Assembly: GCA_038736355.1 (NCBI GenBank)
Contig: JAVYML010000001.1
Coordinates: forward strand, 368,908 to 432,907
Direction: 5' to 3'
DNA: 64,000 nt
Source: Candidatus Hadarchaeales archaeon
GTDB taxonomy: Archaea > Hadarchaeota > Hadarchaeia > Hadarchaeales > WYZ-LMO6
Below are positions 1 to 64,000 of this stretch, piece after piece. A program made the translations under genes and the position numbers. Position 1 is the stretch's first letter, and each line of letters begins with the position of its first letter. The notes under the pieces are model-generated. The model searched no databases, was not told the DNA's origin, and saw only the letters and a list, made by a program, of their open reading frames with translations.

Positions 1-2
1 GG

Positions 3-506
3 GGGGCCGATTATGTGCTGGTGGACACGCCCGGACAGCTGGAACTCTTTGCCTTCAGGGACACGGGGATGAGGGTGGTGAAGGCGCTGGGTGGAAGGTC
101 GGCCATCCTCTTCCTCATAGATTCCTTCTTCGTCCGCAGCCCCACGGATTTCGTCTCCATGCTCATGCTCGCCACCTCCGTCCAAACCAGATTCGGATTG
201 CCCCAACTCAACGTCCTTACCAAGATCGACCTGTTAAAGCCGGAGGAACTGGAAAAGGTGGAGAGATGGATGGAGGATCCGGATTACCTTTCCTCGGAGG
301 TGGAGGCGGAGGCAAGGGGATTGAGGGGGGAAGTGGCCAAAAGCCTGCTCTCCGCCCTCTCCGCCGTGGGGATGCCCACCACCCTCCAGATGGTCTCCTC
401 CCTCCAGAACGAGGGGATGATGGAACTCCAAGCTTCGATAGAAAGGCTCTTCGGTGCCGAAACCGAACTGGACCTCGGGGAGGAGGGATATCGGGGGCAG
501 GAATGA
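3..506 (+). CDS. GPN-loop GTPase, 5'-truncated by window edge
   Basis: C-terminal part of a GPN-loop (XAB1/GPN1-type) GTPase. The reading frame is open from base 3, so the gene starts before the window; the GTG at 15 is internal. Visible motifs are the G3 motif DTPGQ near the start (GADYVLVDTPGQ context) and the G4 motif in NVLTKIDLL, which gives guanine specificity. The P-loop and the Gly-Pro-Asn insert that names the family lie upstream and cannot be checked. Family members are dimeric GTPases; eukaryotic ones help assemble and import RNA polymerase II, while the archaeal role is unclear. It ends two bases from the stop of the convergent CoA-binding gene. Confidence 0.88.
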   Translation, partial: GADYVLVDTPGQLELFAFRDTGMRVVKALGGRSAILFLIDSFFVRSPTDFVSMLMLATSVQTRFGLPQLNVLTKIDLLKPEELEKVERWMEDPDYLSSEVEAEARGLRGEVAKSLLSALSAVGMPTTLQMVSSLQNEGMMELQASIERLFGAETELDLGEEGYRGQE

Positions 507-508
507 GT

Positions 509-907
509 TCAGGGACCCAACCTCCTCCTCTCCACCATCAAACAGGCTCCGTGTACCACCTCTATTCCCTTCCCGAGGCAGAAGGCCAAAGCCCCCTTCG
601 ACTCCGATCCAGGTTGCATCCAAATCTTTTTTATTCCCAGCTCCGCACATTCCCTCACCACCCTCTCCGTCACCTCGGGGGGAACCACCGTCACGACCAC
701 ATCGGGCTTCCTGGGCAGTTCCCTGAGGGAGGAATAGCATCTCTCCCCAAAAAGTTCCTTCAACTTCGGGTTGACGGGATAAACTTGGAAACCTGCCTCC
801 TTCAAATCCCGATACACACGATATCCGTACTTATCGGGATTCGCACTGGCGCCCACAACGGCGAAGAGGTTCCTTCGATCCAAGAAGGAAACGACCCCCA
901 CCTTCAT
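509..907 (-). CDS. CoA-binding domain protein (YccU-like)
   Basis: Single-domain Rossmann protein of 132 residues. The N-terminal part has VVGASANPDKYG, the usual nucleotide/CoA-binding turn, followed by VYPVNPK and a PDVVVTVVPPE strand-loop, as in stand-alone CoA-binding proteins of the YccU family. The substrate or partner is unknown. I place the start at the ATG at 905-907, preceded by GAGG: the frame is open further upstream, but that extension is low-complexity and antisense to the next gene. It is convergent with the GTPase gene and divergent from the gene at 936, sharing a 28-50 base promoter region. Confidence 0.8.
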   Translation of the reverse strand: MKVGVVSFLDRRNLFAVVGASANPDKYGYRVYRDLKEAGFQVYPVNPKLKELFGERCYSSLRELPRKPDVVVTVVPPEVTERVVRECAELGIKKIWMQPGSESKGALAFCLGKGIEVVHGACLMVERRRLGP

Positions 908-935
908 CCTCGTATTTTCCCCCTTAAAAAGGGGG

Positions 936-1340
936 ATGGGCCAACCAGGTGGGATGGAATCGAAGAACCTACCGGGATTCAAAGAGCTGATGGGAAGGGA
1001 GCTGGAGAGAAGCATCATGGACCCGACCCACGTGATGGCACTCGTGAGAGTGGAAGAACACGTCAGGGAAAAACTGGAAGGACTGGAGAAAATGGAAATA
1101 GATCTTTCCACCAAGAGTAGAACCATCACCGGCCTCACGGAACTAGCCACCCTCCTGAAGGTGAAGTACGGATACACCCTGGACGTGGAGCTCGTGAGCA
1201 GTTCCCTCTACCACCTGAGCAGGGGTCTCAACCTCTATCCCTGCGGAGCGGTGGCCCACTACTGGCCCGATGCCTCCCCCGTGGTCTTCCTCTTGGATTC
1301 GGAAATAGCCTTGGTGGTGGCCCCAAAGATAGAAGAATAA
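936..1340 (+). CDS. hypothetical protein, function unknown
   Basis: Protein of 134 residues (128 if the ATG at 954 is used) that I do not recognise. It is soluble, with no membrane segment or signal peptide. The N-terminal half is charged and helical; the C-terminal half, from about residue 85, reads like an alpha/beta domain (SSSLYHLSRGLNLYPCG, then VVFLLDSEIALVVAPK). The ATG at 954 follows AGGTGGG and is as plausible as 936. The gene is divergent from the CoA-binding gene and followed at once by a T-rich stretch that looks like its terminator. Codon use resembles the housekeeping neighbours, so it is probably a real conserved archaeal gene. Confidence 0.55.
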   Translation: MGQPGGMESKNLPGFKELMGRELERSIMDPTHVMALVRVEEHVREKLEGLEKMEIDLSTKSRTITGLTELATLLKVKYGYTLDVELVSSSLYHLSRGLNLYPCGAVAHYWPDASPVVFLLDSEIALVVAPKIEE

Positions 1341-1366
1341 TTTTTTTCTTTTCTTCTTCTTATTGA
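1341..1366 (+). terminator. T-rich transcription terminator
   Basis: A run of T with few C directly after the TAA of the gene at 936 (TAATTTTTTTC, then TTTTC, TTC and TTATT). Archaeal RNA polymerase typically stops at such oligo-T tracts without a hairpin. Confidence 0.5.
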
Positions 1367-1659
1367 TCTGCTGTCGAGGTTTATCGAATTCAAGCTTGCC
1401 GGATTCCCTTTACTCCGCTGCTCAGCACTCCTCTCGCCCGGAAGTCGTAAGAATGAGGGGGAATTTGCCGGTGTGCACCACCTAGAGCTTGGTCGAAAGG
1501 AGCCTAGGTTATTGCAGATATCCTCCCGCCTCGGTATCTTCCCTCTCTGGCACCGGACCTCATCCCCGTAAAGGAGTGCTAGTTTTGCCGAGGTCATGCC
1601 CCTGATCTCATCACACTAGACCACCACCTTGCCATGCCAGGAGTTGAATTGAGCCTAAT
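1367..1659. other. non-coding stretch, nothing recognised
   Basis: About 290 bases without a convincing gene. Minus-strand translation gives a low-complexity, proline- and serine-rich peptide with no family resemblance. I looked for tRNA, SRP RNA and RNase P signatures and found none. One GTGATGA on the minus strand (near 1600) resembles a C box but no D box lies at the usual distance. It borders the accessory island and may hold decayed element DNA. Confidence 0.4.
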
Positions 1660-4600
1660 TCACTCCTTGTGGGGTGAAATCCAACACCAGCAAATCCTCT
1701 TGAGTTTGATTTCCTCCGCTGGTGGTAGGGTTTTACTTTCCTCCAAGAGAGGAGGTATCACTCTCTTTGCTTCCTCCAGTAGCCTTCCTTCCTTCATGGC
1801 CCGGTAAAGCTGGTTCACCAACGTTATCCTATCGCAAACTTCCCTAAAACCTGCGGCCAGTTTTTCCCCCTCATCGCCCAAGCGGCTGAGCTTTTCATAG
1901 ATTTCCCTAGTCTTCCGACCGCCTGGAGGACCCCGAGTCCGCTGACGAATTTTTCTTCTTTCCATTTCCTCGATGAGTTCCAGCTTAACCAGCCTTAAAC
2001 GCTCCACCAGCTTTTCGTAATCTATTCTTTCTCCCCTTCCATTTTCAGACCCTCTTAAAATCTCTATGATCTTGACGGGTGAGGTTTCGGTTTGGGGTTT
2101 ATCGAAATACCTCAACCTCCAATGAATTTCCTTTCCATCGGTGAAGGCCACGAAGAGGGCCTCCCTCTCCCCCTCCATGAAGGAACCTATGCCGTAAGGC
2201 AGTTTCTCCAGCCATTCTTTTCCTTTTTCCCTTAGGATTTCTGCTAGAACGTTGGCGGGATCGTTGGTGAACTGCTCCATCTGGGTTTCGAGGAACCTGA
2301 GTGCTTCATGATCTTCTTTGGAGAGGGCCCTGATCAGCGTAAAGTCCTTGGGGATTGGTTCTTCCCCCAAGACCGAAGCATCAAGTCCCACGGTACTCCG
2401 GATGGCCTCTAACCTCTTACACAACTTTTTCATCAAACCGAGAAAGCGCTCTAGGGTTTCCTCTTCCGGGAATAGGTTGGTTAAATACACAACAGAATGG
2501 GGAGAACCTATCCTGTCCACTCTCCCTGCCCTTTGGATGAGAATCACTGGGTTCCAAGGGAAATCGTAGTTGACCACGTACTGGGCGTTTTGTAGGTTCT
2601 GGCCTGTGCTGAGAATATCGGTGCTGATCATCAGTCCTCCTCTTTTCCGGAATTCTTCTACTCCCTCTGCCTCCTCCATCCTTCTTCCTTGAGGCCCCCT
2701 AGCTCCTTCACCCGTTACTAGGAAGAGGGAGGGATGTTTGAACCTCTCGTATAAGTATCGAGCGGTGTCGGCGTATTGCGTGAAGATGATGATGCCATTA
2801 TTCCCGGTCAGGCTAGGCAAGGTTTCTTCCACCCAGGCTTCAACCCTTTCGAGCTTGGTATCCCTCTCTGGAAGCAGCCTGAGGAGCTCTTGGATTTTTT
2901 CCCTATCCTTCTCACATCCCCTCAAGAACTCTTCGACTTCTGCGGGGGTTAGCCTACATCTTTCCACAAGCTCCGGGTATTTGAGGACTTCCTCGGGTTC
3001 CGGAAATTCTCCTTCCTCTTCCTCCTCTCCAATCAACCAAAATACTTCCCCCCTCACCCGCGGGGGAATGAAAATTCCCTTCTCCTTCGCGTATTTGGCT
3101 GCTCTCTCCAAATAACCCTCCATCCTGTTCAAAGACCTTCGGAAGGCCTCCAAGCTGCTCTCAAGCCTTTTTAGGAGGTTTATCCTTACCACCATCTTTA
3201 CCAATACCTTAAGCTGTTCCAGCTTCTCGGAAGCCATGGCCTCCGAGATGATCTTTCCGTTTGGAAGTCTCAGTTTTCCGCTCAGTTTCTCGACGGAAAA
3301 ATCGTAACACTTGAAATCCATGGATCCTAGAGCCTCCATTATCTTCTCGGGGTCAAAGGGCAAAGAATAGCGGATATTGAGGAGTTTCCTTTCTGGGAAC
3401 TTCACCTCCTTGGAAAGTTCCTTGGCGAAAGCTCTTGAGATTCTTACCACGAACCTTCGGAGAACCTCGTCCATGTTCACAGGTTTTTCTTTCAGCCACT
3501 CCTTCTGTCTGGAGGTAAAGTATCCTCTCAGGGATTCTCCTTCCAAGGCCCTATCGGGCAAATAAAGACTCAGGAGGAAATAGAGATCCATCAAGCTCGT
3601 GTTGACGGGAGTGGCGGTGAGCAGAATCACATCGGCCGGACTCCTGTTGATCAACTCCGCCAAAGCCTGATAGCGGTTGGTAGAAGGATGCCTGAACTGA
3701 TGCGCCTCGTCCACTATGATTAGACCAAGGGGATTCTCTGGATCCAAGAATTTTTCAACCGTTCCCTCGGGGTTGCTGGACAACATCTCGGAGTTGACGC
3801 TTTCCAGCTGAATGTTCATTTTCCTCATCTCCTCCCTCCAAGTGGTTTCCAGCACACTCTTGGGGGCTATGAGAAGGGTGCGGTTAGGCATGGCATCGTG
3901 GGCCAGCGCCAAGGCTACCCTAGTTTTGCCCAATCCCGTGGAATCCGCGATTAAGACGCCGCCCCATCTTTGGAGCTTCAGGCGGGACTCCACCACCGAA
4001 AGACGTTGATGAGGATAAAGTTTCTCAAGAATTTTTTCCTTTTCCTCTATCTGTTCAAGTCCTTCCCTGTAGCTCTCGTAGAGGGCTTTGGCGAGCACCT
4101 CCAAGGGGGTCCAGGTGACGGTGTAGTTTTTGAGCATGGAAAGGAACTCCTCCTTGAAATCCCTTGCCATCCCCCAGACCTCTTGGAACCAATCGAAGAG
4201 CTGTTGAACTGCCAGCGGGTCCGTGTCCACCATGTTGAGCTCACGGTTCTTGACCAGACCGGCATAGGTGAAGTTGCTGGATCCGACCACGGCCACTCCA
4301 TTAGCTTCTTGCGGGCCGGAAATGCCCAGGTAAGCCTTCCCGTGAAAGAAGGGCATCTCCAGAATTCTCACTTCTACCTCCGGGGACTCAAAGTAGGATA
4401 CGACTTCCTGAAGGAGCTTGAAATACTCTGGGTCGTCCTCATTCTCCTCTAGCTCCTTTAGGATTTCATCCTCCCATTTCAGGCTTTCCGTGGGTTCCTT
4501 TCCCAGCAGGAGTTTGAGGGGCTTTCCAACCAAAGCCTCTTTGATGGCACCCCAACCCCGGATGTTGAAGTAGGCCGTGGCAATCATGATTTCATTAGCC

Positions 4601-4668
4601 TTCGCCAGCTCCCTTTTCAGGACCTCCGCCAAGACTTCCTTTCTATTGTCCACTATTCTGGCAGTCAA
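1660..4668 (-). CDS. PLD-like nuclease domain / SNF2-type helicase
   Basis: Large (1002 aa) two-part enzyme. Residues 1-165 are a phospholipase-D-like domain with the half-site H109-G-K111 and GSSNFT (129-134) followed by NRELN. Residues 215-800 are a superfamily 2, SNF2/RapA-type helicase: Walker A STGLGKT (243-249), motif II D320-E-A-H, motif III TATP (351-354), and the C-terminal lobe with STGQNL and QRAGRVDRIG (712-721). A helical, charged tail follows. It should be an ATP-driven DNA translocase with a possible nuclease half-site; proteins of this build occur in defence and restriction islands. The start is TTG, with a TATA box 22-28 bases before it. It faces a broken DUF262-HNH gene. Its lower GC suggests acquisition by transfer. 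Confidence 0.85.
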   Translation of the reverse strand: MTARIVDNRKEVLAEVLKRELAKANEIMIATAYFNIRGWGAIKEALVGKPLKLLLGKEPTESLKWEDEILKELEENEDDPEYFKLLQEVVSYFESPEVEVRILEMPFFHGKAYLGISGPQEANGVAVVGSSNFTYAGLVKNRELNMVDTDPLAVQQLFDWFQEVWGMARDFKEEFLSMLKNYTVTWTPLEVLAKALYESYREGLEQIEEKEKILEKLYPHQRLSVVESRLKLQRWGGVLIADSTGLGKTRVALALAHDAMPNRTLLIAPKSVLETTWREEMRKMNIQLESVNSEMLSSNPEGTVEKFLDPENPLGLIIVDEAHQFRHPSTNRYQALAELINRSPADVILLTATPVNTSLMDLYFLLSLYLPDRALEGESLRGYFTSRQKEWLKEKPVNMDEVLRRFVVRISRAFAKELSKEVKFPERKLLNIRYSLPFDPEKIMEALGSMDFKCYDFSVEKLSGKLRLPNGKIISEAMASEKLEQLKVLVKMVVRINLLKRLESSLEAFRRSLNRMEGYLERAAKYAKEKGIFIPPRVRGEVFWLIGEEEEEGEFPEPEEVLKYPELVERCRLTPAEVEEFLRGCEKDREKIQELLRLLPERDTKLERVEAWVEETLPSLTGNNGIIIFTQYADTARYLYERFKHPSLFLVTGEGARGPQGRRMEEAEGVEEFRKRGGLMISTDILSTGQNLQNAQYVVNYDFPWNPVILIQRAGRVDRIGSPHSVVYLTNLFPEEETLERFLGLMKKLCKRLEAIRSTVGLDASVLGEEPIPKDFTLIRALSKEDHEALRFLETQMEQFTNDPANVLAEILREKGKEWLEKLPYGIGSFMEGEREALFVAFTDGKEIHWRLRYFDKPQTETSPVKIIEILRGSENGRGERIDYEKLVERLRLVKLELIEEMERRKIRQRTRGPPGGRKTREIYEKLSRLGDEGEKLAAGFREVCDRITLVNQLYRAMKEGRLLEEAKRVIPPLLEESKTLPPAEEIKLKRICWCWISPHKE

Positions 4669-4688
4669 GTGGCCGACACCTTCCCTGC

Positions 4689-4697
4689 TTTTATAAG
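4689..4697 (-). promoter_or_regulatory. TATA box of helicase gene
   Basis: On the minus strand this reads GCTTATAAAAGC, centred about 25 bases before the TTG start at 4668, as expected for a leaderless archaeal transcript. It supports the TTG as the true start. Confidence 0.5.
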
Positions 4698-4724
4698 CCT
4701 ATCCTGAATCGAATTAAAAGAAGA

Positions 4725-6297
4725 GATGTATCGGTAGAGAGTGAGGTCGAGTATGATATAATTGACGGCCAGCAGAGACTAACTACACTTCAAGAATTTG
4801 TGCAGAATCCACTTGTCTCCATTACGGAGTGGATCAAGAAACCCAAGCAAGATGATCCCTTTTGGGAACTCTGGGAAAGAGTCGAGCGAATTACAAATAG
4901 GTTGAAATCGAGTAGTTCTACAAAAAGAGAGCTTAGAAAGCAGGTTATAGAGGAGGCGATAAGTCGTTATAATCGTTATAATCCTTCCCAAAAAGCTTCA
5001 CGAGACATTTACAACCCCTTGCTTCAAAAAATGATAGAATTTAGGTCTCGTGTTGTAAGTAGACACGTTCCGGTTCAGATTCTTTCAACCGATACAGCAA
5101 CCGCTGAGAAAATATATGCAACTCTTAATAAGACGGGAACTAGGCTGACTATGGGAGTTGCTTCGAGCAGATCCTCACTTCACAGAAAACGAATATGAGG
5201 GTGATTTCCAGCGTGTGGTGAGTAAAGTAAAAGAACTCTACGAAAAAGGAAAATTTCCGCGAGAAAGGAGTAAGCTATCCATGTGGGATGCGATGTACGC
5301 TTTAGGCGAGTATTATCAACATGTGCTAGCAGGAAAGACACCAGGGAGAGTTGAAGAACTGATTCCAGGAGAATTAAGGAAAGTTGAAATAGATGGTTTG
5401 GGATTTCGACTTGTTAGCGCGTTTCTTTCCCACGAGGTAAACATGGCAAAGACCCAAAGAGTTCTCTCGGACTATTCAAGAGACGATGTTCAAAAGACAA
5501 TCGATGTGTTGTTTCAAACTGCAAATCTTTTAGTTCAAGGAAAGGGAAGGTTTGCCCTAATTAAGCAATATTCTCAACTCAAAGGAGTAATCCTTCCGGC
5601 CTATCCCCTTGTAGGAATAATTATTTGTGCAGCCAAATTTGTGGCTAAAAATTATGCGACCCAAGGTAAATTTATTCTATCTCGGGACGATGGCAAGAAA
5701 ATCAGGAGAGCTACTGAAGAAATCTTCCGAGGATATTTCCTCGGTAAATGGAAAGGAAGCGGGGACAGTAGGTTAAAGGAGTGGTTGGATAGGCACTTTA
5801 GGGAAGTCGATTCTTTCTCGAGTTGGCCTGAAACAATAATTGAGCCATTTCAATCCACTTATAATTCAAAAGAATGGCAACAAGTGTTACGCCAATTAAG
5901 AGAAACTGGAGAGAGAGTGGTAGATAGAGTATCGGCTTGCCTACTCTTTTGGATACAGTACCTCTTCAAGCGTCTCCCCAGTGGAGAGATCGACTTCGAT
6001 CACATCGTTCCCTTCGATTCCGCTTTCAGAGAAACCTCTCACCCCTTTAACATTGCTATCGTACCTAGGCAGATAAACAGGGAAAAAGCTGAGCGAACCT
6101 TTGCTGAATGGAGTGATCGAGCTTTGGAGCGAGCGGTAGAAGAATACAAACATTACGTGATGAATGATTTGGGAAAAAACTTCTTGAAACATGCTACCAC
6201 TACGGGTATTCACGAGTTACTAGAAAAGAGAAGAAAGCTTTTTGAAAGATGCTTCAAGGAAAGACTCCCTCAGTGGCTAGATAACGGTGATGCTTAA
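4725..6297 (+). pseudogene. DUF262 / HNH (GmrSD-like) nuclease, broken
   Basis: Remnant of a DUF262-type protein with a C-terminal HNH nuclease, a design found in GmrSD-like modification-dependent restriction enzymes. The frame carries YDIIDGQQRLTTLQEF (DGQQR motif, codons from 4764) although no start codon precedes it in frame, and the first 60-80 residues of the family are missing. A second motif, IYATLNKTGTRLTM, is cut by one extra G at 5153-5155; removing it restores LTM-ELLRADPHFTENEY and joins the two halves. The C-terminal part runs intact to TAA at 6297 and has IDFDHIVPFDSAF and IAIVPRQINREKAERT, the HNH-type His and Asn region. GC is about 40% in hand-counted lines, well below the flanks, which points to transfer. 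A sequencing error could explain the frameshift but not the missing 5' end. Confidence 0.75.
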
Positions 6298-6506
6298 CAG
6301 AGAAAAAAACCTTCAGATATTACTTTTCGTTTTTAGAGAAGAAAAGGATCCTGCGCGCACCCCATCTCGCACCCATATAGCATTATGATCACACACAATC
6401 TACTTCCCCTCCTTTAAGTGAAGACCAAAGAAAGGACAGGAATTTTCCCCTTCTCGGTCAGACCGGGAGGGAGGAGGATCCCCGTGAGGTATCCCTAGCG
6501 GACTAG
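6298..6506. other. non-coding stretch between two broken genes
   Basis: About 200 bases, A/T-rich at first and GC-rich from about 6440, between the HNH gene and readable integrase remains. No gene is seen. The fragment just before 6507 (GCGGAC then TAG) could be a ruined part of the integrase's SGxR...E motif. Confidence 0.4.
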
Positions 6507-7095
6507 GAAATTCTGGGGCTCAGGGTGGGGGATGTTCAGTTCGACAAGGTCGAAGCCGTGGTCATCGTGAAGGGGGAAAACGGGGGAGCAGGAGGATGAG
6601 GCTCATCGAGTCCGTTCCCGACCTCCAGAGGTCATTTCGAACATGTATTTCAACTGACTACTCAAACGGCTGGCAGAGGCAGCGGAATTCAGAAGAGAGT
6701 TCATCCTCACCTCCTCAGGCACTCAAGGGCCACCCATCTGGCGAAGGTCCTGACTGAGGACCAAGATGAGGGTCTTTTTCGGATGGACCAGGGATTTGGA
6801 TGTCCCGGCCAGGTATGTCCACCTCTCGGGAAGGGATGTGGATGGGGCCCTGGCAGGCTTCTACGGTCTGGGCCGGGAGGACGGGAGGAGGGCCTGTCCG
6901 AGGTGCGGTTTCCTAACCCCCGAGGGCTCCCTCTACTGTCCCAGGTGCTCCTTCGTCCTCTCGGAAACTGAAGCCCTGAGGGTGGAGAGGCTGAAGGAAA
7001 GGGAGGAGGAAATCCTGGAAAGGGTGGTGAGGAAGCTCATCGAAGAACATCCCGATCTCCTTGGCCGGGTCCTGAGGGAGGTGGCGAGGAGTTGA
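6507..7095 (+). pseudogene. tyrosine recombinase/integrase, decayed
   Basis: Archaeal XerC/D-like integrase in pieces. In order: EILGLRVGDVQFDKVEAVVI from 6507; MRLIESVPDLQ from 6596 in another frame; LLKRLAEAA from 6658 in a third; GIQKRVHPHLLRHSRATHL up to LTEDQ (6684-6764); then, after one extra G at 6765, MRVFFGW with the catalytic tyrosine in ARYVHLSGRDV and a zinc-ribbon tail (CPRC, CPRC) to 7095. The HLLRH box and the Tyr of the active site are recognisable, but at least four frame changes and stops separate them, so no functional enzyme can be made. The catalytic N-terminal part and the arm-binding domain are gone. It ends 29 bases from the 3' end of tRNA-Leu, the classical place for an integrated element's recombinase. 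Confidence 0.85.
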
Positions 7096-7126
7096 AAGCC
7101 GGGAAAATTGAACCGTATCAACTTGG

Positions 7127-7211
7127 TGCGGGGGAGGGGATTTGAACCCCCGAACCCCTACGGGACTGGCGCCTCAGGCCAGCGCCTTAGACCTGGCTTG
7201 GCTACCCCCGC
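7127..7211 (-). tRNA. tRNA-Leu (anticodon GAG)
   Basis: Class II tRNA on the minus strand. The acceptor GCGGGGG pairs with CCCCCGC, and the anticodon stem CTGGC/GCCAG encloses the loop CTGAGGC, giving GAG. A long variable arm (CCCGTAGGGG) and the T-loop TTCAAAT are present. Discriminator A is followed by an encoded CCA (7124-7126). Its 3' end faces the decayed integrase. Confidence 0.95.
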
Positions 7212-7250
7212 TCTTTTTTCTTTCTTGCCCAGAAGGTTTATCCTTTTTCC

Positions 7251-8039
7251 TCAGAGCTTTTCCACCAGCTTCTCCAGTTCCTTGCATTTGCCCGTCAAAG
7301 CCTTGATCGCCTGAAGGAAGACTTGCTCCGGCCTGAGGGAGCCATTGGTTTCAACCCTGAAGATGAACCTGCTATCATCGAAACCCACCCTCACCGCCTC
7401 CCTCTTACATGCCCTCTCACACATCTTACACATCGTGCACCTCTCCACTTCCTTTACCTCCACTTTTCCATCCGAGGGGACGAGGATCTTCGGTGGACAT
7501 ACCTCCACGCAAGCTTCACATCCATCGCACTTCCTCGGATCCACCCTCACCACGGGCATGTACTTGTAGTAGGCCAGGCCAGGCTGCCACTTCGCATGCT
7601 CCCTCCCAAAGCCCAATCTGGCCAGGGCGATCAGCTCCAGCTTCTGCCCCCTCTCCAGTTTCACGATGGGTATGGAGGGACTCACGGGTACCACCTCTTC
7701 GTCCGAGGATTGTAGGTCCCCGCTCATCACCACGCATGGGCCCTCCTTCTTCAGGGAAAAGGTAACCGTACACTTGGGGCATCTTCCCTCCTCGCATTTG
7801 CATTCCTCGGGAAGGACGTATCCCCTGAGGGGGGTACGGAGGGGGATCATCGCCAGACGATGGGCGATGATCTCGTCGTGGAGTGCGGAATCGTTCATCT
7901 TCACCTCCAGCTCATCTATCGCCATGATGGGTACTTCCCTCATGATGGCCCTCCTGAGGGAATTGGCAAAGGCAGGGGTAATGCCCTCCAGCCTGAGCTC
8001 CATCTCCTGTTCCGTGAGGGAAGTTATCTTCACCTCCAT
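7251..8039 (-). CDS. rpoD: DNA-directed RNA polymerase subunit D (Rpo3)
   Basis: Archaeal alpha-like subunit, 262 residues, which with subunit L nucleates polymerase assembly. The N-terminal alpha-like fold (FANSLRRAIMREVP, HRLAMIPLRT) is followed by CKCEEGRCPKC in domain 2 and then a ferredoxin-like insert with two complete cysteine sets, CDGCEACVEVCP and CTMCKMCERACK. These suggest two iron-sulfur clusters, a layout found in some methanogens and related archaea; many archaea have lost one or both. It is last in the S13-S4-S11-RpoD operon and directly follows the S11 stop. The usual next genes (L18e, L13, S9, RpoN) are absent; tRNA-Leu follows instead. Confidence 0.97.
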   Translation of the reverse strand: MEVKITSLTEQEMELRLEGITPAFANSLRRAIMREVPIMAIDELEVKMNDSALHDEIIAHRLAMIPLRTPLRGYVLPEECKCEEGRCPKCTVTFSLKKEGPCVVMSGDLQSSDEEVVPVSPSIPIVKLERGQKLELIALARLGFGREHAKWQPGLAYYKYMPVVRVDPRKCDGCEACVEVCPPKILVPSDGKVEVKEVERCTMCKMCERACKREAVRVGFDDSRFIFRVETNGSLRPEQVFLQAIKALTGKCKELEKLVEKL

Positions 8040-8441
8040 TCAGACCCTCCTCCCCCTCCTTCCCCCCTTCCTCTTCGTACCGTCGTGGGGAATGGGGGTA
8101 ACATCCTCGATGGTGCCGATCTTGAGTCCCGCCCTGGCCAGGGCCCTGATGGCCGCCTGTGCCCCCGGACCTGGACTCCTGGGACCGCTGCCCCCCGGGG
8201 CCCTCACCTTGATGTGGACCCCCACTATCCCCTTCTCCATGGCCTCTTCCGCCGCCCTCGCCGCAGCCTGCATGGCGGCATAGGGGGAGGCCTCCTCCCT
8301 ATCGCTCTTCACCACCATTCCCCCGGATTTTCTGGAGATGGTCTCCGCACCCGTCAGGTCGGTGATGTGGATGATGGTATCGTTGAAGGAGGAATAGATG
8401 TGGGCCACACCCCATTTTCCGGTTCTGGGTTGCTCGCTCAT
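8040..8441 (-). CDS. rps11: 30S ribosomal protein S11
   Basis: Ribosomal protein uS11, 133 residues, lining the mRNA exit side of the 30S platform. Typical signatures are [29 protein letters not shown] and the C-terminal [21 protein letters not shown], rich in basic residues for rRNA contact. The ATG overlaps the S4 stop (ATGA), so translation is probably coupled. It is co-transcribed with S13, S4 and rpoD. Confidence 0.98.
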
Positions 8442-8944
8442 CCCTCACCTCCTTGCTGGGCCGGTCCCACGGGAGAGGGCAGGGGAAGGGTAACTTCTAT
8501 TTTTCCCTCCTCCTCCACGGGCACGAGATAACTGGGAGTCCTCACCCTCTGCTCCCCTATCTTCACATGGCCGTGGATGATCAACTGCCTGGCCTGGCGT
8601 GGGGTCCTGGCCAGTCCCTTCCTGTAAACCACCGTCTGCAACCTCCTCTCCAGCAGGTCTTCCACCGTGAGGCTGAGCACGTCGTCTAGGGTGGCATTCT
8701 CCCCCACCAGACCGTATTTCCTTAGCCTATCCAACAACTGTCTGGTCTCCAGCTCCGCCTGTTTGCCGCTCAAAGCCAACAACCTCCTGGCCTGCCTCCT
8801 CCATCCCCTGAGAATGGCCGCGGTCTTCCATATTTCCTTCTTCCTCCTCAAACCGTACTTCCTGAGGAGGACATCCTCCGCATCCATCCTCTGTTTGTCC
8901 CAGGGATGGCGCGGTCTGCTGTATTTCTTCCTCTGCCTCTTCAC
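8438..8944 (-). CDS. rps4: 30S ribosomal protein S4
   Basis: Ribosomal protein uS4, 168 residues, an early assembly protein binding the 16S five-way junction. The S4 RNA-binding domain is visible at about 105-160 ([30 protein letters not shown]), preceded by the archaeal basic N-terminus. The start is GTG, preceded by GGTGAGGGA as a strong ribosome-binding site and separated by four bases from the S13 stop. Confidence 0.97.
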
Positions 8945-8948
8945 TCCC

Positions 8949-9461
8949 TCACCCCTTCTTTTCCTCCTTCTTCTTTTCCTTCTTCTCCTTGGCCTTCGCA
9001 GCCTCCTCCTTTATCCTGGTCTCCTTCCTCTTCACACCCACCGTCATTCCCTTCCTACCGGTAGTCCTGGTCCTCTGACCCCTCACGGGGAGTCCCAACT
9101 CATGCCTTATTCCCCTCCTGCTCCTGATCTTGCGCTCCAATCCTATGTCTCCCTGGATGGCCATCTCCAGGTCAGGTCCTATGAGATGGAGGTCCTTTCC
9201 CGTTTCATAATCTTTTCTCCGGTTGAGCATCCAGGAGGGGATCCCATATTTGGCGGGATCCCTGAGCACCTCTTCCAGCTTTTTCAGGGTCTCCTCATCC
9301 AGAGAACCCAGCTTTTCCGAGGGATTCACCCCCACGGCCAGGGCAGCGGCCCTGGCAAAGGCCGGCCCCACTCCCTTCAGTTCGGAGAGGGCCCACTGCA
9401 CGGATTTCTCTCCCGGCAGATCCTTGTAAATCATCCTCACGATGTGTTTGAACTCAGCCAT
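8949..9461 (-). CDS. rps13: 30S ribosomal protein S13
   Basis: Ribosomal protein uS13, first gene of the S13-S4-S11-RpoD operon. The body has [16 protein letters not shown], the GVGPAFARA helix-hairpin-helix, and [23 protein letters not shown], the conserved C-terminal rRNA/tRNA contact. The tail is lysine-rich ([12 protein letters not shown]). I start at the ATG at 9461 (MAEFKHIVR) rather than seven codons upstream, because CTTATAAG lies 24-31 bases before it, fitting a leaderless message. Confidence 0.96.
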
Positions 9462-9484
9462 TACGAAAACTCTAAAAACCAAAA

Positions 9485-9492
9485 CTTATAAG
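9485..9492 (-). promoter_or_regulatory. TATA box of S13 operon
   Basis: Palindromic CTTATAAG centred about 27 bases upstream of the S13 ATG, in the gap between tRNA-Ser and S13. It is the likely promoter of rps13-rps4-rps11-rpoD. Confidence 0.55.
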
Positions 9493-9513
9493 ACAATACC
9501 CTTCTCCCCAAGG

Positions 9514-9598
9514 CGCCGGGGGAGGGATTTGAACCCTCGAGACCCAAAGGGTCACACGCTCTCCAGGCGTGCGCCTTACCTGGCTAGGCTACCCCGGC
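9514..9598 (-). tRNA. tRNA-Ser (anticodon GGA)
   Basis: Class II tRNA on the minus strand. The acceptor GCCGGGG pairs with CCCCGGC, and the anticodon stem CACGC/GCGTG encloses the loop CTGGAGA, giving GGA. A long variable arm (GACCCTTTGGGTC) and the T-loop TTCAAAT are present. Discriminator is G; the full CCA is not encoded. Confidence 0.95.
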
Positions 9599-9663
9599 CC
9601 ACTCCCTTCGGTGAGGCAGAGTAAAAAGGCTAACTTTAAACTTTGCCTTTCGAAGGGAGGGGG

Positions 9664-10839
9664 ATGCGGATAGCGGTACTGGGGGGAGCCGGACACATAG
9701 GCTCGGGTGTGGTACGGGAACTCTCCAGACTTGCACCGGAAGTCGACCTCGTCGTGGCCGACAAGGACCTGGAAAGGGCCAAGAGTCTTTGCGAGGAAGT
9801 GGGGGGTCGTGCCTCCCCCAAGCAGGTGGATGCCAATGACTTCTCCAGTTTGGCGGAGGTCTTGAGGGGGGTGGATGTGGCCGTGAACACCATAGGACCC
9901 TATTACCTGTATGGGGCCAAGGTTCTCCGTTCCGCCATCAAAACGGGTACCTGCCTTGTGGATGTGGACGATGATTACGACGCCACGGAGGAATGCCTCT
10001 CCCTACACGGGGAGGCCGAGAGGGCGGGTGTACTCGCCATCATAGGACTGGGGGCCACCCCCGGTCTCCTGAACCTCCTCGCTAAGTACGGGGCGACGGG
10101 ACTGGAAGTGGAGGAGATACACACCGCTTGGGCTTGGACGGGAGTGGATCCGGAAATGGGTCCAGCCATCATCTCCCATTACTTCCATGCCATCACCGGT
10201 GAAATCGTGACCTATCGGGAGGGAAAGTGGGAGAAGGTAAAGGCCCTTTCCGAACCGGAAGTGGTGGCCTTTCCTCCTCCCGTGGGTGAGCAAAGGGTCT
10301 ATCACGTGGGACATCCCGAACCCGTAACGCTCCCCAGGTACATCCATGGGGTAAAGACGGTCACCAACAAGGGAACGATTTGGCCCTCTTTCCTCGCGGA
10401 CCTGGCCAAGACTTTCGCCGAGGTGGGCCTCACCAGCCTGAAGGAATTGAGTTTGAGGGGGGTTTCCGTTCCCCTCCGTGAAATCCTGGTCCAGCTGACG
10501 CTCAACCTGACCGACTTCGCTCCCCCGGAGCTCTTGGAAAGGGCCCAGGAGGAACTGGAAAAGCTGGGAGAGTACTCGCTGGGCGTGGCCTTGAGGGCCG
10601 AGGTCAGGGGGAAAGAAGGAGGGAAAAGGGTGAGAAGGATCTACGGGATAGTCTGCCCTTCCGCCGTGGTCGCCACGGCCCTTCCAGCCGCCCTTGGGGC
10701 TTTGGGGATTGCCAGGGGAGGGATCGAGGGAAAGGGGGTCTTCCCACCCGAGGGGATCATCGAACCACGGAGTTTCCTCCGCGAGGTGGGGAAAAGGATA
10801 GAGATCTTCGAAACGGAAGAAAGGTGGGGGAAGCTCTAA
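9664..10839 (+). CDS. saccharopine dehydrogenase-like NAD(P) oxidoreductase
   Basis: Member of the saccharopine dehydrogenase/homospermidine synthase-like family, 391 residues. The N-terminal Rossmann fold shows VLGGAGHIGSGVVREL (about 5-20), then DLVVADKD and VNTIGPYYLYG. The substrate cannot be told from sequence; relatives include lysine-pathway and carboxynorspermidine enzymes. I use the ATG at 9664, which has GGGAGG just before it and a TTTAAA box at about 9635; the upstream TTG at 9643 is less likely. It is the only plus-strand gene between two minus-strand ribosomal operons, and its stop overlaps that of the TPR gene by four bases. Confidence 0.8.
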   Translation: MRIAVLGGAGHIGSGVVRELSRLAPEVDLVVADKDLERAKSLCEEVGGRASPKQVDANDFSSLAEVLRGVDVAVNTIGPYYLYGAKVLRSAIKTGTCLVDVDDDYDATEECLSLHGEAERAGVLAIIGLGATPGLLNLLAKYGATGLEVEEIHTAWAWTGVDPEMGPAIISHYFHAITGEIVTYREGKWEKVKALSEPEVVAFPPPVGEQRVYHVGHPEPVTLPRYIHGVKTVTNKGTIWPSFLADLAKTFAEVGLTSLKELSLRGVSVPLREILVQLTLNLTDFAPPELLERAQEELEKLGEYSLGVALRAEVRGKEGGKRVRRIYGIVCPSAVVATALPAALGALGIARGGIEGKGVFPPEGIIEPRSFLREVGKRIEIFETEERWGKL

Positions 10840-11462
10840 TCCCTTCCGAGATTTTCCACTTCCTTTCGTCTCCCTTCCACAACCCTTAGGGACTCGAAGT
10901 CACCCACCCTTCTGAAATACCTTTCCGCCCTCTCCAATGCCCAAAGGGCATCGGAAAGATCTCCCCTCTTCATGTGCCCTTCGGCACATTTCATCCAGGC
11001 TTCCCCAGGCTTACGATAATTTTTCCCCATCCCCACGAGCTCGGCCGCCCTTTCATAGGAATCCGCGGCCTTAAAGAAATCTCCCCTCTTCTCCCACTTC
11101 TCAGCCAAGACCTCATAAACTTCAAAGGCCCTTCCCTTCCTTCCCGCCCTCCTCCAGCATCTGGCGGCTTCCAGCAGGAAAAGGGCCGCAAGCTCCATAC
11201 TCCCGCCCCTCTCGGCCATCCCCGCTGCCTTCCGGTATATCCCAGCCGCCGCCCCCCACCTCTCCTCCTTCTCCAACAACCTACCCAGTTGGCAAAGTCC
11301 GTAGGAGGCAAGGAAGTAGCTACCCTTTTTCCCTTTGAGTCTCGCATAATTCCTCCAAAGCTTCTCCGCATCCTTCAGTTCTCCCCTTCCCTCGGCTTCC
11401 AGTGCCTCCCTCTCTTCCTCCCTAGAACGTTCGTAGTCCCCACGGGTTTTTCCCCCGGGCAA
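10836..11462 (-). CDS. TPR-repeat protein, function unknown
   Basis: All-helical protein of 208 residues made of about four to five degenerate tetratricopeptide-like repeats, for example AAGIYRKAAGMAERGG, AFEVYEVLAEKWEKRGD, AADSYERAAELVG and ALWALERAERYFRRVGD, each with the A..YE.A pattern. Such solenoids bind partner proteins. It starts with TTG five bases after the Cbf5 stop, so it is the last gene of the spc-type operon and may be linked to ribosome or RNP work, but nothing in the sequence shows this. Confidence 0.7.
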   Translation of the reverse strand: MPGGKTRGDYERSREEEREALEAEGRGELKDAEKLWRNYARLKGKKGSYFLASYGLCQLGRLLEKEERWGAAAGIYRKAAGMAERGGSMELAALFLLEAARCWRRAGRKGRAFEVYEVLAEKWEKRGDFFKAADSYERAAELVGMGKNYRKPGEAWMKCAEGHMKRGDLSDALWALERAERYFRRVGDFESLRVVEGRRKEVENLGRD

Positions 11463-11466
11463 AGGC

Positions 11467-12453
11467 TCACTTCCATTTCCTCGGATAGGTACCGGGAGAC
11501 ATCACCACCCTCTCGGGCTTCGCCACTATTCCATGGTCTGCTTCCCAAATCTGTTTGGAGGTTTGCGTGGCCCTCGCCAGGCAAACGAGTTCCCCCTTCA
11601 AGGTCATCACCGCCACCAGATCACCGGGTGAAATCCCCGTCTCCACCCTGAGCACGCCGGGAGCAGCCAGGGCCGCACCATGACAGAGGGCATCCACCGC
11701 CCCATCCCTTATCACCAGCTTGGGGAGGTGACCCACTGCCGCTTCCACGGGTAGCACGGTTTTCCTCAACCATTTTTCCTCACCTTCCTCCTTCCAGAAG
11801 GCATAGGCATCGGCAACATCCTGCAGCTTCACCAGCGTACCGTCCTCGGTGAAGGGTCCCGTCCTCGTCCTCCTCAGCTCCTTCATGTGGGCACCGCAGC
11901 CGAGGGCAAGCCCGAGGTCAAAGCAATACTTCCTGAGGTAGGTACCCGCCTCACATCCCACCCTCAGGAGGACGTTCCTCCCCTCCCTTTCCAGGATCTC
12001 GGCATAGTAGATCTTCCTCTTCCTGAGCTTCCTCCTCACCGCCGCCCTCATGGGGGGACGCTGGTAAATCTCCCCCTCGAACTCCCCAATTACCTCCCTC
12101 AACCTCGCTTCCGGAACATCACCGTGGAGATGGAGGAGGCAAACGTACTCCTTACCGGCGGGTAGGAGGGCCTGGAGGACCTTGGTGGCATCCTCCAGGG
12201 CTATGGGGAGAATGCCGCTCACGGAGGGGTCCAGAGTACCCGAGTGACCCGCCTTTTTCCTCTCCATTATCGTCTTGACCCAGGAAACCACCTCGTGGGA
12301 AGTGGGACCCACGGGCTTGTCCAGGTTCAACACCCCCAGCCTGAGATGGTCCGTGATGGGGCGCTGGGAAGGGGGACAGCCGTACCTCTCGTCCGTTACG
12401 TCCTCGGCCCTGACCAAAACTTCCCTCTTGGAGAGGAAGGGTAGCTCCTTCAA
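11467..12453 (-). CDS. cbf5: Cbf5, H/ACA RNP pseudouridine synthase
   Basis: Catalytic subunit of H/ACA guide ribonucleoproteins, which isomerise uridine to pseudouridine in rRNA and can also make tRNA pseudouridine 55. The TruB-type core has GHSGTLDPSVSGILP with catalytic Asp at about residue 75, YVCLLHLHGD, and the GTYLRKYCFDLG motif. A PUA domain follows at about 235-310 (LPKLVIRDGAVDALCHGA). Length (328 aa) is normal for archaeal Cbf5. The start is TTG, overlapping the L14e stop, in the common archaeal order L34e-Cmk-L14e-Cbf5. Confidence 0.96.
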   Translation of the reverse strand: MKELPFLSKREVLVRAEDVTDERYGCPPSQRPITDHLRLGVLNLDKPVGPTSHEVVSWVKTIMERKKAGHSGTLDPSVSGILPIALEDATKVLQALLPAGKEYVCLLHLHGDVPEARLREVIGEFEGEIYQRPPMRAAVRRKLRKRKIYYAEILEREGRNVLLRVGCEAGTYLRKYCFDLGLALGCGAHMKELRRTRTGPFTEDGTLVKLQDVADAYAFWKEEGEEKWLRKTVLPVEAAVGHLPKLVIRDGAVDALCHGAALAAPGVLRVETGISPGDLVAVMTLKGELVCLARATQTSKQIWEADHGIVAKPERVVMSPGTYPRKWK

Positions 12454-12701
12454 GCACCTTTCCCCTTCTCCCCTGCACTCGAGAGGGCTTCTTCCAGGAG
12501 TCTTATCACCTCTCCGTCATCCACCTTGGGGGGAAGGTCCAGCTTCAGGTTCAGGGGTTCCAGATGCTTGACGTTGCACCTCCTCCTCTTCACCCCCTTT
12601 CCCACCACCACCACGTAGGTATCGTCCAGTACCTCCACCACCACGCACTTCCTTCCCGCCTCCTTTCCCGCCAACTTAACACACACCCTTCCCACTTCCA
12701 C
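12450..12701 (-). CDS. rpl14e: 50S ribosomal protein L14e
   Basis: Archaeal/eukaryotic ribosomal protein eL14 (83 aa), a KOW-type SH3 barrel: VGRVCVKLAGKEAGRKCVVV then DTYVVVVGKGVKRRRCNVKHLEPL. The start is GTG and overlaps the end of cmk by 26 bases. It sits between cmk and cbf5 as in many archaea. Confidence 0.93.
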   Translation of the reverse strand: MEVGRVCVKLAGKEAGRKCVVVEVLDDTYVVVVGKGVKRRRCNVKHLEPLNLKLDLPPKVDDGEVIRLLEEALSSAGEKGKGA

Positions 12702-13215
12702 TTTCCTTCCTCCTCGCCAATCTTTCCAGTATTTCCACTTCCTCCTCCACCTCCAACCTGGCGGTGTTGATCACCAGGTCGAAAATGGAGAGATCGTCTA
12801 TATCTATGCCGTAGAGCTCCTTAAACCGTTTTCTCTCGCTTTCCTCCCTCGCCAGCGTCTCCTCCCTCACCTCCTGCAGGTCCCTCCCTTCCCTCTCCGC
12901 TATCCTCCTCACCCTCACCTCAAGGGGGGCCGTGAAGAGGACCCTGAGATCCGCCCCCTTCACCATCCATCCCGCGAGCCTTCCATCCACCACTGCCTCC
13001 CCCTTCACCTCCCCCAGCCTCCGGTCTATTTCCAAGTCTATCTCGGGATGTTTTTCCGCATATTCCGAGAATTCCTTGAGATCCATCCCCTTCTCCTCCG
13101 CCATGCGCCTGAAGATCTCCCCTGCGGAGAGGTGCCTGAGTCCCAGTCTCTTTGCCAGTTCCTTAGCCACCGTGCTCTTTCCCGCTCCGTGATCCCCGCT
13201 TATGGCGATGAGCAA
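12676..13215 (-). CDS. cmk: cytidylate kinase
   Basis: Archaeal-type CMP kinase, 179 residues, which phosphorylates CMP/dCMP with ATP. P-loop GDHGAGKST at about 7-15, HLSAGEIFRRMAEEKGMD (substrate-binding helix), and DGRLAGWM as in the compact archaeal/clostridial form. A lid with arginines follows (RVRRIAEREGRD). It starts with TTG after GGTAGGTGAAG, eight bases from the L34e stop. Confidence 0.94.
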   Translation of the reverse strand: MLIAISGDHGAGKSTVAKELAKRLGLRHLSAGEIFRRMAEEKGMDLKEFSEYAEKHPEIDLEIDRRLGEVKGEAVVDGRLAGWMVKGADLRVLFTAPLEVRVRRIAEREGRDLQEVREETLAREESERKRFKELYGIDIDDLSIFDLVINTARLEVEEEVEILERLARRKESGSGKGVC

Positions 13216-13222
13216 GCTTCAC

Positions 13223-13471
13223 CTACCTCACGAGGCTCCTCAGGGCCTCCCTCGAGCACTCGGAACAGAGATCCGAGAAGGGTCTGTTTGCCCTCCTGGA
13301 AGAGCGGGGAAGACTTCCCGCCCTCCTGGGACTTCCGGGTAGGGGCCTTCCGCACTCCCTGCATCTGGGGAAGTCTCCCCTCCTATCCTCGTACCTTATC
13401 TTGGTCCTCCCCCCGGGAAGCCTGACGGGAACCTTCCTCTTGGCCCCCGTCCTCAGCCTGCGCGCCGGCAT
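13223..13471 (-). CDS. rpl34e: 50S ribosomal protein L34e
   Basis: Ribosomal protein eL34, 82 residues. A basic N-terminus (MPARRLRTGAKRKVPVRLPG) is followed by a zinc ribbon made of CRECGRPL and CSECSRE. The stop of the EMC3-like gene abuts the ATG. Confidence 0.93.
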   Translation of the reverse strand: MPARRLRTGAKRKVPVRLPGGRTKIRYEDRRGDFPRCRECGRPLPGSPRRAGSLPRSSRRANRPFSDLCSECSREALRSLVR

Positions 13472-14323
13472 TCAATCACCTATGAGCAGTCTCCTCCAGA
13501 GATGAGAGAAGGAGAAATAGGTTATAAAAAGCCACCCCACGAAGCCGCAGGAGGACCACTCCCCAAAGAAGGGGAGGGGAAGGGAAAAGGGGAGCCAAGC
13601 CATCACCCAACCCACATAGATCCTACTCAGGAGGGCCCAAAGGAGGAGCCAGGGAAAGAGGTAAACGAGCGTGGGACGGAAGCTCTCCCTCATCATTTCT
13701 CCCTGGAGGGAGAGGATGCGTCCCTGCTCCAGCATCATCTTGTGGACCTTCTTCATATCCTTCTTGCGTTGTGCCTCCCTCAGTTCCGCCTGCCAGGAAG
13801 CCACCTCCTCCCTTATCCTCCTCACCTTTTCCCAATTCACCATCCTCCTCGTGAGAAGGGTGACGAAGAGGGAAAAGAGGAGGGAGATGAGGAGCACTAA
13901 AGAGGTGGCATGTCGGTAGGTGAGGGGAACCTCCAGCCCCATCTTCGAAATCCCCTTCTCCAGCATGGAACGCAGGGAGAGGATGCCCCTTTCCGAAGGT
14001 TTGGAGAGGAGGTTTTCGAAGGTTTTGAGGATCTCGTTGTCCAGTTCGGGATCGAGGTTCTCCAGTACTGACCTCCAAGTCTGGTACTCCTCCTTTGCCC
14101 TTCCCAGGTGGTCTTTGGCCCCTTCCTCACTCCCATGTCTCAGGGAGAGGAGGGACTGATCCACCTCCCCCAGCATCGCCTTGGCAGGAGTTTCCTCCCG
14201 ATGGGAAAAAACCGCCCACAGGATGGAGGAGAGCGCCAGGAGTACCAGGAGGAAAACGGATATTTCCAGCAGCCTTCCCCCCTTGGCAGGGGAGGGCTGG
14301 GGAGGAGTGACTTCGGAGGACAT
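13472..14323 (-). CDS. EMC3/TMCO1 (DUF106) membrane insertase
   Basis: Archaeal member of the Oxa1/YidC superfamily (DUF106, EMC3/TMCO1), thought to help insert membrane proteins beside SecY. A first membrane helix (EISVFLLVLLALSSILWAVF) is followed by an external loop of about 110 residues, a second helix (SLVLLISLLFSLFVTLL), the typical charged cytosolic coiled coil (VRRIREEVASWQAELREAQRKKD with MKKVHKMMLEQ), and two C-terminal helices. The external loop is longer than usual for archaeal DUF106. I prefer the ATG at 14323, behind GGTGAGTGAG, to the GTG at 14335. It directly follows secY; adenylate kinase, often found between the two, is missing. Confidence 0.9.
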   Translation of the reverse strand: MSSEVTPPQPSPAKGGRLLEISVFLLVLLALSSILWAVFSHREETPAKAMLGEVDQSLLSLRHGSEEGAKDHLGRAKEEYQTWRSVLENLDPELDNEILKTFENLLSKPSERGILSLRSMLEKGISKMGLEVPLTYRHATSLVLLISLLFSLFVTLLTRRMVNWEKVRRIREEVASWQAELREAQRKKDMKKVHKMMLEQGRILSLQGEMMRESFRPTLVYLFPWLLLWALLSRIYVGWVMAWLPFSLPLPFFGEWSSCGFVGWLFITYFSFSHLWRRLLIGD

Positions 14324-14327
14324 GCTC

Positions 14328-15680
14328 TCACTCACCCAACAACCTCCTCAGGGCTGGGAACATCTCACTCACCCGCTCCCTGGCTATTTCTTCGTAGAGG
14401 CTATAAGTAATGCCCACCGCCAGCAGGATACCCGTTCCCGATCCCAGGGCTCCCAGGAAATCGGCCAGGGCGGAAAGGGAACCTATGACCAAACCACTCA
14501 GGATCGTGAGACCCCCGATGTACCTGGAGAGGAACTGTTCCATCACCCTCACATCCCTCCTGAAACCCGGGATGAGGAAACCGGCTTCATCCAGACTCTC
14601 CGCCACTTCCCTCGGTCCCATTCCCGCCAGGGAAACCCAAAGGACACTGAAGGCCACGCAAAGGGAGACCAGGAGGAGGAAATAGATGAGGGTCCTCATC
14701 GGGTCTCCGAGGACTTCCGTGAGTCCTCGGGGAGCGTTCAGGTAGGGATCCATGAAGCGGAGGCGGGGAAGGAAATAGGTCAAGAGCCTGAGATTGGCAA
14801 AAACCGCCATGGCCAGGATCACGGGTATAACCGAGGTGTACATGAATTTCAGGGGATACCTCCCCCTGATCCCCCCGAACCTCCCGTAGGCAAGGGGTAT
14901 CTCCACCCTCATGCTCTCCACGTAAACCGCCACCAGGAAGACTCCCACGGTAGCTATTACCCCGAGCATATTCGCCCCTCCCCTCGTGAAGGCCTCCGAC
15001 AGGGGACCTCCCGAGAGGAGGGTGCTGAAGAAGAAGGGAAGGGCCCCTATCAGCTCCCCTCCATAGGTGAAGGGGGAAAGGGCCTGCCAGATCACCTCCG
15101 TGGCCACCCCGCCCACGATGAACAAACCTATCCCGCTTCCAAAACCGTACTTGGAAACCAGCTCGTCCAAATACATCACCACCACTGCCCCGAGTACGAG
15201 CTGGCCGAGTACGAGCATCTTCGTCTCGAGGGGAAGGGGATTCCCTCCACGGGTGTACCATCCCCCCATCACCAGTGCCCCTCCTTGGAAGATCGCCATG
15301 AAGATGGCGAAGAGCTTCTGTACACCCGTGAAGAGGGCCCTATCCTCCCTCTCCCTCAGATCCAAACCTATGAGTTTTGCCCCCACCAGCAGTTGCATGA
15401 TGATGCCCGCCGTCACGATGGGTCCTATTCCTAGCTCCACCAGGCTTCCGGCATGGCTCGCCAGCACATACCTGAGGGCCCCGAAGAAGCTCTGAATGGG
15501 TTTTTCTACCCCATAAAGGGGGATCTGGGTCATCACCAGGAAGAGCAGGAGGGCGAGAGCACTCCAGAGGAACTTCTCCCTGAAGGAAACATGCCTCTTG
15601 GGAACCTCCACCTCGGGGAGGAATCTCAGGACGGGCTTGAAAACGTAGAGTCTGGACTTAGGCTTCGCTTCCTGATTCAT
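14328..15680 (-). CDS. secY: preprotein translocase subunit SecY
   Basis: Pore-forming subunit of the Sec translocon, 450 residues with about ten membrane helices. Helices begin with FLWSALALLLFLVMTQIPLYG and the plug/pore region follows (LELGIGPIVTAGIIMQLLVG). The ring-like KFMYTSVIPVILAMAVFANL helix and the cytosolic loops with basic residues (GRYPLKF) are characteristic. It overlaps the L15 end by 23 bases and its stop overlaps the start region of the DUF106 gene. Confidence 0.98.
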   Translation of the reverse strand: MNQEAKPKSRLYVFKPVLRFLPEVEVPKRHVSFREKFLWSALALLLFLVMTQIPLYGVEKPIQSFFGALRYVLASHAGSLVELGIGPIVTAGIIMQLLVGAKLIGLDLREREDRALFTGVQKLFAIFMAIFQGGALVMGGWYTRGGNPLPLETKMLVLGQLVLGAVVVMYLDELVSKYGFGSGIGLFIVGGVATEVIWQALSPFTYGGELIGALPFFFSTLLSGGPLSEAFTRGGANMLGVIATVGVFLVAVYVESMRVEIPLAYGRFGGIRGRYPLKFMYTSVIPVILAMAVFANLRLLTYFLPRLRFMDPYLNAPRGLTEVLGDPMRTLIYFLLLVSLCVAFSVLWVSLAGMGPREVAESLDEAGFLIPGFRRDVRVMEQFLSRYIGGLTILSGLVIGSLSALADFLGALGSGTGILLAVGITYSLYEEIARERVSEMFPALRRLLGE

Positions 15681-16116
15681 CGGCCGACTCCCCTATCACC
15701 AGACCTCCAGCCCCTTCTATCTTGGCCCTCGCCAGCTCGGTCACATAGGGTGCCTTGAGTTCCAGTGCGTGCTCCACCTTTCCCCCTCCAAGCACCTTCT
15801 CCACCCCAAGCTTCGTCACATCCACCGCTATCCTCTCCCCCTTCCTCTCGGCGATACCCTTCTCCAGGAGCTCCTCTATCCTCTCGTCTATCTCCCCCAC
15901 GTTGATGGCCACCGGTTCGGGTCTCTCCACGGGAACAAAGCCATGTTTACCGAAGTGATCGGGGAAATACTTCAGGATGTAGCTCCACTTCTGTTTGTGT
16001 CCCCCGCTCCATCCCTTTCCACCCTTTTCTCCACTCCCCCTTCCCCTCTTCGCGCATCCCCGTCCATGCGTTCTTCCGTCGTACTTCCTGGCCTTCCTCC
16101 TCCTCCTGACCACCAT
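15658..16116 (-). CDS. rpl15: 50S ribosomal protein L15
   Basis: Ribosomal protein uL15 of the archaeal/eukaryal (L27a) type, 152 residues. The glycine/arginine-rich N-terminal extension (RTHGRGCAKRGRGSGEKGG) enters 23S rRNA, and the C-terminal globular part has YVTELARAKIEGAGG. Start ATG behind GGTGGGAGG. Confidence 0.96.
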   Translation of the reverse strand: MVVRRRRKARKYDGRTHGRGCAKRGRGSGEKGGKGWSGGHKQKWSYILKYFPDHFGKHGFVPVERPEPVAINVGEIDERIEELLEKGIAERKGERIAVDVTKLGVEKVLGGGKVEHALELKAPYVTELARAKIEGAGGLVIGESADESGSEA

Positions 16117-16125
16117 CCTCCCACC

Positions 16126-16593
16126 TCAGATCATCCTCATGAGCAGCTCGTTGATGGCCTCCCCCCTATAACCCAGGTCCCCCCCTTCCTTCACCGACTT
16201 CTTGATGGCCCTGTAGCCTCCCCTCGGGGGGTGAAGTCTGAAAACCTTCTTGAGTCCGGGCAAATCCTTCACCCAAACCTTACCACCCAGCAGGGCATCG
16301 GCCAGTTCTTCGAGGGAAGAAAATCCCCATTCCCTCACCCTCTCCTCCGTGAGGGGAAGTTCCCCCCTTATTCTCCCCCTCTTCTTCAGCAGGTGGAGGA
16401 GGGTTTCCCTGTTGATCTCCCCCCAAGTCACCATATCCTTAACTTTCTTCAACATTCCCTTCTCCGAGTCCCCTCCCCTGAGCAGGACACAATGGTTCAC
16501 CCTCGTAAGGCCCAGCATCCTGAGGGTATCCAGCATCTCCCTTCTGACCTTGATGTTCCCCCTGAGCCTCACCACTGCCAAAAGCTCAGCCAC
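16126..16593 (-). CDS. rpl30: 50S ribosomal protein L30
   Basis: Ribosomal protein uL30 in its longer archaeal form. LLAVVRLRGNIKVRREMLDTL and MLGLTRVNHCVLL form the L30 core; the extension ends in HPPRGGYRAIKKSVKEGGDLGYRG as in archaeal L30/eukaryal L7. I start at the GTG at 16593, with GGGAGGGGAG five bases upstream; an earlier GTG at 16617 would overlap S5 by 32 bases. Confidence 0.93.
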   Translation of the reverse strand: MAELLAVVRLRGNIKVRREMLDTLRMLGLTRVNHCVLLRGGDSEKGMLKKVKDMVTWGEINRETLLHLLKKRGRIRGELPLTEERVREWGFSSLEELADALLGGKVWVKDLPGLKKVFRLHPPRGGYRAIKKSVKEGGDLGYRGEAINELLMRMI

Positions 16594-17260
16594 CGGTCTC
16601 CCCTCCCGATCCCTCACCCGTGGGGCCCAGGTGGATCCCCTTTTTCCTCCCCACGAGTGCTATCCTCGTAATGTTTTTGAGGGCTTCCAGCGTGGCCATG
16701 GAAAAGTTGATGGTGGTCCTAGTTTCCCCCCTCGAAAAGGTCCAGGCATCCTTTACCCCCGCCAGCTCCAACACCGTCTTGGGAACTTCCGAGGCCACCA
16801 GACCCAAGCCCCTGGGGGCGGGTTTTATGGTGATCTCCACACTTCCCCACTTCCCCTTTCCCTGCACGGGCACGGAATGGGGTCTGTCACACATGCACTC
16901 CCAGCTGCCACATCCCCTCGCTATCTCCACCAAGTTCATCTTTGCCGTGACGGTGGCCTTCCTTATCGCCTCCCTTATCTCCCTCGCGCTGTTGTGTCCC
17001 ACCCCTACCAGGCCATCCTTATTCCCCACCGCCACCAGCACCCTGTACTTCGTCCTCCTCCCCGACTTGTGCATGCGCTGTACGAAGCTTATGGAAAGGA
17101 TCCTCTCCTCCAAGTTGGGGGCCAAAAATTCCACTATTTCCGGTTCCTTGATGGGTATACCCTTCCTGAGGATCTCGGAAAGACTCTTCACCCTTCCCTC
17201 CTTGACCTCCCTTCCCAACGCCGTCTTCGGTTCCCAAGTCTCCAAGGTAGGTTTCTCCAT
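16586..17260 (-). CDS. rps5: 30S ribosomal protein S5
   Basis: Ribosomal protein uS5, 224 residues, in the decoding and mRNA-entry region. The N-terminal double-stranded RNA-binding fold (FVQRMHKSGRRTKYRVLVAVGN then GLVGVGHNSARE) and the C-terminal part (KPAPRGLGLVASEVPKTVLELAGVKD) are clear. The archaeal insert with CGSWECMC is present. I use the ATG at 17260 behind GGTGAAGTG; a GTG 12 bases upstream is also possible. Confidence 0.96.
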   Translation of the reverse strand: MEKPTLETWEPKTALGREVKEGRVKSLSEILRKGIPIKEPEIVEFLAPNLEERILSISFVQRMHKSGRRTKYRVLVAVGNKDGLVGVGHNSAREIREAIRKATVTAKMNLVEIARGCGSWECMCDRPHSVPVQGKGKWGSVEITIKPAPRGLGLVASEVPKTVLELAGVKDAWTFSRGETRTTINFSMATLEALKNITRIALVGRKKGIHLGPTGEGSGGETGG

Positions 17261-17264
17261 CACT

Positions 17265-17837
17265 TCACCCACCCAACCTTTCCACCAGGACCTTTTTTAT
17301 CTCCTCGAAATGGTCCGGGAGTTCCTCGGGGGGAAGACCCCTCCTGAGATACTCCGAGAACCTCCTGGAATACTCCCTTTCCCTTTCTTCCTTCAGGAGT
17401 CTCGCATACTCGGCGATGTGTTCTCCCCTTATCCTTTCCTCGGAGGGAAGTACCTGCTCCGAGTGGGGAATCTTCAGACCCGCATCCAGTGCCCCCTTGA
17501 GCACGGCAAAAACCTTGGAAGAGGGAACGGGAGTATGCAAACCTATGTCCAGCACGCACTCCTCCACTCCCGCCTTCTTGGCCCTCAAACCGCACATCAA
17601 ACCCACCAGGTAGGCGGCCGGAGTATTGGAGGTACCTCCCTTCCAGCCGAACTTCTTGAGTTCCCCGGAAAAGGCCGATGCCTTCACCTTATCACCTTTG
17701 GCGTTGAACTCCACCACTTGGGCCCTCACGTGGTTCAGGGAAACCCTTGCCACCAAACGGGGCTTTCCGGACTTGAGGAGCCTGAACCTGAGCCTGTAGT
17801 CGGTCCTTCCTTCCCTCCTCCTCCTGAAGTTCCTCAC
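17265..17837 (-). CDS. rpl18: 50S ribosomal protein L18
   Basis: Ribosomal protein uL18 (eukaryal L5 type), 190 residues, which binds 5S rRNA. FRRRREGRTDYRLRFRLLKSGKPRLVARVS is the conserved 5S-binding start (given here only as landmark from residue 4), then NTPAAYLVGLMCGLRAKKAG and LDIGLHTP. The GTG start overlaps the L19e stop by four bases. Confidence 0.96.
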   Translation of the reverse strand: MRNFRRRREGRTDYRLRFRLLKSGKPRLVARVSLNHVRAQVVEFNAKGDKVKASAFSGELKKFGWKGGTSNTPAAYLVGLMCGLRAKKAGVEECVLDIGLHTPVPSSKVFAVLKGALDAGLKIPHSEQVLPSEERIRGEHIAEYARLLKEEREREYSRRFSEYLRRGLPPEELPDHFEEIKKVLVERLGG

Positions 17838-18265
17838 TTCCCCTCACCCTCCCTCTCCTTCAGATAGGCCTCCAGGTGGGCTTTGCTCCTGAAGTAACCC
17901 CCACTCACCTTCCGGTATAGCCTGCGGTATTCCGATCTGGAAATCTTGCCACTGTCCCTCAGTTCCCTGAGCTTCTTCCTCAGGGCCCTTACCCTCCTTA
18001 TCCATCTCTCCTTTTTCGGGAGCCTCGCCCCCCAGGAACCCTTCTTGCTCCCGGGCCCCCTCTTCCTCTCCTTTCCCCTCTTCCTCCCCCTGCTTATCCC
18101 CTTCACGGGCTTCGCCCTTATCGCCCCCTCCTTTATCAGGCGTTCCACATCCCTCCTCGTTATGGCGGAAGCGATCTCCTCAAGCCTGGAGGGATCCATC
18201 CAAATCCTGTTCTCCCCCACCCCAAGCAAGCTCGCCGCCAACCTGCGCTGGGTGCTGAGCTTCAT
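17834..18265 (-). CDS. rpl19e: 50S ribosomal protein L19e
   Basis: Ribosomal protein eL19, 143 residues: [20 protein letters not shown], then a very basic linker ([18 protein letters not shown]) and a helical tail with [21 protein letters not shown]. It joins the two subunits in archaeal ribosomes. Start ATG overlaps the L32e stop. Confidence 0.96.
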
Positions 18266-18618
18266 CCTCCCCTCCCCGGATTGAGCACCTTAAGGCCCAG
18301 CTCCTTGGCCCTGGAAAGGATTTGCTCCCTTTTCTTCTTCCCCACCGTGGAAGAAATCCTCACCGCATGGGTGGAGGGATCTATCCCTTCCAGATCTTCC
18401 GGACGGCTCACCAGAACCTCCCTCAAACCGCAGGGATGCAAGCCCCGCAGTTCCCTGGGGTTCCTGTATCCTATCTTCACCACTGCAGGCTTGCCCTTGA
18501 TCTCCAATCTCATCTTGCTGTCCTTCCCCTTTGGTCTCCTCCACTTCTCCCCCACCCTCTTGTACCTGAACCACTCCTGCCTCCTGAACTTCGGAAGTTT
18601 CCTCTTCTGCATCCTCAT
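18262..18618 (-). CDS. rpl32e: 50S ribosomal protein L32e
   Basis: Ribosomal protein eL32, about 118 residues: [39 protein letters not shown] and a C-terminal [19 protein letters not shown] place the start at the ATG at 18618, which overlaps the L6 stop as ATGA; an ATG seven codons upstream would lie inside rpl6. Confidence 0.95.
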
Positions 18619-19136
18619 CCCCTCTCGAAAAGGTAACATCCGTCCTGAAAGACCCTCGGGTCCCTTCCCTTCACCCTGCTCGCCTGTTCTATGTTGAGGG
18701 CGGTCTGCCCCACCTCCTCCTTGTCCACACCTTCCACTATGATCTCATCACCCACCACCCTCACCTGTGCCCTTCCCATGATCTTCGCCACCCTCGGGAC
18801 CTTTTCCCCCAAGAGGTTATGGATGGTAACCCTGTCCCCCTCCACCTTCACCGTGATGGGGAAGTGGGAATAGACGATTTTGAGCTTGTACACAAAACCC
18901 TGGGTTACGCCCTTGAAGGCATTGCGCAGGTGGGCCTTGATGGTACCGATCATGGCCTTGACCCTCCTCTTTTCCGAGGGGGAAGAGATCTTGATCCTTC
19001 TCCCTTCCATTCTCAGCTGTATGTCCCTGAGGTTGAAGGTCCTGTAAACCGTGCCCTTGGGTCCGCTGACCTCCACCCTTCCACCCTCCATCTTCACTTC
19101 CACCCCCTCCGGAATCTCTATTTCTTCCTCGGGCAT
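18615..19136 (-). CDS. rpl6: 50S ribosomal protein L6
   Basis: Ribosomal protein uL6, 173 residues, at the base of the GTPase stalk. Two related beta domains are visible, with [15 protein letters not shown] in the first and [15 protein letters not shown]-like [15 protein letters not shown] in the second; the tail [18 protein letters not shown]-like region is archaeal. Three in-frame starts (19145, 19142, 19136) compete; I choose 19136, which has GGTGAT six bases before it. Confidence 0.95.
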
Positions 19137-19145
19137 GGCCATCAC

Positions 19146-19523
19146 CTAGTAAACGTAGGCCAAAAGCTTCCCACCCACCCCCCTTTCCTTGGCCTGGGAA
19201 AGGGAGATCACCCCTTGGGAAGAGGTGATGACGATGGTTCCCAGACCGCTCGCGGGAAGGAACCTCTTCTCCCACTTCTCGTATTCTCCCTTCTTCACGG
19301 AGTGTCTGGGTTTGATGGCCCCACACCTGTTGATCCTCCCCCTGAGTTTCACGCGCAGGGTATTCCCTTCCCTCACGAAATCCTCGATGTATCCCTCCTC
19401 CTTGAAAACCTCTAGGACCCTCTCTATCAATCTGGAGGTGGGATAAACCACCACTTCCTTCTTCCCCGCCTTTTCGCAGTTGTAGATCTTGGAGAGGGCG
19501 TTGGCTAGGGGATCGAGTAACAT
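19146..19523 (-). CDS. rps8: 30S ribosomal protein S8
   Basis: Ribosomal protein uS8, 125 residues, a primary 16S-binding protein. DPLANALSKIYNCEKAGKKE, LIERVLEVFKEEGYIEDF and GLGTIVITSSQGVIS are diagnostic. The ATG at 19523 is eight bases after the S14 stop; a longer frame upstream overlaps S14 and is not credible. Confidence 0.97.
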   Translation of the reverse strand: MLLDPLANALSKIYNCEKAGKKEVVVYPTSRLIERVLEVFKEEGYIEDFVREGNTLRVKLRGRINRCGAIKPRHSVKKGEYEKWEKRFLPASGLGTIVITSSQGVISLSQAKERGVGGKLLAYVY

Positions 19524-19531
19524 CTCCACAC

Positions 19532-19675
19532 CTAATGGTATTTCTTGAAGCCCAGTTTGGGGGCCAGCTCCCTGAAGCATCTCCTACAAAGGTAGAGTCC
19601 ATACCTAGTGAGGACTGGGCCCGACCTTCCGCATTTCCTGCACTTGTGAGCCCCCTTTCCGAAGACCCTCTTCAT
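19532..19675 (-). CDS. rps14: 30S ribosomal protein S14 (zinc-binding)
   Basis: Short gene (47 codons) between L5 and S8, where S14 always sits in this operon. The product starts [20 protein letters not shown] and ends [11 protein letters not shown]; the four zinc ligands are CRKC and CRRC. This is the archaeal/eukaryal S29-type uS14 of the 30S head. The ATG overlaps the last codons of rpl5. Confidence 0.97.
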
Positions 19676-20172
19676 TCCACCACCGTTACTCCCAACTTTT
19701 CAGTCACGAATTTTATGGCTTCCTCCTTTCCTATCCTGTGGGAAGGTGGTATTTTCGCCCTTTGTCTCTTCCTCCTCTTCACCCTGAATCCCGGCCTCTC
19801 CAAGGAAACGCACACATCCATCCCGAACATGCCCAGCTCCGGATCGTACTTCACCCCAGGAATATCGATGTATTCCCTTATGCCGAAGGAGAAGTTACCG
19901 TTCCCATCGAAACACTTGGAGGAAAGACGGTTGTCCACGGCCTGGAGGAGCCTCACCAGCATCTCCTCCGCCTTCTTCCCCCTCAGGGTAACCTTCACGC
20001 CCACGGGATCCCCCCTCTTCATGCCGAATTCCCTTATGGTCTTCTTGGCAAGCGTGCGGAAGGGTTTCTGCCCACAGAGCCTCTCGAGGAGGGTTTCCGC
20101 CTTCGAAAGTTTTTCTCCCCCTTCCCCCACCCCTATGTTGAGGGTAACCTTTTCTATCCTCACTTCCCTCAT
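19672..20172 (-). CDS. rpl5: 50S ribosomal protein L5
   Basis: Ribosomal protein uL5 (166 aa), which contacts 5S rRNA and the P-site t[42 protein letters not shown] and the archaeal [16 protein letters not shown] are conserved. The ATG at 20172 is preferred to the TTG three codons upstream (20181), which overlaps the S4e stop; both are possible. Confidence 0.96.
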
Positions 20173-20177
20173 GGGGT

Positions 20178-20867
20178 TCAAGCCTTCACCTCCAGGGGCT
20201 TATCCAGCGGAAAGACGTAATCGAAGGGAGCCTGAAACCTGCCTCCATCCTCTTCCAGCTCCACCTCCCTTCCCTCCACTTTCGCGATCCTTCCCACCTT
20301 TCCCACGTTCTTCCCTCCCGTTACGAGCGCCCACACACCCGGTTGGAAGGGTATCCTCCCCACCACCCTGTAGTCGGGAAGGGAGAGTTTGAGGGTGTCA
20401 CCCACCTTTACCTCGTTGTAATCCCCCAACACCGTCTTACCGTCGTGGAGGGAGAGCTGGATTTTCCCCCCCTTCACCATCCTCTTTCCCGTCACCCTGC
20501 AGAGTTTGAAGGAAGTTTCTTCGGCGGGAAGGGGAATGAGCCTCCCGTTCCTATCCATGGAGATCAGGTAGGAAGTGCCCAGGGAGGGAAGGGAGACGAG
20601 ATCCATCAGTCCCACGGGAAAGCGATGGTCTGTCCTCACCCTCCCATCCACCAGTACTTTCCTTTCGGCCAGTACCTTCTTGGTTTCCGAAAGGGTGGAG
20701 GTCAGACCCAAGAGATCCCTCAGGAGGATGGCGAGGGGAAGGGCCCGGTCGGCAGGATGGGGTCCTGGTCCAGCCTTCACTGCCCAAGGAAGGGACTTCC
20801 TTGGAAGCTTCACCGCCCGCGGTACCGCATACCGTTTGAGATGCCTCTTCGGACCCTTCTTTACCAT
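20178..20867 (-). CDS. rps4e: 30S ribosomal protein S4e
   Basis: Ribosomal protein eS4, 229 residues. The N-terminal [20 protein letters not shown] is followed by an S4-like RNA-binding part ([24 protein letters not shown]) and a KOW motif near the C-terminus ([17 protein letters not shown]). Here it is the first gene of the operon: the L24, L14, S17 and L29 genes that normally precede it are not in the window, and a TATA-like element lies about 33 bases upstream. Confidence 0.97.
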
Positions 20868-20896
20868 TTTCGACCTCTATACCTTCCTCTTCCCTC

Positions 20897-20905
20897 TCTT
20901 AAAGG
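20897..20905 (-). promoter_or_regulatory. TATA box of spc-type ribosomal operon
   Basis: Minus-strand CCTTTAAGA about 30-38 bases before the S4e ATG, in the short gap shared with the divergent MoaD-like gene. It is the likely start of the long S4e-to-Cbf5 transcript. Confidence 0.4.
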
Positions 20906-20960
20906 TGCTGAACCGGTTTTTTCTCCCAACTTTTTTATTCCCCCTTCCTTCTCTTTTTGA

Positions 20961-21233
20961 ATGGTCAAGGTCAAATTTTTCGCCAAGTTCAGGGAACTGG
21001 CTGGCGGGGAAGAAATGGAAGTGGAAGCCGAAAATGTACGTTCCCTCCTCCTAATCCTCAAGGAGAAGAGAGAGGGGCTGGGAAAAGCTTTGCTGGAAGA
21101 AGGGGGAAAGGACCTCAAAAAAACGGTAAAGGTGCTGGTCAACGGAAGGGAAGTCCGTTGGCTCAAAGGACTCGATACCCCCCTCAAAAAGGGGGATGTG
21201 GTTTATCTCTTCCCACCAGTGGGTGGGGGATAG
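20961..21233 (+). CDS. MoaD/ThiS-family sulfur carrier 1
   Basis: Small beta-grasp protein (90 aa) of the MoaD/ThiS ubiquitin-like family. It begins VKVKFFAKFRELAGGEE, the usual MoaD start, and ends in FPPVGGG, with the Gly-Gly tail that is adenylated and loaded with sulfur. MoaD supplies the dithiolene sulfurs of molybdo/tungstopterin. CTTTTTTATT about 25 bases upstream is a likely TATA box for a leaderless message. It is the first of three related genes that precede an AOR-family enzyme, overlapping in style as one operon. Confidence 0.88.
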   Translation: MVKVKFFAKFRELAGGEEMEVEAENVRSLLLILKEKREGLGKALLEEGGKDLKKTVKVLVNGREVRWLKGLDTPLKKGDVVYLFPPVGGG

Positions 21234-21237
21234 TGGG

Positions 21238-21444
21238 ATGAAAATAAGGGTGAGGATTCTGGAGGAGCTGGAGGAAAGGGAGATAGAGCTTCCGGAGGGG
21301 GCCACGGTGGAAGCCCTCCTTTCAAAACTGGGTTTGAAGGAACAGGGGATAGTGGTGATCAGGGAAAAGAAAATCATCGAAGGAAAGGAGGAGTTGAGAG
21401 AAGGTGACAGGATTCGGATCCTACCGGTGGCCATAGGTGGATGA
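21238..21444 (+). CDS. MoaD/ThiS-family sulfur carrier 2
   Basis: Short ubiquitin-like protein (68 aa), closer in length to ThiS: KIRVRILEELEEREIELPEG, GATVEALLSKLGLKEQG, and a tail IRILPVAIGG with terminal Gly-Gly. The ATG at 21238 follows the first carrier by four bases. It could serve a different acceptor than carrier 1 (thiazole or tungstopterin); which one cannot be read from sequence. Confidence 0.85.
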   Translation: MKIRVRILEELEEREIELPEGATVEALLSKLGLKEQGIVVIREKKIIEGKEELREGDRIRILPVAIGG

Positions 21445-21480
21445 ACCTGATTTATTTAGAAGCTATCTCAAAATACTGTG

Positions 21481-21753
21481 ATGCCGAGGGTCAGGGTCAA
21501 ACCGGGTCTCCTCCTCACGGAGAAGATAGGGGAAGTGGAGATAGAAGGAAACACGGTTGGGGAGATCCTCGGGGAATTCGAGAGGAGATTCTCGAGGGAA
21601 CTGGAAGAGTTGGAACTCTTGGAGAATGGAAAACTTCCCTCCTCCTTCATCCTGCTCCTGAACGGAAGGAACGTCAAACTCCTCGAGGGAGAAAGAACGA
21701 GGGTAAAAGAGGGCGACCTGCTGATGATCCTCCCTCCGGCCGCCGGTGGGTGA
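21481..21753 (+). CDS. MoaD/ThiS-family sulfur carrier 3
   Basis: Third ubiquitin-like carrier, 90 residues: VRVKPGLLLTEKIGEVEIEG, a longer central helix (LGEFERRFSRELEELELLENG), FILLLNGRNVKLLEG, and the tail LMILPPAAGG. ATG at 21481 or the GTG just before it. The AOR-family gene begins directly after its stop (TGA ATG), so the two are almost surely co-translated, making this carrier the best candidate for supplying the enzyme's cofactor. Confidence 0.86.
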   Translation: MPRVRVKPGLLLTEKIGEVEIEGNTVGEILGEFERRFSRELEELELLENGKLPSSFILLLNGRNVKLLEGERTRVKEGDLLMILPPAAGG

Positions 21754-23793
21754 ATGGAAAGCCGAGTAGCCTTTCTGAACGCTGGCAAGAAGGAGCTTCG
21801 GATCTCGGAAGTGAAGGATCCGAACCTTCTGGGGCCAGTGGACTGGGGCCTCTATTGCCACCTCGAACTCTATCGAAGTTACCTCTATCCCCCCTACGAC
21901 GAACACAACGTACTCTGCCTGGGAATGGGCAAACTCGCTGGAAGTTGCATACCGGGGACCCATCGTCTCACCCTTTGCTTCCGCTCTCCCCTTTGGGAGG
22001 GCTTCTTCTTTTCCACCATAGGAGGGGCAGCCTATGCCTTCCGTCACCTGGGAGTTGAATACCTGGCCCTAGAGGGAAGGGCGGAAACTCCCCTGGCGGT
22101 GGCCCTGAAGGGTTCCCCCTCTGGATTGGAGATGAAGTTCAGGGAACTTTCTCCGGGTGAGCTCCAGGAGATTTACAAGGGATACGAAGGTGAGGAAGGT
22201 GTTTACGCCCTGCACGAATTCCTGCTCGAGGAATTCGGTGGATGGTACAGGAAGAGGGGAAGCCAGCTGGAATACCGCGTGCTCTGTGTGGGCCCCGCCT
22301 CCCTCCACACGAATCTGGGGGGAATCTTTTCCTCGGCCGTGAAGGGGGAGAAAAAGGACGTGGGGGCCGAGGATTGGGCGGCCAGGGGGGGCCCTGGCTC
22401 CGTGATGGCTAGGGCCCATGGGGTGATAGCCCTGGTGCTGGGGGGAAGGAACGAATGGAGGAAGTTTCCAGGAGTCAACCTAGCGGATCCGGAGGAGGCG
22501 GAGGAAGTCTTCAAGAAACTCCTTGGGAAGGGGATGATGAAGGTGGCCTCGGAAGCCACCGTCAAATACAGGTACGACGAAGCGGTGGGATCGGGAGGAA
22601 CCTTTGGGGTAAACTACTTCGTGCTTAGGGAACTGGCGATCATGTTTGGTTGGAGTTCCGTGAACCTTCCCAAGGAGAAGAGGCTGGAACTCTACGAAAG
22701 GCTGATCCGGACCAAGTACCTCAAACAGTTCGACCAAGAAATCACCTCCAGGAAGCACCTCCGTCCTTCCCTGGAGATTCCCTCCACGTTCTCGAGACCG
22801 TGGGTGAGGGTGAAGGTGTGGAAAAACTGCGGGGAACCCTGTCCAGGGGTGTGTAAGAAGGTGAGGGATAGATACAAAAAGGATTATGAACCCTACGAAG
22901 CCAACGGTCCCAACTGCGGGATCTTCGATCAAAGGGCTGCCGAAAGGGCCGTGTACAAGGTGGATTCTCTGGGTTTTGACGGCATAGAGTTCGGAAACAC
23001 CTGCGGATGGATCTTCGAATGTCTCCATTCCGGGCTACTACAACCCCACGAACTGGGACTGGAGGAAAATCCTTCCTTCGACCCCTCCTCCTTCCATCCC
23101 TCCGATTCCTGGAAAAATGCAACCCTTCTGGAAAAACTGGCCGAGGCCGTGGCCTACCGCGAGAACGAGCTTTCGGGTTTGATAGGGGAGGGGGTGAGAA
23201 GGGCAGCGAAGGAATTCGATCGAAGGTTTGAGGAAAGGGTGAGGAAAACGGGAAAGAGGTTCGAGGATCTGGCAGTTTACGTGGCCTTCGGGAGGGACGG
23301 TTCCATCACCCCTGCCATGTACTGGAGTCCGGGTAACCTCATGCCCGTACCCATCCAAGGGAAATACTTCACCTTCTATCACTCGGAGTTCAAGGAACCG
23401 GAAGAATTCGCGGAACTCTGTTATCAAAGGGCGGTCAAGGAGATGTACTCGGAAAACAACGGCCTTTGCAGGTTTCACAGGGGATGGAGCGAGCGCATCC
23501 TTCCCCGCCTTCTAGAGGAAGCTTGGGGGATAAAGGTGGACTACGATGCCCACTGCAAGGGAATACTGAAGAGGATCGTAGAATACAACAGGAAGGCGGG
23601 TGTGGGGCCTGTTTTCTTCGAGGGAGAGAGGATAGTGGATGTGGTGGCCACCATGGCCAGGGAACTCTCGGAGAAGAACGAAAGCGGGAGGAAGTGGTGG
23701 GAGAAGTTTCAAAGGGACAAGTGGGGGGCGGCGAAGGAATACTGGGAGAGATTCCTGAGGAAGTACGAAGAACTAGTCTTGGGATCTATTTGA
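21754..23793 (+). CDS. aldehyde ferredoxin oxidoreductase family enzyme
   Basis: Tungsten-dependent AOR-family oxidoreductase, 679 residues. Family signatures are TIGGAAYAFRHLGVEYLALEG in domain 1, WAARGGPGSVMARAHGV (the pterin-binding RGG turn near residue 211), and the iron-sulfur ligands NCGEPCPGVC (Cys 359, 363, 367) with the fourth in NNGLCRFH (Cys 572). AORs oxidise aldehydes to acids with ferredoxin; the substrate here is unknown, and divergence from AOR/FOR/GAPOR suggests a separate subfamily. The first spacing is C-x3-C-x3-C, whereas classical AOR has C-x2-C-x3-C. Three sulfur-carrier genes precede it. Its end overlaps the convergent membrane-protein gene by 21 bases. Confidence 0.88.
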   Translation: MESRVAFLNAGKKELRISEVKDPNLLGPVDWGLYCHLELYRSYLYPPYDEHNVLCLGMGKLAGSCIPGTHRLTLCFRSPLWEGFFFSTIGGAAYAFRHLGVEYLALEGRAETPLAVALKGSPSGLEMKFRELSPGELQEIYKGYEGEEGVYALHEFLLEEFGGWYRKRGSQLEYRVLCVGPASLHTNLGGIFSSAVKGEKKDVGAEDWAARGGPGSVMARAHGVIALVLGGRNEWRKFPGVNLADPEEAEEVFKKLLGKGMMKVASEATVKYRYDEAVGSGGTFGVNYFVLRELAIMFGWSSVNLPKEKRLELYERLIRTKYLKQFDQEITSRKHLRPSLEIPSTFSRPWVRVKVWKNCGEPCPGVCKKVRDRYKKDYEPYEANGPNCGIFDQRAAERAVYKVDSLGFDGIEFGNTCGWIFECLHSGLLQPHELGLEENPSFDPSSFHPSDSWKNATLLEKLAEAVAYRENELSGLIGEGVRRAAKEFDRRFEERVRKTGKRFEDLAVYVAFGRDGSITPAMYWSPGNLMPVPIQGKYFTFYHSEFKEPEEFAELCYQRAVKEMYSENNGLCRFHRGWSERILPRLLEEAWGIKVDYDAHCKGILKRIVEYNRKAGVGPVFFEGERIVDVVATMARELSEKNESGRKWWEKFQRDKWGAAKEYWERFLRKYEELVLGSI

Positions 23794-24291
23794 CCTGAGG
23801 CCTATCATCCTCCCGTTCCTCAGGAAACTCTTGAGGGATTCCCTGTTGGAATAGAGCTTGAGGGAAAGGAGGAAAAGGGTTACCACCAGGGCTCCCATGT
23901 AGAGCCAGAAGGGAGGGAAGAGGGTGAGGAGGCCCAAAGCTCCCAGGGTCCAGAGGATCCCGCTCGCCACGGCGCAAGGGGCGATGATGGGAAAGGCCTT
24001 CCTTCCCACACCCAACCCATAGGCGGTCATCACCGCCACCATCGAACCCAGGGAAAAGGCCAGCAGGCCAAGGGAGGTAAGGGTTGATCCCTTTCCAAGG
24101 TGAAAGAGGGGCTTCAGCCTGCGGAAGAGGAGCTCCGCCAAGAGGAGCCACAGGAAGGCTATGAGAACATTACAGAAGGAAATGAGGAGGAGGATCTCCT
24201 CTGCCTGAAAGCCCTCGAGCGAAGCACAGGCCGTACCACCCACTGGACCAAAGAACCAAGTGGAGAAGAAGATGTAAAGGAATTCCCTCAT
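23773..24291 (-). CDS. multi-pass membrane protein, function unknown
   Basis: Hydrophobic protein of 172 residues with about four membrane helices: around 1-25 (FLYIFFSTWFFGPVGG), 33-55 (LLLISFCNVLIAFLWLLLAE), 74-95 (GLLAFSLGSMVAVMTAYGLG) and 105-142 (VASGILWTLGALGLLTLF then YMGALVVTLFLLSL). The C-terminus is basic. I do not recognise the family. Its ATG overlaps the M16 peptidase stop by four bases, so the two are co-translated and the protein may assist or respond to that peptidase. Confidence 0.7.
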   Translation of the reverse strand: MREFLYIFFSTWFFGPVGGTACASLEGFQAEEILLLISFCNVLIAFLWLLLAELLFRRLKPLFHLGKGSTLTSLGLLAFSLGSMVAVMTAYGLGVGRKAFPIIAPCAVASGILWTLGALGLLTLFPPFWLYMGALVVTLFLLSLKLYSNRESLKSFLRNGRMIGLRSNRSQD

Positions 24292-25484
24292 CCCCCCGCC
24301 TCCGGAAGGAGGAGGTAAAGGGAATAGTCCTTGAGTCTCCCCAGCTCCCTCACCTCCTCCAGTTTCACCTCGGAAATCCTCTCTTCGTACTTGTAGAACT
24401 CCTCGGCCGATCCCGCCAGCTCCTCGTAAACCAGAGCTAGGGCCACCCTGTAGCTGTTCTCCATCATCAACCTGTGCTGACCTATGAGCTGCTCCTTGGC
24501 CTCCTCCAGTTCCTTCCTCTCAAGCTCGCACATCCCCTTTATCTCGGAAAGCATGAGGTCCCTCACCTCCTCCACCTTCCCAGCCTCCGTTCCCGCATAG
24601 AGGGCCACGTAACCGTAGTTCCTCCCCACGTTGAGATGGGCGGAGACCTCGTACGCCAGACCCCTTTTGTCCCTGATCTCCTGGAAGAGTCTGGAGGAAG
24701 CACCGTCTGCCAGCACCGCCAAGAAGGACTGAAGGGCATACCTCCTTCTATCCCTCAAGGTAGGGGTGTGGAAACCCAGAGCCACATGGGCCTGTTTGAG
24801 TTCTTCCCTCCTCTCCACCCTCTCCCCCCTCCTCTCCCTCACCCGGATATCCGGCTCCTCCCTTTTGGGGAAGGGAAGATACCTCTCCGCCAATTCCACC
24901 ACCTCCTCCGGATCCACCTTCCCCACCACCGAAAGGATGGGGCGGTTGTATTTCTCCAGGAAGTTCCTCAACGAGACTTGGGAGAGCCTCCTCACCGTTT
25001 TCACTGTACCCAGCACCTCCACGCCAAAGGGTTTTTCATAGAGGAGGGATTTGATTTTTCCCAACACGTGACTCTTCGGATTGTCGTGGACCATCTTCAC
25101 TTCCTCCAGCACCACTTTCTTCTCCTTTTCCAGCCTCTCGGGATGGAAGGCGGGATGGAAGAGCATGTCACCCAAGAGCTCCAAACCCAGATCCAGATAT
25201 TGGGAGGGAAGTTTCATCCAGAAGGCTGTGAGCTCCTCCGCCGTGAACCCATTCAAAGTCCCACCCTTCTTCTCCACCGCTGCCGAGAGCTCCTCGGAAG
25301 AACGGGTTTCCGTTCCCTGGAAGAGACAATGCTCCAAGTAATGGGCCACTCCCTTTTCTTCCTCCGGCTCGTGGGCCGCACCAGCCCTCACGGCGAGCAC
25401 GCAGGAGAAAAGGGGAAGCTGTCTTCGCTCCACCAGGATGGTCATGCCGTTCTCCAGTTCCCTCCTGTAGAACTCAGCTTCCAT
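24288..25484 (-). CDS. M16-family zinc metallopeptidase
   Basis: Insulinase/processing-peptidase-like protein, 398 residues. The inverted zinc motif is H48-Y-L-E-H52 (HYLEHCLFQGT), with the third ligand in the LEEVKMV helix at about E128. The second half has the R..Y motif region (SSRLFQEIRDKRGLAYEVSAHLN) expected of M16B enzymes, which act as dimers enclosing a peptide chamber. Length matches the small M16B type. No signal peptide is seen, so it is probably cytosolic. It is divergent from the HDAC-fold gene and shares an operon with the membrane protein. Confidence 0.9.
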   Translation of the reverse strand: MEAEFYRRELENGMTILVERRQLPLFSCVLAVRAGAAHEPEEEKGVAHYLEHCLFQGTETRSSEELSAAVEKKGGTLNGFTAEELTAFWMKLPSQYLDLGLELLGDMLFHPAFHPERLEKEKKVVLEEVKMVHDNPKSHVLGKIKSLLYEKPFGVEVLGTVKTVRRLSQVSLRNFLEKYNRPILSVVGKVDPEEVVELAERYLPFPKREEPDIRVRERRGERVERREELKQAHVALGFHTPTLRDRRRYALQSFLAVLADGASSRLFQEIRDKRGLAYEVSAHLNVGRNYGYVALYAGTEAGKVEEVRDLMLSEIKGMCELERKELEEAKEQLIGQHRLMMENSYRVALALVYEELAGSAEEFYKYEERISEVKLEEVRELGRLKDYSLYLLLPEAGG

Positions 25485-25543
25485 CCTTTTTTCTCCGTGG
25501 AGGAAGGGTTAAGCCTTTTTCTGAAGCCGAGAAGGGGAAAGGG

Positions 25544-26611
25544 ATGAGAAGTGCTCTGGTCTATGCGGAAGGATACTTGAAGTACCACTTTGGCCCCTTC
25601 CATCCCTTCCAACCCGAAAGGGAAAGGAAAACCGTGGAAAAACTGAAGGAGCTGGGAGTGCTGGAGGGGTATGCCAAGCTGGTGGAGCCCGAACCGGCAA
25701 GGGAGGAGGACCTCCTCATGGTCCATTCGAAGGAATACGTGAACTTCGTGAAGAGGATGAGCGAAAGGGGGAGGGGTTTCCTGGATTACGGGGATACTCC
25801 CGCCACCAAAGAACTCTACGAGGGAGCCCTATGGGTGGTGGGTGGTTCCCTGAAGGGGGCGGAGCTGGTACTGAGCGGGGAAGTGGAACATGCCTTCAAT
25901 CCAGGGGGAGGACTGCATCATGCGGGCAGGGAACATGCGGCGGGCTTCTGCGTTTTCAACGATGTGGTCCTTTCCGTGAGATATCTTCAAAAGAAGGGTG
26001 TGAAGAGGATCGCGGTGATAGACACGGATGGACACCATGGAGACGGAACCCAGGATCTCCTCTACGAGGAACCCCTGTTGAAGATTTCCTTCCACAGGGA
26101 AGGAATCTATCCAGGAACCGGATACCCCTGGGAAAAGGGAAAGGGGGAGGGTGAAGGCTATTCGGTGAACGTTCCCCTTCCAGCAGGGACCTCGGACGAT
26201 GCTTACCTCTTCGCCTTCGAGGAAGTGGTCCCTCCCCTCCTGAGAGCCTATCGGCCGGAGATCCTCATCCACCAATTCGGAGTGGATGGGCACTTCAGGG
26301 ATCCCCTCGTGGGATTGGGCCTAACGACCCACGGTTATCTCAGGCTCTCCCAGCTCGTTCATGAGCTCTCCCATGAGCTCTGTGGGGGTAAGTACTTGGT
26401 GCTGGGGGGAGGAGGATATAGCTCCTCCGACGTCTGCCGGTGCTGGACCATCATGTTCTCCTCCCTCTCAGGCTTCCCCCTCGAGAAACTGGAAAACTTG
26501 ATGGACGAGAAGAGAACTTCCCCCCCTTCCGTTTGGAAAGGGGTGAGGGAAGTGGTGGAGGAGGTGAAGGAGAACATTTTTCCCTACCACGGACTGGAGG
26601 TAAGGGAATGA
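25544..26611 (+). CDS. histone deacetylase-fold hydrolase (AcuC-like) 1
   Basis: Class I HDAC/acetoin-utilisation family, 355 residues. Zinc ligands are Asp162 and His164 in IDTDGHHGDGTQ and an Asp in IHQFGVDGHFRDP (about 249); the paired histidines of the charge relay are in NPGGGLHHAGREHAAGF (125-126). The C-terminal loop LVLGGGGYS is present. Targets could be acetyl-lysine proteins, polyamines or other amides. ATG follows GGGGAAAGGG. Its TGA overlaps the ATG of the LLM oxidoreductase gene, indicating one operon. A second enzyme of this fold is at 44811. Confidence 0.93.
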   Translation: MRSALVYAEGYLKYHFGPFHPFQPERERKTVEKLKELGVLEGYAKLVEPEPAREEDLLMVHSKEYVNFVKRMSERGRGFLDYGDTPATKELYEGALWVVGGSLKGAELVLSGEVEHAFNPGGGLHHAGREHAAGFCVFNDVVLSVRYLQKKGVKRIAVIDTDGHHGDGTQDLLYEEPLLKISFHREGIYPGTGYPWEKGKGEGEGYSVNVPLPAGTSDDAYLFAFEEVVPPLLRAYRPEILIHQFGVDGHFRDPLVGLGLTTHGYLRLSQLVHELSHELCGGKYLVLGGGGYSSSDVCRCWTIMFSSLSGFPLEKLENLMDEKRTSPPSVWKGVREVVEEVKENIFPYHGLEVRE

Positions 26612-27417
26612 AGTTCGGGGTAATCTATCCTGCCTACGGAGAGTACTCCCATCCCTCCCTAGCGGTGGAAATGGTCAGGGAAGCCGAACGCAGGGGGGCG
26701 GAGGCCTTCCTGGTTTGGGACCACTTCCTCCTTCCCATGCAGGGTGGGGAGAGGACCCTGGAAGCCTATACCCTTCTCTCCTTCCTGGCCGCCAAAACCG
26801 AGAAAATAAAACTGGGAACCTGTGTGACCCCCCTCCCCCTCAGGAATCCCCTCCTCCTCGCCAAGATGATCTCCTCCCTGGACCATCTGTCCGGAGGAAG
26901 GTTGATAGTGGGGGTGGGGGCGGGATGGCACATAGACGAATTCCAGATCTACGCCCAATGGGAAAGTGCGGGAACGAGGGTGAGGAGAACGAGGGAAGCC
27001 TTGGAACTCATGGTGAAAATGTGGACGGAGGAAAGGGTGGATTTTGAGGGTGAGTTTTACTCCGTCAGGGGTGCCATCCTGGAACCCAAACCCCTCCAGA
27101 AACCCCATCCACCCCTATGGATAGGGAGCACCGGAAAGCGTATGCTGGAACTCACCCTCCGCTACGGTTCTGGCTGGATTCCCGCCGCCCTTTCTCCCGA
27201 ACGATATGGAAAGCTGGCTCGCTTCCTGAAGGAAAATCTGCCCAGGGAAAGGAGGAACTCCTTCGTCTTTTCCCTTCAGGATTGGGCTACGGCCGAAGAG
27301 GTGGGGGAGAGGGCTGAGGAATTCGGGAAAAGGGGATGTCAGGTCTACTCGGTGGTATTGCCCGAAAGGAGGGAGGAAGCCCTGGAGGTTCTGAAGAGGT
27401 TGGGGGAGCTCGGGTAG
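26608..27417 (+). CDS. LLM-class F420-dependent oxidoreductase
   Basis: Luciferase-like (LLM) TIM-barrel flavin/F420 oxidoreductase, 269 residues: KFGVIYPAYGEYSHPSLAVE, FLVWDHFLLP, IKLGTCVTPLPLRNPLLLAK, SGGRLIVGVGAGWHIDEF, and PLWIGSTGKRMLELTLRYGSG. Archaeal members use coenzyme F420; the substrate is unknown. The real start is the ATG at 26608 (ATGA overlap with the deacetylase gene); a longer frame upstream is inside that gene. It is shorter than Mer (about 320-330 aa). Confidence 0.88.
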   Translation: MKFGVIYPAYGEYSHPSLAVEMVREAERRGAEAFLVWDHFLLPMQGGERTLEAYTLLSFLAAKTEKIKLGTCVTPLPLRNPLLLAKMISSLDHLSGGRLIVGVGAGWHIDEFQIYAQWESAGTRVRRTREALELMVKMWTEERVDFEGEFYSVRGAILEPKPLQKPHPPLWIGSTGKRMLELTLRYGSGWIPAALSPERYGKLARFLKENLPRERRNSFVFSLQDWATAEEVGERAEEFGKRGCQVYSVVLPERREEALEVLKRLGELG

Positions 27418-28572
27418 TCATTCCCAGATGAATTTTTCTAAGAGTCTCTCCTCCAACCTGTGATCCTTTTCCCTCTCCCTGCTCCTCATGAGCCTCCTTT
27501 CCAAGTGTTCCATGGCGGCGGAAAGGGCCTGTGCGAAACCCCATCCCTCCCCCACCCCCACCAGCTGGCTCTTCCCCTTCACGGTGAGCCTACAGCTCAC
27601 GAGGGGCTTATCCTTGCCCTTGCTTCCTATCCTCTTGAAGTGGGCGGAGATCATTCCTCCCCTCACCAGCGTGGCATACTTCCTCACGAAACCCTTCAGA
27701 TCCGAGAGCATGCGTTCGTATTCCAAATCGTCCACCGAGCTCCTGTCGAGGGAAAGCTGGAGATAAACCCCTCCCCTTTCCTCTTTCCTCGCCAAGAAGG
27801 AAAGGAGATCGCTCTTCGTGAGGATTCCTTCCAGCCTTCCGTCCTCCATCACCACCAAAGAAGCCACGTCCCTTTCCGCCATCAACTTCACCGCTTCCCT
27901 GAGGGTGGTTTCGGGACGAACCCAGAGGAGGGGCTCACTCATCAAACCCCTCACGGGAGTGCCGAGGGGTTTGGGCTTTTCCCCAGCCAGATCCCCGAAC
28001 CTCACCTGATCCTTGGGTCTTATGACGTTCACCACCAGATCGTGCATGGTGATGATGCCCACCGGTTTGCCCTTCCTCGTCACGGGAAGCCTGGAGATTC
28101 CTTCCTCCCTCATCACCGCTAGGGCGGTGGCCAAAGTTTCGTTCTCGTCTATTGTCCTCACCTCCTTCGTGGCCACCTCCTTGACCCGCCTCAAACCCTC
28201 CTCCCCCTCCACCATCTTCTGAAGGATGGCCATGTCCGTCACCACCCCCACGATCCTTCCCCCCTCCACGACCGGGAGATGCTTGAGGTCGTTTTCAACC
28301 ATCAACCTCGCCGCTTCCTCCACCCTTTCTTCGGGTGAAAGGAAGGGGGAGGGACGGTAGACCGCCTTCACTTTGGTTTTACTGGGGTCCAGTCTGGACC
28401 TCACGATCATGCGCTCGGTGAGTACCCCCTTACATTTTCCCCTCCCATCCACCACGAGCAAGGCCCCTCCCGGTCTCACCTTTCCCTCCCTGAACATCCC
28501 CACCGCCTTGGAGAGGAAGTCCTCCTCTCCTATGGTCTGAAACTCTTTCGAAACCAGGTCCCTCACTTCCAT
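27418..28572 (-). CDS. four-CBS-domain protein with HPF-like C-terminus
   Basis: 384 residues. Four CBS motifs cover about 1-275: VRDLVSKEFQTIGEEDF, VKAVYRPSPFLSPEERVEEAA, VKEVATKEVRTIDENETLATA and VRGLMSEPLLWVRPETTLREA, each ending in a GVLT/GVVT/GIIT/GILT strand. CBS pairs bind adenosyl ligands. The last 100 residues (SAHFKRIGSKGKDKPLVSCRLT, GVGEGWGFAQALSAAMEHLERRL) resemble the fold of hibernation-promoting factors. A ribosome-silencing role, as in the archaeal dimerization factor aRDF, is therefore possible but inferred. Start ATG at 28572; the frame upstream is low-complexity. Divergent from the membrane-anchored protein at 28631. Confidence 0.82.
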   Translation of the reverse strand: MEVRDLVSKEFQTIGEEDFLSKAVGMFREGKVRPGGALLVVDGRGKCKGVLTERMIVRSRLDPSKTKVKAVYRPSPFLSPEERVEEAARLMVENDLKHLPVVEGGRIVGVVTDMAILQKMVEGEEGLRRVKEVATKEVRTIDENETLATALAVMREEGISRLPVTRKGKPVGIITMHDLVVNVIRPKDQVRFGDLAGEKPKPLGTPVRGLMSEPLLWVRPETTLREAVKLMAERDVASLVVMEDGRLEGILTKSDLLSFLARKEERGGVYLQLSLDRSSVDDLEYERMLSDLKGFVRKYATLVRGGMISAHFKRIGSKGKDKPLVSCRLTVKGKSQLVGVGEGWGFAQALSAAMEHLERRLMRSREREKDHRLEERLLEKFIWE

Positions 28573-28630
28573 CCCAAATCCTCCCCTTCCTCCACCATCA
28601 AGCTTAAAAAGGTGGAGGGAAAGTGGAAGG

Positions 28631-29110
28631 ATGAAGTATTGGGGAATCCTGCTGGTCCTCGTGGTAGTGGTGGTGATAGCCGCTTCTTCCTTCGTGGTTT
28701 TCCGCTCTGAAAAGGAGGAAGGGGGAACTCCCCCAGGTTTTCCCACCGAGTATTTTTCTATCGATAGGGTCTACTTTGACGACTGGATCGATTTCATGGG
28801 TAACGTCTCACCCTACGACTTCGCGGTGGTGGTGGAGATCACGAGTGGAGGAAGGGGGGTCACCTCCTGGTCGGTGGGCATCGATTACGGGAACGGCATA
28901 GGGTTCGTGGACAACGTCATCGAGACCGACTTCGGGGGCTTTCCCTCACCGGAGAACCACAAAATCGTGCTGAAGGAGGATATGGCGAAGTGGAACCTTC
29001 CGGGAGGGGAGCATCCCCAGAGGGGAAGACAGTACTACGTGAAGGTCCACCTCACCCTCAGCGACAATTCCTACCGCTCCTGGGAGGGCTACACGGGCTA
29101 TCTCAGCTAA
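28631..29110 (+). CDS. membrane-anchored extracellular protein, unknown
   Basis: 159 residues. One N-terminal membrane anchor (GILLVLVVVVVIAASSFVVF, about 5-24), then an extracellular beta-rich domain with many aromatic residues (FSIDRVYFDDWIDFMGN, YDFAVVVEITSGG, YYVKVHLTLSDNSY). The pattern resembles archaeal type IV pilin-like or secreted immunoglobulin-like domains, but no class III signal peptidase site is obvious. The ATG follows GTGGAAGG. Its end overlaps the convergent nitronate monooxygenase-like gene by four bases. Function unknown. Confidence 0.65.
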   Translation: MKYWGILLVLVVVVVIAASSFVVFRSEKEEGGTPPGFPTEYFSIDRVYFDDWIDFMGNVSPYDFAVVVEITSGGRGVTSWSVGIDYGNGIGFVDNVIETDFGGFPSPENHKIVLKEDMAKWNLPGGEHPQRGRQYYVKVHLTLSDNSYRSWEGYTGYLS

Positions 29111-30207
29111 AGCTTCTTCAGTCTCTCCAAGGTTTCCTCGGCTTCCCTCATTATCCTCTCCACGAGTTCCTTCACGGTGGGAAGATCGTTGATCCTTTGG
29201 GCGCACTCACCTCCCGCGGTTAAGGCCCTCTCCCTGTCCCCGGCATAGGTTGCCATGAAGCCCTCCATCTCCTTCATGAGGACCTCCACGGGAACGGTCG
29301 TAAGGTCGTCGGGCCTTCCGATGTAAACTCCCGGGGAATACTTCGCCGTCACTTCGGCCATCTCCTCCGCGAAGGGGGTCCTGATGTACCTGGCGGGACC
29401 CACTATTCCCCTGGCCACGATCGTTCCCCTGTCTCCCGCCTTCAGGATACTCTCCTTCCAGAGATCCACGAAATCGCTCTCCTGGGTACACAGGAACCTC
29501 GTCCCCATCTGCACCGCTTGGGCTCCCAGGGCCAGGGCCGCCACGAGCGTTTTCCCATCGCAAAAGCCCCCTGCACCCACCACCGGAACCCCGGGACATG
29601 CCTCCACCACGGCGGGCAGGAGGACCATGCTGTGTAAGGGTTCCCAAGCCACATGGAAACCACCCTCATGCCCGGAAGCTATGATCCCATCCACCCCCGC
29701 CTCCAGGCACTTCTTGGCCGCCCTCACGGAAGGTACCACATGCATCCAGAAGATATCGGAGGACTTTACCAGTTCCCTCCACGGAACCGGGTTGCCCGCG
29801 GAAGTAACCAGCACCCTGAGCCTCTTCTTCATCTCCGGATCTTCCTCCCTCACCTCCAGCGTGGCCCGGATCATCTCCTCGGCCGGCCCCCTCACCTCTT
29901 CGGAAACCATCACGTTTACCCCGAAGATCCCCTTCGACTCCCTGGTTTTCTCCAGGGTATGCCTGAAAATGTTCTTCAAGGTCTCCGCGGGGGTGGGACC
30001 CTCCATTCCAGGCTCAAAGGTCCTCTTGAACATCTCGTAGGTGTCCTCGGACATGAACTTGAACTCCAGCGCACTCGCACTTATCAATCCCAACACACCG
30101 GCATTGGCTGCAGCCACGGCCAGTTTATTGGTACCAAAGGGCCCCATCCCTGCCTGGATGATGGGGTATTTGATTCCCAGCTCCTCACAGAGCTCCGTTC
30201 TTATCAA
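29107..30207 (-). CDS. nitronate monooxygenase / enoyl reductase-like FMN enzyme
   Basis: FMN-dependent TIM-barrel protein of the 2-nitropropane dioxygenase family, 366 residues: KYPIIQAGMGPFGTNKLA at the start, VDGIIASGHEGGFH (the conserved GHEGG with the catalytic-region His), VPVVGAGGFCDGKTLVAALALGAQAVQMGTRFL (phosphate-binding glycines and GTRF). Physiological roles include detoxifying nitronates or reducing enoyl groups; the sequence does not decide. The start is TTG behind AAAGGAAAG. A divergent promoter region of about 90 bases separates it from lysA. Confidence 0.88.
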   Translation of the reverse strand: MIRTELCEELGIKYPIIQAGMGPFGTNKLAVAAANAGVLGLISASALEFKFMSEDTYEMFKRTFEPGMEGPTPAETLKNIFRHTLEKTRESKGIFGVNVMVSEEVRGPAEEMIRATLEVREEDPEMKKRLRVLVTSAGNPVPWRELVKSSDIFWMHVVPSVRAAKKCLEAGVDGIIASGHEGGFHVAWEPLHSMVLLPAVVEACPGVPVVGAGGFCDGKTLVAALALGAQAVQMGTRFLCTQESDFVDLWKESILKAGDRGTIVARGIVGPARYIRTPFAEEMAEVTAKYSPGVYIGRPDDLTTVPVEVLMKEMEGFMATYAGDRERALTAGGECAQRINDLPTVKELVERIMREAEETLERLKKL

Positions 30208-30296
30208 GCTTCTTTCCTTTGAGAGGAGGCAAAAAAGGCTTTCGAACGTTGGAGGGGAGGAATTAAAAAGGGAGATAAAAAGGAAGAGGGAGGAAC

Positions 30297-31595
30297 GTGT
30301 TCGGGAACTTCTGGGTGGATGGGGAAGGGCGCCTGAGAGTGGGTGAGCTCAGGGTCTCGGAGCTGGCGGAAAGATTCGGAACCCCACTTTTCGTGATGGA
30401 CGAGAACAGGATAAGGGAGAATTACAGACGCTTCAGGGAAGCCTTCGCAAGCAAATGGGAAAAAGTGATCGTGGCCTATGCCTATAAGGCCAACTCCCTC
30501 CTGGCCGTATGCAGGGTGCTCAGGGAGGAAGGGGCGGGGGCGGAAGTGGTTTCCGAGGGAGAACTCAGGATGGCCCTCAAGGTGGGTGTCCCCCCGGAGC
30601 TCATCTTCTTCAACGGAAACGCCAAGAGCGAGGCCGAGATAGAGCTGGCGGTGGAGAAGGGAATAAGGATCAACCTGGACAGCTTGGAGGAAGTAGAGGT
30701 GGTGGGGAGAATCTGCAGGAGAATGGGGAAGAAGGCTGGGGTGGGATTGAGGGTAAATCCGGGCATAGAGGTTCCAACCCATCCCTACATAGCGACGGGG
30801 GTGAAGGAGAGCAAGTTCGGAATGGAACTGGAAACGGGGGAGGCGTTGGAGGGTTTCCGTAGGGCGAAGGAAGAGGGGCTGAGAATAGAAGGCATCCACT
30901 TCCACCTGGGCTCCCAGTTGCTGGATCTGAGCCCCTTCGAGGAAGGGGTGAGGAAGGTGATGGACTTCCTGCTCCTCCTCAAGGAAAAACTGGGAATGGA
31001 GCTGGAATTCGTGGATATGGGTGGTGGGCTGGGGGTACCGGAAAGACCTGGGGAGAAGGGGCCCTCCCCAGAGGATCTGGCCTCAAGGGTGGTCCCCATC
31101 TTCAGGGAATATGTGGGGAAGGGACTGAAACCCTTCACGCTGGTCCTCGAACCGGGAAGGTATCTGGTGAACGATGCGGGAATCCTCCTCCTCAGGGTGG
31201 AATACGTGAAACCCAGGAGGGGAAGGCCCACCTGGCTCTGCGTGGACGGTGGTACCAACCTCCTCCTCCGTCCCGCCCTCCTCGGAACCTACTACCACAT
31301 GGAGCTGGCGGATAGGATGGGGGAGGAGGAGAGGGAAACCGTGAACGTGGGGGGACCCCTCTGCCAGGCGGGCGACGTCATAGGAAGGGAGAGGAAGTTG
31401 CCCAGGGCAAAAAGGGGGGAGGTGTTGGTCGTTTTTAACGCCGGAGCCTATACCCTCACGATGGCCAACCAATACAACTCCAGACCCAGGGCCGCAGTGG
31501 TGATGGTGAAGGGGGAAAGGGCTGAAATAATAAGAAAAAGGGAGACCTGTGAGGATCTATGGAGGTATGACCTCCTTCCGAGTTGGTTGGGATGA
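30297..31595 (+). CDS. lysA: diaminopimelate decarboxylase
   Basis: PLP enzyme that makes L-lysine from meso-diaminopimelate, the last step of the DAP route; 432 residues. The PLP lysine is K64 in VAYAYKANSL; GIHFHLGSQLLD, DMGGGLGVPE and EPGRYLVNDAG (phosphate-binding) follow, with the C-terminal NAGAYTLTMANQYNSRP. GTG start after GGGAGGAAC. It is followed by aspartate kinase (ATGA overlap) and dapA, forming a three-gene lysine operon. Confidence 0.96.
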   Translation: MFGNFWVDGEGRLRVGELRVSELAERFGTPLFVMDENRIRENYRRFREAFASKWEKVIVAYAYKANSLLAVCRVLREEGAGAEVVSEGELRMALKVGVPPELIFFNGNAKSEAEIELAVEKGIRINLDSLEEVEVVGRICRRMGKKAGVGLRVNPGIEVPTHPYIATGVKESKFGMELETGEALEGFRRAKEEGLRIEGIHFHLGSQLLDLSPFEEGVRKVMDFLLLLKEKLGMELEFVDMGGGLGVPERPGEKGPSPEDLASRVVPIFREYVGKGLKPFTLVLEPGRYLVNDAGILLLRVEYVKPRRGRPTWLCVDGGTNLLLRPALLGTYYHMELADRMGEEERETVNVGGPLCQAGDVIGRERKLPRAKRGEVLVVFNAGAYTLTMANQYNSRPRAAVVMVKGERAEIIRKRETCEDLWRYDLLPSWLG

Positions 31596-32821
31596 GGAGA
31601 ATCGTGGTAAAGTTCGGTGGGACCTCCCTCGGGAACGGGGAAAGGATCAGGCTGGCCGCCAAATCCGTGGAAAGGGAATGGAGGAAAGGTGCTGAAATAG
31701 TGGTGACGGTTTCCGCGATGGGCCATACCACGGACGAGCTCTTGGAGGTGGCGAGGAAAGCTTCCGGGGAGAACCTCACGGCCAAGGATCTCGATGACAT
31801 CCTCGCCATGGGGGAAAGGACCAGCGCCAGGATCTTCGCCGCCGCCCTGCGCAGCTTGGGGGTGAAGGCCAAAGCCATAGATCCCGAGATGAAGGAATGG
31901 CCCATCATCACGGATTCCTCCTTTTCGAAGGCAAGGGTGGATGAGAAGAGGACGGAGGAAAGGGTGAAGAAATACCTGGAACCCCTCCTCAAGGAGAGGA
32001 TAGTACCGGTGGTCTGTGGCTTCCTGGGCAGGAACCTCAAGGGGGAGATCACCACCTTGGGGAGGGGTGGAAGCGACACCACCGCTTTCATCCTCGGGAA
32101 ATACCTCAGGGCCTCCGAAGTGATCATCGTCACGGATGTGGAGGGTGTGATGACGGCAGATGTTAACGAATTCAAGGATGCCAAGCTGCTGAAATCCCTC
32201 ACGGCCCTAGAGTTGAGGGAACTGGGAAGGTTTGGAGCCAGGGTGATGCACCCAGCTGCCATGAACTACAAACTCCCGGAAATGGATGCCAAGGTCATAC
32301 ACTTCAGGCATGGAGATTTATCTGCTCGGGGAACCACCATAAAGGGAGGCATCATGGAAAATGGAAAGATGAAGATCACCCTCCACGAAAAACCGATCGG
32401 GATGCTCACGGTGGTGGGGGAGGGAATGCAGGAAACGCCCGGTGTGCTCCTGCAGGCCATCTCCCCCCTGAGCAAGAGGGGTCTGAACATCCTGGGGGTA
32501 TCCATAGGTCCCAGATCCTTCTCCCTCTACGTCTGGCAGAGGGATCTGAGGAAGGCCGTGGAACTCGTTCACCAGCAGGTGAAGAGGAGCAAGGTGATGA
32601 AGTCGGTGACCAGCGAAGACAACCTGGCCTTGGTGGTGGTGGAGAGCGAGAAGTTCATAGACACTCCGGGAATGATCGCCAAGCTCACCGCCCCCCTTGC
32701 CAGGGAAGGAATCAACATCGTGGAAATCCTTTCCAGCAGGGCTTCCATAAGCTTCTTCTTCAGGTGGGAGGATAGGGAAAGGGCGGTGGAAACCCTCCGC
32801 AGGAGCTGTCTGGATGTTTGA
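31592..32821 (+). CDS. lysC: aspartate kinase
   Basis: Phosphorylates aspartate, the first step toward lysine, threonine and methionine; 409 residues. The kinase domain starts RRIVVKFGGTSLGNGERIR and has MGERTSARIFAAALR and RGGSDTTAFILGKYL. Two ACT domains follow from about 265 (LTVVGEGMQETPGVLLQAIS and VESEKFIDTPGMIAKLTAPL), so feedback regulation by an amino acid is likely. Position between lysA and dapA points to lysine. The ATG overlaps the lysA stop. Confidence 0.95.
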   Translation: MRRIVVKFGGTSLGNGERIRLAAKSVEREWRKGAEIVVTVSAMGHTTDELLEVARKASGENLTAKDLDDILAMGERTSARIFAAALRSLGVKAKAIDPEMKEWPIITDSSFSKARVDEKRTEERVKKYLEPLLKERIVPVVCGFLGRNLKGEITTLGRGGSDTTAFILGKYLRASEVIIVTDVEGVMTADVNEFKDAKLLKSLTALELRELGRFGARVMHPAAMNYKLPEMDAKVIHFRHGDLSARGTTIKGGIMENGKMKITLHEKPIGMLTVVGEGMQETPGVLLQAISPLSKRGLNILGVSIGPRSFSLYVWQRDLRKAVELVHQQVKRSKVMKSVTSEDNLALVVVESEKFIDTPGMIAKLTAPLAREGINIVEILSSRASISFFFRWEDRERAVETLRRSCLDV

Positions 32822-33695
32822 GGGTGTGCTCACGGCAATGGTTACCCCTTTCCTCGAGAACGGGGAGCTGAACGAGGAGGGTCTGAAGAAGAATGTGGAG
32901 TTCCAGATAAGGAGCGGAATAGACGGCCTCGTGCCGGTGGGGACCACGGGGGAATGCTCCACCCTGAGTTACGAAGAACACCTAAGGGTGGTGGAGATAG
33001 TGGTGGAGGCGGCAGGGGGAAGGGTACCCGTGATCGCGGGGACGGGGAGCAACAGCACGAGGGAGGCCCTCATGCTCACGCGGGAAGCCAAGGAGAGGGG
33101 AGCCGATGGGGCACTGGTGGTGGTCCCCTACTACAACAGGCCGACGCAGGAAGGTCTTTACCAGCACTTCAAGCGCCTGGCCGAAGAGGTGGATATACCC
33201 CAAATCCTCTACAACATTCCTTCCAGGACGGGCGTGAACCTAGCCCCCGAAACCGTGGCCAAGCTGGCCAAGCTGAAGAACGTGGTGGGGATAAAGGAAG
33301 CCAGCGGAAACTTCGACCAGATCTCCAAGATCATAGAGCTAACGAAGGGGGAGGACTTCATGGTGACCTCCGGAAACGATTCCCACACCCTACCCATGAT
33401 GGCCCTTGGGGCCGTGGGAGTAATCTCCGTGGCTTCCAACCTCGTTCCCTCCCAAATGGTGAGGATGGTGAGGGCCTTCAGGGAAGGGAGGGTGGAAGAT
33501 GCCAGGAGGATCCACTACGAACTTTCTCCCCTCTTCGAAGCCCTTTTCCTCGAAACCAATCCGTGCCCCGTGAAGGAAGCCATGGAAATGGTGGGTCTCC
33601 CAGCCGGTCCCCCCCGCCTTCCCCTCGTAAGGGTGGGAGAGGGAACTAGGAAGAGATTGAGGGAAGTTCTTTCGGGTTTAGGACTCCTTAAGTAA
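32814..33695 (+). CDS. dapA: 4-hydroxy-tetrahydrodipicolinate synthase
   Basis: Condenses pyruvate with aspartate semialdehyde in the DAP pathway; 293 residues, a class I aldolase-type TIM barrel. Schiff-base lysine K161 in VVGIKEASGN, catalytic tyrosine in ILYNIPSRTG, and the substrate loop PVGTTGECSTLSYEEH. The end of lysC overlaps its ATG by eight bases. dapB and the later steps are not in the window. The gene is followed by about 50 bases carrying the atpA promoter. Confidence 0.96.
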   Translation: MFEGVLTAMVTPFLENGELNEEGLKKNVEFQIRSGIDGLVPVGTTGECSTLSYEEHLRVVEIVVEAAGGRVPVIAGTGSNSTREALMLTREAKERGADGALVVVPYYNRPTQEGLYQHFKRLAEEVDIPQILYNIPSRTGVNLAPETVAKLAKLKNVVGIKEASGNFDQISKIIELTKGEDFMVTSGNDSHTLPMMALGAVGVISVASNLVPSQMVRMVRAFREGRVEDARRIHYELSPLFEALFLETNPCPVKEAMEMVGLPAGPPRLPLVRVGEGTRKRLREVLSGLGLLK

Positions 33696-33703
33696 CCTTG
33701 GGG

Positions 33704-33715
33704 CATATATTTTTA
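33704..33715 (+). promoter_or_regulatory. TATA box of atpA-atpB
   Basis: CATATATTTTTA about 38 bases before the TTG start of atpA, predicting a short leader of roughly ten bases. It shows that atpA-atpB has its own promoter here. Confidence 0.5.
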
Positions 33716-33743
33716 CGATCCTCACCCACTTCTTTAGATTGAC

Positions 33744-35501
33744 TTGGGCAAGATAGTGAGGATCACGGGTCCTGTGGTTCTGGCCGACGACATGAGGGGA
33801 TCGGGGATGTACGAGCTCGTCAGGGTGGGAGAGGAGGGTCTCATGGGTGAAATCATAGGACTGCAGGGCGAGAGGGCCATCATCCAGGTCTATGAGGAAA
33901 CCTCGGGGCTGAAACCGGGAGAAAAGGTGGAGAGGACGGGAAGACCCCTCTCGGTCGAGCTCGGTCCTGGACTGATAGGTACCATCTACGATGGGGTACA
34001 ACGACCCCTCACGGAAATAAGTAAGAGGGTGGGCGAGATGGTGAAAAGGGGAATTTACGTCCCCGCCCTGGACAGGGAGAAAAAATGGGAGTTTGAGCCG
34101 AGGGTAAAGAAAGGGGATGAGGTGGTGGAGGGGGACGTGGTGGGGGTGGTGAAGGAAACCGAACTGGTGGAGCACCGCATCCTCGTCCCCCCGGGGATGA
34201 GGGGAAGGGTGGTGGAAGTGAGCGAGGGAAAACACACGGTGGAGGAGACGGTGGTGAGGGTGGAGGGACCGAAGGGGGAGGAGGAAGTGAAACTGATGCA
34301 GCTCTGGCCCGTTCGTAAGCCTAGGCCCTATAAGGAAAAGCTGGATCCGAGGGAACCCCTCCTCATAGGGCAGCGCATAGCGGACACCTTTTTCCCCATA
34401 GCCAAGGGGGGAACGGGAGCCATCCCTGGAGGCTTTGGGACGGGGAAGACCGTTTTCCTCCATCAGGTGGCCAAGTGGGCCGACGCCAACATCGTGGTTT
34501 ACGTGGGGTGTGGGGAGAGGGGAAACGAGATGTGCGATGTGTTGGTACACTTCCCGGAGCTGAGGGATCCGCGTACGGGTAGGCCCCTGATGGAGCGTAC
34601 GGTGCTCATAGCCAACACCTCCAACATGCCCGTGGCGGCCAGGGAGGCCAGCGTCTACACGGGCATCACCTTGGGCGAGTACTTCAGGGACATGGGATAC
34701 GATGTGGCCCTCATGGCCGACTCCACCTCCCGCTGGGCTGAGGCCATGAGGGAGATCTCGGGGAGGTTGGAGGAGATGCCCGGGGAGGAGGGCTTCCCGG
34801 CCTACCTTGCCTCCAGGCTGGCGGAGTTCTACGAGAGGGCGGGATGGGTGAAGACCCTGGGGAGCGAGGAGAGGTATGGCTCCCTCACGGTATTGGGGGC
34901 GGTCTCGCCACCGGGAGGTGACCTCTCCGAGCCCGTTTCCACCAATACCCTCAGGATCGTGAAGGTTTTCTGGGCCCTCGACACCGCCCTCGCCTACCGC
35001 CGTCACTTCCCCGCCATCAACTGGCTCACCAGCTATTCCCTCTACGTGGATGGCGTGGAAGAGTGGTGGAGGAAGAGGCTAGGGGAGGACTGGAAAGCCT
35101 TGAGGGCGGAAGCCATGGCCCTCCTCCAGAAGGAGGCGGAGTTGGAGGAGATCGTGAAGTTGATAGGGGCGGATGCCCTTCCGGAGCCGGAGAGGGCCGT
35201 CCTCGAATCCGCCAGGATGATCAGGGAGAACTTCCTGCAACAATTCGCCTTCGATGAGGTGGACAGCCACTGTCCGCCGGAGAAGCAGCTCGGAATGCTC
35301 AAGCTCCTGCTGAGGTTCTACCGGAAATGCATGGAGGCCGCAAGGGAGGGAATTTCCGTGACCGAGATAAGGAAGTTGCCGGTGAGGGAGGAACTCGCAA
35401 GGATGAAGAAACTCCCCCTTGCGGAGTTCAAGAAGGTGGAAAAGGAACTGGAGAGGAAAATAGATGAACAGTTCGAGGGATTGAGGAGGGGTAAGGGTTG
35501 A
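33744..35501 (+). CDS. atpA: A-type ATP synthase subunit A (catalytic)
   Basis: Catalytic subunit of the A1 head, 585 residues. The P-loop is [12 protein letters not shown] (229-240), a slight variant of the usual archaeal GPFGSGKT. The non-homologous bulge region (about 115-190, [19 protein letters not shown]) and [29 protein letters not shown] and [19 protein letters not shown] are typical. The start is TTG, chosen because [14 protein letters not shown] matches the family N-terminus and no ATG fits. Together with atpB it forms a plus-strand operon separate from the other subunits. Confidence 0.97.
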
Positions 35502-36892
35502 AGGGTGAAAGCAAGGGTCTGGAGTATCTTTCGATAAAGGAGGTATCCGGTCCTCTCCTGGTGGTGGAGGGAGTGAGGGGGGTGGCCTATGGGGAGGTGG
35601 TGGAGATCATTACCCCCACCGGGGAAAGGAGGAGGGGACAGGTTTTGGATGCCAGGGAGAACCTCGCGGTGGTGCAGGTTTATGAGGGGACGGGAGGAAT
35701 AGACACCTCCAAGACGAAGGTGAGGTTCACGGGAGAAACCGTCAAGTTTGGAGTGGGAATGGATCTGGTTGGAAGGATCTTCAACGGAAGGGGGGAACCC
35801 ATAGATGGAGGACCCAAGCCCATTCCCGAAGATGAATGGGATGTCCACGGGGCCCCCCTCAATCCAGCCGCGAGGGAATACCCATCCGAATTCATCCAGA
35901 CGGGGATTTCGGCCATAGATGGGATGAACACCCTCGTGAGGGGACAGAAGCTTCCCATCTTTTCGGGCTCCGGTCTCCCCCACAACGAACTGGCTGCCCA
36001 AGTGGCGAGGCAGGCAAAGGTGCTGGGGGAGGAAGAGAAGTTCGCGGTGGTCTTCTGCGGCATGGGCATCACCCATGAAGATGCCTCCTTCTTCATCAGG
36101 GACTTCGAGAGGACGGGCGCCCTCGAGAGGGCCGTGGTCTTCCTGAACCTGGCCAACGACCCCGCCATAGAACGCATCCTCACCCCCAGACTCGGTCTCA
36201 CCACGGCAGAATACCTGGCCTTTGTGCAGGGGATGCACGTCCTGGTAATCCTGCTGGACATGACCAACTACGCGGAAGCCCTGAGGGAGCTCTCCGCTGC
36301 GAGGAGCGAGGTCCCGGGCAGGAGGGGCTATCCCGGCTACATGTACACGGACCTTGCCACCATCTACGAGAGGGCTGGGAGGGTGAAGGGAAAGAGCGGT
36401 TCCGTGACCCAAATGCCCATCCTCACGATGCCCGGAGACGACATCACCCATCCCGTCCCCGATCTCTCGGGCTACATCACGGAAGGACAGCTCGTGATGG
36501 AGAGGGAACTCCATCGAAAGGGGATCTATCCACCCATCAACGTCCTTCCCTCCCTTTCCAGGCTCATGAAGGATGGAATAGGGAAGGGAAAAACGAGGGA
36601 AGACCACTCGGATGTTTCCAACCAGCTCTATGCTGCCTATGCCGAAGGCAGGGACTTGAGGGCCCTCGTGGCGGTGGTGGGGGAGGAAGCCCTCACGGAG
36701 AGGGACAAGAAGTACTTGGAGTTCGCCGATGCCTTCGAACGCAGGTTCGTGAACCAAGGGAGGGACGAGGACCGATCCATAGAGAAGACGCTGGACCTGG
36801 GTTGGGAGCTGCTCAGCATGCTTCCCGAGGATGAGCTCACGAGGGTGGATCCCAAGTTCATCTCCAAGTACTTGCACAGGAAGGCTGCATAG
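35498..36892 (+). CDS. atpB: A-type ATP synthase subunit B (regulatory)
   Basis: Non-catalytic nucleotide-binding subunit of the A1 head, 464 residues: [59 protein letters not shown] region from about 130, and [12 protein letters not shown] near the C-terminus. It lacks a true P-loop (GSGLPHN), as the family does. The TTG start overlaps the atpA stop. Its own stop abuts the stop of a convergent minus-strand gene with no intergenic space. Confidence 0.97.
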
Positions 36893-37168
36893 TCAAAGGA
36901 GGGGTAGGAGGGAAAGGAGGGAAAGCAGTCCGAGCGTGAGGATGAAAAGGAAGAAGAGTCTTTCGAAACCGAACTTCCTGAGGATCCTGCGCGCCATCAG
37001 GTAGACGGAGAGGAAGGAAGCGAAGTAAAACCAGAGGACACACGGTACCAGGATTCTCTTCTCCACCCCCGCCAGGAGGAGAAGGAAGGCCAGAAGACCC
37101 GTCATCACCGTGACGAAGGAGAAGGGATAGAAGAGGAGGAGAAAGACCGACCATTTCCTTTCGCTCAT
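36893..37168 (-). CDS. small membrane protein in atp operon
   Basis: 91 residues with three predicted membrane helices (FLLLFYPFSFVTVMTGLLAF, VLWFYFASFLSVYLMAR, LFFLFILTLGLLSLLSLL). Family not recognised. It overlaps the DUF61 gene by four bases and is the last gene of the atpH-to-D operon; by position it could help assemble the membrane part of the synthase, but this is only a guess from location. Confidence 0.65.
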   Translation of the reverse strand: MSERKWSVFLLLFYPFSFVTVMTGLLAFLLLLAGVEKRILVPCVLWFYFASFLSVYLMARRILRKFGFERLFFLFILTLGLLSLLSLLPLL

Positions 37169-37554
37169 GGAAGGAAGAGGTAATGGGTGGTGGTGGGAAG
37201 CTTTCTCCTCACTTCCAAGAGCTCAGGACGATAGATGACCAGTTCCCCACCCCCCACCTCCTTCCCCAGCAGCTTCCCTATCGCCCTTGCCCCCAGTTTC
37301 TCCCCTATCCTCACCGCCCCCCTACCCAAGCCCGGATCCAGGACTAGGAGGATGGGGAGTCTCAGGAGTTCCCTCTCCTCCTCCGGAACCAGTTTGGCGA
37401 GGAGCTCCAGCTCCTCCCTTTTGAAAACTAGGAAATCCCCGTTGGTCAGGGGAACACCCGGCCTCTCGCTGGAAAGGGCTTGCCTGAGGGAAATCCTTTC
37501 CTTCGGAAAGGGGGAATTGAGCTTGGCCAGCTCAGCCTTGAGTACTTCCTCCAC
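37165..37554 (-). CDS. DUF61 / UPF0216 archaeal protein
   Basis: 129 residues, matching the archaeal UPF0216 (DUF61) pattern: KLNSPFPKERISLRQALSSE at the start, then a short strand-turn with TNGDFLVFKREELELLAKL, LLRLPILLVLDPGLGRGAVRI, and GGELVIYRPELLEVRRKL. The family is conserved in archaea with no known function. It begins with GTG inside the last codons of atpD, so its expression follows that of the ATP synthase genes. Confidence 0.78.
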   Translation of the reverse strand: MEEVLKAELAKLNSPFPKERISLRQALSSERPGVPLTNGDFLVFKREELELLAKLVPEEERELLRLPILLVLDPGLGRGAVRIGEKLGARAIGKLLGKEVGGGELVIYRPELLEVRRKLPTTTHYLFLP

Positions 37555-38185
37555 CTCCCTCCCTCCTCTCGAGCATGGCCTTAATCCTCTTCAACCTGAA
37601 GAAGTGCTCCCTTTCCATTTCGTCCAGCCTCATCGCTATGAACTTGAGTGCCGCCTCCAGTCTCGGGATGAGGATATACTCCAAGGCGTTGACCCTCCTC
37701 CTCGTCCTCTCCAGTTCCCAAGCCAGGGCCCTAGCGGCTTCCTCGAGTTCTGCCACCTCCACCAAGAGCTTGAGGGCCCTCTCGAAGTCCTCCGAAGCCC
37801 TATCCAGAAGGGAGGGGGAAGGATGGAGGGAATATCCTCTCCCAAAAGCGTTGCGCACCGTTTCACCCATTTCCACCATGGGCACGGGTACCCCCATGAT
37901 GTACCTCAGGGAGGTTTCCAGGCCCACTTCCTTCCTCGCTTCCCTTGCCGCCTGTTCGGTCTCGGCCGTTCCCCAGACCGCCATGCAGGCGGAAAGGGAA
38001 AGATGGGCCCTGGCCAGTTGCTCGAAGGCCTTCTCCCTCGCCTCGTATACCTTTCTCAGAACCTCGAAGAACTCCATCACCAGAGCATCCATTTTTTCCC
38101 TGAGGAGATCGTGGCCTCTCTTGGCTAGGGCTATCCTCCTCCTCAGCTTGAGAAGCTCCATCCTGGTGGGAGAGAGGGCCATCAT
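37532..38185 (-). CDS. atpD: A-type ATP synthase subunit D
   Basis: Central rotor stalk subunit, 217 residues, two long helices forming an antiparallel coiled coil: PTRMELLKLRRRIALAKRGHDLLREK at the N-terminus and EELEEAARALAWELERTRRRVNALEYILIPRL region near 150-180, which is the family signature (given as landmarks). A glycine-rich tail ends the protein. ATG ATG start overlapping the atpF stop. Confidence 0.96.
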   Translation of the reverse strand: MMALSPTRMELLKLRRRIALAKRGHDLLREKMDALVMEFFEVLRKVYEAREKAFEQLARAHLSLSACMAVWGTAETEQAAREARKEVGLETSLRYIMGVPVPMVEMGETVRNAFGRGYSLHPSPSLLDRASEDFERALKLLVEVAELEEAARALAWELERTRRRVNALEYILIPRLEAALKFIAMRLDEMEREHFFRLKRIKAMLERREGGGGSTQG

Positions 38186-38520
38186 TCCTCTTCCCTCCTC
38201 AGCACCACCTCCGCCCCCACCGTTCTCTTGACCATTTCCTCCAGCTCATCCCTTTCGGGACGGTAGCCCCTTCCATCCGGGATCCTGAGCACCATCGGAA
38301 AAGGACCCTTTTCCCTCACCATCCTCTCAAACTCCTCCCCCAGCTCCTCCGCCACCCTGTGGGTGAGGAGGATGAGACCCACCTTCTCCTCCTTAAGCAA
38401 ATCCCTGAGGAGCTTAAGGGTCTCTTCCTTGGAGGAGTGGAGATACACCCTGCTCACCCCAGCCAGGGCGAAGCCCACCACCGTCTCCCTTTCCCCCACC
38501 ACGACCACTTCACGCCTCAA
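38182..38520 (-). CDS. atpF: A-type ATP synthase subunit F
   Basis: Rotor-associated regulatory subunit, 112 residues, with a CheY-like fold: VVVVGERETVVGFALAGVSR at the start, EEKVGLILLTHRVAEELGEE in the middle and FPMVLRIPDGRG. The start is TTG (or a GTG four codons later), inside the end of atpC. Confidence 0.93.
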   Translation of the reverse strand: MRREVVVVGERETVVGFALAGVSRVYLHSSKEETLKLLRDLLKEEKVGLILLTHRVAEELGEEFERMVREKGPFPMVLRIPDGRGYRPERDELEEMVKRTVGAEVVLRREEE

Positions 38521-39628
38521 GTCCAGGCACCCTCACGAGCAGTTCCTTTATGCGTTCGGGTGGCGCCCCCTCCAGTTTGAGCCTGAGCAGGAGATGGAGG
38601 TTCCTCACCTCCACCTCCTTCCTCCTCACGTACGAATAGATGGGGGCAAGCGTGAAGGGTTTGGTGAGGGAGGCCCATCTGCAGAGCCTGAGGTGTTCCT
38701 CCTCCAGCGCCCTTTCCAGCGGGAAGAGGTCCCCCGCCTCCAGCTGGGGGAGGAGGGGGGAGAGGATCCTTCCGTAGGGGGTGTGGGAGAGGAGCTCCAC
38801 ACAGGTCCTGAGGTCCTCGGCGGAGATGAGGGCCTTCAAGAGTTCCTCCCCGAGCTGGTAGGGTGGACGGAGGCGTATTACGAGGGCATCTATCCTTTCC
38901 GGTGGAACCCCTTCCCTCTTCAGTCTGAGGATGAGCCTGAGGTTGAGGGAATCTATCTCGAAACCCACGAGGGGAACCAGAACGGACCTCTGCGCCTTCT
39001 TCCCCACCACCTCCTCCCAAAGGCGCGAATAATAGTGACGGTCGAGGGCGAAGAGGAGGGGGGAGAGACCTTCCCTCCCATATTCCTCCAGGGCGGAGGA
39101 GAGCACCCCGTAATACTCGCTCTCCTTCAGGAATTCCAGCAACTGTTCTAGGGTCTCGGCGGAAGCGAGGAACTCCAATCTTTCTTTGGGGAGGGTGGGA
39201 CAGGGGAGGAGGCGCTTCCTCCTCTCCTCCTTGGATTCCTTCAGATGGAGGGAAGTGAGGATGGCCTTCAGGTTCCAAACCTCCATTCTGGCCAAGATCC
39301 TGCGTACGGTCTCCCTCCTTTCCTCCGGCACCATTCCCAGGAGTTCCGCCAGCCTACCGCTGGAGACCTCGAGGAGGGACCTCTCCAGTTCCATCGGATC
39401 CATGCTCTCGGGGAGGGGATAACCCGCCTCACCCAAGGAGGACCTGAGCTCCTCGAACCTTTGAACTTCCGCCAGCTCCAACAGTCGGGCCTCGGGGAAG
39501 AGTTTGGCCTCCCAAGTACTCACCACCGCATTGCAGTAGAGGTATCCGACCGTCCTCCTGGCGTGTAGGATGACCAGGAGGAAGAAGAAACCCACGAGGA
39601 AGAAAACGAGGAGGGGAACGGCGAGCAT
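38510..39628 (-). CDS. atpC: A-type ATP synthase subunit C
   Basis: Subunit C (V-type d homologue), 372 residues, the funnel that joins the central stalk to the membrane c/K ring. Built of repeated helical units such as EVRNLHLLLRLKLEGAPPERI and IDSLNLRLILRLKREGVPPERIDAL. An N-terminal hydrophobic stretch (AVPLLVFFLVGFFFLLVILH) is unusual: most C subunits are soluble, so this copy may be membrane-tethered or start later. ATGA overlap with atpE. Confidence 0.92.
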   Translation of the reverse strand: MLAVPLLVFFLVGFFFLLVILHARRTVGYLYCNAVVSTWEAKLFPEARLLELAEVQRFEELRSSLGEAGYPLPESMDPMELERSLLEVSSGRLAELLGMVPEERRETVRRILARMEVWNLKAILTSLHLKESKEERRKRLLPCPTLPKERLEFLASAETLEQLLEFLKESEYYGVLSSALEEYGREGLSPLLFALDRHYYSRLWEEVVGKKAQRSVLVPLVGFEIDSLNLRLILRLKREGVPPERIDALVIRLRPPYQLGEELLKALISAEDLRTCVELLSHTPYGRILSPLLPQLEAGDLFPLERALEEEHLRLCRWASLTKPFTLAPIYSYVRRKEVEVRNLHLLLRLKLEGAPPERIKELLVRVPGLEA

Positions 39629-40239
39629 CAGGATCCTTCGAAGAGAAGCTTGGCAACCCTCACGCGGAGGGTTTCCCTCTCCCTCCTCATCCTGTTTTCT
39701 AGGGTCTCGTCGAGCTCTATCCTTCCATCCTTGGACCTCAGCCTTATCCCGCCGAGGGTTTCCAGTGGTCCACCGAAGGAAAGCCTTACCCCTTCCAGCC
39801 TCCTCACCAGCTCCTCCTCCCTTTCCTTCAGCCTCCGTAGATCCCTCTCGTTGGCTTCCACCACCACTTCCGTCGAACCCAATCCCTTACATGCCCTCAC
39901 GGTGAGCTCCACCAAGTCCCTTTCGTATTCCTTGGAAGAAACGTACTTCCTCAGCCTCTCCTCCGCCTTCCTGAAGACCTCCTCTATCAACTCTTCCTTC
40001 TTCTTCAGTATTTCCTTCCTCCCCTCCACCCTTCCCTTCGCCACCCTCTCCTCGTACTGCTGTCTGGCCTTCTCCCTCATCCTCCCCAGTTCTTCCTCCC
40101 CTTCCCTCCTTCCCTCCCCTTCAGCCATCTCCAGCAGGGAGGAGGCTTCCTTCCTAGCCCTTTCCAGAATCTCCTCGGCCCTCTTTCTGGCCTCACCCAA
40201 GATATCCTGGGCTATCAGCTGGGCCCCCCTCTCCGCCAT
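39628..40239 (-). CDS. atpE: A-type ATP synthase subunit E
   Basis: Peripheral stalk subunit, 203 residues: a long N-terminal helix rich in Ala, Glu, Arg and Lys (AQDILGEARKRAEEILERAR) that pairs with subunit H, and a C-terminal globular part ending in DGRIELDETLENRMRRERE. Eleven bases separate it from atpK. Confidence 0.94.
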   Translation of the reverse strand: MAERGAQLIAQDILGEARKRAEEILERARKEASSLLEMAEGEGRREGEEELGRMREKARQQYEERVAKGRVEGRKEILKKKEELIEEVFRKAEERLRKYVSSKEYERDLVELTVRACKGLGSTEVVVEANERDLRRLKEREEELVRRLEGVRLSFGGPLETLGGIRLRSKDGRIELDETLENRMRRERETLRVRVAKLLFEGS

Positions 40240-40251
40240 TTCCTCCCTCCT

Positions 40252-40722
40252 TCACAAGGCCCCTATGAAGGTCAGGAGAAGGATGGTGGCGAGGAGTCCC
40301 AGGATGGCGTAAATCTCCACCATCACCGTGTACATCATGCCAGCCGCGAAAACCTCAGGTCTCTTGGCGAAGGAAGTGGCACTGGCCGAAGCCACCATTC
40401 CCTGCGGGTAAGAGGTGAAGCCCTGGAGGATGGAGGGTATGGCCGCACAGAGAACCGCCAATCCCGCTACTTCCGGTTTAACCGCTGCCCCCTTCGAAAG
40501 CCCAGTGCCCAAGATGATGAGGAAACCGGCCACGAAGCCATAGAAACCCTGCGTCCCAGGCATCACCTCGTACACGAAGACCCTGTATGCCTTTTTGGGA
40601 TCCTCCCCCGCAATGGCTGCACAGGTAACACCGGTCATGCCCACTCCGAGTCCTGCCATTACTCCGGGTACGGCAATGGCGAGGGAAGCCGCTAGAACCA
40701 CCCAAACGCCTTCTGCTACCAT
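40252..40722 (-). CDS. atpK: A-type ATP synthase subunit K, duplicated hairpin
   Basis: Rotor-ring proteolipid of 156 residues: two fused hairpins, four membrane helices, like NtpK of Enterococcus. Helix 2 carries PGTQGFYGF (T57, Q58) and no acidic residue; helix 4 carries the ion-binding carboxylate E136 in MVEIYAILG; Q100 and Q107 lie in helix 3. T, Q, Q and E are the side chains that bind sodium in NtpK, so a Na+-driven ring is possible. One carboxylate per four helices lowers the ion-to-ATP ratio. The sodium idea is inference. Confidence 0.95.
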   Translation of the reverse strand: MVAEGVWVVLAASLAIAVPGVMAGLGVGMTGVTCAAIAGEDPKKAYRVFVYEVMPGTQGFYGFVAGFLIILGTGLSKGAAVKPEVAGLAVLCAAIPSILQGFTSYPQGMVASASATSFAKRPEVFAAGMMYTVMVEIYAILGLLATILLLTFIGAL

Positions 40723-40723
40723 T

Positions 40724-42745
40724 TTATCTCCTCTTTACTCGTGTGAACATCCTTTTAACCTTGAAGGGTGAGAACTTTTCCCCTCCTCCCTCGTAGAACT
40801 TCGAAAAGAACTCCACGTAGTGGAGACGCATGGTATGGATGAAGGCCCCAAGGCTCTGTACGAAGAGGTTGAAACAGTGTCCCAAGAAAAAGACCAAGAC
40901 CAACACGGCGAGGAAGAGGATGACCAGAACGGGGGAAATTCCCTGCAAGGGGGGAGCTATGCTCTCGTAGATCCAGCCCAAGATGTAGTTGATGGCGAAG
41001 GCTATGATGCTCGAGGAAATGCAGAGGGCGGTAAGCCTGGTGTAGGAGGCGGCATCCGCCACCAAACCCGTAATGCCGTAGGCGAAGTTGACGGAACTAC
41101 CCACTCCGGAGAGAAGGGAGCCGGCGGTGAGGGCCGAACCCAGCATACCCAGGAAGAGTCCCAGGTAGAAGAGGAGTCTGAAGAGCGGGACGGGGGAGGG
41201 AGCGGGGGAAAGGGGGCTGAAGGCCTCCACCAGGCTCAGCTTGGGAAAGCTGAAGGAAAGACCGAATTCCCTGAGACCCACGCCCAGGGAGCAAAGGGCC
41301 AAACCGAAGAAACCGAGCACCAAGAAGAGCTGGGGGAGATGCACTAGGAAGAGTCTGGTCCATTCCTTCCTGAACGCATCCTTCAAACAGGCTCCCCCCA
41401 CCACTCCCCACACGATCTGAAGGATGCCCAGGAAGACCGCGAGCTTGAGGATGGGGATGGGATTCTTCAGGGGATCCACCCAAAGGGGAGGGGCCCTGCC
41501 AAAGAGCCCACCGAACCATCCTCCCAGTAAGCACCCAACGGGAACGGTGAGAAGGGAACCGGCGAGCACGATCTTCCTGAGCCTGGGAGGGAAGATCTTC
41601 GCCACCCAAAGGCCCGAGCCCATGACCAAAGCGAGGAGGAGGCCATAGGCTGCATCGGAAAGGCAGATGGCGAAGAAGAGGGGAAAGGTCAGGGCGAGAT
41701 AGGGGGTGGGATCCACCTCATCGTAGCGGGGAAGGCCATAGGTCTCGGTAAGGAGTTCGAAGTTCCTGAGGCCCGGAGGATTCTCCAGTTTCACGGGTGC
41801 CTCTCCCTCGGGTTCGTAAGTACGGAAGATCATCCTGCCGGAGGTGAGGGAACGAAGGAGGCCCTCCAAGCCCTCCTCCCTTGCGGGTACCCATCCTTCC
41901 AGAAGAACCGTGCTTTCGGTGTATCCCAAGAGGGAGGAGGCCCTGAGCCTCTCCACGTGGATCTCCAACAATTCCATCAGGGAACTCACCTCCCCGGCCC
42001 ATTTCTTGGCCAGCTCCCTCCTCTTCCCCTCCAGCTCCTCCCTCTTCCCCTCCAGCCTTCCCAGTTCTTCCTCGATCTTTTTGAGAGCCTCCACCGGAGT
42101 CTCTTCCAGCGGAGGAAGCTCGAGGAGCTCCAACTCGAACCTGTAGATCAGGGGAGAAAGTTTCTGTTTCTCTCCTGTCCTACAAACCACCACCACCGTC
42201 CTCTTTTCCCCCTTCCCGACACTCCTCACGATGGCCCTCCCCTCCAGTGCCCCCTCCACCTCCCTGGAAAAGTTCACCACCTTCTCCGCCGCCATCCTTC
42301 CCACCAAAACGTGGATTTCCTGGGTGGAACGGAGGAGGTTCATCGGAACCTCCAGCTCCCTTATCCCCTCCAAGAGTTCCCTCCTCTTCAGGAGTTCTTC
42401 CCTCTCCCTCTCCAGTTCTTGCCAGGCGGACTTGAGGGGTCCCCACTTGTCCTCCAGCTTTGAGAGGAGTTTTTCCGCCCTCTTCGCCGTTTGTTCCCCC
42501 GAGAGGGGTTTCACCTCGACCGGTCTGGAGGGGGGTCCCAGTGCCTCGTGTATCTCCCTCAACCTCACTAGGAGGGAAGAAAGTCTTTGCAGCTCCTCAC
42601 CCGGAAACCTCCTACCCACCGCTGGCTCCGTCACTTCCTTGAGTTGAACCACACCCCTTTCATGCAGGGCTTCCAACACCCTTTCCCTGAAACGCTGGGG
42701 GAAGAGGACCCTGAACCTCCTCATCCTACAGGGTCTGAGCATCAT
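40724..42745 (-). CDS. atpI: A-type ATP synthase subunit I (a)
   Basis: Large stator subunit, 673 residues. The cytosolic N-terminal half (to about 330) is a coiled-coil arm; the C-terminal half has about eight membrane helices with the conserved LTFPLFFAICLSDAAYGLLLAL, VWGVVGG and SYTRLTALCISSSIIAFAIN segments (the R of SYTR being the channel arginine), and FVQSLGAFIHTMRLHYVEFFSKFYEGGG near the end. It forms the ion half-channels against the K ring. Its start overlaps the atpH stop. Confidence 0.96.
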   Translation of the reverse strand: MMLRPCRMRRFRVLFPQRFRERVLEALHERGVVQLKEVTEPAVGRRFPGEELQRLSSLLVRLREIHEALGPPSRPVEVKPLSGEQTAKRAEKLLSKLEDKWGPLKSAWQELEREREELLKRRELLEGIRELEVPMNLLRSTQEIHVLVGRMAAEKVVNFSREVEGALEGRAIVRSVGKGEKRTVVVVCRTGEKQKLSPLIYRFELELLELPPLEETPVEALKKIEEELGRLEGKREELEGKRRELAKKWAGEVSSLMELLEIHVERLRASSLLGYTESTVLLEGWVPAREEGLEGLLRSLTSGRMIFRTYEPEGEAPVKLENPPGLRNFELLTETYGLPRYDEVDPTPYLALTFPLFFAICLSDAAYGLLLALVMGSGLWVAKIFPPRLRKIVLAGSLLTVPVGCLLGGWFGGLFGRAPPLWVDPLKNPIPILKLAVFLGILQIVWGVVGGACLKDAFRKEWTRLFLVHLPQLFLVLGFFGLALCSLGVGLREFGLSFSFPKLSLVEAFSPLSPAPSPVPLFRLLFYLGLFLGMLGSALTAGSLLSGVGSSVNFAYGITGLVADAASYTRLTALCISSSIIAFAINYILGWIYESIAPPLQGISPVLVILFLAVLVLVFFLGHCFNLFVQSLGAFIHTMRLHYVEFFSKFYEGGGEKFSPFKVKRMFTRVKRR

Positions 42746-43050
42746 CCCACCAGGGCCTTCAGGAGTTCCTTCACCGCCTCCTCCATCCTTTCCCTGGCCC
42801 TTTTCTCTATCCTCTGCTTCTCCTTCTCCGTCTCTTCCCTCAGTTTCTCCAGTTCCCTTTCCGCCTTCTCCTCGAACTTCCTCCTCAGTTCCTCCCCCTT
42901 CCTCCTCATCTCCTCCCTTATCTCCTCCCTCCTCCTCGCGGCCTTTTCCCTCGCCTCCTCCAAAAGCCTGGCGGCCTCCCTCTCCGCCCCTTCCACGATT
43001 TCCCTGGCCTTCTTCTCTGCTTCGAAAACTAGGCGTAGGTCCTCCTCCAA
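42742..43050 (-). CDS. atpH: A-type ATP synthase subunit H
   Basis: Peripheral-stalk subunit, 102 residues, almost wholly a charged right-handed coiled coil (EAEKKAREIVEGAEREAARL, and so on) pairing with subunit E. First gene of the minus-strand operon H-I-K-E-C-F-D. Start TTG; GTTAAAAAG about 36 bases upstream (43082-43090, read on the other strand) may be its TATA box. Confidence 0.85.
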   Translation of the reverse strand: MEEDLRLVFEAEKKAREIVEGAEREAARLLEEAREKAARRREEIREEMRRKGEELRRKFEEKAERELEKLREETEKEKQRIEKRARERMEEAVKELLKALVG

Positions 43051-43139
43051 CCCATCAACCTGCTAAGATAGAGAAGGAAGTGTTAAAAAGATTACAAAGG
43101 AAAGGGGCTGAAGCAGCGAACCAAGCTTTGTCCCCTGGA

Positions 43140-43400
43140 TCACTCGAGATGGGTATCGAAGGCTGTGAGGGTGATGGTCTTCATGACGTTGGGGAGCTTC
43201 CTTATCGCGAGCACGGCCTTGTCTATTTCCTCATAACTGCCCTCCAGAACACAAACCACATCGTACTCCCCGTGCACGAAATCGGAGAGCTTCACGTTTG
43301 GAACCCTCTCTATTTCCGAAACCACCGAAGCTTCGTATCCAGGCCTGACCGTGACCAATACGTAAGCCCTCTTCTTGAAGGCCGCCAACCCTCCAGCCAT
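43140..43400 (-). CDS. stand-alone Lrp/AsnC ligand-binding domain protein
   Basis: Small RAM (regulation of amino-acid metabolism) domain without a DNA-binding part, 86 residues: KKRAYVLVTVRPGYEASVVSEI, SDFVHGEYDVVCVLEG, and IRKLPNVMKTITLTAF. Such proteins form rings that bind amino acids and may modify Lrp-type regulators. I use the ATG at 43400; TTTTAAAG lies about 25 bases upstream, so the message may be leaderless. A start 12 codons earlier is also in frame. It is divergent from adk. Confidence 0.82.
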   Translation of the reverse strand: MAGGLAAFKKRAYVLVTVRPGYEASVVSEIERVPNVKLSDFVHGEYDVVCVLEGSYEEIDKAVLAIRKLPNVMKTITLTAFDTHLE

Positions 43401-43539
43401 CGTTATAGAATGGGCTTTCACCTTTAAAATCATTTGGGGCGCTCCGCACTCAACATCCTCATCACCCTTCAGCTCAGCCTCTTCATCGCGCCCCAACCCC
43501 ATCGGAAAAGTAATTAAAAAGCTTGATTCAGGGGTAAAG

Positions 43540-44178
43540 ATGAGGCTCATCATCTTTGGTCCTCCGGGCGCAGGAAAGGGAACGTACGGAAAGAAAATCT
43601 CTGAAAGGTATGGCATTCCCCACATAGCCTCTGGGGACCTGATAAGGGAGGAGATAGGAAAGGGAACTCCCCTGGGAAGGAAGTTCAAGGAATATGTGGA
43701 AAAGGGATTGCTGGGACCGGACGAGGATGTCATAGAACTCGTAAAGGAAAGACTTTCCCTTCCGGACTGTTCCAAGGGATTCATCCTGGACGGTTTTCCC
43801 CGGACGCTCCGCCAGGCGGAGACCCTCGAACTCCTCTGTCCCCCCGACCTCGTACTCAACCTCGACGTGGGGGAGGAAATCCTCGTGAAGAGGCTCTCTT
43901 CCCGCAGGATTTGCAGCAAATGTGGGGCCATCTACAACCTCGTCTCCCTTCCCCCCAAGGAGCCCGGGAAGTGTGATAGGTGTGGGGGGGAACTCTATCA
44001 ACGGGAGGACGACAAACCCGAAGTCATCAGGAAAAGACTGGAGGAATACCAGAAATTGACCAAACCCCTCTTGGACTTCTACGCACGTAAGGGCATTCTG
44101 AAAACCATCACCCTGCATGAGGAAGTAGGGGTGGAGGAAGGTGTGGCAAGGGTGATGAAGGTTTTGGAAGGGAGATGA
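43540..44178 (+). CDS. adk: adenylate kinase
   Basis: Converts AMP + ATP to 2 ADP; 212 residues, long-lid type. P-loop GPPGAGKGT (7-15), SGDLIREEI, DGFPRTLRQAE and the zinc lid with CSKCGAIYN and CDRCGGELYQRDD-like spacing. This bacterial/euryarchaeal adkA type often sits between secY and DUF106 in the spc operon, but here it is 28 kb away. ATTAAAAAG at 43513-43521 fits a leaderless start at 43540; a longer upstream frame is not used. Confidence 0.95.
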   Translation: MRLIIFGPPGAGKGTYGKKISERYGIPHIASGDLIREEIGKGTPLGRKFKEYVEKGLLGPDEDVIELVKERLSLPDCSKGFILDGFPRTLRQAETLELLCPPDLVLNLDVGEEILVKRLSSRRICSKCGAIYNLVSLPPKEPGKCDRCGGELYQREDDKPEVIRKRLEEYQKLTKPLLDFYARKGILKTITLHEEVGVEEGVARVMKVLEGR

Positions 44179-44649
44179 TCATTTTACCCTTATTCTTCCC
44201 ACCCGAACATCTAGCAAACGATCGAACTTCAGCTTCCTGTTCCATCCCCTCTTTTCTAGGACGCCCATGAAGCTGAAGCCCACCACTTTACCTCCCTTCT
44301 TCAAAAGGGAGGGGAAGAGCCCCTTTATTTTTTCCACCTCCACTCCGCTCGCTGGAAGGGCCAAACCACCCATCACCACCAGGATGTCCGCCTTTCCTGG
44401 TTTGACCCTTCTCCCCGTCTGGAAACCGTAAGGTGACCTGTACCTCAGCTCCACCGCCTTTCCCGGCTCCCCGCCGGGGGCGAAGTAGAAGGAGTCTCCC
44501 AGGTCCCTGCAGGCGTACGCCAAGAGTTCGGCGAAGGGAAGACAGACGGCCTCGGAGCCCAAGAAAAGAATCTTCTTTCCGGTTCCAAACTCCTCCATCA
44601 TCTTTCTAAAGGCCTTGGTCATTCCCGCTATCCCCTTCTGACCACCCAT
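44179..44649 (-). CDS. DUF2124 family protein
   Basis: 156 residues in the archaeal DUF2124 pattern: GIAGMTKAFRKMMEEFGTGKKILFLGSEAVCLPFAELLAYA region from residue 6, DILVVMGGLALPASGV, and VVGFSFMGVLEKRGWNRKLKFD. The fold is Rossmann-like; function unknown. The start at 44649 is chosen because upstream sequence is antisense to tRNA-Arg. Convergent with adk; stops touch. Confidence 0.82.
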   Translation of the reverse strand: MGGQKGIAGMTKAFRKMMEEFGTGKKILFLGSEAVCLPFAELLAYACRDLGDSFYFAPGGEPGKAVELRYRSPYGFQTGRRVKPGKADILVVMGGLALPASGVEVEKIKGLFPSLLKKGGKVVGFSFMGVLEKRGWNRKLKFDRLLDVRVGRIRVK

Positions 44650-44690
44650 CTTCTCCCGCAGCTTAATACTCCCAGTCCCAAAAAAATAAG

Positions 44691-44764
44691 GGGCCCGTGG
44701 TCTAGCCTGGATAAGACACAGGCCTGCGGAGCCTGCAACTCGGGTTCGAATCCCGACGGGCCCG
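44691..44764 (+). tRNA. tRNA-Arg (anticodon GCG)
   Basis: Plus-strand tRNA: GGGCCCG acceptor paired with CGGGCCC, anticodon stem CAGGC/GCCTG around loop CTGCGGA (GCG), T-loop TTCGAAT, discriminator G and an encoded CCA at 44765-44767. CTTAATAC about 26 bases upstream is a likely TATA box. Confidence 0.95.
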
Positions 44765-44810
44765 CCAGTACAAACGGAAACCTTTTCAACCGTCATGCGT
44801 AGAAAAGGGG

Positions 44811-45647
44811 GTGAAGCTGGTCTTCTCGGAAAAGTGTCTGGAGTACGGTAGCCCGTATCACCTGGAAAACCCGAGGAGACTGAAGAAGGCCTATGAAATC
44901 CTGAAGGAACTGGGGTACGAATTCGTGGAACCCAAACCCGCAAGCGAGGAGGACCTCCTCCTAGTCCACTCCAAGAGATACATAGATATCATAAAGAGCG
45001 GGAAGTTCTTCGACCCCGACACCCCCGCCTATCCCAACATCTACGAATACGCCAGACTGGCTGTGGGAGGGGCCATCAAGGCCTCCGAGATCCAAGGTTT
45101 TTCCCTCATGCGTCCTCCCGGACACCATGCGGGAAGGAATGGACTGGCACTGGGTGCACCCACCCTAGGCTTCTGCTACTTCAACAACATAGCCGTGGCT
45201 GTAAAGAAATTGGGCCTTTCCACCCTCATCGTGGACATAGACGGACACCATGGAAATGGCACCCAGGAAATCTTCATGGGAGATCCCAAGGTAAGGTTCC
45301 TTTCCCTCCACAGGATGGGAATCTATCCGGGGACGGGATGGGACTCCGGACCCAACTTCGTAAACATTCCTTTGGATGAGGTTGGAGATGAAGGTTACCT
45401 CAGATGCCTCGAAAAGGGACTGAGAAAGGTGAGGGCTGAGGAATGCGAGGTGATAGGAATTTCCGCGGGTTTCGATTCCCACGCGGGGGACCTCTCCTCT
45501 CTCGGTCTCACCCCCGAAGGCTTCAGGAGGATAGGAAAGAAGCTTGCAGAATATGGAAAACCCATCTTTGGAGTGCTGGAGGGGGGATACGTGGGGGAGA
45601 ACTTGGCCAGGAGTTTACACGCCCTCATCGAGGGACTGGAAGACTAA
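44811..45647 (+). CDS. histone deacetylase-fold hydrolase 2
   Basis: Second HDAC/acetoin-utilisation family enzyme, 278 residues, shorter than the copy at 25544. Paired histidines in MRPPGHHAGRNG (105-106), zinc ligands D144 and H146 in VDIDGHHGNGTQ, third ligand in SAGFDSHAGD (about 226), and GVLEGGYVGENL. The GTG start follows AAAAGGGG. Both active-site sets look intact, so it should be an amidohydrolase on acetylated substrates. It overlaps the convergent wHTH gene by four bases. Confidence 0.93.
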   Translation: MKLVFSEKCLEYGSPYHLENPRRLKKAYEILKELGYEFVEPKPASEEDLLLVHSKRYIDIIKSGKFFDPDTPAYPNIYEYARLAVGGAIKASEIQGFSLMRPPGHHAGRNGLALGAPTLGFCYFNNIAVAVKKLGLSTLIVDIDGHHGNGTQEIFMGDPKVRFLSLHRMGIYPGTGWDSGPNFVNIPLDEVGDEGYLRCLEKGLRKVRAEECEVIGISAGFDSHAGDLSSLGLTPEGFRRIGKKLAEYGKPIFGVLEGGYVGENLARSLHALIEGLED

Positions 45648-45982
45648 ACCCCAGAACATTCCTTGAGGATCCTTTCCAATCTCTCCCTCTTCTCCTCCAA
45701 GATCCTCCCCACACCCTCCAGGAACTGGATCAGGTCGAGGGAATAGAAGCATACCTTCCTCCTTTTCTCCGTCCTTCCCATCCTCTTCCTGAGAAGCCCC
45801 ATCCTCACCAAATGGCCCAGATGTTGGCGCAGGGCCCTTTCAGACCTCTTCGTTTTCTTCAGGAGATGGGAGATGGGGAGCTCCCTGCCTTCCCTAACCA
45901 GCACCAGGAGGAGGAGCTGGGCGGTGGGTGGCAAACCCAAAAGGAGGGAAGCCTCCCTCACCGCTCTATGCTTCCTGTCCAT
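45644..45982 (-). CDS. winged-helix transcriptional regulator
   Basis: 112 residues. A winged HTH covers about 15-85: LPPTAQLLLLVLVREGRELP, SHLLKKTKRSERALRQHLGHLVRMGLL (recognition helix) and the wing RKRMGRTEKRRKVCFYSL; a helical tail follows for dimerisation. It is divergent from the B12-type radical SAM gene, with a shared near-palindromic TATA element (CTTTTAAAC) between, so it may regulate that gene or itself. Ligand unknown. Confidence 0.75.
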   Translation of the reverse strand: MDRKHRAVREASLLLGLPPTAQLLLLVLVREGRELPISHLLKKTKRSERALRQHLGHLVRMGLLRKRMGRTEKRRKVCFYSLDLIQFLEGVGRILEEKRERLERILKECSGV

Positions 45983-46002
45983 CTCCTCCCTTCCTCATCA
46001 TC

Positions 46003-46011
46003 CTTTTAAAC
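46003..46011. promoter_or_regulatory. shared TATA element between two divergent genes
   Basis: CTTTTAAAC lies about 28 bases before the ATG at 46036 on plus and about 25 bases before the wHTH ATG at 45982 on minus; being nearly palindromic it could serve both. Confidence 0.4.
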
Positions 46012-46035
46012 TTCTCTGCAAAATCTTTTGCATAG

Positions 46036-47517
46036 ATGCCTGAGGTAGTTCTGACCGCCGACCGCAACCTGATGTCGGATTATGGGGGATCCGTGTTCGT
46101 GGGCTTTGCCGCCTGTGCCCCCAAGCTCCTACCCGACCCACTCTTCCGTCTCTTCCTCTGTCCTCCCGTCCCCCACCGAAAAGGGGTGGCACTCTTCGCC
46201 CCTTCAGGAACTAGGAAGATCGAAGCCGTTCTCTTGGAGGAAGGTTTTGATGTGGTGGTAGGGCATCCGGAGCACCTGGAAGAGGTGGTGGATGAAAGGA
46301 CCAGGGCCATAGGGATTACCACCAACGATCCACTGGGACTGGGACCCGCCTCTTCCACCTTCAGCAGCTTGGTGGGTAGGGAGACCTATTCGGCCATTCA
46401 CTTCAGGGAACTGATCACCCATAGGATCTTCCGGAGGAAGGACCTGAAGGTAATCGTGGGTGGACAGGGTGCCTGGCAACTGGCAGAGAGCAGGATGATG
46501 GCAAAGTATGGAATAGACTGCGTAGTGCTTGGAGAAGGAGAAACCGTGGCACCGGAGCTCTTCCGCAAGGCGGTAAGGGGTGAACCCCTTCCACCCATCG
46601 TTCAGGGAGGACCGACTCCTCTCGAGAAGATTCCCGCCATCAAGAACCCCACCGTGGATGGAATAGTGGAGGTGGCTAGGGGATGCGGAAGGGGATGTAA
46701 GTTCTGTGTCCCCACCCAGCGCTACCTGCGCTCCCTCCCCCTCGAGAAGATCAGGGAAGAAATGAGGGTGAACGCGGTGGTAGGTCACCTCGTAATCCAT
46801 GCGGAGGATGTGCTGAGATATGGGGCAAACGGCATCCTGCCGGAGGAAGAGAAGGTGATGGCCCTTTTCCAGGAAGTGGCCAAGACGGGAATGGACGCCA
46901 GCGTTTCCCACGTTGCCTTTGCCTCCGTGGTCTCCGCCCCTTCCCTGGTACAGAAAATCACGGAACTCTTGGGCATAGGGACCAAACAAAAACCCTTTTT
47001 CGGGGTCCAGATGGGGATAGAAACGGGATCCCCTTCCCTGATCGAGAAGCACATGAGGGGGAAAACCCTTCCCTTCAAACCAGAGGAATGGCCGGAAGTG
47101 GTGGTAAAGGCCCACCAGATCCTGGCGGATCACCACTGGGTTCCCTGCTCCACGCTGGTAATGGGTCTTCCCGGAGAAACCCCCGAAGATGTGGAAAGGA
47201 CGAGGGAACTCGTGGAAAGGCTGAAGGAGTTCAAATCCCTGATCGTCCCCCTCTTCTTTGTTCCCCTGAGCTTCCTGAGCGGGGAGAGGTTCTTCACCGC
47301 AAAGGACATGAGGGAGGAGCACTGGAAACTCTACGCCGCTTGCCTCAGACATGACTTCAAATGGATAAAGGAGCTCGCAAGGGACCACTTCAAAGACAGC
47401 AGGATCAAGAGGATGATGATGGGAATTCTGACGAACTTCATCAGGAAAAGACTGGAACCTTATCTCAAGCTGATGGAAGAGGGAAAAAGCCCCTTCAGAG
47501 ACGGGAGCAGCGCCTGA
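46036..47517 (+). CDS. B12-binding-type radical SAM enzyme
   Basis: 493 residues, COG1032-type. The N-terminal 180 residues form a cobalamin-binding-like Rossmann part (GTRKIEAVLLEEGFDVVVG, AIGITTNDPLGLGP, VIVGGQGAWQLAES, CVVLGEGE). The radical SAM core begins EVARGCGRGCKFC with Cys 217, 221 and 224 binding the cluster. FFGVQMGIETGSPSLIEKHM and TLVMGLPGETPEDVERTREL follow. The start VVLTADRNLMSDYGG matches a conserved archaeal group; whether it belongs with the lipid-modifying GrsA/GrsB enzymes is a guess. It carries no strict B12-binding DxHxxG motif that I can see. The start is the ATG at 46036 behind a TATA element; leaderless. Confidence 0.88.
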   Translation: MPEVVLTADRNLMSDYGGSVFVGFAACAPKLLPDPLFRLFLCPPVPHRKGVALFAPSGTRKIEAVLLEEGFDVVVGHPEHLEEVVDERTRAIGITTNDPLGLGPASSTFSSLVGRETYSAIHFRELITHRIFRRKDLKVIVGGQGAWQLAESRMMAKYGIDCVVLGEGETVAPELFRKAVRGEPLPPIVQGGPTPLEKIPAIKNPTVDGIVEVARGCGRGCKFCVPTQRYLRSLPLEKIREEMRVNAVVGHLVIHAEDVLRYGANGILPEEEKVMALFQEVAKTGMDASVSHVAFASVVSAPSLVQKITELLGIGTKQKPFFGVQMGIETGSPSLIEKHMRGKTLPFKPEEWPEVVVKAHQILADHHWVPCSTLVMGLPGETPEDVERTRELVERLKEFKSLIVPLFFVPLSFLSGERFFTAKDMREEHWKLYAACLRHDFKWIKELARDHFKDSRIKRMMMGILTNFIRKRLEPYLKLMEEGKSPFRDGSSA

Positions 47518-48595
47518 CCACCTCGTCTATGAGCCTGTAGGAGGTTCCAGTTTTGGAGGGATCAGCGAAGGGGGTCTGGTTCCAGAGCACCACTACCTCC
47601 GCCCCCTTCTCCGCATAAAGCTTAAGGGTCTCCACCACCTCTTCCGGAGTACCGTAAACGAAGCTCTCCGCGGCGAGATCGGTGGGTATGTGCTGTACCG
47701 CCTCCACCACCCTTTCGGAGAGTTCGGTGAAGATGAAATCGGCAAAGGGGTTGAAACGTTCACCCAGAGGATGTTTCAGTCCCCTACGCTCGTAGGCGGA
47801 AGGTGGGAGGGTAAGGGCATATCCCTTGAGTACGGGATTTTCCATCATCTTTAGACACTCCTCTCTGGTCTCCGCTATGACGAGGGGGGCGTAGAGGGCC
47901 AGAGTGATTTCCGCGGCCTTCCTTCCCACCCTCTCAGCTGCTTCCCTTATCACCTCCGCCTTCTCCCCGTACTCCTGCGGGGTCATCATCATGGGCAACC
48001 AACCATCCGCAAGTTCCCCCACCACCTTCAGCATTCTGGGACCATGCGCTGCCACCCAAATGGGTGGGGGTTTTTCTCCGTAAGGCAAGAGATCGAAGGG
48101 AGCGTTCTTCAGCTTCCAAAATTTTCCCTCAAAGTTCACCAAGTTTCCCCTACCCGCCTCCCAGCTGAGCCTTATGATCCTCAGGGCCTCCTCGAATTTT
48201 CCCACCTGTTTTGAGTACTCCATCCCATAGGGGGTGTAGTTCATGGCTTCACCCGTTCCCAAACCGAAAATACACCTTCCCCTGGAAATGTGGTCCAGGG
48301 TTAGCATACTCTGGGAAAGCATCACTGGGTTCCTCCTGATGGGATCGGTGACGGAGGTCCCTATTTTGATCTTTTCGGTTCTGGAAGCCACGAAGGCCAG
48401 GGTGGCTATGGGATCATAGAAATCGTGGGGCGGGAACCAACCCATTAAATGATCCGCGTACCAAACCGAATGATATCCCTTTTCCTCACAACTCTTAGCT
48501 ACCCTCCAAACGGTATCTACTTGGGGACGACCTTGCTCGTCCACCCGGAAAAGGGAAGGATTGATAGGACCCACCGTCCCTATTCCCAGCCCCAT
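47495..48595 (-). CDS. LLM-class F420-dependent oxidoreductase, Mer/FGD-like
   Basis: Luciferase-like TIM barrel of 366 residues: VWRVAKSCEEKGYHSVWYADH, IKIGTSVTDPIRRNPVMLSQ, ISRGRCIFGLGTGEAMNYTP, PPIWVAAHGPRMLKVVGELAD. It resembles F420-dependent glucose-6-phosphate dehydrogenase and related LLM enzymes more than the short copy at 26608. Substrate unknown. The ATG at 48595 follows GGGGGAGGAA, and a TATA box (CATATATATT) lies about 31 bases upstream, so the longer frame to 48661 is not used. Its 3' end overlaps the radical SAM gene by 23 bases. Confidence 0.9.
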   Translation of the reverse strand: MGLGIGTVGPINPSLFRVDEQGRPQVDTVWRVAKSCEEKGYHSVWYADHLMGWFPPHDFYDPIATLAFVASRTEKIKIGTSVTDPIRRNPVMLSQSMLTLDHISRGRCIFGLGTGEAMNYTPYGMEYSKQVGKFEEALRIIRLSWEAGRGNLVNFEGKFWKLKNAPFDLLPYGEKPPPIWVAAHGPRMLKVVGELADGWLPMMMTPQEYGEKAEVIREAAERVGRKAAEITLALYAPLVIAETREECLKMMENPVLKGYALTLPPSAYERRGLKHPLGERFNPFADFIFTELSERVVEAVQHIPTDLAAESFVYGTPEEVVETLKLYAEKGAEVVVLWNQTPFADPSKTGTSYRLIDEVVRRCSRL

Positions 48596-48620
48596 TTCCT
48601 CCCCCTTTTTCCAGTCGGAG

Positions 48621-48630
48621 CATATATATT
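48621..48630 (-). promoter_or_regulatory. TATA box of LLM oxidoreductase gene
   Basis: AATATATATG on the minus strand, centred 31 bases before the ATG at 48595. Confidence 0.5.
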
Positions 48631-48761
48631 CCTCACCTAAAAAGGAGTTTGCTTTTGCCAAGAGGAGTTCAAGATAAGCCTTTTCAAAAGGAAAAACAAA
48701 ATTATTTTGGGGAACGAGACCGCAAGACCCTCTCGAAGGAGGTGATAAAAGGGCAAACGAT

Positions 48762-49163
48762 ATGAAATTCGGAGTAAATCAAGTGGGAATAGTGGTGGAG
48801 GATTTGGATAGGGCGAGAGAGGCCTGTATCCAGTTCTTTGGGGAAGAAAGTCTTCCTCCGCTGGAGTTCGAGACGGGTGGTGCCAGACTGAAATTGGCTT
48901 TCTTTCAGGCGGGTGAAATACAATTGGAACTCATCCAAGTGCTGGAAGGAGAAACCATCCATTCCAAATTTTTGAAGGAAAAGGGTGAGGGTTTGCACCA
49001 TCTCGGATACTTCGTGGAAGATCTGGAAAAGAGTCTCTCACTCCTCGAGAAGGAAGGGATAAAGGTTCTTTGGAAGGGGGAAGTGCCGGGGGCTGCGAAG
49101 TTCGCCTATTTGGACACGGAAAAGATGCTGGGTATTGTACTCGAACTCATCCAGTTGGGATAG
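48762..49163 (+). CDS. VOC protein, methylmalonyl-CoA epimerase-like
   Basis: 133 residues with two beta-alpha-beta-beta-beta VOC units: VNQVGIVVEDLDRAREACIQ and GLHHLGYFVEDLEKSLSLLE. Methylmalonyl-CoA epimerases look like this, with metal ligands in the first strand, IQLELIQ, HHLGY and GIVLELIQ. Here the first ligand position, normally His (DHIGIAV), is Gln (NQVGIVV), which makes the assignment less certain. It is followed 40 bases later by a ThDP enzyme. Ring or side-chain chemistry on another CoA or keto substrate is possible. Confidence 0.7.
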   Translation: MKFGVNQVGIVVEDLDRAREACIQFFGEESLPPLEFETGGARLKLAFFQAGEIQLELIQVLEGETIHSKFLKEKGEGLHHLGYFVEDLEKSLSLLEKEGIKVLWKGEVPGAAKFAYLDTEKMLGIVLELIQLG

Positions 49164-49203
49164 TCAAACCTAAATTCTCCCCTTCAAAAAAGAAAAGGGG
49201 AGA

Positions 49204-50916
49204 TTGCCCGTCCTGACGGGAGGGGAGATCCTAACCAAGTGTCTGGTCCAAGAAGGAATAGACAAGGTCTTCGGTGTGCCCGGTGGGGAGCTCACCCCTT
49301 TCCTGGAAGCCCTGAGGAAGGAACCGGGCATAGATTTCTTCCTCACCAGGCATGAACAGGCTGCCGCCCATATGGCTGACGCCTGTTACCGCCTCACGGG
49401 AAAGGTGGCCGCCTGCGTGGGAACGGTTGGACCAGGGGCCGCCGACCTGGTTCCAGGAGTTTACCCTGCCTTCGCCGATGGCATCCCCCTGATAGTACTC
49501 ACCGCCCAACACCAGAGCTGGAAGTGCTACCCGGACAGGGCAAGTATGCAGAGCCTAGACCAGCTTCAGCTTCTCAAGGCCGTCACCAAATGGAGTGCCG
49601 TGATCTATCATGGAGAAAGGATTCCAGAGCTTCTGGACAGGGGACTGAGGGCAGCCTTCCGCGGGAGGACGGGACCTATCCATTTGGATCTCCCCGTGGA
49701 CTTGCTCTTCAAGCGCTTTGAGGTCCCTTCCGATCAGTTTATCCCGCCTTCTCACCGATACGATGCTCTCCAGCCACCGGTGGGAAGGAAAGAGTTGGTG
49801 GAGAAGGCCGTGGAAATGCTCCTACAAGCGGAGAACCCCCTCATCCATGCCGGGGGAGGAGCCCTGTGGTCCGGAGCCTACGAAGAGTTGAGGGAACTGG
49901 TGGAGTACCTCTCCATTCCCCTCACCCCAAGTCATGCTGCTAAAGGAATCCTTCCCGAAGATCATCCCCTCTATCTCATACCAGATTCTCCGGCGGCATT
50001 GGGAGCCCAAGCGAGTGCGGATCTGGTGCTGGTGGTGGGATGCAGGATGGGGGACCTGGACTTCTTCGGCAGACCCCCCGCTTGGGGTGAACCCGGTGTC
50101 CAGAAGGTGGTCCAGATCGATTTGGATCCCGAAAATCTGGCCTTAAACCGGCAGGTGGACTTGGCCATCTTGGGAGATGCGAAAGCCACCCTGAGACTCA
50201 TGTTGGAAGAAGTGAAAAAGAGGAGCGATCCCAGGAAGAGAGACCTTTCTCACTGGAAGAGGGAAGAGGAGGAGTGGATTAAGGAGAACGAAAGGATAGC
50301 GTTGGGAAGTTATGAGGGTGTTCATCCGATGAGGGTGGTGTACGAAGTAAGGAAATTCTTCCCAAGAAACGCTATCACGGTGGTAGATGGAGGAAACGTG
50401 GGGCTTTGGGCCCATTATCTGAACCGTGTCTACGAACCAAGAACCTTCCTTTGGGCGGCCGATTCCGGTCACCTCGGTACCGGATTGCCCTACGCCATTG
50501 CAGCCAAACTCGTTCGTCCGGAGAGGGAGGTCTATCTCCTCACGGGTGATGGTTCCCTCATGTTCAACGTACAGGAAATGGAAACGGCTGCAAGGTTGGG
50601 GACCAAAATCTACGTGATCGTTCTCAACGATCGTTCCTACGGAATGATAAGGGGGGTCCAACACCTTTTGTATAAAGGTGAGTATTATGGAGTGGATTTC
50701 TCGGACGTGGACTATGCGAGAGTGGCAGAAGGAATGGGATGGTTCGGGAGGAGAATAAGGGAGCCCGAAGAAATCCCCAGGGCACTGGAAGAAGCCAAGG
50801 CCCAAAATAAGCCTGCCCTCTTAGACGTGATCAATCCAAAGGAGCTCAGCATGCTCCCCCCAGACCTGGAGATGCTGGGTGCCATCTGGATGGAGGGAGT
50901 GGAGTTTCCCACTTGA
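49204..50916 (+). CDS. ThDP-dependent enzyme, acetolactate-synthase-like
   Basis: 570 residues, full three-domain ThDP enzyme of the IlvB/benzoylformate decarboxylase group. E51 in TRHEQAAAHMADA is the cofactor-activating glutamate; LTGDGSLMFNVQEMETAARLG then NDRSYGMIRG is the ThDP-Mg motif. The middle domain reads SADLVLVVGCRMGDLDFFG. No clear FAD-site assignment can be made, and no small regulatory subunit (ilvN) follows, so a 2-oxoacid decarboxylase or carboligase is as likely as acetolactate synthase. TTG start after AAAAGGGGAG. Confidence 0.88.
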   Translation: MPVLTGGEILTKCLVQEGIDKVFGVPGGELTPFLEALRKEPGIDFFLTRHEQAAAHMADACYRLTGKVAACVGTVGPGAADLVPGVYPAFADGIPLIVLTAQHQSWKCYPDRASMQSLDQLQLLKAVTKWSAVIYHGERIPELLDRGLRAAFRGRTGPIHLDLPVDLLFKRFEVPSDQFIPPSHRYDALQPPVGRKELVEKAVEMLLQAENPLIHAGGGALWSGAYEELRELVEYLSIPLTPSHAAKGILPEDHPLYLIPDSPAALGAQASADLVLVVGCRMGDLDFFGRPPAWGEPGVQKVVQIDLDPENLALNRQVDLAILGDAKATLRLMLEEVKKRSDPRKRDLSHWKREEEEWIKENERIALGSYEGVHPMRVVYEVRKFFPRNAITVVDGGNVGLWAHYLNRVYEPRTFLWAADSGHLGTGLPYAIAAKLVRPEREVYLLTGDGSLMFNVQEMETAARLGTKIYVIVLNDRSYGMIRGVQHLLYKGEYYGVDFSDVDYARVAEGMGWFGRRIREPEEIPRALEEAKAQNKPALLDVINPKELSMLPPDLEMLGAIWMEGVEFPT

Positions 50917-51279
50917 TTAAGCTCTTTTTCTCCCTTTACCCGTTTTGGGTTTCACGACCTCGGCCTTCTTTTTCTCGATGAGCGCCCTCAGCTTTTGGAT
51001 ATCTCTTTCACCCCTCTCCAGCAAAGGACCTGAAGGGTGGAAGAGTCTGCGATAACGTTCCAACAAGGCCTCGGACTTTTCCATGGAGCTCCTCCACCTT
51101 TCCAGCTTCCTGATCCTCCTTTCCAACCTTTCCAATTGGGCGGAGAGTTTCTTTTCCAGCAACCTTTCAGAATTCCCAAGAAAGATGACCCTCCTTTCTT
51201 CATCCACCTTCCAATAAGGGGAGAGCCTCTTGCTGATCTCCTCTAGGCTCCTCTCCCACCCAGAAATCTTTTCACCCAT
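50917..51279 (-). CDS. basic coiled-coil protein, function unknown
   Basis: About 120 residues, all helical and strongly charged: NSERLLEKKLSAQLERLERR, IRKLERWRSSMEKSEALLERY, ERDIQKLRALIEKKKAEV, ending in KPKTGKGRKRA. The shape suggests a nucleic-acid- or ribosome-bound protein, but no family is recognised. ATG at 51279 is preferred to a TTG nine codons upstream. Convergent with the ThDP gene, with no gap. Confidence 0.6.
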   Translation of the reverse strand: MGEKISGWERSLEEISKRLSPYWKVDEERRVIFLGNSERLLEKKLSAQLERLERRIRKLERWRSSMEKSEALLERYRRLFHPSGPLLERGERDIQKLRALIEKKKAEVVKPKTGKGRKRA

Positions 51280-51410
51280 TCCATTCTTACCCTTCCCTGC
51301 TCTCAAAAAGGGGTCGTGGATTTCCAGTCCGAAAAAGGGATGTGTCTTTCAGTTTCGTAACACTTGCTCCCTTGTTGTCTTTCTGTTTATCTTTGTTTAT
51401 TCCACAGGAC

Positions 51411-51428
51411 AATAAAAAAAGAAAAAAA
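51411..51428 (-). terminator. T-rich terminator after tautomerase gene
   Basis: On the minus strand, T7-C-T7 directly after the TAG at 51429, a typical archaeal oligo-T stop. Confidence 0.5.
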
Positions 51429-51632
51429 TTAGGGAGGCATCACTTCTTTCAATTTTTCGCTGGCCTGTTCTCCACTAACACCCCAGTTCTCCTTTGGGAT
51501 CTCGTGGAGAATTACCTCCACTGCCTCTGCGGGTACCCCCATATCGGTGAAGACCTTAGTAATACCTCCTATCACCCTTTTCTTGGCGGCATTAGAAAAT
51601 CCCTTCCAAACCATTACATGAACCACGGGCAC
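51429..51632 (-). CDS. 4-oxalocrotonate tautomerase family protein
   Basis: 67 residues with the catalytic N-terminal proline once the start is set at the GTG at 51632: M-P-VVHVMVWKGFSNAAKKRVI, then GITKVFTDMGVPAEAVEVILHEIPKENW and GVSGEQASEK. Enzymes of this fold move protons in keto-enol tautomerisation and form hexamers. The longer frame upstream runs into tRNA-Phe and is not used. Substrate unknown. Confidence 0.88.
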   Translation of the reverse strand: MPVVHVMVWKGFSNAAKKRVIGGITKVFTDMGVPAEAVEVILHEIPKENWGVSGEQASEKLKEVMPP

Positions 51633-51686
51633 GTGTTTAACTCTACATCCGGTTTTAAAAAGATGCATAAAACCTAACTCGTTGAG

Positions 51687-51760
51687 TGCGGGGGGTGGGA
51701 TTTGAACCCACGACATTCCGGTCTTCAGCCGGACACTCTCCCAGGCTGAGTTACCCCCGC
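51687..51760 (-). tRNA. tRNA-Phe (anticodon GAA)
   Basis: Minus-strand tRNA: acceptor GCGGGGG/CCCCCGC, anticodon stem TCCGG/CCGGA around loop CTGAAGA (GAA), T-stem GTGGG/CCCAC with TTCAAAT, discriminator A, CCA not encoded. Confidence 0.94.
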
Positions 51761-51817
51761 CTTTTTTCTTTCAATGCACCGAAAAAAATACTTTCCGGGG
51801 GGGAGAAAAAGAAAAGA

Positions 51818-52567
51818 ATGGTAGAGATACTGGTGGGGTGCTGTGGGTACCCTTGCTCTCGCCCCAAGTATTACGAGAAATTCAAAACCGTGGAAATTCA
51901 ATCCACCTTTTATAAGCTTCCCAAACCCGAGACCGCTTCCAAGTGGAGGGAGGAGGCCCCCGAAGGGTTCGTCTTCACCTTCAAGGCCTTTCAGGGCATC
52001 ACCCATCCCACCACCAGTCCAACTTGGCGTCGTTCTGGTCTAAGCCAGGAAGAACTGAAGGGCAAAGAATATGGATGGCTGCGTCCCACCGAAGATAACT
52101 TCGAGGCCTGGGAAAGAACGGTGGAGATAGGGGAACTGCTCGGTGCGAGGGTATGTGTGGTCCAGTGTCCACCCAACTTCAAATACACGAAGGAAAATGT
52201 AGAGAACATGAAAAAATTTTTCAAGAAGGTGAAGAGGAAGTTTTCCATAGCCTGGGAACCGAGGGGGGATTGGGAGAAGTATCCGGAAGAAATACGAAAA
52301 CTCTGCAGGGAGCTGGACCTCATCCATTGCGTGGATCCCTTCCGTCAGGAACCCCTCCATTTCTCCAGGGGCATGGCCTACTTCAGGCTCCATGGCCTAG
52401 GCAAGCCTTCCATATACAAGTACAAGTTTTCCGATGGGGAATTGGGGGAGCTCGCCGAAAGGGCAAGGAAAATGGAAAGGGAAGTGAAGGAAGTCTATTT
52501 CATGTTCAACAACGTTTATATGCTGGAGGACGCCCTTCGGTTCCTCAAGCTTATGGAAGGTGCTTAA
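51818..52567 (+). CDS. DUF72 family protein
   Basis: 249 residues, TIM-barrel DUF72 (YecE-like) protein: EILVGCCGYPCSRPKYYEKF, VEIQSTFYKLPKPETASKWREEAPEGFVF, RVCVVQCPPNFKYTKEN, IAWEPRGDWEKYPEEI, and MAYFRLHGLGK near residue 200. Function is not known; the family is widespread. ATG at 51818; the upstream frame is antisense to tRNA-Phe. Followed by an MFS transporter 37 bases later. Confidence 0.85.
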   Translation: MVEILVGCCGYPCSRPKYYEKFKTVEIQSTFYKLPKPETASKWREEAPEGFVFTFKAFQGITHPTTSPTWRRSGLSQEELKGKEYGWLRPTEDNFEAWERTVEIGELLGARVCVVQCPPNFKYTKENVENMKKFFKKVKRKFSIAWEPRGDWEKYPEEIRKLCRELDLIHCVDPFRQEPLHFSRGMAYFRLHGLGKPSIYKYKFSDGELGELAERARKMEREVKEVYFMFNNVYMLEDALRFLKLMEGA

Positions 52568-52604
52568 AAGGGATTATAACCTCCCTCATCCTTTCCCTCT
52601 GAAC

Positions 52605-53684
52605 ATGAAAACCGCCTACCTCCTCACCCTGCTTTCCAACACGGGAGTGGCCTTCTCCTCCATCCTCATTCCCCTCCTGAGCAAAGAGTTGGGACTCTCC
52701 TTTTTCCAACTGGGTCTGGTGGTGATGGGGTACGGTCTAGCCTCCGCCCTTTCTTATTTTATTTTCGGGAGGTTTTCGGACGCGATAGGAAGAAGGACCA
52801 TCTTCGTTAAGATGGGTCTGCTCCTCTGCTTCCCAACCTTTCTTTCCCAAGTACTGATAAGGGGCTTTGGCTCCATGCTCCTCATAAGGACCCTGGCCGG
52901 CTTTTGTTTGGGGATAGGTACTTTCCCCCTCCTAGCCTACCTTTCGGGGCTTCCGAGATACGAAGCCAGGGTTTGGCTCTTTGCAGGTTTCACCTCTCTG
53001 GGCTGGGCAGTGGGATATTTGGGCGCAGGTTTTCTTCCGAGTTATGGAGCGGCCTTCTTCCTTTCCTCCCTTTCCTTCCTCCTGGGCTTCTTCTTTTCCC
53101 TCTCTTTACCCGAAGTAAGAGCGGAGAGGAAAAATTTCTCTTTCCTAGCGGTGGTCAGGCGCAACTCAAAGATCTACCTCCATTACCTGTTGAGGCATAC
53201 GGGGGCCCAGTGCGTTTGGACGGTCTTTCCCATCTACCTGGTGGAACTGGGGGCAAGCAGGGGCTGGGTAGGCCTCCTCTATGCGCTGAATTGCGGCCTT
53301 CAGTTCTTCATCATGGCGGCCTTCAGCAGGATGAGGGAACCCCCAGACGACAGGATGCTGGTGAGGACGGGACTCATTCTTTCCACCGTCACCTTTTTAG
53401 CCTATTCCCTCGCCACTTCCTACCTCCACATCCTTCCCGTTCAGCCAGTGTTAGCCATCGCCTGGAGCACCCTCTATGTAGGTTCGCTGCTCTACCTCCT
53501 GAGGAGGAACGTGGAAAAAGCCACCTCCACGAGCCTCTTGGGATCCACCATCAGCGTGGCTGGGGTGATAGGACCCTTTTTGGGGGGTGCAGTTTCAGAG
53601 GTCTTCGGACTCAGAGCAGTGATGTTGACTGCCTTCGGTCTGAACTTAACAGCCACTTTACTGGCCCTTGGGGAAAAGGGCTAA
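52605..53684 (+). CDS. MFS transporter
   Basis: 359 residues with 11-12 membrane helices. The MFS loop 2-3 motif GRFSDAIGRRTIFVKMG (about 50-66) is clear, and helices such as LLIRTLAGFCLGIGTFPLLAYLSG and VAGVIGPFLGGAVSEVFGLRA follow. Substrate unknown; drug or metabolite efflux is typical. ATG at 52605; GATTATAAC about 30 bases upstream is a likely TATA box, and a longer frame to 52560 overlaps the DUF72 end. Confidence 0.88.
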   Translation: MKTAYLLTLLSNTGVAFSSILIPLLSKELGLSFFQLGLVVMGYGLASALSYFIFGRFSDAIGRRTIFVKMGLLLCFPTFLSQVLIRGFGSMLLIRTLAGFCLGIGTFPLLAYLSGLPRYEARVWLFAGFTSLGWAVGYLGAGFLPSYGAAFFLSSLSFLLGFFFSLSLPEVRAERKNFSFLAVVRRNSKIYLHYLLRHTGAQCVWTVFPIYLVELGASRGWVGLLYALNCGLQFFIMAAFSRMREPPDDRMLVRTGLILSTVTFLAYSLATSYLHILPVQPVLAIAWSTLYVGSLLYLLRRNVEKATSTSLLGSTISVAGVIGPFLGGAVSEVFGLRAVMLTAFGLNLTATLLALGEKG

Positions 53685-53698
53685 GCCTTTAAGCTTTT
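53685..53698 (+). promoter_or_regulatory. TATA box of flavodoxin gene
   Basis: GCCTTTAAGCTTTT centred about 26 bases before the ATG at 53717, implying a leaderless message. Confidence 0.45.
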
Positions 53699-53716
53699 CT
53701 CTATCTTTCTTTACTG

Positions 53717-54148
53717 ATGCCCGCAGTTGTCATTTACTATTCCAAAACGGGCAACACCAAGAAGATAGCGGAGGCCATAGCGAGGGGTGCCAAGGCTAGA
53801 TGCGAACCCGTGGAAAAAGCAGAGGAAGTCATGAAGGGGGCCGACCTCTTCTTCATAGGCACCCCCGTCCACTCCTTTGGACCTTCCAAGCCCATCCTGG
53901 AGTTTCTGAGGAAGACGGACTGGAGTGGAAAGAAGGTGGCCCTTTTCTGTACCTATGCTGGTCTGGGCAACAAGAGGACCCTGGGGAAGATGGCCAGGGA
54001 AATAGAGAAGAGGGGAGGGAAGGTAGTGGGGGAGTTCTGGTGCAAGGGGAGGTTCAAGTTCCTTAGGAAGGGAAAACCCGACGCGGAAGACGAAAGGAAG
54101 GCGGAGGAGTTCGGTAGGAAAGTGGTCTCCGGTCAAGGAACATCCTGA
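53717..54148 (+). CDS. flavodoxin
   Basis: 143 residues, FMN electron carrier: VVIYYSKTGNTKKIAEAIARG is the phosphate loop, GADLFFIGTPVHSFGPSKPILEF and VALFCTYAGLGNKRTLGKM are the isoalloxazine loops. A slightly short, basic form of the FldA/WrbA-like group. It is convergent with the DUF134 gene, overlapping it by 16 bases. Confidence 0.9.
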   Translation: MPAVVIYYSKTGNTKKIAEAIARGAKARCEPVEKAEEVMKGADLFFIGTPVHSFGPSKPILEFLRKTDWSGKKVALFCTYAGLGNKRTLGKMAREIEKRGGKVVGEFWCKGRFKFLRKGKPDAEDERKAEEFGRKVVSGQGTS

Positions 54149-54456
54149 TCCGACAAGATCACTATTCCCCTTCCCTCCACCAGCGCCCTCGCCAGCTTTT
54201 CCCTGGCGCCCTCCACCAGCCTCCAGGCCGTGTTTCTGGAGACCCCCATTCTCTTTCCCACCTCCTCTAGGGGGAGCTTCTCCAGCTCCGTCAGCCTGAG
54301 GGCTTCCACCTCCGCCACCTCCAGCGAGATAGGATCCCCACCGCAGCGTGGGAAGGGATGAAGCCTGCGAAGGGGAGGTAGGCATCCTACAACCACGGGC
54401 TTGGGGGGTCTTCCCACCCCTTTCCCACACCTCCTGCACCACCTGGGTCCCATCAT
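54133..54456 (-). CDS. DUF134 (UPF0251) HTH regulator
   Basis: About 107 residues: GPRWCRRCGKGVGRPPKPVV with two cysteines at the start, a second CGGD, then EALRLTELEKLPLEEVGKRMGVSRNTAWRLVEGAREKLARAL, a sigma-like HTH. DUF134 proteins often sit beside NifX/NifB-like and DUF5320 genes, as here. The start at 54456 (or the ATG at 54453) is chosen because the frame upstream is not protein-like. It is divergent from DUF5320 and probably controls that operon, perhaps sensing metal. Confidence 0.83.
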   Translation of the reverse strand: MMGPRWCRRCGKGVGRPPKPVVVGCLPPLRRLHPFPRCGGDPISLEVAEVEALRLTELEKLPLEEVGKRMGVSRNTAWRLVEGAREKLARALVEGRGIVILSDQDVP

Positions 54457-54527
54457 ATTGGGATTTATCACAAAACTTAAAAACCCCTCCGAGAACTTAT
54501 GTGAAATATCACGAAAGAGGGGAGAGA

Positions 54528-54731
54528 ATGTGGTGGGAGAAAAGGGGATGGTGGTGCCCCAGACATCCCTGGCCCCCGGCCTGGGCAAGGTGCTGGCAGC
54601 CTGGATGGTACCCGCCCGCCTACCCTAGCAAGGAGGAGGAGCTGAGGGTCCTCGAGGAGATGAAGGAGGAACTGGGGAAAGAACTCAGGGAGATAAGCAG
54701 GAAAATAGAGGAACTGAAGGGCGGGAAGTGA
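54528..54731 (+). CDS. DUF5320 family small protein
   Basis: 67 residues. The first half is rich in Trp, Pro and aromatic residues (MWWEKRGWWCPRHPWPPAW, with a Cys-x3-... metal-like pattern), the second half a coiled coil (EELRVLEEMKEELGKELREI). This is the DUF5320 pattern, commonly linked to NifX-like proteins and DUF134. The ATG follows GGGGAGAG. The next codon after its stop is the ATG of a NifX-like remnant. Confidence 0.75.
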   Translation: MWWEKRGWWCPRHPWPPAWARCWQPGWYPPAYPSKEEELRVLEEMKEELGKELREISRKIEELKGGK

Positions 54732-54806
54732 ATGCTGGTGGCGGTGGCGACGCTGGACAAGGAAGGTCCGGAGGCTAGGATTTCCCCCGAATTCGGGGGG
54801 AGGTAG
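54732..54806 (+). pseudogene. NifX/dinitrogenase cofactor-like remnant
   Basis: Begins LVAVATLDKEGPEARISPEFGG, the start of small Fe-Mo-cofactor-binding-like (NifX/NafY-domain) proteins (usual: IAVAT...VSPHFGR), then stops at TAG after 24 codons. The normal protein is 100-120 residues. No other frame resumes the family downstream; the permease starts within 30 bases. It is probably truncated by a deletion. Confidence 0.6.
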
Positions 54807-54834
54807 GGCCTGGGGGTCGAACCAGGGGAAAAGG

Positions 54835-55862
54835 ATGCCGAACCGCAAGACTCTCCTGACCGTACTCGCCTGGTTCCTCCTCCTCTTCGGTCTCTTCACC
54901 ATAGTTTACCACAGGGTAACGGGACATCCCCTCGCACCCGTCTACAGGTACGGGGACCTAAAGTCCTACCACCCCGTTCTCATTCCCTTCGTGTACCTCG
55001 CCAGCTACCTCACCAGAGCCTGGGGGGCCTTCCTCTTCGCCTTCATGCTGGGGGGCATGATAGAGGCCTTCGTCCCCAGGGAGAAAATGAAGGGCTACCT
55101 CTCAAGCAAGAGCCTCAGGTCCTACGTGCTGGCCGCCCTCTTCGCCCCCGTTCTGGCCGTGTGCTCCTGCGCCATGATTCCCATCTTCGGGGGCATCCTA
55201 GCCGCGGGAGCGGGCATAGGGCCGGCCCTGACCTTTCTCCTGATGGCCCCCGCCGGAAACTTCCTCGCCATCCTGTTCACCTCCGAGCTCATCTCCCCTG
55301 TAATGGCGGGAGCACGCTTCGCCTTCGCCTTCCTGGGAGCCGTCTTTTCATCGGCCTGCTGACGGCCAGGACGAACTGGGCCAAGAAAGTAGAGGAGAAG
55401 TTCGCCGGGATTTCCATAGCGAAAGCGGAGGAAATGGGGGAAAGGGACTTCCGAGAAAAGTCCATCAGCTCCCTATACGAGGCGTACGCCCTTCTGAGAA
55501 TGATCCTGCCCTACCTGCTCCTGGGAGTGGCGGTGGTGAGCTTCATCGACGCCTACCTTCCAAGGGAGGCTGTGGGGAACTACCTGAGGGGAGGCCTAGG
55601 CATCTTTCTAGGGGCGACGATAGGGGTTCCCCTCTACACCCCCACGCTGGTGGAGGTGTTCTTCGTAAAGGCCCTTCTGAACTCAGGGATGTCTTCCAGC
55701 GCCGCCCTGGCCTTCCTGCTCGGTGCCCCCATGTCCTCCGTGCCCTCCATGATGGGGGTCTCGAGGATCGTGGGGTGGAGGACGGTGGCGACCTATGCCC
55801 TGCTCGCAGTCCTCTGGGCCATGATAGCGGGCTTCGCATACTTCATATTAACAGAAGGATAG
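54835..55862 (+). pseudogene. COG0701-type permease with a frameshift
   Basis: Two overlapping frames together encode a complete permease of about 340 residues (DUF318/COG0701, ArsP-like). The first (54835-55362) has the helix with AVCSCAMIPIFGGILAAGAG and stops early; the second carries IGLLTARTNWAKKVEEKF, then EAYALLRMILPYLLLGVAVV and GVPLYTPTLVEVFFVKALL to the stop at 55862. The break is in the T run at 55346-55349: one missing T would join GAVF to FIGLLTAR. A sequencing error, a ribosomal slip and a real mutation are all possible. The family is linked to heavy-metal or methylarsenic export, and it is paired with a redox-active thioredoxin-like gene. Confidence 0.75.
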
Positions 55863-55878
55863 AAGGGAGGTGAGAGGA

Positions 55879-56115
55879 ATGAAAATAGAAGTCTTCGGAG
55901 TGGGATGCCCCAAGTGCAAGAAGACCGAGGAGAACTGCAGGCGAGCGGTGAAGGAACTGGGTCTCAAAGCGGAGGTAACGCACGTGTACGACCAAGCGGA
56001 GATGGTGAAGAGGGGGATCACGAGCAGCCCCGCGGTGGTGATCGACGGGAAGCTGAAGGTGGCTGGAAGGGTTCCTGAGGTGGAGGAAATCAAGAAGTGG
56101 CTGGCCTCCAAGTAG
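55879..56115 (+). CDS. redox-active disulfide (thioredoxin-like) protein
   Basis: 78 residues: KIEVFGVGCPKCKKTEENCRRAVKEL has the CPKC redox site; TSSPAVVIDGKLKVAGRVP is the cis-proline loop. It matches the small archaeal MTH895-type thioredoxins found next to COG0701 permeases. ATG after GGAGGTGAGAGGA. By context it may donate electrons to or regulate the permease cysteines. Confidence 0.87.
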   Translation: MKIEVFGVGCPKCKKTEENCRRAVKELGLKAEVTHVYDQAEMVKRGITSSPAVVIDGKLKVAGRVPEVEEIKKWLASK

Positions 56116-56180
56116 AAACAACTTGGGGTGAGGGGGAGGAGTACCAGAGTCTGAGGGTCTGGCCGGCTTAAATCTCGGGA

Positions 56181-56193
56181 TTTTATTTATACT
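56181..56193 (+). promoter_or_regulatory. TATA box of DUF5661 gene
   Basis: TTTTATTTATACT centred about 26 bases upstream of the ATG at 56213. Confidence 0.45.
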
Positions 56194-56212
56194 CTAAGCC
56201 CTCAGGCAGGAG

Positions 56213-56503
56213 ATGGTGAGAAAAAAGATCAGTCTGGAGGAGGCGAGGAAGATCGGGGAGCAACTGGGACTGGACTGGAAGGACTTCGACGTGGAGCAGT
56301 TCAGGTACGGAATGGAGGTGGAGCTAGAGCATGGAAAGAGGGATCCCGAAACCAATGTCACGAACGACGACCTTCTCCTCACCGGAAAAATCGCCCTGGC
56401 CCACCTGCGCGAGTTCCCCGACTACTACTTCAGGCTGAAGAAGATGGAAAAGGAAGCAGAGGAGTACTGGAAGAGGAGGAAGGGTCGAGGGAAAAAGAAA
56501 TGA
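56213..56503 (+). CDS. DUF5661 family protein
   Basis: 96 residues: KISLEEARKIGEQLGLDWKD, FDVEQFRYGMEVELEHGKRD, PETNVTNDDLLLTGKIALAHLREFPDYY and a basic tail. This is the DUF5661 pattern; function unknown. It is soluble and helical. The ATG follows AGGCAGGAG, and the ATG of the alcohol dehydrogenase overlaps its stop. Confidence 0.75.
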   Translation: MVRKKISLEEARKIGEQLGLDWKDFDVEQFRYGMEVELEHGKRDPETNVTNDDLLLTGKIALAHLREFPDYYFRLKKMEKEAEEYWKRRKGRGKKK

Positions 56504-57516
56504 GGGCGGCGGTCCTCAGGAGGACGGCCCCAGCGGAGGAGTCCCCCCTCTCGCTGGAGGAGCTTCCCACGCCTTCACCCGATGAGGGGGAGATCCTGAT
56601 CAGGATCTCGGTGTGTGGAATTTGCAGGACCGAGCTCGACGAGGTGGAAGGAAGGCTCAAACCAAAGCTTCCCGTCATCCCCGGGCACCAGGTGGTGGGG
56701 AGGGTGGAGGAACTGGGTCGGGGTGCCTCGGGTTACGAGAAGGGGGAGAGGGTGGGGGTAGCCTGGATCTACTGGGCCTGCGGGAAGTGCAGGTTCTGCA
56801 CCCGGGGGATGGAGAACCTCTGTCCCGAGTTCATGGGGACGGGGTGTGATGTCGATGGGGGGTACGCGGAGTACATGGTGGTACCGCAAGGTTTCGCCTA
56901 TCCCCTTCCACCCACCTTTCGGGACACGGAGGCTGCCCCCCTCCTCTGCGGAGGGGCCATTGGGTACCGGGCCCTGAGACTGACGGGAATGAAGGATGGG
57001 GATATCATAGGACTATACGGATACGGTTCCTCCGCCCATCTCGTCCACCAACTCATCAGATACCTCTTTCCTTCTTCTGAGGTCTACGTTTTCACCAGGA
57101 GGAGAGGGGACGGGCCGAGTGAGCTGGCTAGAAGGCAAGGGGCCGATTGGGTGGGGGAAACGGGGGATACACCCCCCAAGAAACTCCACTGCGCCATCGA
57201 CACCACTCCGACCGGAGAAACGGTGAAGGAGGCCCTGAGGAACCTGGAAAAGGGAGGAAGGTTGGTGATGAACCTGATAAGGAAGGAAACACCCATCCCC
57301 GAACTCGACTATACCTCACACCTCTGGGAGGAAAAGGAGATGAAGAGCGTCGCCAACATCACCAGGGAGGATGTGAAGGAGTTCCTGAAGGTTGCCGCGG
57401 AAATCCCCTTGAGGCCAGAGGTGAAGGAATTCAGGCTGGAGGAAGCCAATCGGGCCCTGCTCGCCTTGAAGAGGGGGGAATACAGGGGGAGCGGGGTACT
57501 GAGGATAAGGGCTTAA
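56500..57516 (+). CDS. zinc-dependent alcohol dehydrogenase
   Basis: 338 residues, medium-chain dehydrogenase. Catalytic zinc C39 (VCGICRTEL) and H63 (PGHQVVGRV); the usual GHE is GHQ, as in one ADH subgroup. Structural zinc Cys 94, 97, 100 and 108 (ACGKCRFCTRGMENLC). The nucleotide fold has IGLYGYGSSAHLVHQLIRYL; the turn is GYGSSA, not GxGxxG. Substrate unknown. Its ATG overlaps the DUF5661 stop, and the radical SAM gene follows after 15 bases. Confidence 0.9.
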   Translation: MRAAVLRRTAPAEESPLSLEELPTPSPDEGEILIRISVCGICRTELDEVEGRLKPKLPVIPGHQVVGRVEELGRGASGYEKGERVGVAWIYWACGKCRFCTRGMENLCPEFMGTGCDVDGGYAEYMVVPQGFAYPLPPTFRDTEAAPLLCGGAIGYRALRLTGMKDGDIIGLYGYGSSAHLVHQLIRYLFPSSEVYVFTRRRGDGPSELARRQGADWVGETGDTPPKKLHCAIDTTPTGETVKEALRNLEKGGRLVMNLIRKETPIPELDYTSHLWEEKEMKSVANITREDVKEFLKVAAEIPLRPEVKEFRLEEANRALLALKRGEYRGSGVLRIRA

Positions 57517-57531
57517 GCTCCTCCCAAAAAT

Positions 57532-58752
57532 ATGGGGAGGAAATTTTCCGGGAAGTTCAAGATTTCGAACCGACTCGACTCCTGCCTGGATTGTGGCTTC
57601 TGCACCCTTCAAATCGCCTGCCCTGGAGAGAGCAAGTGCACCGGTTGTGGTGCCTGTGTATTGGCTTGTCCCCACTCCTCCAAGGTATTGGAAGAAAGGG
57701 AAGAGGAAAGGGAAGGTGTGAGGATCTCGGTAAACGGTGAGAGTTTCCATGTTCCGGAGCGTGTGACGGTTTTGAGGGCTTTGGAGTTCCTCGGATTCAA
57801 GGTCTCCTCCCTCCCTTGGGAGGAAGGGATTTTCGCCCCCTGCAGGACGGGAGGTTGCTGGGCCTGCTCGGTGGTGATCGATGGGGAACTCAAACCCAGC
57901 TGTATTACCCCCGTTCGTGAGGGTATGTCCATCCTGACGGATACTTCAGGCTTCAAACCCCTCCGCCTGGTTTCGGGTTTTCAGGGGCATCCCGTTGGAG
58001 GGGTGGGGACACCTTACTGGCTCAAGTCGGGACTCAGGTATGTGGAGGCTGCTTGCTTCGCCCACGGATGTATCCTGCGCTGCCCCAGCTGCCAGAACTG
58101 GCACCTCACCTATTCCTCGATCGAGAGCCCGCTCACCCCGGAAAGAGCGGCTGCCCTCATGAAGAAAACGAGGGAAAGGTTTGGGGTGAACAGGATGGCC
58201 ATAAGCGGTGGGGAACCCACCCTTAACAGGAAATGGTTACTCGAGTATCTCAGGAATCTGAAGGGGATGAACCAGGATCCCGAGGCCAGATTGCACGTGG
58301 ATACCAATGCGACGGTACTGACGAGGGACTACATAGACGAACTGGTTGAGGCCGGCATGACCGACATAGGGGTGGATCTCAAGGGATTGGAGCTGGAGAC
58401 CTTCTGCAGGATAACGGGGGTGGAAGAAAGGCTTGCCCGTGAACTCCAAAAGACCGAGTGGAGTGCGGCCGAATACTTCATCAAAGAATACTATCCAGAA
58501 GTCTTCGTGGGGATAGGGATTCCCTACAACCCTTCCTTCATCTCCCTCGAAGAGGTGGAGAGGATGGGGGAGAAAATAGCCAAGTGGGACCCGGAGGTTC
58601 AGGTCTGTGCCCTCGATTACAGGGCCGAGTTCAGGGCCAGGGGACTCAGAAAACCCACTTATCAGCAAATGCTGGAAGTCAAGAGGGTTTTAGAAGAAGC
58701 CGGATTGAGATGTGTCATCTGTCAGACGGAGCGCGGTCATGTCGGTCCTTGA
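57532..58752 (+). CDS. ferredoxin / [2Fe-2S] / radical SAM fusion enzyme
   Basis: 406 residues. An N-terminal dicluster ferredoxin (Cys 18, 21, 24, 30 and 36, 39, 42, 46) is followed by a plant-type [2Fe-2S] domain (CRTGGCWACSVVIDG with Cys 104, 109, 112, and Cys 124) and a radical SAM domain of the PflA/AmrS group with HGCILRCPSCQNW (Cys 180, 184, 187) and MAISGGEPTLNRKWLLEYL. Electrons could pass from the ferredoxin and 2Fe-2S clusters to the SAM cluster. The product or target is unknown. Position between an alcohol dehydrogenase and a sirtuin does not settle this. The radical SAM and the sirtuin genes overlap by 14 bases. Confidence 0.85.
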   Translation: MGRKFSGKFKISNRLDSCLDCGFCTLQIACPGESKCTGCGACVLACPHSSKVLEEREEEREGVRISVNGESFHVPERVTVLRALEFLGFKVSSLPWEEGIFAPCRTGGCWACSVVIDGELKPSCITPVREGMSILTDTSGFKPLRLVSGFQGHPVGGVGTPYWLKSGLRYVEAACFAHGCILRCPSCQNWHLTYSSIESPLTPERAAALMKKTRERFGVNRMAISGGEPTLNRKWLLEYLRNLKGMNQDPEARLHVDTNATVLTRDYIDELVEAGMTDIGVDLKGLELETFCRITGVEERLARELQKTEWSAAEYFIKEYYPEVFVGIGIPYNPSFISLEEVERMGEKIAKWDPEVQVCALDYRAEFRARGLRKPTYQQMLEVKRVLEEAGLRCVICQTERGHVGP

Positions 58753-59491
58753 AGGTTGGATGGAAAGGCTGGGCTTGAAACCCAGCCGGAAACTCGTGGC
58801 GGTGGTGCTAACGGGGGCCGGGGTTTCGGCCGAAAGCGGGGTACCCATCTTCAGGGGACCCGGATCCCTTTGGGAACTTCCGGAAGCGAGAAAACTCGCG
58901 GCCAGGGCCAGACCCCCTTGGAACAACCGGGGCACTTGGGAGTTTTACGAGTGGAGGAGGCAGCTCGTTTCCAGATGTAAACCCAATCCTGCCCATTTGG
59001 TGATAGCGGAGATGGAAAGGTACTTCGAGGATTTCACCCTGATCACCCAGAACGTGGACGGTCTCCATCAGAGGGCGGGAAGCAGGAGGGTTTTCGAGTT
59101 ACATGGGAGCATGTGGAAGGGAAGGTGTCCGAAGTGCGAGGAAATCGTGGATCTCCCGGAAACCCCCCTTCCCGAGCTTCCTCCCAAACACTCCTGTGGA
59201 ACCCCCATGCGACCCCATGTGGTCCAGTTCGGGGAACCCGTCGATCGGCTGGCCCTCACGGAAGGAATAAAAGCCAGCTCCAAGGCCGACCTCTTCTTCG
59301 TGGTGGGTACCTCGGCCGTTGTTCACCCGGCCGCTGGACTCCCCTTCCTAGCCCTGGAAAGCGGGGCAAAGGTGATAGAAATCAATCCCACGGAAACTCC
59401 CCTAACCCCGTACGTCACCCTTTCTCTGAGGGGGAAGGCTGGGGAAATCTTGCCCAAGCTCTGGAGGGAATTCCTTTCGAAGGAAGCCTGA
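58739..59491 (+). CDS. sirtuin, NAD-dependent deacetylase
   Basis: 250 residues. NAD motifs GAGVSAESGVPIFRG and TQNVDGLHQRAGS; the catalytic His is at about 122 in ELHGSMW. The zinc site has C130-P-K-C133 but, in the second pair, only one cysteine (HSCGTPMRP, C153); the usual first partner is Lys or His (H151), so zinc may be weakly bound or bound by His. The ATG at 58739 lies inside the previous gene; a GTG nine codons upstream is also in frame. Confidence 0.9.
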   Translation: MSVLEGWMERLGLKPSRKLVAVVLTGAGVSAESGVPIFRGPGSLWELPEARKLAARARPPWNNRGTWEFYEWRRQLVSRCKPNPAHLVIAEMERYFEDFTLITQNVDGLHQRAGSRRVFELHGSMWKGRCPKCEEIVDLPETPLPELPPKHSCGTPMRPHVVQFGEPVDRLALTEGIKASSKADLFFVVGTSAVVHPAAGLPFLALESGAKVIEINPTETPLTPYVTLSLRGKAGEILPKLWREFLSKEA

Positions 59492-59498
59492 GGCAAGA

Positions 59499-60734
59499 TC
59501 ACTCGTAGACCTTTTCCTCGGTTCTATCTGCCTCTGCAGCATCGGCCTCCACATCCCTAGAAGCTTGGGGGGCCTGCAAGAATTCCCTGTAGAATTCGTG
59601 TTGGATGATGAGATCCATGATCTCGTTAGTTCCCGTCCAAATCATGGCCAGCCTCATGTCCCTCAACAGGCGTTCCACGGGAAAGACCGTGGTGTAACCT
59701 ATCCCCCCGAGGATCTGCATGGCATGGTTCACCACCTGCCAAGCGGCCTCTGTGGAAAACTTCTTGGACTCAGAAACCAACCTCCTCACACGTCCAGGTT
59801 CTTCCCCCGCATCTATGGCCCTAGCGGTGAGATGGACCAAGCCCCTAGCCGCATCCAAGAGGGTGAGGCTATCCGCTATCTTGAAGCTCACCGCCTGAAA
59901 ACTCCTTATCTTCTGTCCGAAGGCCTTTCGCTTGTCGGCGTACCTAGCAGCCACCTCGAGGGCTGCCCTCGCCATGCCGATGGAACCTGCGGCCGTGGTC
60001 ATCCTTTCCGGGATCATCATGTGCCAGAACACTTCCGCCCCACCGTTTTCCTTCCCTATTATGTTCTCCGCCGGTACCTTCACATCCCTGAAGTATACCC
60101 TTCCGGCACCCCCTCCCCTCGTACCCATCAGTCCATAGATGTACTGAACCTCTACGCCGGGCCCCCTTTCCACCACGAAACAGGTAAGGGCCTTGTGGGA
60201 GGGTGCGGAAGGATCCGTACGGGCGTAAACGAGGAAGAGATCCGCCCCTTCGGCTCCTACGATGAAGCGCTTCTGTCCGTGAAGAATATAGGTATCTCTC
60301 TCCTTTCTGGCGACGGTAGTGGTCCCAAAAAAATCCGAACCTCCCCTGGGTTCCGTGAGGGCCTCGGCCACCGTCAACTTTCCCTCCAGCACGGGACGCA
60401 ACCATTTTTCCTTCTGCTCCGGGGTACCGAACTTGTTCAGGGCCTCACCCACGATGCTCACAAGGGAATAGAGACAGGCCAGGGAGGCTCCCAGCACCCC
60501 CACTTCCTCCAGCGCTATGACTTCTTCCTCCCATCCCAGTCCCCTTCCTCCGTATTCCTTGGGGAAACGAAGACCCAGTAGCCTGCGACGGGCAGCCTCC
60601 TCCAGGAAGACCCTGGGATAACGCACCCTTTCGGCATCCATGTCCAGGAGAAGTTGTCTGGGAACCCATTTCACGAACTCACGCACTTCTTCCCTGAGCT
60701 TTCTCTGCTCCGGTGAGAGGAGGGCTTCAATCAT
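59499..60734 (-). CDS. acyl-CoA dehydrogenase
   Basis: 411 residues, FAD flavoenzyme. [44 protein letters not shown] (flavin and substrate binding), [24 protein letters not shown], and a C-terminal [14 protein letters not shown] of the LCAD/IVD-like type, where the glutamate base lies earlier than in MCAD. The chain-length preference cannot be told. The last 20 residues are an acidic tail. It lies opposite to a 4-hydroxybutyryl-CoA dehydratase gene, so it may take part in the same short-chain CoA metabolism. Confidence 0.92.
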
Positions 60735-60971
60735 TCTCCCAAGTTCAAAACCGTTGGAGGATATTTATCCCTATTCCATAGAAAGGGAGGGGAGCGATGA
60801 AGAGAAGAGGGTTAGGCGATCCATGAGCTCGCAAGGTATTTCTGAGCTCCCCTTCTAACAAATCGTTTATCGCCATCATCCAAACGAGGATTAAGGCTGT
60901 GATCTTCGGGAATACGGAACGTCCAATTCCTCAGCATTTTATACACCATTTCCAAAGGTAAAGAGAGGAAC
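60735..60971. other. divergent intergenic region
   Basis: About 237 bases with no gene I can support. Contains only short frames (for example from ATG at 60798). TTTTATAC at about 60938-60945 lies roughly 30 bases before the ATG of the dehydratase gene and is a likely TATA box. Confidence 0.4.
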
Positions 60972-62450
60972 ATGGGAAGGCTGATGAACGGAAGGGAATA
61001 CATCCAGAGCCTCAGGAGGCTGAAACCCACCCTCTACTTCATGGGGAGGAAAATCGAAAGCGTGGCGGACGAGCCCATGCTCAGGCCGCATGTGCAGGCG
61101 GCTGCCATGACCTATGAACTGGCGCACGACCCAAGGTATGAGGAGATCATGACTGCCGTTTCCCACCTCACGGGTGAAAGGATCAATCGCTTCACCCACA
61201 TTCACCAGAGCACAGAGGATTTGGTGAAGAAAGTCATGATGATGAGGCTTCTGGGAAGGAAGACGGGAAGCTGCTTCCAGAGGTGTGTGGGGCTTGATGC
61301 CTTGAACTCCCTCTACATCGTCACTTACGAGATCGACCAGAAACTTGGAACGGATTATCACCGCCGCTTCGTGGAATACCTGAAAAAGGTGCAGAGGGAG
61401 GATCTGATGTGCACGGGCTCCGTCACCGATGTAAAGGGCGATAGGAGCTTGAGACCCCATCAGCAACCTGATCCGGATCTCTACGTCAGGGTGGTAGAGA
61501 GGAGGGAGGATGGAATAGTGGTGAGGGGGGCCAAAGCCCATCAGACCGGGGCCGCCAATTCCCACGAAGTAGTGGTCTTACCCACTCGCGCCCTGGGTCC
61601 AGAGGATAAAGACTACGCTGTGGCCTTTTCCGTTCCCATCGATACACCAGGTCTCATCCAAATCTTCGGAAGGCAAACCAACGATACTCGAAGATTGGAT
61701 GGAGAAATAGATTGCGGAAACCCGAACTACGGAATCGTGGGGGGAGAAACCCTGATGATCTTCGACAACGTTTTCGTACCCTGGGAGAGGGTGTTCATGT
61801 GCGGGGAGTACGAGTTCGCCGGAAGGTTGGTAGAAGTCTTCGCTACCTTCCATCGTCAAAATTACGGTGGATGTAAGGTGGGCGTCGCCGATGTCCTCAT
61901 AGGTGCTTCCGCCTTGCTGGCGGAGTACAGCGGAATAGCGGGCTCCTCCCATGTGGAGGACAAGCTCACGGAAATGGTCCATCTTTCCGAGACCTGCTGG
62001 TGTTGCTCGCTGGCTTGTTCTTACCTAGGGCACAGGACCCCATCCGGAGCCTATCTGGCCGATCCCCTGCTGGCCAACGTGGTGAAGCTCAACATCACTA
62101 GGTTACCCTACGAGTGGTCCAGACTGGCACAGGATCTGGCAGGGGGACTGGTGACCACCGCACCTTCGGAGAAGGATCTGAAGAATCCAGAGATAGGGAG
62201 GCTGGTGGAGAAGTACTTGGCCAGGAAAAAGGGGGTACCCACAGAACACATCCTCAAGCTCTTCAGGCTGATAGAGAATCTTTCCCTTGGAGGACAGCTT
62301 CCGGAATGCATGCATGGGGCCGGTTCACCCCAAGCCCAGAAGATCGTGATAAGGAGGAGGGCCGGAATCGAGGAAAAAAAGGAGTTCGCCAAGAAAATCG
62401 TGGGTTTGGAAAGGGACGAACACTTGGAAAAAATCAGGGGGTCCAAATAA
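60972..62450 (+). CDS. abfD: 4-hydroxybutyryl-CoA dehydratase / vinylacetyl-CoA isomerase
   Basis: 492 residues, flavin and [4Fe-4S] enzyme that dehydrates 4-hydroxybutyryl-CoA to crotonyl-CoA and isomerises vinylacetyl-CoA. The cluster ligands match the Clostridium enzyme in both kind and spacing: C101 and C105 (GSCFQRCVGLDAL), H293 and C300 (FHRQNYGGC), against C99, C103, H292, C299. Also AHQTGAANSHEVVVLPTRA and VPWERVFMCGEYEFA. In archaea it serves the 3-hydroxypropionate/4-hydroxybutyrate and dicarboxylate/4-hydroxybutyrate carbon-fixation cycles, and in other anaerobes 4-aminobutyrate fermentation. ATG at 60972 or 60984. Confidence 0.92.
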   Translation: MGRLMNGREYIQSLRRLKPTLYFMGRKIESVADEPMLRPHVQAAAMTYELAHDPRYEEIMTAVSHLTGERINRFTHIHQSTEDLVKKVMMMRLLGRKTGSCFQRCVGLDALNSLYIVTYEIDQKLGTDYHRRFVEYLKKVQREDLMCTGSVTDVKGDRSLRPHQQPDPDLYVRVVERREDGIVVRGAKAHQTGAANSHEVVVLPTRALGPEDKDYAVAFSVPIDTPGLIQIFGRQTNDTRRLDGEIDCGNPNYGIVGGETLMIFDNVFVPWERVFMCGEYEFAGRLVEVFATFHRQNYGGCKVGVADVLIGASALLAEYSGIAGSSHVEDKLTEMVHLSETCWCCSLACSYLGHRTPSGAYLADPLLANVVKLNITRLPYEWSRLAQDLAGGLVTTAPSEKDLKNPEIGRLVEKYLARKKGVPTEHILKLFRLIENLSLGGQLPECMHGAGSPQAQKIVIRRRAGIEEKKEFAKKIVGLERDEHLEKIRGSK

Positions 62451-62466
62451 TCCGGTGCGGTGGGGA

Positions 62467-63552
62467 CTAGAGGAAGTAATAGAATTCGAGGGGACGAAGT
62501 TCCCTGAATTCTTTCGTCTGTTTTACGAGGTGTCTCCGGATATCGAGGCAGAGGTGACACGCCGAAACATATCCCTCCTTCCTCTCCCTATAACCATGTT
62601 CCTTTCCAAGTTCCAACAGTTTTCCCAGACTGGTGGCCAAGGCCCGGAGAACGGGAAAATCCTCCAACTTTAGCTCTGCTGGAAACTCCAGATGTCTAGC
62701 ATCACCCAGCGAAATTCCACCACAATAGCCGGGAAGATAGTTGAAGTAATTGTCCACATGCACATGCCAGGGTCTGGTAAGCTCTCCCAAACAGGAACGG
62801 TGGAGAAAGTGTTCGGCTGGATAGTGAGCACAGAGGTGTCCCAATCTGAAGGGAAACCTACCCATCGGTAAAAGCTCCAGTTCTGCTAGGATTTCTTCCC
62901 CCTCCAACTCCAACAGCTTCTCCAGTCTGAGGATTCCACGAAAGCCCCTCCTGAAAGCCCAGCGGAAAAAACCTTCCTGGTAAACCAGCAAATTCCTCCC
63001 GAAGATCTCCCCTCCCACCCTCACCGCCAACTCGGCACGCTCGAAGGGAACGTGCTCCAAAACGAAGGGATTGGTGCTTACCAGCAAACCGTCCAGTCCT
63101 TCCTCCTTGAGGGCGAGGAGCCTCTCCTTAGTTTCCTCTTCCTCCACACACCAGAAGGCGTTGGTTTCAACAAAGGTGGCCGGAATCTCCAGCTCACTCG
63201 CTATCTTCACCAACTTACGGAGAAGGGAGAAATTGAGAAAGGGTTCCCCACCCGTGAAGTGTAGACCAAGGTTCACCCCCACCCTGCTGAAACCAGGTGG
63301 ATATTGCTCCCGGAAAGCGGCTGCAAGTTTGGCGAGGACCTTCTCGGCTCCAGTTGGATCGATCCAATCCTCTTTCCTGTGCGGGGAACAGGCGTACATG
63401 CAATGCCTGCATTCACCCACGCACCTGTACGTGAGGAAAAGTCCGCAGGAGAAAGGTGGAGGTATTCTCAGGACCTGCATCCTTTTTTCTCGAAGACCCA
63501 AAAGAAGAGCCTTCCTAAAGGACTGGATTGGATCTGATCTTCTCAAATTCAT
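62467..63552 (-). CDS. radical SAM enzyme, unknown target
   Basis: 361 residues (or 337 from a second ATG at 63480). FSCGLFLTYRCVGECRHCMYACSP has the cluster cysteines C44, C48 and C51; LGLHFTGGEPFLNFSLLRKL binds SAM. The C-terminal third has further cysteines (HLCAHYPAE, RSCLGELTRPW, LPGYCGG, and SACHLCLDIRRHL), suggesting a SPASM-like auxiliary cluster. The family is an archaeal/bacterial one whose substrate I cannot name. It is convergent with the dehydratase gene. Confidence 0.8.
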   Translation of the reverse strand: MNLRRSDPIQSFRKALLLGLREKRMQVLRIPPPFSCGLFLTYRCVGECRHCMYACSPHRKEDWIDPTGAEKVLAKLAAAFREQYPPGFSRVGVNLGLHFTGGEPFLNFSLLRKLVKIASELEIPATFVETNAFWCVEEEETKERLLALKEEGLDGLLVSTNPFVLEHVPFERAELAVRVGGEIFGRNLLVYQEGFFRWAFRRGFRGILRLEKLLELEGEEILAELELLPMGRFPFRLGHLCAHYPAEHFLHRSCLGELTRPWHVHVDNYFNYLPGYCGGISLGDARHLEFPAELKLEDFPVLRALATSLGKLLELGKEHGYRERKEGYVSACHLCLDIRRHLVKQTKEFRELRPLEFYYFL

Positions 63553-63599
63553 GCGGAGCTCCGAGTTGCTTTTTTTTTACTCTAGATAGAAGTGAGGAA

Positions 63600-64000
63600 G
63601 TGGAGCCTTCCCCCATTAGGGTGGGAAAAGGAGCTGGTGAAGAAGTTCTAAAGATAATTCAACAAGCCAACAAGAGTCTCTTCGTGGTCTCGCCCTGGAT
63701 TTCACCTTCTTTGGCAGACTTGTTGGTCAGAAGGGAGAGGGAAGGAATCAGGGTTGAAGTGGTTACCCTAAACGATCCTTCAACCAATAAAGAGGCTCTA
63801 CGCCGCCTTTTCCGCACGGAAAGGAAATTAAGACTTCCCTTGTTAATCTGTGGTAGTCTCCTTACCCTGCTCGGTCTGGTCTTTCTACAGAAGTTTCTTT
63901 ACCCGAGCTTACTCCTCCTGTTTACAGGACTTTTCGCGATGCTCTTGGGCAGGGGAAAAGGCAGGATGATTGCGAATGTCACGCGTGCTGTTGTCCTCCC
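63600..64000 (+). CDS. membrane-bound PLD-like protein, cut by window end
   Basis: The frame from the GTG at 63600 (after GAAGTGAGGAA) is open to the window end, 133 codons. It begins RVGKGAGEEVLKIIQQANKS, SLFVVSPWISPSLADLLVRR and IRVEVVTLND, the first half of a phospholipase-D-like fold, but no HKD motif has appeared. Residues about 83-119 are two adjacent membrane helices (LPLLICGSLLTLLGLVFLQ, then YPSLLLLFTGLFAMLLG) inserted in the fold. The rest lies outside, so the active site cannot be judged. Confidence 0.65.
   Translation, partial: MEPSPIRVGKGAGEEVLKIIQQANKSLFVVSPWISPSLADLLVRREREGIRVEVVTLNDPSTNKEALRRLFRTERKLRLPLLICGSLLTLLGLVFLQKFLYPSLLLLFTGLFAMLLGRGKGRMIANVTRAVVL

Follow-up and report, generated by a model that had tools for sequence, protein, structure and literature searches.

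The analyzed window comprises 64,000 nucleotides of a Hadarchaeota genome of 1.27 Mb (four contigs, 95.8% complete). An island of about 5.8 kb (1341–7126) lies between gene blocks that are conserved in Hadarchaeota. The left flank encodes a GTPase (NCBIfam PRK13768), a CoA-binding protein, and a protein of 134 aa, and the right flank begins with tRNA-Leu(GAG), which is followed by the rpoD-rps11-rps4-rps13 block (gene names assigned by eye). The relatives compared include two genomes of the same genus (G001 and G002), one of the same family (G003), and one of another family of the same order (G005). In G001, the 134-aa gene and tRNA-Leu are separated by 115 bp, compared with 5.8 kb in the window, and the alignment with this genome agrees with both island bounds. 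In G002, the site is occupied by genes for an adenosine deaminase and a THUMP methyltransferase, as pieced together from two small contigs that share about 70 bp at their ends. G001 has nothing and G002 has two host-type genes beside the tRNA, and therefore, the ancestral state is uncertain. The island genes were not found at the equivalent site in any relative examined. An earlier note, made from the sequence alone, had placed a helicase-nuclease gene, a DUF262-HNH gene, and a decayed tyrosine integrase between housekeeping genes and the 3′ end of tRNA-Leu(GAG), and had proposed to compare the gene order with that of relatives; the placement, the helicase-nuclease, and the decayed integrase were all borne out. 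As a whole, the locus is a foreign, tRNA-linked, and mostly broken island with defence-type genes (Table 1).

Table 1. Features of the island at tRNA-Leu(GAG), with position in the window, strand, and basis or remark.
Left-end DNA, 316 bp, GC 0.516	1341–1656		Without att copy of tRNA-Leu
PLD-nuclease/SNF2-helicase gene, intact, 1002 aa, restriction-type	1660–4668	-	Pfam, PADLOC
Methyltransferase remnant, last 12 codons and stop (DRLIKAGKVSAT, then stop)	4665–4703	-	Nucleotide homology to G005 ends at 4703; translation
Deletion junction, methyltransferase tail joined to interior of GmrSD-type gene	4703–4704		G005 alignment, profile, translation
GmrSD-type (DUF262-HNH) pseudogene	4704–6297	+	Pfam profiles, translation
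Tyrosine-integrase pseudogene	6507–7146	+	tblastn with intact G010 integrase; frame inspection
att-arm motif ACCANNTNGATACGRTTCAMTT, directly at tRNA CCA	7105–7126	-	Also at G001 integrase loci, tRNA-Gly and tRNA-Tyr
tRNA-Leu(GAG), integration target, left whole	7124–7211	-	ARAGORN and Rfam

The PLDc_2, SNF2-related (SNF2-rel_dom), and Helicase_C domains of the helicase-nuclease all scored above the Pfam cut-offs. The PLD residues H109, K111, S130, and E143 are invariant in ten sequences, and N132 is nearly so. GSS at 129–131, the Walker A lysine K248, and the DExH motif at 320–323 are conserved, and the SNF2-type helicase is complete. The best library matches, the PADLOC candidate "HKD+Snf2" (PDLC01075, E=2e-49) and NCBIfam NF042964 (PLD-domain anti-phage protein), have the same order of PLD followed by SNF2; the former best covers residues 4–641, and the score for the latter is 135, far under its cut-off of 1100. 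SauUSI (PDB 7clg) also combines an N-terminal PLD nuclease with a translocating helicase-type ATPase, and it matches residues 96–284 in sequence and the protein in fold. The AlphaFold model was of modest confidence (pLDDT 72, pTM 0.47), and its fold matches were SNF2 cores and SauUSI only.

The native partner of this protein is an Eco57I-type methyltransferase. In G005, a methyltransferase of 1018 aa (Eco57I, E=7e-26) precedes the helicase gene, with overlapping stop and start codons. The methyltransferase is also found directly upstream of the helicase in G003 and at L060 and L063 (the loci include Calditenuaceae and Aigarchaeota), and its tail alone is readable at L062 and L064, short contigs of Caldarchaeum and Nitrososphaerales. 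Wherever the sequence upstream of the helicase is readable in a close relative, an Eco57I-type methyltransferase precedes the helicase gene. It lies farther upstream, with intervening genes or more distant sequences, in G040, a Thermoplasmata, and several bacterial loci. At the island, the stop codon of the methyltransferase remnant overlaps the TTG start codon of the helicase gene; the C-terminal end of the G005 methyltransferase ORF reads RLIKAGKVLAT. The rest of the source genome did not contain a match to the methyltransferase, and given the completeness of the assembly, a complete copy elsewhere is unlikely. The helicase-nuclease is evidently an orphan, one half of a restriction-modification-like pair of two genes, and this had been missed in the earlier note, as had the deletion of the methyltransferase.

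The nearest relative of the helicase is that of G005, with 87% identity of the protein and 87.8% of the nucleotides, compared with 54% for rpoD of the two genomes. The plain reading of these values is that the methyltransferase-helicase pair moved between families of the order. In G005, 10 bp separate the helicase stop codon from the tRNA-Gly 3′ end, and psmA is the next gene after the methyltransferase. The neighbours of the pair are an EF-1alpha-type GTPase, tRNA-Gly, and psmA; there is no integrase between the pair and the next host gene, and an att repeat of tRNA-Gly was not found beyond the methyltransferase. In a gene-order test of the G005 pair as an insertion, psmA and tRNA-Gly were not adjacent in relatives other than G005. 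Two further loci deserve mention. In G003 (L031 14325–15833, G003:C3), a 502-aa ORF that by eye is tyrosine recombinase-like lies 2.7 kb from the pair; its start overlaps a tRNA-like sequence, and it has no Pfam or NCBIfam match. In the distant archaeon G040 (L035 4026–7717, G040:C10), the methyltransferase and the helicase are separated by three more genes, two of which are related (27% identity), and this locus is a longer version of the system.

By its parts, the pair should be restriction-modification-like. The chemistry that we infer for it draws on SauUSI (PMC7913695) and on a proposal for Type-2 BREX-related systems (PMC12839542): the methyltransferase would mark the host sites and probably carries target recognition, the SNF2 motor would translocate on unmarked DNA, and the PLD domain would cut. 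SauUSI is a stand-alone Type IV enzyme with its own domain for the recognition of methylated DNA, whereas the family described here has a methyltransferase as its partner. The Type-2 BREX-related (DUF499-centred) systems (PMC12839542) share the HKD nuclease N-terminal to an SNF2 helicase and an N6-adenine methyltransferase in the locus. In contrast to these systems, the G005 pair stands alone between tRNA-Gly and psmA; by gene order, the DUF499 ATPase and DUF3780 are absent from both the island and the G005 locus, and membership was rejected. DISARM class 1 was also rejected, as the gene order in the window and in G005 does not show DrmA and DrmB beside DrmD and DrmMI, and matches to DrmD cover only the helicase and are far below the cut-off. 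The results point to a simple two-gene system of methyltransferase and PLD-SNF2 protein, which is intact in related archaea.

On the other side of the deletion junction, the GmrSD_N profile matches 4704–5195 with E=2e-14 at profile positions 56–189, and the first approximately 55 positions are missing. The DGQQR motif is encoded at 4764 and the HNH segment (DHIVP) at 5998, in different frames; the frame changes between about 5147 and 5165, and the match to HNH_4 is weak (E=0.013). The DUF262 gene of the earlier note was confirmed, with the HNH part weak, and its lost start and its frameshift had escaped the note. An error of assembly might account for the frame change but not for the missing start. 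The gene resembles the GmrSD Type IV restriction enzymes (PMC4619093) in the DGQQRLTT motif and in the D-H and N motifs of HNH, which occur in the expected order, but unlike those enzymes it is beheaded and frame-broken, and its HNH match is weak. Homologues were not found in 27 other Hadarchaeota genomes, and viral or plasmid relatives were not found either. One deletion that removed the methyltransferase together with the beginning of the GmrSD-type gene would explain the junction.

Between the source genome and G005, dN/dS of the helicase is 0.15, and 0.06 in the PLD part, and the lineage-specific changes number 29 against 33 (G003 as outgroup), which means no acceleration. As judged from these values, selection acted on the helicase during most of the period since its divergence from that of G005, and it shows no relaxation yet. 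A dN/dS of 0.15 without acceleration implies that either the methyltransferase was lost recently or the protein is still used. The second case would apply if the helicase-nuclease could do without the methyltransferase, acting by itself or together with some other host factor, and were kept by selection. Its frame is intact with all motifs present, its change is no faster than in G005, and SauUSI is a precedent for the restriction of DNA by one PLD-helicase protein on its own (PMC7913695). However, a SauUSI-like recognition domain was not identified in the helicase-nuclease, the pair has been kept in all close relatives, and the divergence measured may have accumulated largely before the methyltransferase was lost. 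On the side of an active orphan, a TATA-like TTATAAAA is present at 4689–4696 on the minus strand, approximately 24 nt ahead of the TTG start codon, where G005 has the coding sequence TAATAAAA. It is possibly a new leaderless promoter, but this argument hangs on one base and proves nothing. A still active orphan is unlikely in our view. Quite unlikely is the special case that the orphan has been selected as a stand-alone restriction factor, with a promoter that would have arisen in the last codons of the methyltransferase and a restriction-modification system that would be turning Type IV-like. Most likely, the orphan helicase-nuclease is inert without its partner and heading for loss.

The 3′ end of the integrase pseudogene extends into the 3′ end of tRNA-Leu(GAG). 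When an intact relative of 434 aa encoded in G010 (Phage_integrase, E=4e-20) was used as the tblastn query, the window matched at 6507–6764 (E=1e-13) and 6628–7080 (E=8e-35), in two different frames. The pseudogene retains box II (HLLRH) and the tyrosine segment (YVHLSGRDVD), and a zinc-ribbon-like segment follows the catalytic domain; the N-terminal half including the box-I arginine is absent, and there are several frame changes. A relative in G001 is 62% identical. The related integrase genes end in tRNA-Tyr and tRNA-Gly (G001) and in another tRNA (G010), in identical orientation. It is documented that archaeal elements integrate at tRNA genes and switch tRNAs among close relatives (PMC8371274); the integrase genes adjoin the tRNA 3′ end as they do here, and the change of tRNA among close integrase relatives is like that in the pT26-2 family described there. 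The present case differs from those integrases in that the gene is broken and has the zinc-ribbon-like segment, and the other end of the element was not found.

The DNA straight after the CCA fits the pattern NNTNGATACGRTTCAMTT at tRNA-Leu in the window and at two sites in G001. The pattern was derived from these three sites, and thus, its exactness there is by construction; they were the only exact matches in 28 genomes, and one match with two mismatches was found beside tRNA-Glu in G005. The number of chance matches expected in the window is zero. Because the motif is shared by three tRNA genes that are unrelated to one another but all accompanied by an integrase of this family, and by no other place, the integrase pseudogene can be tied to integration at the tRNA, and the att-arm motif marks the insertion places of this integrase family. 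The earlier note had also suggested a search for a copy of the tRNA-Leu 3′ end at 1340–1660 and beyond, and this search was negative: neither a second att copy nor a displaced tRNA-Leu 3′ end was present anywhere in the window, 1341–1660 included. Two further identical copies of the tRNA-Leu 3′ sequence occur in the source genome, both as part of complete tRNA-Leu genes. The left-end DNA (1341–1656) also had no homologue in 41 genomes except for short chance matches. An RNA gene in this part was rejected, as there was no Rfam match and the fold was no better than those of shuffled sequences, and so was a tRNA-Gly relic at the left edge, an idea taken from the layout in G005, as the alignment score was inside the range of shuffles. 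A suicidal (SSV-type) integrase element with int(N) and int(C) at opposite ends was considered and rejected, as tblastn over the window revealed no separate N-terminal piece of the integrase and the G010 relative is unsplit. For the intact G010 integrase, an att repeat was not detected within 13 kb, and viral relatives were not found.

The GC content was 0.507 for the helicase gene, 0.418 for the DUF262 gene, and 0.582 for the integrase, compared with 0.566 for positions 7300–64000 of the window. The pieces thus differ (51, 42, and 58%), and therefore, the island is a mosaic. GC values near 40%, which the earlier note had given for parts of the island, apply to the DUF262 gene only; the GC content, which it proposed to plot along the window, does change in steps between the pieces. 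Its reading of an integrated element that brought a defence module and later degraded was only partly upheld. Integration at tRNA-Leu, defence genes, and decay are substantiated by the near-empty site in G001, the integrase remains with the att-arm motif, and the scarred genes. That the element of the integrase brought the defence genes is not: there is no second att, the GC contents are unequal, and the closest helicase relative is located at tRNA-Gly without an integrase. A single element might have delivered all pieces, and several arrivals are possible.

The steps in GC, the frame changes, and a helicase very near that of another family might also result from a misjoining of the island pieces in the metagenome assembly. 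The contig that holds the island is, however, 460 kb long, the flanks to either side of the island are typical of the genus, and the att arm and the integrase piece match loci of the same genus in G001, and thus, we regard such an artefact as very improbable.

The 3′ flank of tRNA-Leu(GAG) is occupied by a nucleotidyltransferase-HEPN pair in G003, an N6-methyltransferase in G005, an archaeal ATPase in G018, the host-type genes in G002, and nothing in G001. Loci with unrelated genes at this flank are L032 (3282–4351), L036 (753–2249), L017 (261–1331), and L033/L034. The flank differs in nearly every Hadarchaeota genome examined and has the appearance of a spot where defence-type genes turn over across the phylum. 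This variety supports an arrival piece by piece, in which the integrase element, the GmrSD-type gene, and the pair came separately, the pair did not come via this integrase, and the integrase pseudogene is an older tenant. The unlike GC of the pieces and the G005 pair without an integrase would fit as well. On the other hand, the integrase pseudogene, the GmrSD-type gene, and the pair are contiguous with short gaps, and the closest relative of the pair likewise adjoins the 3′ end of a tRNA, suggestive of a common mode of moving. Separate arrivals are a realistic possibility that falls somewhat short of probable.

With good confidence, we interpret the island as the remnant of at least one mobile element at tRNA-Leu(GAG), where restriction genes of different origins gathered and then decayed, and an orphan helicase-nuclease remains. 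A tyrosine integrase would have inserted at least one element at the tRNA 3′ end and kept the tRNA whole. The site would have gathered the pair of Eco57I-type methyltransferase and PLD-SNF2 helicase as well as the GmrSD-type gene, which probably encoded a modification-dependent endonuclease. A deletion would then have removed the start of the GmrSD-type gene and all of the methyltransferase gene but the last 12 codons, and the integrase would have shed its N-terminal half and its reading frame. With the integrase broken and the far att site apparently lost, the island would no longer be self-mobile. The kind of island is already known, as PADLOC lists HKD+Snf2 and tRNA integration is documented; its value is the clear record of decay. 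The decay of a mobile restriction island can be read here in an archaeal phylum that is uncultured, and the deletion scar is located to the base.

Two other loci of the integrase family were noted. In G001 (L093 340–3435, 7918–8264), a 1032-aa ORF with an Eco57I-type methyltransferase segment is located 4.5 kb from the integrase remnant at tRNA-Tyr, which is therefore a second site of this integrase family with a restriction-type gene nearby. In G010 (L094 6698–12234), the neighbour of the intact integrase relative is an ORF of 916 aa that by eye is like the primase of a replicating element, and a live element of the family may be present at this locus.
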